A stretch of 33,897 nt of DNA from Terriglobales bacterium (GTDB lineage: Bacteria > Acidobacteriota > Terriglobia > Terriglobales > Acidobacteriaceae): NCBI GenBank assembly GCA_035457425.1, contig DATIBR010000192.1, positions 1 through 33,897 of the forward strand, read 5' to 3'. Positions within the stretch are counted from its first letter, which is position 1. Every line of letters starts with the position of its first letter. The position numbers were made by a program, and so were the translations under genes. Positions 1 to 33,897 of this stretch are shown one piece after another. The notes under the pieces were generated by a model, which had not been told where the DNA came from, did no database searches, and saw only the letters and a list, made by a program, of their open reading frames with translations.

Positions 1-751
1 CGAGGCAGGTAGCGCCGGCGCGCTGAATGGTGGCGATGGAGGCCAGGCCGACGACGGGGACGTCGAAGCGCATGTCCTGATTCGGCTTCGCGACTTTGAC
101 GACGGTGAGCGCGCGCGAGAGCGTGGAGGCATCGCCGGGGAGCGAGCGCATGAGCTCGCCGGCGCGCAGGATGGTGGCGTCGGTACCTTCCATGGCCTCG
201 ACGGCGACGCAGGCGGCGTCGGCGATGACGACAGTCTGGCCGATGTCGTAGTGCGCGAGGTGGCGCGCGACCGCGCGGCCGTACTCCACGTTCTCCTGCT
301 CGGCTTCGTTGGGCGCGCGCTTCGAGAGCACGCCCGGCTTGGCGAGCAGCGGCTCGAGCAGCGCGGTGGAGCTGATGAGGTGGATGCCTTCGTCCTCGAG
401 CACCTTCGCGACCGCGCCGATGAGCGAGTCGGTGTTGCGCGTGGTCAGCGACATCAGCAGCTTGGCCAGCTTCCAGTCGGGCTTGATGGAGCTGAAGATC
501 TGCTTGTGCTTCACCTGGCCGGCCATCACGGCGGTTGAGACGCCTTCGCGCTTGAAGGTGTCGATGAGCTTGGAGAGCTCGCCGAGGGAGAGCCAGTGGA
601 AGTTGGAGGATTTTTTCTCAAGCTCGGGAAAAGTCTCCTCTTTGATCGCTGCCACCACCAATTCGTAGCCTTGCGAAGTGGCCGCGTCGGCGACGAGAAA
701 GGGGAACTGTCCATTGCCGGCGATGAGCCCGAGTTTTCCCTTAGCGCTCAC
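1..751 (-). CDS. lpxI: UDP-2,3-diacylglucosamine pyrophosphatase LpxI (3' end outside window)
   Basis: LpxI hydrolyses UDP-2,3-diacylglucosamine to lipid X plus UMP, the fourth step of lipid A synthesis, on the inner face of the cytoplasmic membrane. About 250 codons are visible. The N-terminus reads LGLIAGNGQFPFLVADAA, the typical LpxI opening. It is followed by the VMAGQVKHK and TTRNTDSLIGAVAKVLEDEG segments and then VVIADAACVAVEAMEGTDA, all characteristic of the family. The end of the C-terminal domain, including the catalytic Asp region, runs off the window at base 1. The start is GTG at 751-749; no ATG fits, and upstream in-frame codons offer no alternative. It lies downstream of lpxA on the same strand, separated by 88 bases that hold a dispersed 66-bp repeat. 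The fabZ-lpxA-lpxI order supports the call. Confidence 0.93.
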   Translation of the reverse strand, partial: MSAKGKLGLIAGNGQFPFLVADAATSQGYELVVAAIKEETFPELEKKSSNFHWLSLGELSKLIDTFKREGVSTAVMAGQVKHKQIFSSIKPDWKLAKLLMSLTTRNTDSLIGAVAKVLEDEGIHLISSTALLEPLLAKPGVLSKRAPNEAEQENVEYGRAVARHLAHYDIGQTVVIADAACVAVEAMEGTDATILRAGELMRSLPGDASTLSRALTVVKVAKPNQDMRFDVPVVGLASIATIQRAGATCL

Positions 752-768
752 GGATGAGTGTGGATTGT

Positions 769-834
769 ATAGGGGTTCCTCGGCTCGCGCTCATCCGCTA
801 CGCGGACTCGCGCTTCGCTCGGAATGACAATCAA
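769..834. repeat. 66-bp dispersed intergenic repeat, copy A
   Basis: A 66-base segment between lpxA and lpxI matches 6250-6315 at 64 of 66 positions (differences at 783 and 800). It contains a small hairpin, TCCGC-TAC-GCGGA, flanked by direct copies of CTCGCGCT, and ends in GGAATGACAATCAA. It has no coding potential of its own and no U-tract terminator. A more divergent relative with the same layout is at 30728-30770. Confidence 0.9.
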
Positions 835-839
835 AACCA

Positions 840-1664
840 CTACTTGATCACGCCGCGCTCCGACTTCGCGATGAAGTCGATCAGGTACCGTACGTCCTCG
901 CCAACGTCGGTTTCGGCGCGCAGTCTCTCCAGCGCCTGCGAGGTGTTGAGCTTCGAGGCGAGCAGCACGCGGTAGGCGTGGTGGAGCTTCTGGATGCGGC
1001 CCTTGGAGAAGCCGCGGCGCTCGAGGCCGACGGAGTTCATGCCGTAGGCGCGATTCTCGCGCGCGGCGGAGGTCTTGGAGAAGGGCAGCACGTCCTGCGT
1101 GATGGTGGTGCCGCCGCCGACGTAGCTGTGCGCGCCGATGCGGACGAACTGGTGGACGGGGCAGAGCGCGCCGACGACCGCCCACTCTTCCACCGTCACG
1201 TGGCCGGCGAGGGTAGCGCCGTTGACCAGCATGGCGTGGTCGCCGATGACCGAGTCGTGCCCGACGTGCGAGTACGCCATGATCAGGCAGTGGCTGCCGA
1301 TGCGCGTGACGCCTCCGCCCTTGGTGGTGCCGCGGTTGAGCGTGACGCACTCGCGCACCACGGTGTGGTCGCCGATCTCCAGGCGCGTGGGCTCGCCGTG
1401 GTAGGTGAGGTCCTGCGGCTCGATGCCGATGGCGGCGTAGGGGAAGAAGCGGCAGTGCCTGCCGATCTTGGTGGGGCCGTGGACGACGACGTGCGCGATC
1501 AGCTCGGTGCCTTCGCCGAGCTCCACGCCGGCGCCGATCACGCAATACGGTCCGACCTTGCAGGTGGGGTGGATCTTTGCGGAGGGGTGAATCACGGCGG
1601 TCGGGTGAACCGTTTCCCGTTTCCGGTTTCCCGTTCCCCGAGGCTTCGCCTTGCGCGTGGCCAC
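840..1664 (-). CDS. lpxA: UDP-N-acetylglucosamine O-acyltransferase LpxA
   Basis: LpxA transfers a 3-hydroxyacyl chain from ACP to UDP-GlcNAc, the first step of lipid A synthesis, in the cytoplasm. The protein (274 aa) is a left-handed beta helix: hexapeptide repeats begin at HPTAVIHPSAKIHPTCKVG and run to about residue 200. The MAYSHVGHDSVIGDHAML stretch contains the catalytic His of the family. A C-terminal helical domain follows (GLERRGFSKGRIQKLHHAYR). The start is GTG at 1664, four bases after the fabZ stop, with AGAAGG at the end of fabZ as ribosome site. Unusually, residues 9-18 (RGTGNRKRET) are encoded by a heptamer array at 1612-1640, so the protein has an N-terminal extension of about 18 residues before the usual IHPTA start. 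No in-frame ATG, GTG or TTG lies at the canonical position. Confidence 0.94.
   Translation of the reverse strand: MATRKAKPRGTGNRKRETVHPTAVIHPSAKIHPTCKVGPYCVIGAGVELGEGTELIAHVVVHGPTKIGRHCRFFPYAAIGIEPQDLTYHGEPTRLEIGDHTVVRECVTLNRGTTKGGGVTRIGSHCLIMAYSHVGHDSVIGDHAMLVNGATLAGHVTVEEWAVVGALCPVHQFVRIGAHSYVGGGTTITQDVLPFSKTSAARENRAYGMNSVGLERRGFSKGRIQKLHHAYRVLLASKLNTSQALERLRAETDVGEDVRYLIDFIAKSERGVIK
1612..1640. repeat. Heptamer array (GTTTCCC type) inside the 5' end of lpxA
   Basis: Four consecutive 7-base units on the plus strand: GTTTCCC, GTTTCCG, GTTTCCC, GTTCCCC. On the minus strand the array is read as coding sequence for LpxA residues 9-18. The unit resembles the array just after rpsI (32725-32752, minus-strand units such as TTTCGAG and TTCCGGT). 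Confidence 0.88.
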
Positions 1665-1668
1665 GGGG

Positions 1669-2166
1669 CTAGGCCTTCTGGCCGGGATTCGAGACGAGCT
1701 GGCAGGTGACGACCGCCTCGCAGGCGAGCTTGTCGCCGACGTAGGCCTTGCCCTGCATCTTGACGGCGGTCATGCGCCAGGCGAGGACGTCGACCTCGAG
1801 GCGGAGCTGGTCGCCGGGGAGCACGGGCTTGCGGAACTTGGCGCGCTCGATGCCGGTGAAGAACATGAGCTTGCCGTCGCGGTCGGCGATCTCGGTGAGC
1901 AGCAGCGCGCCGCCGGCCTGAGCGATGGCTTCCACGATGAGCACGCCCGGCATGATGGGGAAGCCGGGGAAGTGTCCCTGGAAGAAGGGCTCGTTGATGG
2001 TGACGTTCTTGAGCGCGACGATGCGCTGCTTGCGCTCCAGGTCCACCACCCGGTCGATGAGCAGGAAGGGGTAGCGGTGCGGCAGGATGCGCATGATCTC
2101 GACGATGTCGAGGGTCTTCTTGCCGGTCTCGGGCTCGGCAACGGCGGACTTGGAGTGGTCAGTCAT
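1669..2166 (-). CDS. fabZ: 3-hydroxyacyl-[acyl-carrier-protein] dehydratase FabZ
   Basis: FabZ dehydrates 3-hydroxyacyl-ACP to trans-2-enoyl-ACP in fatty-acid elongation, in the cytoplasm. The 165-aa protein has the hot-dog fold signature: [14 protein letters not shown] with the catalytic His, then [19 protein letters not shown] with the catalytic Glu. An N-terminal tail of about 20 residues precedes the fold. The start is ATG at 2166. lpxA begins four bases after the stop, so the two are translated in tandem and share 3-hydroxyacyl-ACP as substrate. A TATAAT hexamer 27 bases upstream is the likely -10. Confidence 0.96.
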
Positions 2167-2193
2167 GAAGACGGGACAAGAATCAGGCGGATG

Positions 2194-2199
2194 ATTATA
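2194..2199 (-). promoter_or_regulatory. Candidate -10 element for fabZ-lpxA-lpxI
   Basis: TATAAT on the minus strand, 27 bases before the fabZ ATG, in the 81-bp divergent gap with the M20 peptidase. No good -35 is visible at 16-18 bases (TAGGCC at 17). Confidence 0.4.
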
Positions 2200-2247
2200 G
2201 TGGATGCCCTCCGCCCGGCCTACCCAGCCGGGCGTTGCCTAGTAAAC

Positions 2248-3462
2248 ATGCCGAAAAGCGCGACCAAGAAGAAGACGGCGGAGACGAACGGGGTCTCGCG
2301 CGAGCTGGGGCAGGCGCTGCTGCAGTGGTTGGCGCGCGCCCAGCCGCGCATGGTCGGGACCATCAAGACGCTGGTGGAGACGGAGTCGCCGTCGAGCTCG
2401 AAGCCGGCGGTGGACGCGCTGGTGCAGCACCTGGCGAAGGAGTTCCGCGCGGTCGGCGGCAAGGTGACGCTGCATCCGCAGCGGAAGTTCGGCGACCACC
2501 TGCAGGTGGAGTTCGCGGCGGGCAAGAACGGCAACGCCAACGCAAAGCCCATCCTGCTGCTGGGGCACACCGACACGGTGTGGGACGTCGGGACGCTGAA
2601 GGTCATGCCGTTCCAGGTGCAGAAGGGCCGGCTGTGGGGCCCGGGCGTCTACGACATGAAGACCGGCATCGCGCAGATGCTCTATGCCATCGGCGCGCTG
2701 CGCGAGGTGGCGGGCGGGCTGCCGCGGCCGGTCACGGTGTTCCTGGTCTCGGACGAAGAGGTGGGCAGCGACACCTCGCGCAAGCTCACCGAGACGCTGG
2801 CGAAGAAGTCGGCGGCGGTGCTGGTGTGCGAGCCCTCGCAAGGGGCGCAGGGCGCGCTCAAGACGTGGCGCAAGGGCGTGGGCGAGTACACGCTGAAGGT
2901 GCGCGGGCGCGCGGCGCACGCGGGCGTGGATTTCACGCAGGGCGACAGCGCGATCCTGGAGCTGGCGCGGCAGCTGCTCGACGTGGCGGCGTTCACCGAC
3001 CTGGAGCGCGGGCTGACGGTGAACCCGGGCGTGATCCGCGGCGGGACGCGGACCAACGTGATCGCGGCGGAGGCGGTCGCGGAGATCGACGTCCGCATCA
3101 AGAAGCTGGATGACGCGGAGGCGGTGGAGCAGAAGTTCCGCGGGCTGAAGCCGAAGAACAGGAATTGCCGGCTGGAGATCACCGGCGGGATGAACCGGCC
3201 GCCGATGGAGCGCTCGGAAGGCGTGGCGCGGCTGTTCGAGCTGGCGCGGCAGGCGGGCGACGCGCTGCGGCTGGAGGTGCGCGAGGCCGGGACCGGCGGC
3301 GGCTCCGACGGGAACTTCACCGCCGCGCTGGGGATCCCGACGCTCGATGGATTGGGTGCCGTCGGCGAGGGCGCTCATGCGTCTAATGAGAGCGTGCTGA
3401 TCGAGGAGATCCCGCGGCGGACGGCGCTGGTGGCGCTGCTCGTGGCGGGGATCGGGTGGTAG
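2248..3462 (+). CDS. M20 family metallopeptidase (carboxypeptidase G2/ArgE-like)
   Basis: A 404-aa M20-type zinc hydrolase, likely removing an amino acid from an N-acylated or dipeptide substrate. Metal-ligand motifs appear in order: GHTDTVWD (His and the following Asp), GVYDMKTG (bridging Asp), SDEEVGS (catalytic Glu and ligand Glu), VCEPS, and the C-terminal GEGAHASNE His. The lid/dimerisation domain is the middle segment starting near GVGEYTLKVRGRAAHAGV. There is no signal peptide; the N-terminus is Lys-rich, so a cytoplasmic location is likely. The start ATG at 2248 is chosen because homology begins shortly after it; no Shine-Dalgarno sequence is visible. It is divergent from fabZ. Substrate cannot be named from sequence. 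Confidence 0.88.
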   Translation: MPKSATKKKTAETNGVSRELGQALLQWLARAQPRMVGTIKTLVETESPSSSKPAVDALVQHLAKEFRAVGGKVTLHPQRKFGDHLQVEFAAGKNGNANAKPILLLGHTDTVWDVGTLKVMPFQVQKGRLWGPGVYDMKTGIAQMLYAIGALREVAGGLPRPVTVFLVSDEEVGSDTSRKLTETLAKKSAAVLVCEPSQGAQGALKTWRKGVGEYTLKVRGRAAHAGVDFTQGDSAILELARQLLDVAAFTDLERGLTVNPGVIRGGTRTNVIAAEAVAEIDVRIKKLDDAEAVEQKFRGLKPKNRNCRLEITGGMNRPPMERSEGVARLFELARQAGDALRLEVREAGTGGGSDGNFTAALGIPTLDGLGAVGEGAHASNESVLIEEIPRRTALVALLVAGIGW

Positions 3463-3493
3463 GAGCGCGCCCGCGAGGTCGAGGGCGCACATT

Positions 3494-3522
3494 TTGACCG
3501 CGGCTGGCGCGCAGCCTACAAT
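3494..3522 (+). promoter_or_regulatory. Sigma-70-type promoter of tatA
   Basis: TTGACC (3494-3499), a 17-base spacer and TACAAT (3517-3522). The predicted start near 3529 gives a short leader containing GGAGG ahead of the ATG at 3544. It sits just after the M20 peptidase stop, so tatA has its own promoter. Confidence 0.72.
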
Positions 3523-3543
3523 CGTGGACAGCACGGAGGAGTG

Positions 3544-3711
3544 ATGAAACTAGGCGTCCTGGAACTGCTCATACTTTTCGGCATCGCGCTGCTCATCTTC
3601 GGCGCCGGCAAGCTGCCGCAACTCGGCAAGGGGCTGGGCGAGGGCATCCGCAACTTCAAGTCGGCGGTCAAAGACGGCGAGAGCGGCGGCGAGTCCGAGA
3701 AGAAGAGCTAG
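3544..3711 (+). CDS. tatA: Sec-independent translocase subunit TatA/TatE
   Basis: A 55-aa membrane protein, the TatA-type pore subunit that exports folded proteins across the cytoplasmic membrane. It has one N-terminal transmembrane segment (GVLELLILFGIALLIF), the FGAGKLPQLGKGLGEGIRNFK hinge and amphipathic helix of the family, and a short charged tail. GGAGG four bases before the ATG is a strong ribosome site. It stands alone: no tatB or tatC is adjacent, which is common for tatA genes outside Proteobacteria. Length is at the short end of the family. Confidence 0.93.
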   Translation: MKLGVLELLILFGIALLIFGAGKLPQLGKGLGEGIRNFKSAVKDGESGGESEKKS

Positions 3712-3714
3712 CTC

Positions 3715-3797
3715 GGCTCATCCCCAAGATGCTTCGTCGCTGCTCGCGAGCCGGAGAAAGCGCTCGCCCGCCACGGCGGGCTCCTCAGCATGACCCC
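3715..3797. other. tatA/maf convergent gap with hairpin
   Basis: The gap holds a perfect 7-bp hairpin, GCCCGCC-AC-GGCGGGC (3766-3781), followed by CTCCTCAGCATGAC. There is no T-run on either strand, so it is a weak bidirectional terminator candidate at best. The sequence style resembles the dispersed 66-bp repeat (hairpin then TCxxxATGAC), but the match is too loose to call a copy. Confidence 0.45.
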
Positions 3798-4357
<560 letters not shown>

Positions 4358-4376
<19 letters not shown>

Positions 4377-4482
4377 TGAAAAGCGGCTGACGGCGGGCGG
4401 CATGCCGCCGGCCGCGGAGCTAAGCAGGATATCCGCAGCGTCGGAAATGAGCCAGTGAACCAGTCAACAAGTGAACCAGTTC
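4358..4482. repeat. Inverted pair of octamer arrays flanking the maf start
   Basis: Left arm 4358-4373: two GACTGGTT units. Right arm 4451-4482: four 8-base units, GCCAGTGA, ACCAGTCA, ACAAGTGA, ACCAGTTC. The arms are inverted relative to each other and share a perfect 13-base match (4363-4375 against 4456-4468, TGAACCAGTCAAC on one strand). The left arm is translated as the start of Maf; the right arm is in the maf-treZ gap. Confidence 0.85.
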
Positions 4483-4508
4483 GCTCATCTGAATCCGGGT
4501 GCCTCCCG

Positions 4509-4514
4509 TAGAAT
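4509..4514 (+). promoter_or_regulatory. Candidate -10 of treZ, leaderless configuration
   Basis: TAGAAT ends eight bases before the treZ ATG at 4523 and no Shine-Dalgarno sequence is present, which would place the transcript start at or next to the ATG. No clear -35 at 16-18 bases. Confidence 0.4.
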
Positions 4515-4522
4515 CCCCAACC

Positions 4523-6238
4523 ATGCGATTTGGCGCCACGGTGAACGGCGGGACGACCATGTTCCGGGTGTGGGCGCCGAGCGCTCGGCAGGTGAGGCTG
4601 CAGATCGTCGGGTCGCCTGGGGCGAGCGAGATGCGGCGCGAGCCGGACGGCTCGTGGTCGCTCGAGGCCGCCGCGCAGGCGGGCGACCGCTACTTCTATC
4701 TCGTCGACGACAACAAGCCGGTGCCGGACCCGGTGTCGCGCTTCCTCCCCGAGGGCGTGCACGGGCCGACGGAGATCGTGGACCCGGCCGCGTTCGAGTG
4801 GACGGACGCGGGCTGGCGCGGGCTGAAGCTACGCGACTACGCCCTCTATGAGCTGCATGTGGGGACGTTCACGCCGGAGGGCACGTTCGAGGCGGTCGTC
4901 CCGCGGCTGGAGGAGCTGAAGCGGCTGGGCGTCACCGCGCTGGAGCTGATGCCGGTGGCGGCGTTTCCCGGCGCGCGCAACTGGGGATACGACGGCGTCT
5001 CGCCCTACGCGGTGCAGGCGAGCTACGGCGGCCCGGTCGGGCTGAAGCGCCTGGTGGATGCGGCGCACCGCGCCGGGCTCGCGGTGGTGCAGGACGTGGT
5101 CTACAACCACCTCGGGCCCGAAGGGAATTACCTGCGGATGTTCGGACCGTACTTCACCGGCCGCTACGAGACGCCGTGGGGCGAGGCCGTCAACTACGAC
5201 GGCGCGGGCTGCGCGGGCGTGCGGCGGTATTTCGTGGAGAACGCCGCGTACTGGGTGCGGGAGTACCACATGGACGGGCTGCGGCTCGACGCGGTGCACA
5301 CCATGCATGACCACTCGGCGCGGCACGTGCTGGCGGAGGTGGCGGAGGCGGCGCACGCGGCGGGCGCGGAGGCGGGGCGCCCGGCGGTGGTGATCGCGGA
5401 GTCGGACGCGAACGACGCGATGCTGGTGGCGCCGGCGGAGCGCGGCGGCTACGGGCTCGACGCGGTGTGGAGCGACGACTTCCACCACGCGGTGCACGCG
5501 TTCTTCACCGGCGAGCGCGCCGGCTACTACCAGGATTTCGGCCGGGGAGAGCAGATCGCGAAAGCGCTGCGCGAGGGCTTCTGCTTCCAGGGCGAGCACT
5601 TCGCATACTGGGGCAAGCCGCGCGGGAGCAAGCCGGCGGGGATGCGCGCGGAGCAGCACGTCTTGTGCCTGCAGAACCACGACCAGGTCGGGAACCGCGC
5701 GCACGGCGAGCGCTTGACGCAGCTCGTCCCGCGGGGCGCGCGCAAGCTGGCCGCGGCGCTGCTGGTGCTCGCGCCCGAGACGCCGCTGCTGTTCATGGGG
5801 CAGGAGTACGACGAGCGGAATCCGTTCCTGTTCTTCACCAGCTTCGGCGACCCGGCGCTGCGCAAGGCGGTGGTCGCGGGCCGCAAGAAGGAGTTCAAGA
5901 AGTTCGGTTTTGCGGACACACCCGATCCCGAGGACGCGAAGACGTTCGAGCGGTCGAAGCTTCAGTGGCCAGTGGACGGTGGACAGTGGACAGACCAGGG
6001 CCAACGGGAGATGTGGGAGTGGTATCGCCGCCTGCTGGAGCTGCGGCGGGAGTGGGTCGCCGGCACGGACCGGCAGTGCGACGTGCGGCTCGAGGGCGCC
6101 GTGCTCACGATGAGAGTGGGGAGCCTGGTGGTGCAGGCGGGGCTGAAGGCCGGGGCGGCGCTGCCGCCGGCTGCGGGGAAGCCGCTGCTGGAATCTTACG
6201 AAGACGGCTATGCCGTGCGCGTGAGTCCTCAGGGCTGA
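4523..6238 (+). CDS. treZ: Malto-oligosyltrehalose trehalohydrolase (GH13)
   Basis: TreZ cleaves trehalose off the end of maltooligosyl-trehalose, the second step of the TreY/TreZ route from glycogen-type glucans. The 571-aa protein has an N-terminal CBM48-like beta domain (MFRVWAPSARQVRLQIVG), then the TIM barrel: WGYDGVSPYAVQASYGGP, the nucleophile in GLRLDAVHTMHDH (Asp256), the acid/base in VIAESDAND (Glu293), and the third Asp in LQNHDQVGN (Asp387). The spacing fits the MTHase subfamily rather than branching enzymes. ATG 4523 is preferred over GTG 4499. No treY or glgX is in the window, so its partner must lie elsewhere. Residues 481-490 (QWPVDGGQWT), between barrel and C-terminal domain, are encoded by a heptamer array. 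Confidence 0.92.
   Translation: MRFGATVNGGTTMFRVWAPSARQVRLQIVGSPGASEMRREPDGSWSLEAAAQAGDRYFYLVDDNKPVPDPVSRFLPEGVHGPTEIVDPAAFEWTDAGWRGLKLRDYALYELHVGTFTPEGTFEAVVPRLEELKRLGVTALELMPVAAFPGARNWGYDGVSPYAVQASYGGPVGLKRLVDAAHRAGLAVVQDVVYNHLGPEGNYLRMFGPYFTGRYETPWGEAVNYDGAGCAGVRRYFVENAAYWVREYHMDGLRLDAVHTMHDHSARHVLAEVAEAAHAAGAEAGRPAVVIAESDANDAMLVAPAERGGYGLDAVWSDDFHHAVHAFFTGERAGYYQDFGRGEQIAKALREGFCFQGEHFAYWGKPRGSKPAGMRAEQHVLCLQNHDQVGNRAHGERLTQLVPRGARKLAAALLVLAPETPLLFMGQEYDERNPFLFFTSFGDPALRKAVVAGRKKEFKKFGFADTPDPEDAKTFERSKLQWPVDGGQWTDQGQREMWEWYRRLLELRREWVAGTDRQCDVRLEGAVLTMRVGSLVVQAGLKAGAALPPAAGKPLLESYEDGYAVRVSPQG
5963..5997. repeat. Heptamer array (CAGTGGA type) inside treZ
   Basis: Units CAGTGGC, CAGTGGA, CGGTGGA, CAGTGGA and a partial CAGACCA, in the plus strand within the treZ reading frame. 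The same CRGTGGW heptamer family makes up the inverted arrays between rpsB and tsf at 31531-31594. This is the only array in the middle of a coding region. Confidence 0.85.
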
Positions 6239-6249
6239 GCATCGAGGCG

Positions 6250-6315
6250 ATAGGGGTTCCTCGACTCGCGCTCATCCGCTGCGCGGACTCGCGCTTCGCT
6301 CGGAATGACAATCAA
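6250..6315. repeat. 66-bp dispersed intergenic repeat, copy B
   Basis: Direct copy of 769-834 (64 of 66 identical), in the gap between the convergent treZ and the ABM-like gene. The conserved block begins at ATAGGGGTTCC and ends at GACAATCAA on both copies; flanking sequence differs, which defines the repeat borders. Confidence 0.9.
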
Positions 6316-6323
6316 GTCCAAAG

Positions 6324-6350
6324 CCGCGGCCGGGGGCGGCCGCGGTACCC
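6324..6350. repeat. GC palindrome with TACC tail
   Basis: CCGCGGCC-6 bases-GGCCGCGG (6324-6331, 6338-6345) followed by TACCC. First of several intergenic palindromes in this window with a TAC-containing tail. It is in a convergent gap, so a terminator role cannot be excluded here. Confidence 0.75.
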
Positions 6351-6353
6351 GGA

Positions 6354-6653
6354 TCATGGCGTATCGAAGTACCCGACCAGGCGCTCGTCGATGGTGAACT
6401 GGTTGCAGTGGGCGTCGTGCTGCTGGTAGCCCGCGGCGAACTTTTCCTTGAAGCGGTGGAAGTCCTCGGCGGAGTCCCACTGGTCGATGGTGGCGTAGTG
6501 GTCGACGTGCTCGCGGTCGCGCAGCAGGATGGTTCCGAGGTATCCGGCGCCCTGGCGGAAGAAATGGGCCCAGTCGCCGTCGGGGCCATAGTATTTCTCG
6601 AAGGCGGCGGCCTGCTCGCGGTGCACGCGGTATTCCCAGATGATCTGCAGCAT
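6354..6653 (-). CDS. Small dimeric alpha/beta-barrel protein (ABM-like)
   Basis: A 99-aa cytoplasmic protein. The pattern IIWEYRVHREQAAAFEKYYGPDGDW, then GYLGTILLRD, then DHYATIDQWDSAEDFHRFKEKF is the ferredoxin-like repeat of the antibiotic-biosynthesis-monooxygenase/DUF superfamily. These small proteins act as dimers and may be oxygenases or chaperones; a specific reaction cannot be named. Start ATG 6653 matches the family start. There is no Shine-Dalgarno sequence; a TACAAT hexamer seven bases upstream suggests a leaderless mRNA. A 120-bp repeat element separates it from the upstream amidohydrolase gene on the same strand. Confidence 0.75.
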   Translation of the reverse strand: MLQIIWEYRVHREQAAAFEKYYGPDGDWAHFFRQGAGYLGTILLRDREHVDHYATIDQWDSAEDFHRFKEKFAAGYQQHDAHCNQFTIDERLVGYFDTP

Positions 6654-6660
6654 GTTGGCG

Positions 6661-6666
6661 ATTGTA
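6661..6666 (-). promoter_or_regulatory. Candidate -10 of the ABM-like gene, leaderless configuration
   Basis: TACAAT on the minus strand, seven bases before the ATG at 6653, with no Shine-Dalgarno sequence between. No convincing -35 is visible. Confidence 0.4.
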
Positions 6667-6686
6667 AATGCCCAGCGGTTCAGCTC

Positions 6687-6806
6687 GGTGGAAGAGCGGC
6701 GCTTCCGCGCCGCGTGAGCGGCGAAAAGGATGCTGGGCTTTAGCCCGGGCCTAAAGGCCGCGGCAAAGGAGCGCCGGACGCGGGCCTGAAGGCCCGCTCT
6801 TCCACC
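6687..6806. mobile_element. 120-bp MITE-like element with perfect 13-bp inverted ends
   Basis: The ends GGTGGAAGAGCGG (6687-6699) and CCGCTCTTCCACC (6794-6806) are perfect inverted repeats. Inside are further palindromes: GCGGCGC-TTCC-GCGCCGC (6696-6713), GGGCTTTAGCCC, GGCCTAAAGGCC and GGGCCTGAAGGCCC. There is no open reading frame. It fills the gap between two minus-strand genes exactly and ends one base after the amidohydrolase stop codon. No target-site duplication is obvious. Could equally be a nested cluster of palindromic repeats. Confidence 0.7.
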
Positions 6807-6807
6807 A

Positions 6808-8295
6808 TCAGCGTATGCCCACCAGCCCGCGCACCGAGTCGACCAGCTTCTGCGGGTCGTAGCCGACGCCGTCCTTGAAGACCATCTGCACGTTCTCGAT
6901 GTCGGCGATGTTCTTGTCGGGTGAGCCCTTCACCAGGATGAGGTCGGCGGCCTTGCCCACCTCGATCGTCCCGACCTCTTTCTCGATGCCGAGGTAGCGC
7001 GCGCCGTTCTGCGTGCAGATCTGGATGGCTTCGAGCGGCGTGAAGCCCGCTTCGACCAGCAGCTCGACCTCGCGTTGCGAGCCGAAACCGGCGAGTGCGC
7101 CGCCGTTGCCGGTGGGGTCGGTGCCGGCGACGAGCAGGCCGCCGGCCTTGGCGAACGCGCGCTCGAACTGCATTTCCATCTGGAAGAGGCGTCCCCAGGG
7201 CGCTTCGGGCTTGCCGTAGCGCTGCTGGTTGCGAACCGGGTCGTCGAGCCCCGCGCGCGAGGAGAGGAACATGGTCTTGGCGGTGTCGCTCATGGCGTCG
7301 AGCACGCGCTGCGGCGCGGGGTTCGAGCGGTTGGGCACGAACATCTCGAACACCGGCAGGGTGGAGGTGACGGCGACCTTCTTCTCGACCAGCGTGCGGA
7401 TGGTCTGCTGGATCTCGGGGCCGTTGACGTCCATGGTCGCCAGGTGGACGTAGGCCTTGCTCGAGCTGGGACACTCGTCGGGCTTCTTCCCGGGGAAAAA
7501 CTCGGTATCGACGATGAGGCCGTGCTCGAGGTCGTCGATGCCGAGCTCGGCGGCTTCGCGGAAGCCGATGGAACAGAGGTGGCCGGTGACCTTGAGGCCG
7601 CGGCGGTGGGCCTCGTCGATGGCGGCCTTCAGGTTGGCGCGCGTGATGACGTTGTAGGCCTTGAAGGAGGTCGCGCCCTGGTCGGCCCAGAAGGCAACGG
7701 TCGCGCGCGCGTCTTCGGGCGTGGCGATGGCATGCATCTGCGGTGTGAAGGCGCCCGCGCCTTCGAGGTAGGGACCGGTGACGTGCATCTTCGGGCCCAC
7801 CGACTTGCCGGAGTCGATGAGCTTCTTGAGTTCGAGGTCGGTGTAGGGCTCGATGGAGCCGCCGGTGCGCAGCGAGGTCACGCCGGCAGCGAGATAGAGC
7901 CGCGGGAAGCTGTAGGGCATCTCGTGGAAGACGCCGCCGCCGGCGGGATAGAACATATGCTCGTGCAGCAGGACGAGGCCGGGGAGCAGCGTCATGCCGG
8001 TGCCGTCGATGAGCTTCTCGACCTTCATCTTCCACGGCCGACCCTTCTCGATAATGGGCATTTCGTCTTTGGAGGGGCTGAGCTTCTCATTCGGGCCAAA
8101 GATCCGCAGGATCCGGCCATTCACGATCAGGATGGTCTGGTCTTCCTTGGCGAGGGCGCCGGTGCCATCGATGATGCGGACGTGGGTGATGCCGATCTCG
8201 CGGCGGTCGTCAGCGACGTACTGCTGCACGGCGGGCGAGAGGTTCTGTGGCGCGGCGGAGGCGGCGAGGAGCAGCAGAACGAACAGGCTCTTCAT
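6808..8295 (-). CDS. Secreted amidohydrolase (imidazolonepropionase-like)
   Basis: A 495-aa metal-dependent hydrolase with an N-terminal signal peptide (MKSLFVLLLLAASAAPQN), so probably periplasmic. Amidohydrolase motifs in order: the HxH pair in LLHEHMFYP, a possible carboxylated Lys in ATSFKAYN, His in TGHLCS, His in DDLEHGLIVD, and the metal Asp in GTDPTGNG. The small beta domain is split between both ends (VRIIDGTGALAKEDQTILIVNGRIL and KAADLILVKGSPDKN), typical of COG1228-type enzymes, which act on dipeptides, hydantoin-like or lactone substrates. Substrate is unknown. The start ATG 8295 has a TACAAT hexamer nine bases upstream and no ribosome site. Confidence 0.88.
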   Translation of the reverse strand: MKSLFVLLLLAASAAPQNLSPAVQQYVADDRREIGITHVRIIDGTGALAKEDQTILIVNGRILRIFGPNEKLSPSKDEMPIIEKGRPWKMKVEKLIDGTGMTLLPGLVLLHEHMFYPAGGGVFHEMPYSFPRLYLAAGVTSLRTGGSIEPYTDLELKKLIDSGKSVGPKMHVTGPYLEGAGAFTPQMHAIATPEDARATVAFWADQGATSFKAYNVITRANLKAAIDEAHRRGLKVTGHLCSIGFREAAELGIDDLEHGLIVDTEFFPGKKPDECPSSSKAYVHLATMDVNGPEIQQTIRTLVEKKVAVTSTLPVFEMFVPNRSNPAPQRVLDAMSDTAKTMFLSSRAGLDDPVRNQQRYGKPEAPWGRLFQMEMQFERAFAKAGGLLVAGTDPTGNGGALAGFGSQREVELLVEAGFTPLEAIQICTQNGARYLGIEKEVGTIEVGKAADLILVKGSPDKNIADIENVQMVFKDGVGYDPQKLVDSVRGLVGIR

Positions 8296-8304
8296 GGGGG
8301 AGGG

Positions 8305-8310
8305 ATTGTA
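8305..8310 (-). promoter_or_regulatory. Candidate -10 of the amidohydrolase gene, leaderless configuration
   Basis: TACAAT on the minus strand, nine bases before the ATG at 8295; the intervening bases are C-rich and not a ribosome site. The region where a -35 would be is occupied by a GC palindrome. Confidence 0.4.
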
Positions 8311-8314
8311 AACC

Positions 8315-8363
8315 AGCGGCGGCGGGGCCGCCGCCGCTACAGCCGGCGGGCCGCCGGCGCTAC
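8315..8363. repeat. Two adjacent GC palindromes with CTAC tails
   Basis: Palindrome 1: AGCGGCGGCGG-GG-CCGCCGCCGCT (8315-8338), with the tail CTAC. Palindrome 2: GCCGGCGG-G-CCGCCGGC (8342-8358), followed by GCTAC. The CTA of the second tail (8360-8362) is the reverse complement of the PEGA gene's TAG stop, so the repeat abuts or supplies the end of that gene. Confidence 0.8.
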
Positions 8364-9310
8364 TTTTTATTCTTGGCGATGGAGAGCAGGAGCTCGCTGT
8401 CGGCGCCCTTGGCGCGCAGCGAGCCTTCGATCTCGGCGTTGAGCGAGAAGCTGACGCCGTACTTCTCGACCAGCGTGATGATGCGGACCTTGGCGAGGCC
8501 GTTGAGGAGCGCCTCCTCCACGTCTTTCTCGGAGAGCGGTTTGGGGCCGGCGCTTTCGAGCGCGACGTCGCGGCGCGCCTGGTACTCGGCCTGGAAGGCG
8601 ACGACCTGCGACCATTCCTTGTAGTTGGGCAGGCTGAGGCGGAGCTCGTGGTCGCCGGGCGGCGCCTCGACGACCAGCTCGCCGCGCTCGCTGGTGCGGC
8701 CCTGGTAGCGGCCGTCGAGATAGACCTCGACCCCTCCGGGCTGCGAGTTCACGGTCAGGCGCGCGATCTTCGGCTTGGGAGGCTCGGGCGGCGGGGCGGG
8801 CGGCGGCGGCTCCTTGGCTTTGAGTTCCGCCTTGAGGCGCGCAAGGGCGGTATCGAAGTTGTTGACGAAGCTGAGCAGCTCGCTCGCCTTGTAGGTCAGG
8901 CCCTTGTTGTCGACGGCGTTGACCTGGATGCGGTTGTCGACCACGCGCGGCTCCACGTGCAGCCAGTTGTAGTTCTTGCCCTTGATGACGAAGTGGGCGA
9001 AGTTGTCCCAGTCCTTGGTCTCGGAGATCTCGGCGCGGGTGAAGCTCATGGAGTGGCCGGGAACGTCGACGGAGTGGTAGACGATGCGGTCGCGCGTGAT
9101 GTCCAGGAAGCCGTAGCAGTTCACCACCGAGAGCAGGAGCAGGTTGACGTGCAGGTGGGCGACGGTGAAGCGGACGCAGTCGTTCTCCTTGAAGAGCGTC
9201 TCGGAGAACTGGGTGGTGCGGTAGTCGGTATTGCACTGGGCGCGCGCGGGGCGGCTCGCCATCACGAGCATGGCGAAGGCGAGCAGCAGCATGACGCGGC
9301 CGAGACGCAA
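8360..9310 (-). CDS. Exported PEGA-domain protein
   Basis: A 316-aa envelope protein of unknown role. It has a signal peptide (about residues 1-24, ending PARAQ), an N-terminal domain of about 140 residues with no recognised family, a proline-rich linker (PPPPAPPPEPPKPK), then a PEGA domain (TVNSQPGGVEVYLDGRYQGRTS). PEGA domains are found on surface or periplasmic proteins, often linked to kinases. A C-terminal helical segment with short repeats follows. The start is TTG at 9310, chosen because AGGGAG lies six bases upstream; the ATG at 9292 has no ribosome site and would shorten the signal peptide. It is divergent from lepA. Confidence 0.8.
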   Translation of the reverse strand: MRLGRVMLLLAFAMLVMASRPARAQCNTDYRTTQFSETLFKENDCVRFTVAHLHVNLLLLSVVNCYGFLDITRDRIVYHSVDVPGHSMSFTRAEISETKDWDNFAHFVIKGKNYNWLHVEPRVVDNRIQVNAVDNKGLTYKASELLSFVNNFDTALARLKAELKAKEPPPPAPPPEPPKPKIARLTVNSQPGGVEVYLDGRYQGRTSERGELVVEAPPGDHELRLSLPNYKEWSQVVAFQAEYQARRDVALESAGPKPLSEKDVEEALLNGLAKVRIITLVEKYGVSFSLNAEIEGSLRAKGADSELLLSIAKNKK

Positions 9311-9378
9311 GGGGCACTCCCTGAGATGGGATTTTGCGCGGAGTATAGCAAAACGGGAGCGCGGAGGATGTGACGCAT

Positions 9379-9405
9379 GCGCCGGCGAGGTCGCCGGCGC
9401 CTACC
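9379..9405. repeat. GC palindrome with CTACC tail
   Basis: Perfect 10-bp stem GCGCCGGCGA-GG-TCGCCGGCGC (9379-9400) followed by CTACC. It lies in the divergent gap between the PEGA gene and lepA, where a terminator would serve neither gene. This argues that the palindrome family is a repeat and not a set of terminators. Confidence 0.85.
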
Positions 9406-9465
9406 TGAGGGTGGGCAGAAGGCGGATGTTAGAATCGGAGATTACCCGCGCAGCGCCGCCCACAT

Positions 9466-11268
<1,803 letters not shown>

Positions 11269-11623
11269 GCGTTTTTCGCACCGGGGCGCGTGCAGCAAAG
11301 GCAGTTCTTACGCGGGGTTCACGCACCTCCGTGCATGGCGCATGTGCAAAACTCCCAGGCGCGCCGGCGGCGGGTTCCCCGACGGCCGCGCGACGGAGGC
11401 CGCGCCGGGCCTTAGAAGCCCAACCCGCTCATTCCAATCCACTTTGCCGGTTGCCGCAGAATGGATGCAATCTGCGTAACTGACTGAAATCATTTCGTAA
11501 CCTCCCTCACACGCCCGCGTTGTTCACAGGCTTTTCCACCGCGCGGCGGAAAATTCTTCCGGCTCCCAATGAAGGGAACCGCGGCCAGACGTGGGGAAGC
11601 GTCCGGCCGCGGGCTTCTCCTCC
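11269..11623. other. Gap between convergent lepA and TonB-type gene
   Basis: 355 bases with no supportable gene. I see no tRNA or other RNA fold. It contains two hairpins: TTTTCC...GGAAAA around a CCGCGCGG core (11532-11553), A/T-flanked on both strands and a possible bidirectional terminator; and a 13-bp stem with one mismatch (11579-11591 with 11600-11612), just after the TonB-type stop codon. Confidence 0.6.
11579..11612 (-). terminator. Hairpin after the TonB-type gene
   Basis: A 13-bp stem with one mismatch, CCGCGGCCAGACG pairing with CGTCCGGCCGCGG around an 8-base loop, 11 bases past the stop codon at 11624. The T-run after it is weak (GGTTCCCTTC), so termination efficiency is uncertain. 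Confidence 0.5.
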
Positions 11624-12343
11624 TCAGTCGCCGAGGACGAAGCGGACGGTGACCTGCGCCTCGACCTCGATGGGTGAGCCGTTGAGATAGTAGGGACGAA
11701 AGCGCCACTGCCGTACCGCCTCGAGTGCAGCTCCGACGAGCATGGGATGGCCACTGACGACGCGGAGGCTTTCAACCCCGCCGTCTTTGGCGATCACCGC
11801 GTGCAGGATGACTTCTCCTTGTACGCGGATCAGCTTCGCTTGCGGTGGATACGCGGGCTCGACGCGATGGACGATCATGCCTGGGTCGAGGCGCGAGAGC
11901 ACGAGCTTCTCGGGACCCCTGACCGGGCGCGGCGGTGGTACGAATCCGTTGGGATCGCCACCGGGCACGCCACAACAGCCGCTCGGTCCGGTGGAGGGCA
12001 ATTCGGGGATCGTCTCTCCGACAAAATCAGGCCGCGCGGGACCATACGGCAGCGCAGGAGACATGTTGCGCACGATCGGTCTCGGACCGCCGAGGAATGG
12101 TCCATGACTGTTCCCGCCGCCCGGCTCGGGCCGCTGATCCCGATCCGATGCCGGCGCCTGGCCCAACGGTACGTTCAGGACCTGCGCGTGCACCGACATT
12201 CCGGGAATGGCGTCGAGGTAAAGCAGCGGCACGGCGACGAGCGCGGCGATGACCAGGCTTTCGCCGGCGAGGGTAGCGACGAGCGCGAGCTTGCGGCGGC
12301 GGCGCTCGGCGCGCGGGACTTCCAGCAGAACGGAGTCGAACAT
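11624..12343 (-). CDS. TonB C-terminal domain protein (energy transducer type)
   Basis: A 239-aa inner-membrane protein. The N-terminal cytoplasmic stretch (RAERRRRK) is followed by one transmembrane segment (LATLAGESLVIAALVAVPLLYL), a long Pro/Gly-rich periplasmic linker, and a TonB C-terminal domain (VEPAYPPQAKLIRVQGEVILHAVI, then AVRQWRFRPYYLNGSPIEV). Such proteins carry proton-motive energy to outer-membrane receptors. The linker has an odd Cys pair (GCCGVPGG). GAGGTGAGAG before ATG 12343 is a good ribosome site. It follows ompH on the same strand but a terminator lies between them. Confidence 0.85.
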   Translation of the reverse strand: MFDSVLLEVPRAERRRRKLALVATLAGESLVIAALVAVPLLYLDAIPGMSVHAQVLNVPLGQAPASDRDQRPEPGGGNSHGPFLGGPRPIVRNMSPALPYGPARPDFVGETIPELPSTGPSGCCGVPGGDPNGFVPPPRPVRGPEKLVLSRLDPGMIVHRVEPAYPPQAKLIRVQGEVILHAVIAKDGGVESLRVVSGHPMLVGAALEAVRQWRFRPYYLNGSPIEVEAQVTVRFVLGD

Positions 12344-12467
12344 CTCTCACCTCTTCTTCTCGAGGGCGGGGCAGCAAGCCGCTTCGGGCCCTCGCGCTGT
12401 GCTCGCGCGGGCCAGCGCTCGCTCCGCGCCCACCCGTTTGCGCGAAAGACACCGCGGCGACGGAGGG

Positions 12468-12500
12468 AGAAAAAGAAAAGCCGCCCGCGTGGGCGGCTTT
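12468..12500 (-). terminator. Rho-independent terminator of ompH
   Basis: Minus strand: stem GCCGCCC-ACGC-GGGCGGC (12480-12497), followed by TTTTCTTTTTC. It lies 20 bases past the ompH stop. The plus strand also has TTTATTTT after the stem. Confidence 0.88.
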
Positions 12501-12519
12501 ATTTTCCGGGAGCCGGGAA

Positions 12520-13191
12520 CTAGCGCGGCTTGGTCGGTGTCGGCTGTGGCTGTGCCGGGCGCGTGGCGGAAGGCGCCGCAGGAGCGCCGGCCGCGGGCTT
12601 GGGCGGCGCCGGCACGCCGGACTCGGTGTTGTAGGCCTCGACCACGGCCTGGGTGATGTTCACACCCTGGGCGGCCCACAGCACGTTGGTGTTCTGCTCG
12701 TTGCCGACGTCGATGATGACGGCGAAGCCGTTGGCCGTCGCCCACTTGTCGAGCGTCTTGAAGATCTTGGTGCCGATGGCGTTGCCGATGTCGTTGGACT
12801 GCGTCTGGAAATCCTTCTGCGCGTCTTCGGCGAGGCGCTTGAGGGCGGTCTGCTTCTGGTCGATCTGGCGGAGCAGGCTCTGGCGGGCGTCCTCGTTCAT
12901 CTTGTCGCCCTGGGTCTGCATCTGGGTCTGGAGCGCCTTGATCTCGTCCTGCTTGGTCTTGATCTCGACGCTCTTGGGGTCGAAGCGCTTCTGCAGGGCG
13001 GCGAAGTCGCGCTGGCCCTCGTTGGAAGCCAGGATGGCCATCTGCATGTTGATGATGCCGACCTTGGTGGGCGCGGGGGCGGCAGGCGAAGCGGGCGCCG
13101 GCGAGGCGGCCGCGCGCGTGGTCTGCGCGAATGCGGTGAGCGACAGGATGACGGCCAGGGCCAGGGCGATACGTGCGTGCGTGCGATTCAT
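12520..13191 (-). CDS. OmpH/Skp family periplasmic chaperone
   Basis: A 223-aa exported protein. It has a signal peptide (IALALAVILSLTAFAQTTRA), an Ala/Pro-rich spacer, the OmpH start VGIINMQMAILASNEGQRDF, then a long charged coiled coil (KSVEIKTKQDEIKALQTQMQ to DAQKDFQTQ) and the closing VIIDVGNEQNTNVLWAAQGV. Skp-type trimers hold unfolded outer-membrane proteins for the BAM complex. A Pro/Ala-rich C-terminal tail is an addition to the family core. The start ATG 13191 has AAGGAG upstream. It has its own strong promoter. In many diderms this gene directly follows bamA; here the cus operon lies between. Confidence 0.9.
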   Translation of the reverse strand: MNRTHARIALALAVILSLTAFAQTTRAAASPAPASPAAPAPTKVGIINMQMAILASNEGQRDFAALQKRFDPKSVEIKTKQDEIKALQTQMQTQGDKMNEDARQSLLRQIDQKQTALKRLAEDAQKDFQTQSNDIGNAIGTKIFKTLDKWATANGFAVIIDVGNEQNTNVLWAAQGVNITQAVVEAYNTESGVPAPPKPAAGAPAAPSATRPAQPQPTPTKPR

Positions 13192-13333
13192 TGTTTCTCG
13201 TGAACTCCTTCGGTGTACTCCAGGATCCCTCAGAAACCCTTCAGACGGCGGCCTGCGCGCTCATCCATTGGACGGGGGACAGGCAGGAACGGAGGCTTCT
13301 CACTGAAAAATCTCAGGGCTGCGAGTAGCAGCC

Positions 13334-13362
13334 ATTATAGGCGGGTTGGGCAGGCGTGGCAA
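13334..13362 (-). promoter_or_regulatory. Promoter of ompH
   Basis: Minus strand TTGCCA (13362-13357), a 17-base spacer and TATAAT (13339-13334). The predicted transcript starts near 13327, giving a leader of about 136 bases. A hairpin GGCTGC-5-GCAGCC (13317-13333) overlaps the start region. It sits between the cusA stop and ompH, so ompH does not depend on read-through from cus. Confidence 0.75.
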
Positions 13363-13384
13363 ACCGCTCACCCATGCTCGGTGG

Positions 13385-16300
13385 TCAGACGCTGGCGTCC
13401 TCCTCCGCCCGGTCGTTATCGGGGATCAGCGACTTACGGAGTTCGCGCTCACGCAGCCAGGTGAAGATCACGGGCGTCACGATGAGCACATGCAGCAGCG
13501 AGCTCACCATGCCACCCAAGACCGGGGTCGCGATGGGCTTCATGACCTCGGCCCCGGTGCGGGTGGACCACATGATGGGCAGCAGGCCGGCGACGACCGT
13601 GGCTACGGTCATGACCTTGGGCCGCAGCCGCAGCAATGCGCCCTCGATCACGGCCTGGTGCAAGCCTTGGGGCGTCAGCACACCGTCGGCGGCGAGGCGC
13701 CGAGCGACCGCTTCCTCGAGGTATATGACCATCACGACGCCGGTCTGGACGGCGGTCCCGAACAGCGCGATGAACCCCACCCAGACCGCGACGGAGAAGT
13801 TGTAGCCGAGCAGTTTGAGCAGAAAGACCCCGCCGGTGAGCGCGAAAGGAACCGCAAGGAGCACGTGCGCGGCCTCCTGGGCGGAGTGGTAGGTCCAGTA
13901 GAGCAGCAGGAAGATGATGACGACCACGATGGGAATGACGATCTGGAGGCGCTTCTTGGCGCGGATCTGGTTCTCGTATTGGCCGCTCCACTCGATGTGG
14001 TAGCCGGTGGGGAGCGCGACGCGCTGCGCGACGACGGCTTTCGCCTCATCGACGAAGCGGCCCGGGTCGCGCCCGCGGACGTTGAGCATGACGGTGCCGC
14101 GCAGCTGGCCATTCTCGCTGGAGATCATCGCCGGACCGAGGACGGTACGGATGGTGGTGAGCTGGTCGAGGGGGATCTGCGCGCCGTTGGGGGCGTTGAC
14201 GACGACGTGGCGGAGTTGGTCGATGTCTTCGCGGAAGGCACGGGCGTACCGCACGCGAATGGGCAAGCGCTCGCGACCCTGGATGACGATGCCGGCCTCC
14301 TTGCCGCCGATGCCGGTCTCGATGGCATCCTGCACCTCGCCGACGCCGATGCCGTAGCGCGCGGCAGCCTGGCGGTCGATCTCGATCTCGAGGTACGGGG
14401 CGCCGGTGATGCGTTCGGCGTAGAGATCGACCGCGCCGGGCACGGTGCGGAGCGCTTCCTGGACCCGCAGCGAGAGGTCCTCGATGTTCGTCAAGTCGGG
14501 CCCGAAGACCTTGACGCCGACCTGCGTGCGGATGCCGGTGGAGAGCATGTCGATGCGGTTGCGGATGGGCTGGGTCCAGATGTTGGTGACGCCGGGCAGG
14601 CGCAGCTTTTCATCGAGCCGCTGGATGATCTGGTCCTTGGTGGTGCCCGCCGGCCATTGTTCCTTGGGCTTGAAGATGACGACGGTCTCGGCCATGTTGA
14701 CGGGCGCGGGGTCGGTGGCCGTCTCTGCCCGGCCGACCTTGCCGACGACGCGGTCGACGGCCGGATCGGCGGCGATGATGCGGTCCTGCTCGGCCAGGAT
14801 CTCGCCCGCCTTGGTGAGCGAGATGCTGGGATCGGTGATGGGCATGAACATCGCGGAGCCCTCGTCCAGCGGGGGCATGAACTCCGAGCCGATGGTGGTG
14901 GCGGTCAACAGGGCGCTGACGAACAGCACAGCCGCGAGCAGCAACGTGAACGTCCGGTTCCGCAACGCCCACAGGAGCGCGGGCCGGTAGATGGCTTGCA
15001 GGCCGTGCATCACCGGGTTCCGGTCTTCCCGGTGCAGCTTGCCCCGGATGAGGAAGGTGCAGAGCACGGGCACGAGTGTGACCGCAATGATGGTGGAGGC
15101 GACCATCGCGAACGTCTTGGTGAAGGCGAGCGGGTGGAACATCTTGCCTTCCATGCCGGTGAGGGCAAACACCGGGATGAAGGCCAGGATGATGATGGTC
15201 ATGGCGAAGAAGATGGGACGGCCGACGATCTTGGCGGCGCGCAGGGTGATCTCGCGGATGTAGGGCACATAGTCGCCGTGGCCTTCGGCGTACCTCTCGG
15301 CCTGGCGAATGACGTTCTCGGTCATGACGATGCCGGCATCGACGAGCACGCCGATGGCGATGGCGATGCCGCCGAGCGACATGATGTTCGAGGTGATGCC
15401 GGCGTAGTACATCATCAGGAACGAACTCCCGACGGCGAGGGGCAGCGGGAGCGTGACCACGAGGATGCTGCGGAAGTGCCAGAGGAAGATGATGTGCGCG
15501 AGGGTGACGAGCAGGATCTCTTCGATGAGGGCGTGCTTGAGGGTGTCGACGGAGCGGTCGATCAGCTCGCTGCGGTCGTAGAAGGAGCGGATGGTGACGC
15601 CGGGGGGCAGGCCGGGCTTGAGCTCGTCGAGTCGCTGCTTGACGCCATCAATGACCTCGCGCGCGTTGGCGCCGTAGCGGATGATGACGACCCCGCCCAC
15701 CACCTGCTTGCCGGCGTCGTCGAGCAGGCCGCGGCGGAACTGCGGACCCAGGGTGACGGTGGCAACGTTCCGCAAATAGACGGGTGTCCCGTTGCGGCTC
15801 GAAAGGACGATGTCTTCCACATCCCGGGTGGAACGGATCAGGCCAAGGCCGCGAACGACGAACTCGCGGTCGTTGGCTTCGACGACCTTGGCGCCGACGT
15901 TGGTGTTCGAACGTTCCACCGCCTCGTAGACCGTCTTGAGCGGAAGGTTGTAAGAGCGGAGCTTGAGCGGGTCGACATCGACCTGGTATTCGCTCAGGTG
16001 GCCGCCCACGGAGGCGACTTCGGCCACCCCTGGCACCGAGTTGAGGACGTAGCGGATGTACCAATGCTGGAGTGAGTGCAGTTGTGCCTGGTCGTACGGG
16101 CCTTCGACGGTGTACCAGAAGACCTGGCCGACGCCGGTGGCGTCGGGCCCGAGTGTCGGCATCACCCCCTGCGGGAGGAAGCTGGACGACAGGTTCAGGC
16201 GTTCCAGGACGCGGGTGCGGGCGAAGTAGACGTCGACGTCGTCGTTGAAGACGACGTTGATCATCGAGAAGCCGAAGGCCGACGAGGAGCGCACCGCGCG

Positions 16301-16537
16301 TACGCCCGGCAAGCCCTGCAAGTTGACGGTGAGCGGATAGGTGATCTGGTCCTCGACCTCCTGGGGACCGCGACCGGGCCAGTCGGTGAAGACGATGACC
16401 TGGTTCTCGCTCAGGTCGGGGATGGCGTCGATGGGCGTGTGCAGCATCGCCCAGTAGCCCCAGAGCGCGAGCGCGATGTAGGCGACGAGGATGATGGGAC
16501 GGTTGCGGAGCGAGAATTCGATCAGCTTATTGATCAT
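13385..16537 (-). CDS. cusA: Cu(I)/Ag(I) efflux RND transporter CusA
   Basis: A 1050-aa heavy-metal RND pump of the inner membrane that drives metal export through CusB and CusC using the proton gradient. It has the usual 12 transmembrane segments and two large periplasmic loops. The proton-relay Asp is in [14 protein letters not shown] (Asp400). Three methionines match the copper triad of E. coli CusA (M573, M623, M672): Met565 in AMFMPITD, Met615 in [10 protein letters not shown] and Met664 in [10 protein letters not shown], with identical spacing of 50 and 49 residues. This favours Cu/Ag over the Zn/Co/Cd CzcA branch. GAGGAG precedes ATG 16537. It starts 10 bases after cusB. Confidence 0.95.
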
Positions 16538-16547
16538 GGCTGTCTCC

Positions 16548-18086
16548 TCACTTCGCCGTCACGCGCGTTCGCTGTTGCGCGATGAGGGCGCCGTCCTTGC
16601 GCGCGACCGCGGTCACGGTCCACGCGCCTGACATCGGCACGTTGAGCTGCCCGGCGTAGGCGGAGCCGTCCCACGCGAGAGCCGCCTCGGCCTTCATCTC
16701 CCCCATGCCCATCGAGGGCATCGCGGGCATGAAGAAGGTGACGGCGACCTCCGCGCCTGCCACGTTCTTGCCGGCGTCGTCGGTGAGGTGGGCCTTGATG
16801 TTCACCGGCTGCCCGCCCTTGGGCTCCGCGGGGTCGAACATCAGGCGCAGGGTCGCGCCGCGGGTTTGGGATGGAGGCGATGGCTGACTCGAGTACTCCT
16901 TCGCCCCGCCGAACATGCCGGACATCCCGCCGGTGATCCGCGTCTGCGAATCGATCATGAACGCGCCGCGCGTGACGACGCTCTCGCCCTCCTTCAGGCC
17001 GGAGAGCACGGGGTAGTAGCCGTCGGTGGCTTCGCCCAACCGCACCGGGCGCTGCTCGAACTCGCCGTTCCCGCGGGCGACGTAGACCAGCTGATCGGCC
17101 CCTGTGTCGAGCACCGCCGTGCGCGGAACGGCGAGCGTGGGCGCGCGCTTCCCCACGTCGAGCCGCACGCGCACGAACATGCCCGGGCGGAGGCGAAGCT
17201 CAGGGTTCGCGACCTCGATGCGCGCGGCGGTGGTGCGCGTTTCGGGGCTGACATTGGGATCGAGAAAGCTGACGCGCCCGCGCAACTTCGTGCCGGGGAG
17301 AGCGTCGGTGGTGATCTCTGCGGCAGCGCCGGTGCGCAGGCGCGAGAGCTCGTCCTGGTAAACGTCGGCCAGGACCCACACGCGGCTGAGGTCCGCGATG
17401 GTGAAGAGCGCCTCGCCCTCGGAGACATATTGCCCAGCGGTGACTTTGCGCTCCTTGACGACGCCGGAGGCCGGGGAATAGGTCGTGACATTGACAGCGG
17501 ACCTGCCCGCGGCGAGTTCGTCGATCTGGCTGGCGCTCAGGCCCCAAAGCTCCAGCTTGCGCCGGCTGGCGGCGACGAGGTCGTTCGCCTGCTCGCGCGC
17601 TTCCGCGGTGGCGTTGGCAAGACGTTCCTGACTCTCGAGCGCCAGCCGGTATTCCTGCGCGGCGGTGAGCAGGTCGGGGCTGTAGATCGAGGCCACCGCC
17701 TGCCCGCGACGAACCGGCTGCCCGGTGAAATCGAGGAAGAGCCTGTCGATGCGGCCGGCGACGCGCGCGCTGATGGTCGAGAGCTGCGTCTCGGCTTCGT
17801 CCACGCGGCCGGGCAAGAGCAGGTCGCTCGCGATGTCGCGGCGCGTGATGGCTGTGAGCTGGACGCCGATGGACTTCTGCTCGGCGTCGCTCAGCATCAC
17901 GGAAGCGGCTTCCGCGCCTGCCGCGCCCGGGCGGTGCGCCGAGTGGTCCGGCGGAGCCGCGGCCGGTGCGACCATGGGAGCCGCCGTTGCAGACTTGGAC
18001 TGATCTCGCCATGCCAAGTATCCGGCGGCGAGGGCGAGTCCGAGCGCGACGCCGGCGACGGTCAAAGTGATCTCTTTGCGTGTCAT
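16548..18086 (-). CDS. cusB: RND efflux adaptor CusB with C-terminal YtkA-like domain
   Basis: A 512-aa membrane-fusion protein linking CusA to CusC in the periplasm. There is a membrane anchor/signal at residues 6-26, a His-containing linker ([11 protein letters not shown]), then the adaptor core: barrel-sandwich ([19 protein letters not shown]), alpha hairpin ([18 protein letters not shown]), and beta-barrel ([18 protein letters not shown]). From about residue 409 there is an extra domain of about 100 residues with the immunoglobulin-like YtkA pattern and a Met-rich loop, [12 protein letters not shown] (residues 453-464), likely to bind Cu(I). E. coli CusB lacks this domain. The ATG overlaps the cusC stop (ATGA), indicating coupled translation. 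Confidence 0.9.
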
Positions 18087-19417
18087 GGAGCTTCTCCCTG
18101 CCGCGGCGAAATCGCGCGGCGGATGGGCGTGCCGGTGGCGCGCTCCAGCTCGCTCAATCGCGTATCGAGGTCCGCGAGCGAGCGGTAATAGGCGGTGCGG
18201 ACGTCGAGCGCCATGTTCTGGCTGTCGATCAGGTTCAGGAAATCCGTCCGGTCGGTCTGGTAGGCGGCGGAGGCGGAGCGCAGCGCGCTGTCGACCTGCG
18301 GTGCCAGCGTGTTGCGGTAAAGGTCGACGAGGCGCTTGGCCGATTGCACGCGGATGAGCGCCTCCTGCAGTTCCTGCCGGACGGCGTTGCGCTTGCTCTC
18401 CAGTTCCGCGTTGCGCAGGCTGATCTCCGCGCTGGCTTCCGCGATCTCCGAATCGTGCCGGCGCTTGTTGAACCACGGCAGCGTCATGGAGAACTCCGCC
18501 ATGTAGCCGTTGCGGAACTCCATCCCGGTGGGACCGAGCATGTATCCGGCGCCGACCTGGAAGTCGGGCAGGTAGGTCTTGCGGGCCAGAGCCAGCTTGT
18601 CTTCGCCCTGCTGAACGGATCGGCGAAGGCCGGCCAGCTCCGGGCGATTGGCGATCGCGGCGCGCTCCAACTCACTGAGGGCGGGCAGCTGGTCGGGCGA
18701 GGTGTAGGCGCCGACCACGCGGAGCGGTTCGCCCGGACCGCGGCCGAGCAACGTGTTGAGCCGAGCGCGCGCCATGGCGCCTTGCTCGTCGAGCATGACG
18801 AGGTGCTCGACCAGGCGCGTGAGCACGATCTGCGCCTTGAGCGTGTCCTGCTGCGGGACCTTGCCGACGCTGTACTTGATGCGCGCGGCCTCGAAGGCCT
18901 GGCGCGCCAGCGCCACCTGGCGGTCGTGCAGCAGCAGCTCGTCGCGATTGCGCAGGAGGTCGTAATACGCCTGGCGCACCTGCAGCAGGACGTCGCGGCG
19001 CATCGCCTCCAGTTCGCTGCGCGAGATGGCGACGTCCTGCCGCGCGACTTTGTCGGCCAGCCCGCGCTTGCCCGGCCCGGGTAGGGCCTGCGAGAGCATC
19101 ACCATGTTCTGCGACCGGTCGAGGTCCCAGGGGCGGCGCAGCGGAACGCCCCAGGTGCGGACCTGGAGCATGGGATCTTCCAGAGCGCCGGCTTGCGGCG
19201 CGCGGGCCTCGACGACCGCTATGCGGGCAGCGGCCGCCTTCAGTCCAGGATTGCCGGTCAGCGCGGCTGCCTCGAGGTCGTCGAGCGTATAAGTCGGCGC
19301 GCTGGTCTCGACGTGATGCTGCGCGAGCATCGCGTCCAAAAGTGCGGGCGGCTCCTGCTGGCCCATCGCGGGCCAGACAGCGAGCAGCGAGAGTACGAGT
19401 ACAGCAAGGCCTTTCAT
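18083..19417 (-). CDS. cusC: TolC/CusC-type outer-membrane efflux protein
   Basis: A 444-aa outer-membrane channel. It has a signal peptide (about residues 1-19) with no lipobox Cys, unlike E. coli CusC, and then two outer-membrane-efflux repeats: the first from YTLDDLEAAALTGNPGL through QAYYDLLRNRDELLL and YSVGKVPQQDTLKAQ, the second from IANRPELAGLRRSVQ through YRNTLAPQVDSALRSASAAY. These form the trimeric alpha-barrel tunnel. GGAGG lies before ATG 19417. It is the second gene of the cus operon and overlaps cusB by four bases. Confidence 0.9.
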   Translation of the reverse strand: MKGLAVLVLSLLAVWPAMGQQEPPALLDAMLAQHHVETSAPTYTLDDLEAAALTGNPGLKAAAARIAVVEARAPQAGALEDPMLQVRTWGVPLRRPWDLDRSQNMVMLSQALPGPGKRGLADKVARQDVAISRSELEAMRRDVLLQVRQAYYDLLRNRDELLLHDRQVALARQAFEAARIKYSVGKVPQQDTLKAQIVLTRLVEHLVMLDEQGAMARARLNTLLGRGPGEPLRVVGAYTSPDQLPALSELERAAIANRPELAGLRRSVQQGEDKLALARKTYLPDFQVGAGYMLGPTGMEFRNGYMAEFSMTLPWFNKRRHDSEIAEASAEISLRNAELESKRNAVRQELQEALIRVQSAKRLVDLYRNTLAPQVDSALRSASAAYQTDRTDFLNLIDSQNMALDVRTAYYRSLADLDTRLSELERATGTPIRRAISPRQGEAP

Positions 19418-19481
19418 GTCTTCCCTCCACGAGGATCGAGTGGGGCGGACACGCTACGGCGTCCGCGAGAGACACGAAGGG

Positions 19482-19874
19482 CTAGATACGAAGGACGGAG
19501 CTACAACGCGGCGGAGAAGTGGGTGGCGAGCGGTCGCTGGTCAGCGAGCTTGCCTCCGCCGGCCTTTCCGTGTGGACGGCGATGGGAGCAGGCAGCACCG
19601 CAACCTGGTCGAAATCGATGGACGAGGTCTTGTGGGGCGCGAAGGCGTCAGGCACGCCCGCCACGGTGCGGCAGCACTGGTGTGACGCCGGCCCGACCTG
19701 GTCGTGGCAGTCACCGTGCATCTGGCGGCAGCACTCGGCTTCGCTCACCGCGAGCGCGGCCGTTTCCATGGCGCACGCCATCAGCGGGGTCGCAAACAGG
19801 AATGCGATCGTGCCGAGCGCGACGAGCGCGGAAAGGGCACGGCTGCGGACTGTGGTGCGACGGGTCATCGCCAT
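19482..19874 (-). CDS. Exported Cys/His-rich small protein heading the cus operon
   Basis: About 130 aa. I do not recognise a family with confidence. It has a signal-like hydrophobic stretch (ALSALVALGTIAFLFATPLMACA), then a short segment dense in metal-binding residues: ECCRQMHGDCHDQVGPASHQCCR, six Cys and three His within 23 residues. A variable Pro/Ser/Thr-rich tail follows. The layout resembles DUF2946-like proteins found near copper genes, but that is only a likeness. It lies 64 bases upstream of cusC on the same strand. A role as periplasmic metal scavenger or sensor is inferred. Start ATG 19874; GTG 19877 and ATG 19868 are also possible and none has a ribosome site. Confidence 0.65.
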   Translation of the reverse strand: MAMTRRTTVRSRALSALVALGTIAFLFATPLMACAMETAALAVSEAECCRQMHGDCHDQVGPASHQCCRTVAGVPDAFAPHKTSSIDFDQVAVLPAPIAVHTERPAEASSLTSDRSPPTSPPRCSSVLRI

Positions 19875-19880
19875 CACCAG

Positions 19881-19921
19881 ACTATGGGATGCCGCGGATG
19901 CTGGATGTGACGCAGGTCACA
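19881..19921 (-). promoter_or_regulatory. CRP-type operator and -10 of the cus operon
   Basis: TGTGACCTGCGTCACA (minus strand, 19921-19906) is a perfect match to the CRP half-site pair TGTGA-N6-TCACA. A -10-like CATAGT lies at 19886-19881, six bases before the ATG at 19874. If transcription begins at that ATG, the operator centre is about -40, the class II activator position. The site lies between the bamA stop and the first cus gene, so it can only serve the cus operon on this strand. Confidence 0.65.
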
Positions 19922-19945
19922 CCGGGAGTGCCAAGAGAGTTCCGC

Positions 19946-22813
19946 CTAGAAGGTGGTGGAGACGGAGAAGCGGAAGGTGGAGCGGGGCTCGTGGAGGCGG
20001 GCGCGGCCGCCGCCGGCGAGGGATTCATTGCGGACCGCCTGCTGGAAGCTGAAATCGCCGGCGCCGCCGGGCGGGAACATGTCGCGTGTGATCTGGGTAT
20101 TGCCGTTGATGAAGGTGTCGAGCGTCAGCGGGTTGAAAGCGTAGTAGACGCGCAGGGGCGCGTTGATGACCGGCATGAGGATCTGGATCTCGGCGCCGGT
20201 GGACATGCGCGGCACGTAGTTGGTGGCGGAGATGGGATCGATCTGCTGGTCGAAAGGCGGCAGCGCGAAGCCCGCGCAGCTGAAGTCCGGGTTGATGGCC
20301 GGGCAGCCGAAGGTGCTGCTGTTGAGGGCGTCGAGCGAGGCGGGCGAGAGCTTGAGCTGCGACGGGCGCGCCACGAAGTCCATGCCGAAGTCGTTGAACA
20401 GGGCGAAGGTGACCGGGCCGGCGATGGGGATGCGGTACTCGACGTTGGAGACGATGCTGGTGTCGCCGCCGGGGAAGATGAGGCGGCGCATCGGCACCGG
20501 CACGGTGACGACGCCGCGACGCAGGTTGCTGGGGTCGATGGGGACGAAGGAGCCGTCGGGGTTCTGGAGCGGGAAGTTGACCTTCTGCACCAGGTAGATG
20601 GCGGGCGAGATGGTGCGGATGTCGAAGCCGCGCAGGTCGGTGTCGCCGCCCATGTAGGCGCGCTCGAAGGGAGGCGCGACGATGCCGCCCCAGCCCGTCA
20701 GGTAGGAAGCCTGCAGGCGCACGCCGAGGATCTGGGGCGCGTTGCCGGGATCATGGGTGAAGCGCAGTCCCTTCATCGGGAACCAGATCTTGTACTCGAC
20801 GATGGGACGGAGCGAGCGGACGTTGCCGCCGAGTCCGGCGATCTCGCCGCCGAGGTAGAGGCTGTTGCCGCCGGTGGGGCGGAAGTTGTTGTTGATGGTC
20901 GAGAAGCTGAAGCTGGGCAGCAGCTTGCTGGTGACGATGCCGCGCAGCGCGTTGGGACCGGAGATGCTGCGGAAGTCGATGTTCTCGAAGGCGAAGCGCG
21001 AGGCGTCGCTGAAGGTATCGATGGACGTCCGGTCGAGCGCGTAGGTGAGGCCGACGCGCTTGAAGGAGTGGCGCAGCGGATAGCTGGCGTAGAGCGAGAT
21101 GCCGGTGGAGGACTGGCGGTAGTTCTGCAGCGTGTTGAGGAAGGACTGGGGCAGGTTGAGCTGCTGGCCGCTGAGCTCGGCGGCGATGCGCGCCTGGTCG
21201 TAGTCGTAAGAGCGGTGGTAGATGGTGAAGCCGGTCTGGAGGGGGCGGTCGAACATGTACGGCTCGGTGAAGCCGAACAGCAGGTTCTTCTCGCGCGAGC
21301 CCACGTTCGCCTGGATGGTGAGCGTCTCGCCCAGGCCGAGGAAGTTGTTGGTCTGGTAGCTGAGGCCGACGAAGGAGCCGGAGAGGCCGCTGACGCCGCC
21401 GTTCAAGCCGATCTGGTTCTTACCCTTTTCCTTGAGCTTGAGGGTGAGGTCGACGGTGCCCTCGCCCTCGTTGCGGCGGATGACGGTGTCCTGCTCGGGC
21501 TTGAGCTGCTCGAAGTAGTTGAGCTGGTTCAGGCGGAGGATGCTCATGTCCCAGAGGCGGGAGTTGTAGAGGCCGCCTTCCTCCACCGCGAGCTCGCGGC
21601 GGATGACCTTGTCGCGCGTGGTCGTGTTGCCCTCGAACTCGATGCGCCGGACGTAGAACTGCTTGCCCTCGTCCACGTCGATCTCGAGCGAGATGACCTT
21701 CTTGTCGTCGTCGATCTTGGTGTCGGGGATGGAGGTGAAGTTGATGTAGCCGTACTCGCCGTACGCCTTGGTCAGGTTCTGCAGGCCCTTGCGGATGGCG
21801 GAGATGTCGAAGATGTCGCCGTCCTTGATGGGGAAGAGGCCGCGCAGCGCCCTCTGGTCGGCGATGGCCTTGTTGTTCTTGAAGGTGATGGACCCCAGCC
21901 GGTAGCGCTCGCCTTCCTCGATGGGCAGGGTGATGTCGATCGCCTTGCCCTTCTTCGACTTCCAGAAGAACGGGAAGTTGATGCCGCCGGTGTCGCGCAC
22001 CTTGGTCTTGGGGTCGTTGACCAGGGCCTTGAAGTAGCCCCTCTGCTGGTAGGCGTCGCGCACGCGCTCGGTGTCTTCGGTGAGCTTGGAGGCGTCGTAG
22101 GTCTTGGCCCAGAGGTTCTCGAGGAAGATGGAGTGCGGGATGCCGATGGGCCGCAGGTTGACCATGGCGCGCCGCAGCTTGCGGCCGGAGATGTGCTTGT
22201 TGCCCTCGAAGCGGATCTTGCCGACCTTGACCTTGGGGCCTTCCACCACGTTGAAGAGCACGGCGACGGCGCCGGGCGGGATGGGATGGATCTCCGGGGT
22301 GACCTTGGCGAACTGGCGGCCGTGCTCGCCCAGCAGCTCTTTCAGGACGGTCTCGGCGCGCTTGATGCGGGTGGGGTCGTACTGGCTCTCGACCGTGAGG
22401 CCGACCTTGCGCTCCTTGAAGCGGTCGAGCACGTCGGACTGCGAGACCGAGTTAAGGCCCTTGTACTCGATGCGGCGGATGGTCGGCCGCTCCTTCACGT
22501 AGATGTGGATGACCACGCCGCCGGCCACGTCCTCGCGCTCGATGCGCAGGTCCTCGAAGTAGCCGGTGTTCCACAGGGAATTGAAGTCGCGCTCGACGCC
22601 GGCCGGGTCGTAGACGTCGCCGGCGCGGGTGAAGATGCGCGCGCGGATGCTCTCGGCCGGGATGCGGCGCTGGCCGTGGATCTCGACGCTCTTCACGACC
22701 TCCTGGGCCTGGGCCAATCCGCTGAAAAGACCGGAGAAAAGTACCAGCAGGAGGGTCGCGAAGAGAAAGCGGCCCGCCGCCGCCGAACGTGCGCGACGTG
22801 CGAGACAAGACAA
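19946..22813 (-). CDS. bamA: Outer-membrane protein assembly factor BamA
   Basis: A 955-aa Omp85 protein that inserts beta-barrels into the outer membrane. It has a signal peptide (FATLLLVLFSGLFSGLAQA), five POTRA domains (beginning near VKSVEIHGQRRIP, IRRIEYKGLNSVS, VGKIRFEGNKHIS, LGSITFKNNKAIA and VRRIEFEGNTTTR), then a C-terminal 16-strand barrel with the GGDTDLRGFDIR lid-lock motif and a terminal Phe (FSVSTTF). It is longer than the E. coli protein (810 aa). The start is TTG at 22813: no ATG, GTG or other TTG lies upstream before the in-frame stop at 22856. A TATAAT 55 bases upstream is the probable -10. Confidence 0.95.
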   Translation of the reverse strand: MSCLARRARSAAAGRFLFATLLLVLFSGLFSGLAQAQEVVKSVEIHGQRRIPAESIRARIFTRAGDVYDPAGVERDFNSLWNTGYFEDLRIEREDVAGGVVIHIYVKERPTIRRIEYKGLNSVSQSDVLDRFKERKVGLTVESQYDPTRIKRAETVLKELLGEHGRQFAKVTPEIHPIPPGAVAVLFNVVEGPKVKVGKIRFEGNKHISGRKLRRAMVNLRPIGIPHSIFLENLWAKTYDASKLTEDTERVRDAYQQRGYFKALVNDPKTKVRDTGGINFPFFWKSKKGKAIDITLPIEEGERYRLGSITFKNNKAIADQRALRGLFPIKDGDIFDISAIRKGLQNLTKAYGEYGYINFTSIPDTKIDDDKKVISLEIDVDEGKQFYVRRIEFEGNTTTRDKVIRRELAVEEGGLYNSRLWDMSILRLNQLNYFEQLKPEQDTVIRRNEGEGTVDLTLKLKEKGKNQIGLNGGVSGLSGSFVGLSYQTNNFLGLGETLTIQANVGSREKNLLFGFTEPYMFDRPLQTGFTIYHRSYDYDQARIAAELSGQQLNLPQSFLNTLQNYRQSSTGISLYASYPLRHSFKRVGLTYALDRTSIDTFSDASRFAFENIDFRSISGPNALRGIVTSKLLPSFSFSTINNNFRPTGGNSLYLGGEIAGLGGNVRSLRPIVEYKIWFPMKGLRFTHDPGNAPQILGVRLQASYLTGWGGIVAPPFERAYMGGDTDLRGFDIRTISPAIYLVQKVNFPLQNPDGSFVPIDPSNLRRGVVTVPVPMRRLIFPGGDTSIVSNVEYRIPIAGPVTFALFNDFGMDFVARPSQLKLSPASLDALNSSTFGCPAINPDFSCAGFALPPFDQQIDPISATNYVPRMSTGAEIQILMPVINAPLRVYYAFNPLTLDTFINGNTQITRDMFPPGGAGDFSFQQAVRNESLAGGGRARLHEPRSTFRFSVSTTF

Positions 22814-23113
22814 TCCCGAAAAAAAGGCGGAAATAGGACGACCTCTACTGGGAGACTAGGAATTGGTCATTATACGGAAAGAGGCTGCATGTGCATAGAC
22901 AAGCGAATACCTGAGAACCGGGGCCCGGGATGCCGCGATGGCGCGCGGATCGCACGCCCGATTAGACGACGCGCGGGCCGCGGTGGCGACATCGGCGGCG
23001 CAACGGCCGACGGGCGAAGCCGCCGCGAAAATCGAGGGCTGCTGCTGGAATGGGGCAGCACCGAACAGTGGGTGCGAATCTCATCTCCCAAGTCCCAATA
23101 GGAGAACACTCAG
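22814..23113. other. bamA / small-protein divergent gap
   Basis: 300 bases. Contains a TATAAT on the minus strand at 22874-22869, a likely -10 for bamA with no clear -35, and an AGGAG ribosome site for the small gene at 23100-23104. The GC-rich middle (about 22918-23060) shows no RNA fold, repeat or credible gene. Confidence 0.5.
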
Positions 23114-23302
23114 ATGGACGATCGTAATCGTAATCAGCAGGGCGAAGGCATGGAAAACCGCGAGAAGCAGGGCGGCAACATGCCGAACCCCAACGAGAAG
23201 AAGCCCACCCAGGGTGACCAGGGACAGGGGACGGAAGATCGCAACCGTGGCCAGAACCAGGGTCAGAACCAGGGCCAGGGCGGCGAGCGGAAGTCCGCCT
23301 AA
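23114..23302 (+). CDS. Small hydrophilic, disordered protein
   Basis: A 62-aa protein I do not recognise. It is almost entirely Gln, Asn, Gly, Glu, Asp, Lys and Arg, with no hydrophobic core and no Cys, and contains GQNQGQNQGQ repeats. It is predicted to be unstructured. Evidence that it is real: AGGAG nine bases before the ATG, a strong rho-independent terminator 28 bases after the stop, and composition less GC-biased than its neighbours. Such proteins are sometimes stress or desiccation factors, but nothing here assigns a role. It is transcribed away from bamA. Confidence 0.7.
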   Translation: MDDRNRNQQGEGMENREKQGGNMPNPNEKKPTQGDQGQGTEDRNRGQNQGQNQGQGGERKSA

Positions 23303-23329
23303 CGCGCTGCTGAACGTCGAAGAATAGGG

Positions 23330-23362
23330 AAGCCCGGTGCGCAAGCGCCGGGCTTTATTCTT
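23330..23362 (+). terminator. Rho-independent terminator of the small gene
   Basis: Stem AAGCCCGGTGC (23330-23340), loop GCAA, arm GCGCCGGGCTT (23345-23355) with one G-U pair, followed by TATTCTT. It lies 28 bases after the stop at 23302. Confidence 0.88.
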
Positions 23363-23381
23363 GCAAGATCAAAGTCAAGGG

Positions 23382-23527
23382 AACACAGGAGGACGCAGGG
23401 GACGCGGAGGAAACCCGTTTCTTTTCTTTCCGGGAGTGCGGGCAATGTAGCTCACGCAAGAAGAGGAAAAGGGAGAGGAGACAGGAAGAAAAAGAACTCC
23501 TCCGCGTCCTCTGCGCCCTCCTGTGTT
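23382..23527. mobile_element. 146-bp element with 30-bp inverted ends
   Basis: Arms 23382-23411 and 23498-23527 are inverted repeats matching at 28 of 30 positions. Each arm has a 9-base internal period (GACGCRGRG-like). The 86-base interior is purine-rich with no open reading frame. The right arm overlaps the TAA stop codon of the molybdopterin oxidoreductase (23526-23528). It could be a MITE or a pair of inverted nonamer arrays; similar nonamers are at 30648-30665 and 33871-33897. Confidence 0.7.
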
Positions 23528-25646
23528 ATTTCGCGGGCGCGACCTCGACCAGGCAGGAGTAGAACGTCGCGCCGCGGCCGATGTCGGTGAGCCGCTCCGA
23601 GGTCAGGACGTTGATGTTCTGCTTCTCGGGCGAGAGCTTGGCCCACTTCAGGCGGGCGGCGACGACGCCGCGCGGCACCGAGCCGTTCACGCGCGCCTTC
23701 AGCGTGATGGCGCCGCGGTCGTTGAAGACGCGCACCGCCGCGCCCTCCGCGATGCCGCGCGCGGCCGCGTCGGCGCTGTGGATCTCGAGCAGGCCGTCTT
23801 CTTCCATCTCCTGCACCGAAGGCAGGTTCGAGAAAGTGGAGTTCAGGTAGTTGTCGGCCTTGCGGCCGAGCAGCTCGAGCGGATACTTCTTCGCCGCCTC
23901 GGTGTGGCGCGACTCGCGCGGCGGCACGAACGACGCGATGGGGTCGATGCCCTGCGCGGCGAGCGCGGCGCTGTAAAGCTCGGCCTTGCCAGACGGCGTA
24001 GGGAACTGGCCGGCGGCGAAAGGGAGGAAGAAGGCCGTCGGCCCTCGGTCGGCGGCCGTCGGCCGTGAAGAGCCGTTGAGGTGAAGGCGGATGTGGCCTT
24101 CGGCTTCGAGGCGCTCGCGCGTGATGCCCTGGAGCGTGGGGGAGCCGCCGGCCAGGGCGGCGTCGAGCATCGCGTCCACCGTCTCGTCGAAGCAGGGCTC
24201 GGGGAAGCCCATGGCCTTGGCGAGCGCGCGGAACAGCTCCACGTTGCTGCGCGCCTCGCCCAGCGGCGCGATGGCCTGGTTCGACATGCCGAGGTAGTAG
24301 TGCCCGTAGGAGGTCTGGATGTCCTTGTGCTCGAAGAAGGTGGTGGCGGGCAGGACGACGTCGGCGTAGTCGGTGGTGTCGGTGAAGAACTGCTCGTGCA
24401 CCACGGTGAAGAGGTCCGGGCGCCGCAGGCCGCGGATGACGCGGTTGTGGTCGGGGGCGATGGCGGCGGGGTTGGAGTTGTAGACGAACAGCGCCTGCAC
24501 CGGCGGATCGTTCAGGTCGAGCAGGACGCGGCCGAGCTCGCTCATGTTGAGCACGCGGGCGGGGCGGCCGAGCGCGGCCTGCATCAGGTCGGGGCGCGTG
24601 AGCGCGGCTTCGTCGAGGCCGTAGGCGCCCGAGGTCGAGAGGCAGATGCCGCCGCCGGCGTGCTGGAACGAGCCGGTGACCACCGGGAGCATGGCGATGG
24701 CGCGCATGGCGGCGCCGCCGTTCTCCGCGCGCTGCACGCCGTAGTTCACGCGGATGGCGGCGGGGCGCGCGCCGGCGTAGTCGCGCGCCAGCTTGCGGAT
24801 GTCTTCGGCCGGCACGCCGGTCCACTGCGCCACTTTTTCCGGCGGGTACTCGCGCACGCGCTCGCGCAGCTGCTCGAAGCCGACGGTCGCGCGCGCGACG
24901 TAATCCTTGTCGTAGAGGTCTTCCGTGATGATGACGTGCAGCATCCCCAGCGCCAGCGCGACGTCGGTGCCGGGGTGGATGGGGATGTACCAGTCGGCGC
25001 ACTTCGCGGTGCGCGTCTGGTAGGGATCGATGACCACCAGCTTGGCGCCCTGGCGGCGCGCGTCTTCGATGAACGGCCACAGGTGCACGCTGGTGCCGTG
25101 GATGTTGGCGCCCCACGCCAGGATGAGCTTTGAGTGCGCGAACTGCTCGGGCTCGGTGCCGAGCTTCTTGCCGAGCAGGGAGACGATGGCGTCGCCGCCG
25201 GCGGTGGCGCAGATGGTGCGGTCGAGCTGCGAGGCGCCCAGCCGGTGGAAGAAGCGGCGGTCCATGGAGGCGTTGCCGAGCGCGCCCAGCGTCCCGCCGT
25301 AGGAATAAGGCAGGATGGCCTCCGGGCCGAAGTCGCGCGCGACCTGCTGGAGCTTCGCGGCGACCTCGCGCAGCGCTTCGTCCCACGGGATGCGCGCGAA
25401 CGCGCCGGGACCGCCGCTGCCTTTGGGCGCGACGCGGCGCATGGGATAAAGGACGCGGTCGGGCGAGTAGACGCGGTCGAGGTACTTGGCGACCTTGGCG
25501 CAGAGGAATCCGCGCGTCACCGGATGCGCCGGGTCGCCCTGGATCTTCGTCGCCTTGCCGCTGAGCTGGTCGACGGTGATGAGGACGCCGCAGGCGTCGG
25601 GGCAATCGTGCGGGCAGGCGGCGTGGACGACCTTGGTCGACGGCAT
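23526..25646 (-). CDS. Molybdopterin (bis-MGD) oxidoreductase, orphan
   Basis: A 706-aa enzyme of the DMSO-reductase/formate-dehydrogenase superfamily. An N-terminal 4Fe-4S site has Cys11, Cys15, Cys19 and Cys49 (ACPHDCPDACG, then GFLCAK). MGD-binding segments follow: LILAWGANIHGTSVHLWP, KLVVIDPYQTRTAKCADWYIPI, LFVYNSNPAAIAPD, and the C-terminal domain IHSADAAARGIAEGAAVRVFNDRG. The likely Mo ligand is Cys in RTICATAGGDA. There is no twin-arginine signal, so it is cytoplasmic. No partner FeS, membrane or chaperone gene is adjacent, so substrate and electron partner are unknown. The ATG 25646 has TATACT nine bases upstream and no ribosome site. Confidence 0.9.
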   Translation of the reverse strand: MPSTKVVHAACPHDCPDACGVLITVDQLSGKATKIQGDPAHPVTRGFLCAKVAKYLDRVYSPDRVLYPMRRVAPKGSGGPGAFARIPWDEALREVAAKLQQVARDFGPEAILPYSYGGTLGALGNASMDRRFFHRLGASQLDRTICATAGGDAIVSLLGKKLGTEPEQFAHSKLILAWGANIHGTSVHLWPFIEDARRQGAKLVVIDPYQTRTAKCADWYIPIHPGTDVALALGMLHVIITEDLYDKDYVARATVGFEQLRERVREYPPEKVAQWTGVPAEDIRKLARDYAGARPAAIRVNYGVQRAENGGAAMRAIAMLPVVTGSFQHAGGGICLSTSGAYGLDEAALTRPDLMQAALGRPARVLNMSELGRVLLDLNDPPVQALFVYNSNPAAIAPDHNRVIRGLRRPDLFTVVHEQFFTDTTDYADVVLPATTFFEHKDIQTSYGHYYLGMSNQAIAPLGEARSNVELFRALAKAMGFPEPCFDETVDAMLDAALAGGSPTLQGITRERLEAEGHIRLHLNGSSRPTAADRGPTAFFLPFAAGQFPTPSGKAELYSAALAAQGIDPIASFVPPRESRHTEAAKKYPLELLGRKADNYLNSTFSNLPSVQEMEEDGLLEIHSADAAARGIAEGAAVRVFNDRGAITLKARVNGSVPRGVVAARLKWAKLSPEKQNINVLTSERLTDIGRGATFYSCLVEVAPAK

Positions 25647-25655
25647 GGTGAGAGC

Positions 25656-25661
25656 AGTATA
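25656..25661 (-). promoter_or_regulatory. Candidate -10 of the molybdopterin oxidoreductase, leaderless configuration
   Basis: TATACT on the minus strand, nine bases before ATG 25646, without a ribosome site. The -35 region falls inside the heptamer array at 25662-25696 and has no TTGACA-like match. Confidence 0.42.
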
Positions 25662-25758
25662 AGTCTTCAGACTTCAGTCTTCAGTCGTCAGTCGTCAGCC
25701 AAAAACAAAGGGCGTGCGCTGGCACGCCCGGCTGAAGTCTGACGTCGGAAGTCTGAAG
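25662..25758. repeat. Inverted heptamer arrays flanking the frr terminator
   Basis: Left arm 25662-25696: AGTCTTC, AGACTTC, AGTCTTC, AGTCGTC, AGTCGTC, then AGCC. Right arm 25731-25758, on the minus strand: AGACTTC, CGACGTC, AGACTTC, AGCC. The arms are inverted copies of the same unit and enclose a terminator hairpin. Confidence 0.9.
25700..25729 (-). terminator. Rho-independent terminator of frr
   Basis: Minus strand stem GGGCGTGC-CAGC-GCACGCCC (25729-25710) followed by TTTGTTTTTGG. It lies about 40 bases after the frr stop and is framed by inverted heptamer arrays that could extend the stem. Confidence 0.88.
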
Positions 25759-25766
25759 GCTTCCTT

Positions 25767-26345
25767 TCAGACCTGCATCACTTCTTTCTCTTTCCCCGCC
25801 GACATCTCTTCCATCTTCTTGATCTCGGCGTCGGTGAGCTTCTGGAGCTCGTCGTGGGCGCGGCGCTCGTCGTCCTCGGTGATCTTCTTGTCCTTGAGCG
25901 CCTTCTTGATGGCGTCGTTGCCGTCGCGGCGGATGTTGCGGACGGCGGTGCGGTGGTCTTCGAGCACCTTGTGCAGGTGCTTCACCATCTCCTTGCGGCG
26001 CTCCTCGGTGAGCGGCGGGACGGGCACGCGGATCATCTTGCCATCGTTCTGCGGGTTGAAGCCCAGGTCGCTGGTGCGGATAGCTTTTTCGATGGCCTGG
26101 GCCGACGACGGGTCGAAGGGCTGGATGGTGAGCATCTGGGCGTCGGCGGCGTGCACCTGCGCGATCTGGTTGAGCGGCATCTCGCTGCCGTAGTAATCGA
26201 CCCGGATGGCGTCGAGCATGTGGACGTTGGCGCGGCCGGTGCGGACGCCCGCCATGTGCGCCTGGAAGTCGGCGACCGCTTTGTCCATGCGCGCCTTCAG
26301 TTTGCCAAAGTCGTCTTTCAGCGCCGGAATGTTGGCCATGGCCAT
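25767..26345 (-). CDS. frr: Ribosome recycling factor
   Basis: A 192-aa RRF, which with EF-G splits the post-termination ribosome. It has the three-helix bundle with a beta domain insert: MDKAVADFQAHMAGVRTGRA, then LTIQPFDPSSAQAIEKAI, FNPQNDGKMIRVPVPPLTEERRKEM and the C-terminal helix to MSAGKEKEVMQV. The start ATG 26345 is chosen because AAGGAG lies nine bases upstream; ATG 26339 is the alternative. Upstream codons to 26399 are heptamer repeat and not homologous. It is the last gene of the rpsB-tsf-pyrH-frr set. Confidence 0.96.
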   Translation of the reverse strand: MAMANIPALKDDFGKLKARMDKAVADFQAHMAGVRTGRANVHMLDAIRVDYYGSEMPLNQIAQVHAADAQMLTIQPFDPSSAQAIEKAIRTSDLGFNPQNDGKMIRVPVPPLTEERRKEMVKHLHKVLEDHRTAVRNIRRDGNDAIKKALKDKKITEDDERRAHDELQKLTDAEIKKMEEMSAGKEKEVMQV

Positions 26346-26376
26346 GTGGGGACTCTCCTTGCCTGCGAAACCGGCG

Positions 26377-26382
26377 ATTATA
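26377..26382 (-). promoter_or_regulatory. Candidate -10 of frr
   Basis: TATAAT on the minus strand, just downstream of the heptamer array and about 31 bases before the frr ATG. No good -35 at 16-18 bases; that region is the array itself (CGCTTA). Confidence 0.4.
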
Positions 26383-26387
26383 GAAGA

Positions 26388-26451
26388 AGCAATAAGCAAT
26401 AAGCGATACGCCGGCGTGACCGGTCCTCGCTGATTGCTTGTCGCTTGTTGC

Positions 26452-26454
<3 letters not shown>
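26388..26454. repeat. Inverted heptamer arrays between the hybrid kinase and frr
   Basis: Left arm 26388-26408: AGCAATA, AGCAATA, AGCGATA. Right arm 26432-26452: GATTGCT, TGTCGCT, TGTTGCT, the inverted unit. The spacer contains CCGGCGTGACCGG. The right arm runs into the kinase stop codon TAA (26454-26452). Confidence 0.88.
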
Positions 26455-29109
<2,655 letters not shown>

Positions 29110-29232
29110 GGGAACCTAGGCCGGGGGAACGAACGCCGCGTCAGGGGGTGAGGCGCGGTAGGGCGCGAGTTATAGCGCAACCGCGCCGGAGGCGCAAGCG
29201 ATTCTGCGAGCACAACGGGCGATCGGATCTCT

Positions 29233-29946
29233 CTAGGCCGAGACCAGGCTGCCGACTTTTTCGCCGGAGAGGACGCGCTTGATGTTCCCGCGCTTGTTCA
29301 GGTTGAAGATGACGATGGGCAGGTTGTTCTCGCGGCAGAGCGCGATGGCGGTGGCGTCCATCACCTTGAGGCCCTTCTTCAGGATGTCGAGGTAGGTGAT
29401 CTGGTCGAACATCTTGGCGTCCTTGACGATGACGGGGTCGGCGTCGTAGATGCCGTCCACCTTGGTGGCCTTCATCACGACGTCGGCCTTGATCTCCATG
29501 GCGCGCAGGGAAGCGGCGCTGTCGGTGGAGAAGTAGGGGTTGCCGGTGCCGGCGGCGAAGATGACGATGCGGCCCTTCTCGAGGTGGCGCAGGGCGCGGC
29601 GGCGGATGAACGGCTCGGCCACCTGGTTCATCTCGATGGCGCTCATCACGCGCGTCATCACGCCGCGTTTCTCGAGCGCGTCCTGCAGCGCGAGCGCGTT
29701 GATGACGGTGGCGAGCATGCCCATGTGGTCGGCGGAGACGCGGTCCATGTCGCGCGCCTGCTCGGCGACGCCGCGGAAGAAGTTGCCGCCGCCGACGACG
29801 ATGGCGATCTGCGCGCCCAAGGCCTGCGCCTCGGCCAGCTCGCCCGCGATCTCGTGCACGCGCGTCACGTCGACGCCGAAGCCGGACCCGGCGGAGAGCG
29901 CTTCGCCGGAGAGTTTGAGCAACACGCGGTGGAAAGCGAGGGGCAT
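29233..29946 (-). CDS. pyrH: UMP kinase PyrH
   Basis: A 237-aa bacterial UMP kinase of the amino-acid kinase fold, converting UMP to UDP in the cytoplasm. Motifs: [80 protein letters not shown] and the C-terminal [19 protein letters not shown]. The length matches the family. The ATG 29946 has TATACT nine bases upstream and no ribosome site, so it may be transcribed leaderless from its own promoter. It lies downstream of the cytochrome P460 gene, with a GC palindrome between. Confidence 0.97.
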
Positions 29947-29955
29947 GCGGAAATC

Positions 29956-29961
29956 AGTATA
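29956..29961 (-). promoter_or_regulatory. Candidate -10 of pyrH, leaderless configuration
   Basis: TATACT on the minus strand, nine bases before ATG 29946; no Shine-Dalgarno sequence and no clear -35. Same hexamer and spacing as at the molybdopterin oxidoreductase gene. Confidence 0.42.
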
Positions 29962-29977
29962 CAGCGAGCGGAAGAAA

Positions 29978-30003
29978 GGGCCGGCGAGTCGCCGGCCCCT
30001 ACC
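29978..30003. repeat. GC palindrome with CTACC tail
   Basis: Perfect 10-bp stem GGGCCGGCGA-G-TCGCCGGCCC (29978-29998) followed by CTACC. Nearly the same core and tail as the palindrome at 9379-9405. It sits between the P460 gene and pyrH; no T-run follows. Confidence 0.85.
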
Positions 30004-30013
30004 TGGGCTCCTC

Positions 30014-30607
30014 TTACTTCTTCGTGATGTCGTTCTCCGGGCGGAGCGTGCCCTTGGCGCGCGCCACCTTGAGCAGCGTGGGATAGAACTGCACGAAGGT
30101 GTCTTCCACCGCGCCGTTCTTGCTGTGGCACTTGGTGCAGGGATTGCCTTCGCCGCGCGCGTCGGCGGGCGCGCCCTTCTCGTCGAAGCCGTAGAACTTC
30201 CACGGGTGGCCGGGGCGCGAGGTGTCCTTCACGTGCGCCTCGATGCCGCCGGCCGGCTCGAGCTGGTACTGCCCGCCCTGGTTGATCGACCCCTCGGTCG
30301 CCGAGGTGTACACCTCGAGCACCAGTGTGGTCTTGTCGGGCCACTGCCCGGTCTTCAGGAACGCGTGGTAGCTCTCCGGGTTCACGTACACGTTGGTGAA
30401 CATCGGATGGTTGTCGGGGCCGCTCTTGGCGTACGTCATGCCCAGGCCGGAGGAGAGGTAGTTCCAGTCGCGATAGTTGGCGGGCATCAGGAGCTTGCCG
30501 TCCTGGGTGTACTGCGGCGCGTTGGAACTTTCCTTCGCGCGCGGCGCGGGCGAGAGCAGGGCAGCGGCGGCAAGGGCGACTACCACCAGGCCGAAGATGC
30601 GCTTCAT
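30014..30607 (-). CDS. Cytochrome P460 family protein
   Basis: A 197-aa exported c-type haem protein. It has a signal peptide ([21 protein letters not shown]). The P460 domain begins at [19 protein letters not shown], continues with [27 protein letters not shown], and ends with the haem site [11 protein letters not shown] (Cys157, Cys160, His161) and [12 protein letters not shown]. Characterised P460 enzymes oxidise hydroxylamine or carry nitric oxide chemistry with a Lys-crosslinked haem; many homologues are uncharacterised, so the reaction here is unknown. AGGAG lies six bases before ATG 30607. Its position inside the tsf-pyrH pair is unusual, and a terminator separates it from tsf. Confidence 0.88.
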
Positions 30608-30669
30608 AGGCTTCTCCTGAAGAAGTTCCGGGATGGTAGCCCATTGGACGCGGAGGCAGAGAGGAAGTC

Positions 30670-30703
30670 ACAAAAGAAAAGGCCGGAGCACGTGGCTCCG
30701 GCC
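30670..30703 (-). terminator. Rho-independent terminator downstream of tsf
   Basis: Minus strand stem GGCCGGAGC-CACGT-GCTCCGGCC (30703-30681) followed by TTTTCTTTTG. It lies about 130 bases past the tsf stop, ahead of the P460 gene, so the ribosomal-protein transcript probably ends here. Confidence 0.85.
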
Positions 30704-30727
30704 CTCGGGGGCCTTGTTGGTGATAGA

Positions 30728-30770
30728 GGTCCTTCGACTACGTCCGCCTGCGGCGGACTTCGCTCAGGAT
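30728..30770. repeat. Divergent relative of the 66-bp dispersed repeat
   Basis: GGTCCTTCGACT, then the hairpin GTCCGCC-TGC-GGCGGAC (30742-30758), then TTCGCTCAGGAT. This keeps the order of copies A and B (TCCTCGRCT, a hairpin with TCCGC/GCGGA arms, then TTCGCTCGGAAT) in a shortened form. Confidence 0.6.
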
Positions 30771-30832
30771 TTCGGCTGCGGGCTCCCGCACTCCCCCTCG
30801 CCCTGAGGCTCGGGGTCGTGCTCACGCCCGCA

Positions 30833-31495
30833 TTACGCCTCAACCTTCTCGTGCTGCTCCGGCTTGGAGATGGCGACGGTCTCGCCCGCGTCGCCCACCT
30901 TGAAGCGGGCGAAGCGCTTGACCGAGATGTTCTCGCCCAGCTTGCCGACCTTCGACGCGATGAGCTGCCCGACGGAGATGGTCTGCTCCTTGATGAAGGG
31001 CTGCTCGTAGAGGCAGACCTCCTCGTAGAACTTGCCCATCTTGCCCTCGACGATCTTGTCGACCACGTTGGCGGGCTTGCCGGTCTTCAGCGCCTGGTCC
31101 TTGTAGATGTCCTTCTCGCGCTCGAAGTCGGCGGCCGTGACGTCTTCCTTGCGGATGTACTTCGGGTCCGCGGCGGCGATGTGCATGGCGATGTCCTTCA
31201 CCAGCGCCTGGAAGTCGTCGGTGCGGGCGACGAAGTCCGACTCGCAGTTGACCTCGACCAGCACGCCGATCTTGCCGCCGGCGTGGATGTAGTGGCCGAC
31301 GGTGCCCTCGCTCGTCACGCGCGTGGCCTTCTTGGCCGCGGTCGCGATGCCCTTCTTGCGCAGCAGGACGACGGCCTGCTCGAGGTCGCCCTTCGACTCG
31401 GTGAGGGCCTGCTTGCAGTCCATCATGGGAGCGCCGGTCTTCTCGCGCAGCTCCTTCACTTGTGCGGCAGAGATGTTGGCCATAGTCGTGCTCAT
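30833..31495 (-). CDS. tsf: Elongation factor Ts
   Basis: A 220-aa nucleotide-exchange factor for EF-Tu. The N-terminal UBA-like domain (AAQVKELREKTGAPMMDCKQAL, LEQAVVLLRKKGIATAAKKA) is followed by the core (GKIGVLVEVNCESDFVARTDDF, FIKEQTISVGQLI). It is shorter than the 283-aa E. coli protein, close to the short form known from Thermus. The start ATG 31495 is preferred; ATG 31483 (MANISAAQV) is possible. The A/G-rich AAGGAAAGAAG upstream is the ribosome site. Codons further upstream are heptamer repeat. It follows rpsB. Confidence 0.96.
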   Translation of the reverse strand: MSTTMANISAAQVKELREKTGAPMMDCKQALTESKGDLEQAVVLLRKKGIATAAKKATRVTSEGTVGHYIHAGGKIGVLVEVNCESDFVARTDDFQALVKDIAMHIAAADPKYIRKEDVTAADFEREKDIYKDQALKTGKPANVVDKIVEGKMGKFYEEVCLYEQPFIKEQTISVGQLIASKVGKLGENISVKRFARFKVGDAGETVAISKPEQHEKVEA

Positions 31496-31530
31496 GGATT
31501 CACTTCTTTCCTTGGGTCCGGATGATCGGC

Positions 31531-31594
31531 CGGTGGTCGGTGGACGGTGGTCGGTGACAAAACCAGCTTTCCGACCACTGACCACCGACCACTG
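31531..31594. repeat. Inverted heptamer arrays in the rpsB-tsf gap
   Basis: Left arm 31531-31558: CGGTGGT, CGGTGGA, CGGTGGT, CGGTGAC. A 13-base loop follows, then the right arm 31572-31594, which on the minus strand reads CAGTGGT, CGGTGGT, CAGTGGT. The arms can pair over about 23 bases, giving a long hairpin in the tsf leader. Confidence 0.9.
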
Positions 31595-31603
31595 ACACAT
31601 AGA

Positions 31604-31628
31604 ACCCGCGCCGGACGAGCGCGCGGGT
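31604..31628. repeat. Hairpin in the rpsB-tsf gap
   Basis: ACCCGCGC-9 bases-GCGCGGGT (31604-31611, 31621-31628). On the minus strand it is followed by TCTATG and not a T-run. Possible attenuator or processing site between rpsB and tsf. Confidence 0.5.
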
Positions 31629-31667
31629 CATCCAACATTAGATTCCGCAAAACTCGAAACGACTCTT

Positions 31668-31686
31668 GGCGGGCGAGTCGCCCGCC
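31668..31686. repeat. GC palindrome after rpsB
   Basis: GGCGGGCGA-G-TCGCCCGCC, a perfect 9-bp stem with the same GCGA-G-TCGC centre as the palindrome at 29978-29998. The CTAC tail is absent (GCCGCAC follows). It lies 12 bases past the rpsB stop with no T-run on the minus strand. Confidence 0.7.
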
Positions 31687-31697
31687 GCCGCACGGCC

Positions 31698-32555
31698 CTA
31701 GAGCGTCTCGACGTGCGCTTCTTCGTTCTCGGCGCCCGCGGCGGCCGGAGCCTTGCGCGGTGCGCCTTCCTCGCCGCCTTCGCCCACGCCCGCGGCCATC
31801 GCATCGCCGGTGACGCCTTCGCCTTCGCCCTCGGTCGCGCCGCCCTGCGGCGTGAAGCCCTGCTTGTCGGTGGCGGCGTTCGAGCCTTCGACCACCGAGT
31901 CCGCGATCTTGGAGGCGAACAGCCGGATGGCGCGCAGCGCGTCGTCGTTGCCGGGGATGACGTAATCGACTTCGCTGGGGTCGCAGTTGGTGTCGACCAC
32001 GGCGACGACCGGGATGCCGAGCTTGCGCGCCTCGCGCACCGCGATCTGCTCCTTGTTGGAGTCGATCACGAAGACCAGGTCGGGCAGGGTGTTCATGTTC
32101 TTGATGCCCGCCAGGTTCGCCTGCAGGTGCTTGCGCTCGCGCTCCAGCTTGATGACTTCCTTCTTCGGCAGCAGCTCGTAGCGGCCGTCCACGGCCATCT
32201 CGTCGAGCTCCTTCAGCCGCTTCACCGACTTCTGCACCGTCACCCAGTTGGTGAGCAGGCCGCCCAGCCAGCGGTTGTTCACGTAGAACATGCCGCAGCG
32301 CTGCGCCTCTTCCGCGATGGCGTCCTGCGCCTGCCGCTTGGTGCCGACGAACAGGATGGTCTTGCCCTCGGCGGCCGAGTCGGTGACGAACTTCGACGCG
32401 TCCTTGAACATCTTCAGCGTCTTCTGCAGGTCGATGATGTAGATCCCGTTGCGCTCGCCGAAGATGAATTCCTTCATCTTGGGATTCCAGCGCTTGGTCT
32501 GGTGCCCGAAGTGGACGCCCGCTTCGAGCAGCTCCTTCATGGTGATGGTCGCCAA
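31698..32555 (-). CDS. rpsB: 30S ribosomal protein S2
   Basis: A 285-aa small-subunit protein. The family core is complete: [81 protein letters not shown] and [24 protein letters not shown]. The last 55 or so residues are a Gly/Glu/Ala-rich tail not needed for the fold. The start is taken as TTG at 32555, giving [13 protein letters not shown], because GAGGAGG ends only four bases upstream; ATG 32540 would be 19 bases away. First gene of the rpsB-tsf pair. Confidence 0.95.
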
Positions 32556-32611
32556 ACTTCCTCCTCGTTGGAATCGCATCGGGTCGGTCCAGCTGCGCCT
32601 TCCCGATTACT

Positions 32612-32650
32612 CCCGTCTGTTGCCCCGCCTCACCATGCGGCGAGGACGGG
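32612..32650 (-). promoter_or_regulatory. Possible structured leader of rpsB
   Basis: On the minus strand CCCGT...ACGGG (32650-32646 with 32616-32612) encloses CCTCGCC-GCAT-GGTGAGG (32645-32628, one G-U pair). This two-tier stem lies about 57-95 bases before the S2 start. Autoregulatory S2 leaders exist in other bacteria; the link here is inference. Confidence 0.4.
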
Positions 32651-32663
32651 AAATTGACTGCTG

Positions 32664-32752
32664 TTTCAGGTCTCGGGTCTCAAGTTTCGAGACCCCGAAC
32701 CAAACTCTCTCTCCGGCCTCGGCTACTCGAAACCCGAAACCGGAAACTCGAA
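32664..32752. repeat. Inverted heptamer arrays in the rpsI-rpsB gap
   Basis: Left arm 32664-32691: TTTCAGG, TCTCGGG, TCTCAAG, TTTCGAG. Right arm 32725-32752: ACTCGAA, ACCCGAA, ACCGGAA, ACTCGAA, the inverted unit. The right arm ends two bases before the rpsI stop codon (32756-32754). Confidence 0.9.
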
Positions 32753-32753
32753 A

Positions 32754-33149
32754 CTATCGCTTCGAGAACTGGAAGCGCTTGCGCGCGCCCTTCTGGCCGT
32801 ACTTCTTGCGCTCTTTCTGGCGCGGGTCGCGGCGCAACATGCCCTGCGACTTCAGCGTCTTGCGCAGCTCGGCGTTGAACTCGAGCAGCGCGCGGGCCAC
32901 GCCCATGCGGACCGCGTCGGCCTGGCCGTTCACGCCGCCGCCGGCGACCCGGGCGACCACGTCGAAGGTCGCGGCGGTGTCGCTGGCCACCAGCGACTGC
33001 TTGGCCGCCACGCGCTGCGCTTCGGTCACGAAATACTGCTCGAACTCGCGGTCGTTCACCGTGAACTTGCCCGAGCCGGGGCGGAGGAACACGCGCGCGG
33101 TCGAGCTCTTGCGCCGGCCGGTGCCGTAGTACTGAACCTGTTCTGCCAT
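32754..33149 (-). CDS. rpsI: 30S ribosomal protein S9
   Basis: A 131-aa protein. S9 features: [23 protein letters not shown], then [25 protein letters not shown], and the basic C-terminal tail ending RFQFSKR, which contacts P-site tRNA. The start ATG 33149 has AAGAG at a short distance, itself part of a heptamer array (33155-33182). It follows rplM in the standard L13-S9 order, but a terminator-like hairpin lies between them. Confidence 0.98.
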
Positions 33150-33154
33150 ATTCG

Positions 33155-33182
33155 CTCTTGGCTTTTGGCGCTTGGCCTTTAG
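33155..33182. repeat. Heptamer array before rpsI
   Basis: Plus-strand units CTCTTGG, CTTTTGG, CGCTTGG, CCTTTAG. On the minus strand the array (GCCAAR-like units) ends five bases before the rpsI ATG and provides the AAGAG that acts as ribosome site. No inverted partner is seen. Confidence 0.82.
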
Positions 33183-33199
33183 CCCTGAAAACCTTTCTC

Positions 33200-33228
33200 A
33201 AAAAAGATCGCAGCTCTCGCGAGCTGCG
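33200..33228 (-). terminator. Terminator or attenuator between rplM and rpsI
   Basis: Minus strand stem CGCAGCTC-GCGA-GAGCTGCG (33228-33209) followed by ATCTTTTTTGAG. It begins six bases after the rplM stop. The shape is a standard intrinsic terminator, yet rpsI is normally cotranscribed with rplM and no separate rpsI promoter is evident. Confidence 0.75.
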
Positions 33229-33233
33229 GAAAC

Positions 33234-33707
33234 CTATGCGCGCTTGGCGAGCTTCGCTTCGGCGCGGGCGTCGCTCTTGCGAGTGACGGTGATGGCTTGC
33301 GGCTGCTGCGCTTCGTGCGGATGCTTGTCGCCGCGGTAGACCTTGAGCTTGGTCGCCATCTGCCGGCCCAGCTTGGTGTGCGGCAGCATGCCGGTGATGG
33401 TGTCTTCGATCAGCCGCTCGGGCGAACGCTCGAAGCGCTTCTTGAACTCCTCGGTGCGCAGGCCGCCGGGGAAGCCGGTGTAGCGGTGATAGCGCTTCTG
33501 CTCCGACTTCAGGCCGGTGACGCGGATCTTCTCCGCGTTGATGATGACGACGTGCGAGCCGGTGTCGAGGAAGGGCGTGTACCTGGGGTTGTCCTTACCG
33601 CTCAGGATGCGGGCCACGCGCGCGGCCAGGCGCCCGAGGGTCTGGCCCTCGGCGTCGACGACATACCAACTGCGCGCAATCTCCCCCTTGGGGAAATACG
33701 TAGACAT
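33234..33707 (-). CDS. rplM: 50S ribosomal protein L13
   Basis: A 157-aa large-subunit protein. Motifs: [63 protein letters not shown] and [30 protein letters not shown] short Ala/Lys-rich tail extends the core. GGGAG precedes ATG 33707. First gene of the rplM-rpsI set, with a strong promoter about 115 bases upstream. Confidence 0.98.
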
Positions 33708-33760
33708 GCAAAGTCTCCCAAAGAATTAAAACGCAAGAAGACCGCTGAGGACTTTCCGGC

Positions 33761-33778
33761 TCACGCAGAATTGCGTGA
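33761..33778 (-). promoter_or_regulatory. Hairpin in the rplM leader
   Basis: TCACGCA-ATTC-TGCGTGA (minus strand, 33778-33761), a perfect 7-bp stem in the leader of about 108 bases between promoter and rplM. L13 leaders that bind the protein are known in other phyla; whether this is one is inference. Confidence 0.45.
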
Positions 33779-33821
33779 AAGAGCGCCTCTGGACGGGCAA
33801 CTGCAGAACAGCAAAGACTTT

Positions 33822-33850
33822 ATGATACGGAACAGCCCGCGGACTGTCAA
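33822..33850 (-). promoter_or_regulatory. Sigma-70-type promoter of rplM-rpsI
   Basis: Minus strand TTGACA (33850-33845, perfect), a 17-base spacer, and TATCAT (33827-33822). The best promoter in the window, as expected for ribosomal protein genes. Predicted start near 33815. Confidence 0.88.
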
Positions 33851-33870
33851 CGCGGGGAGCCTCAAGTCCA

Positions 33871-33897
33871 ACGCCGAGGCGCGGAGGGCGCCGAGGA
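33871..33897. repeat. Nonamer array at the window edge
   Basis: ACGCCGAGG, CGCGGAGGG, CGCCGAGGA: a 9-base period of the same GACGCRGRG type as the ends of the element at 23382-23527. It may continue past the window. Confidence 0.6.

Follow-up and report, generated by a model that had tools for sequence, protein, structure and literature searches.

A CRP/FNR-type operator and a candidate copper-sensing leader peptide at the head of a cusCBA copper efflux operon in Acidobacteriaceae

Copper export is usually under the control of dedicated sensors, such as CueR, CusRS, CopY and CsoR. For gene content, a natural point of comparison for the locus described here is E. coli CusCFBA, with a CusF gene between cusC and cusB and with CusRS as its regulators, and for promoter layout the class II promoters of E. 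coli CRP and FNR. Leader peptides have been described in two further copper systems. In Rhodobacter capsulatus, CutF, encoded upstream of cutO, combines a Cys motif with a Pro-rich end, and a stem masks the next SD sequence; CutF-like genes often lie ahead of OEP genes, and the end of CutF alone, without copper binding, gave no arrest (PMC9973294). In Bordetella pertussis, CruR carries both CXXC and RAPP, and copper lowers expression via Rho termination (PMC9426467).

The present locus resembles each of these systems in part. It holds the same CusC-, CusB- and CusA-type genes as E. coli, with Met residues at the positions of the CusA triad, whereas its cusC and cusB overlap with no CusF gene between them, and CusRS is not invoked. 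As at E. coli class II CRP and FNR promoters, a CRP-type palindrome would be centred at about -41.5, and the target here is a copper efflux operon; the candidate regulator shares FNR-like N-terminal cysteines, but differs from E. coli FNR in their spacing (CxxCx7C) and in a CRP-like recognition helix. In common with CutF are an exported leader with a Cys motif, a Pro-rich C-terminus and a stem over the next ribosome-binding site, while the CxxxC of CutF is replaced by CC...CC, a conserved LR[IV]-stop end is present, DUF2946 is not matched and the leader is paired with a CRP/FNR-type operator (PMC9973294). With CruR, the locus shares a small copper-related uORF heading the operon, with a Cys motif and a C-terminal Pro motif; here CXXC and RAPP are lacking, efflux genes lie downstream and induction is expected (PMC9426467).

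The cus operon and its operator

The window, that is, the whole stretch of DNA analysed (33.9 kb), comes from a genome of 3.14 Mb in 192 contigs. The initial annotation had seen in it a copper efflux operon headed by a perfect CRP-type operator, and this description was confirmed, the order being a bamA-like gene, the site, a 131-aa ORF, an OEP gene, an adaptor gene and a gene for a pump of the CusA/CzcA family. The features are as follows.

19906-19921, minus strand: CRP/FNR-type operator TGTGACCTGCGTCACA, supported by pattern search, shuffles, genome counts and orthologous promoters
19879-19884, minus strand: -10-like hexamer TAGTCT, 21 nt past the operator, an offset common to the regulon
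19482-19874, minus strand: leader ORF, 131-aa frame, starting at ATG 19874 or 19868, or at GTG 19877
19410-19482, minus strand: predicted RNA stem between the leader stop codon and the cusC start (-37.5 kcal/mol, z -2.5)
18083-19417, minus strand: cusC-like outer membrane efflux protein (Pfam OEP, 159 bits)
16548-18086, minus strand: cusB-like periplasmic adaptor, with a YtkA-like domain at its C-terminal end (profile matches)
13385-16537, minus strand: cusA-like RND pump (TIGR00914, 1119 bits, cut-off 701)

Besides scoring above the TIGR00914 cut-off, the pump has the Met triad of a CusA-type Cu(I)/Ag(I) pump, and since its Met 565, 615 and 664 align with the three Met residues of E. coli CusA, which have a role in Cu(I)/Ag(I) transport, copper is supported as its substrate. 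On one side the operon is bordered by the bamA-like gene and on the other by ompH (skp-like), with every gene on the minus strand (11624-22813). No match to BamA, OmpH or TonB was found beside cus at 1e-8 in 81 other loci, mostly with 3 kb or less on each side, so that a conserved bamA-cus-ompH arrangement, present in the window only, was rejected, and the position of cus between these genes looks like an insertion in this lineage.

The operator reads TGTGACCTGCGTCACA on the minus strand (19921-19906), the strand of the cus genes, and TGTGACGCAGGTCACA on the plus strand (19906-19921). Its match to the CRP half sites is exact, as first annotated: TGTGA and TCACA, the half sites of E. coli CRP, occur in the exact form TGTGA-N6-TCACA once in the window, and in none of 100 dinucleotide shuffles, while with up to two mismatches the pattern showed no enrichment in the window (4 matches vs 6.1 expected).

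The same palindrome recurs in orthologous promoters; its absence from them would have spoken against the initial annotation. Among 397 genomes of the order, 148 gave OEP matches with an E value of 1e-40 or below, and the upstream regions of 71 of these matches, taken nearly in rank order and including those of the window and of L102, were searched. TGTGA-N6-TCACA was matched at 9 or more of its 10 bases in 54 of the 71 cus promoters, the other 17 falling below this level, whereas a control pattern reached it in none (maximum 8/10); a stricter 12-base pattern, applied to 31 of these promoters, was found with at most two mismatches in 16, compared with 1 for its control. The operator usually sits just 5' of the leader ORF, and the relatives with names are mostly Acidobacteriaceae/Terriglobia, including Granulicella sp. 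L46, with the operator at locus L200, and Occallatibacter savannae AB23. Many of the cus-bearing relatives have a variant operator, TGTGAT...ATCAC, in genomes where the fetched homologs are 38-47% identical to the candidate regulator described below, and the acting CRP/FNR paralog at cus may therefore differ in these relatives. In more distant cus operons the 9/10 operator was found in 1 of 17, and the operator was accordingly rejected as a general trait of acidobacterial cus operons.

The spacing of a -10-like element provides a prediction of where transcription starts. Around the sites in the source genome, 13 of 62 flanks (12 without the window) have a TANNNT that starts 21 or 22 nt past the site, with a count of at most 2 at any other offset. 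Of the 80 flanks around 40 exact sites in relatives, 17 have TANNNT at this distance, with at most 4 elsewhere; in neither set did any of 1000 shuffles match these counts at any offset pair. With its own hexamer at this offset, the cus operator would thus be centred at -41.5, the class II position, relative to a start at about 19872 that is predicted from the -10 spacing only, in support of the earlier estimate of about 40 bases before the probable start. The leader ATG (19874 or 19868) coincides with the predicted start or is a few bases away from it, and in relatives, where the leader begins 29-38 nt past the site in 16 of 54 leaders and at 45-60 nt in 22, the promoters of the first group would be near-leaderless as well. 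Across the 54 operator-bearing cus promoters, TANNNT has 23 counts with a start at 19-23 and 11 with a start at 27-28, and NATNNT has 16 at 21 and 12 at 22; about a fifth of these promoters thus have TANNNT at 27-28 instead of 19-23, which counts against the model set out below.

The regulon and its candidate regulator

Allowing up to one mismatch, a search of the source genome for TGTGACNNNNGTCACA gave 31 sites, compared with 3 for a control pattern read backward, and exact matches number 12 compared with 0. Of the 31 sites, 28 fall at least partly outside the genes that a simple caller predicts, and many are immediately upstream of one. Adjoining genes include hemA and hemE, as well as genes for an nrfE/ccmF-type haem lyase, a CoxB-like protein and a c6-like cytochrome (all three below NCBIfam cut-offs), hemerythrin, an Rrf2 regulator, multihaem cytochromes, AhpC/TSA, a universal stress protein, and Fe-S or flavin proteins. 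Together with the genes that neighbour the candidate regulator on contig C74, this list points to a haem, respiration and nitrogen-oxide regulon as the one to which the operator would belong. Some sites adjoin genes with no evident link to such functions, by our reading transketolase and TonB-type receptors, and one exact operator, which has a class II -10 element, precedes a gene for a ComM-type (Mg_chelatase) ATPase (L025:3084), which is unexpected in a redox regulon. A one-mismatch operator, with a -10 element at the class II offset, adjoins the gene for a protein with repeated Cys/Met-rich units (CMKDGKC; L035:2016-2885), possibly another metal-binding target.

A CRP/FNR protein, which the initial annotation had expected to co-occur with the palindrome, is among the 11 cNMP-binding matches in the genome. 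Of these proteins, the one encoded on contig C74 alone has both an N-terminal CxxCx7C and the CRP-type recognition helix RETVTR; a paralog on contig C181 has a RETVSR helix and lacks CxxCx7C. The C74 gene has an exact copy of the operator at its 5' end and a second 41 nt past the gene, and is followed by genes for a YwiC-like protein (our reading), ScdA/RIC, a radical SAM protein and a multicopper protein that we read as NirK-type, and then by NorB with a cytochrome c-like domain and a multihaem cytochrome. This nitrogen-oxide cluster behind the regulator gene (L020:7585-16975) has further sites in between.

In homologs from 30 fetched genomes, one from each, CxxC..C and RE[TS][VI][TS]R are present in 30 of 30, and RETVTR exactly in 23. 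A Cys in C-x-G context was matched by pattern in 29, and the thirtieth (L072) shows the same by eye; a Cys like C122 of FNR occurs in 13 of the 30 and is absent from the C74 protein. The Fnr model gives the C74 protein 41 of 228 bits, and its nearest PDB relatives by sequence are members of the CRP/FNR family, with FNR-type regulators lower in the list. Because of the CxxCx7C, the RETVTR helix, the exact sites flanking the gene and the adjacent nitrogen-oxide genes, the regulator is likely FNR-like rather than a cAMP-CRP.

The number of operators follows this regulator across genomes. The exact-site count and the score of the regulator, compared over 60 genomes of the order, gave a Spearman coefficient of 0.67 (p 4e-9; 0.65 without the source genome) compared with 0.04 for the control pattern, in a set where three low scores are stand-ins and related genomes are not independent. 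The 8 genomes with at least 240 bits hold 53 sites and 0 control matches; for the 31 genomes at 130-240 bits the totals are 28 and 5, and for the 21 below 130 bits they are 2 and 2. No CRP/FNR homolog was found beside cus by tblastn at 1e-4 in 81 loci, mostly with up to 3 kb on each side, and a regulator encoded adjacent to cus was rejected on this basis.

The leader peptide and the leader-cusC junction

The 131-aa leader, which the initial annotation did not take up, is predicted to be exported, is Cys-rich with a CC...CC arrangement, is Pro-rich with PP, ends in LRI-stop and has no RAPP. With two members searched up to E 10, it had no Pfam match, DUF2946 (CutF/CruR) included, and NCBIfam likewise gave none. 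The 71 upstream regions were searched for any ORF with CC-(8-30)-CC, leaving the end unconstrained, and all 66 ORFs found end in L[RK][IV]-stop (58 LRI, 7 LRV, 1 LKI). In the remaining five regions, those of L127, L138 and L195 have leaders ending in LRI with altered Cys, that of L230 has one ending in LRI, and no leader was found in L216. In 11 aligned members, C32, C46, C47, C65, C66, P115, L126 and R127 are invariant.

The RNA that joins the leader to cusC is predicted to fold over the start of cusC. In the window, 1 of 200 shuffles was as low as -37.5 kcal/mol; the ribosome-binding site of cusC (about 19424-19429) is paired in this fold, as is the ATG, and the other arm of the stem begins at the leader stop codon. 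Over 31 junctions the mean z was -2.2, and in 27 of them pairing of the SD sequence exceeded 70%. Across 70 of the 71 junctions (L216 missing), the stretch from SD to start pairs with post-stop RNA at 0.50 compared with 0.15 for shuffled spacers (Wilcoxon p 1e-12), exceeding 0.5 in 40 of the 70 junctions only, while overall SD pairing is 0.86 compared with 0.78; this set was selected on the L[RK][IV] end and is therefore no independent evidence for that end. The 38 long spacers gave a consensus with an SD stem, the whole consensus having 34 double-changed cells where shuffles averaged 16.3 and reached at most 29, whereas no such stem emerged from the 21 short junctions, so that a single fold for all junctions was rejected; the consensus folding left out 11 of the 70 junctions, of other lengths. 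RNA masking the next ribosome-binding site, a trait of CutF, is thus predicted here too, with a consensus stem in the long spacers and none in the short ones. Taken as a whole, the leader looks like a candidate copper-sensing nascent peptide acting on cusC translation.

On computational evidence we favour, with fair confidence, a model in which transcription of cusCBA depends on redox state or NO and its translation on copper. The operator would be a class II site for the FNR-like regulator encoded on contig C74, outside the window, which would decide on cus transcription, presumably by activation, upon low oxygen, NO or a different signal that its cysteines perceive. The transcript would begin at, or a few bases ahead of, the leader ORF, and translation of the leader would decide translation of cusC and the following genes. 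The RNA directly past the leader stop would mask the cusC ribosome-binding site; copper on the exported CC...CC part would cause the ribosome to pause at the Pro-rich end with its LRI, and the paused ribosome would cover the post-stop RNA, thereby freeing the site. Control of copper efflux by a CRP/FNR-family factor, as initially annotated, is supported in this model, with the amendment that the factor is likely FNR-like and not cAMP-CRP; the operator likewise holds as a control element of cus, but is probably only half of the control, with the leader as a second layer, because the first gene resembles a nascent-chain copper sensor. Besides the promoters with TANNNT at 27-28, several observations weigh against the model: the lack of a CRP/FNR homolog in the flanks searched at 81 cus loci, the variant operators and divergent regulator homologs of many relatives, the second candidate on C181, the missing C122-like Cys, the 17 of 71 promoters below 9/10, the 21 short junctions, the pairing above 0.5 in no more than 40 of 70 junctions, and a leader that has neither the CXXC nor the RAPP of CruR.

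Several other explanations bear on the operator. An origin of the palindrome by chance would agree with the unenriched two-mismatch search of the window, but is contradicted by the absence of exact sites from the shuffles, the excess of sites in the genome (31 vs 3) and the conservation in 54 of 71 orthologous promoters, which leave it a negligible probability; the palindrome is real. That cAMP-CRP governs cus is very improbable in our judgement: the half sites, which are those of E. coli CRP, and the RETVTR helix of the C74 protein would suit it, but this protein reaches 55 bits against a cut-off of 266 in the CRP equivalog model, and the Arg-Ser stretch that marks the cAMP pocket of CRP was not found in it (judged by eye), and on this score and these residues cAMP-CRP was dismissed. 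More weight, though still that of an unlikely case, goes to another TGTGA-reading CRP/FNR protein that would bind in response to a different signal, either the C181 protein or paralogs that differ by genus; the RETVSR helix of C181 and the variant operators in many relatives argue for it, while the exact sites at the C74 protein's own gene, and a site number that follows its orthologs over 60 genomes, argue against.

The leader itself admits another explanation, in which the operator works as described, the leader is merely a periplasmic copper-binding protein, and cusC is translated without special control. An exported, Cys-rich product encoded first in a copper operon is what such a protein would look like, and high-GC RNA folds readily, as the SD pairing of 0.78 even with shuffled spacers illustrates; but the LR[IV]-stop end of all 66 ORFs, and pairing between SD and post-stop RNA far above that of shuffles, speak against it, and we regard it as improbable, about as much so as binding by another paralog. 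Compared with it, redox- or NO-dependent transcription coupled to copper-dependent translation remains the reading that we prefer and, given a pump with Met at the CusA positions, the simplest one.

Across Acidobacteriaceae, the same elements might form a two-input gate on copper efflux, which we propose tentatively, at slightly less than an even chance, and which would join an FNR-like sensor with a CRP-type helix to a new family of copper-sensing arrest peptides. The class II, often near-leaderless promoter would be the redox or NO input, and the peptides with CC...CC and LR[I/V]-stop, by unmasking the cusC ribosome-binding site, the metal input. If so, a dedicated copper transcription factor would be unnecessary for the cus operon, and in these soil bacteria copper export would join the haem, cytochrome and nitrogen-oxide regulon, while a nascent peptide would do the separate reading of copper. 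When oxygen is absent, the more toxic form of copper is Cu(I), and NirK-type nitrite reductase requires copper, so a link between redox state and copper is physiologically sensible. Control of cus by FNR or CRP in Acidobacteria was not found in a literature search that covered titles and abstract openings, and subscription papers thinly. The leader, with its strikingly conserved C-terminal tripeptide, is a testable candidate for an arrest peptide.

The leader occurs in one copy in the source genome, and a survey of the phylum gave a match in 15 of 199 genomes, 12 of them in the same family (source genome counted). Among the acidobacterial cus operons that are more distant, 12 upstream regions were inspected, and 9 of them (L106, L107, L109, L110, L112, L113, L114, L116 and L117) have a leader that ends in LRI. 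Since L106 alone among these nine loci has a 9/10 operator, the leader may be older than the operator.
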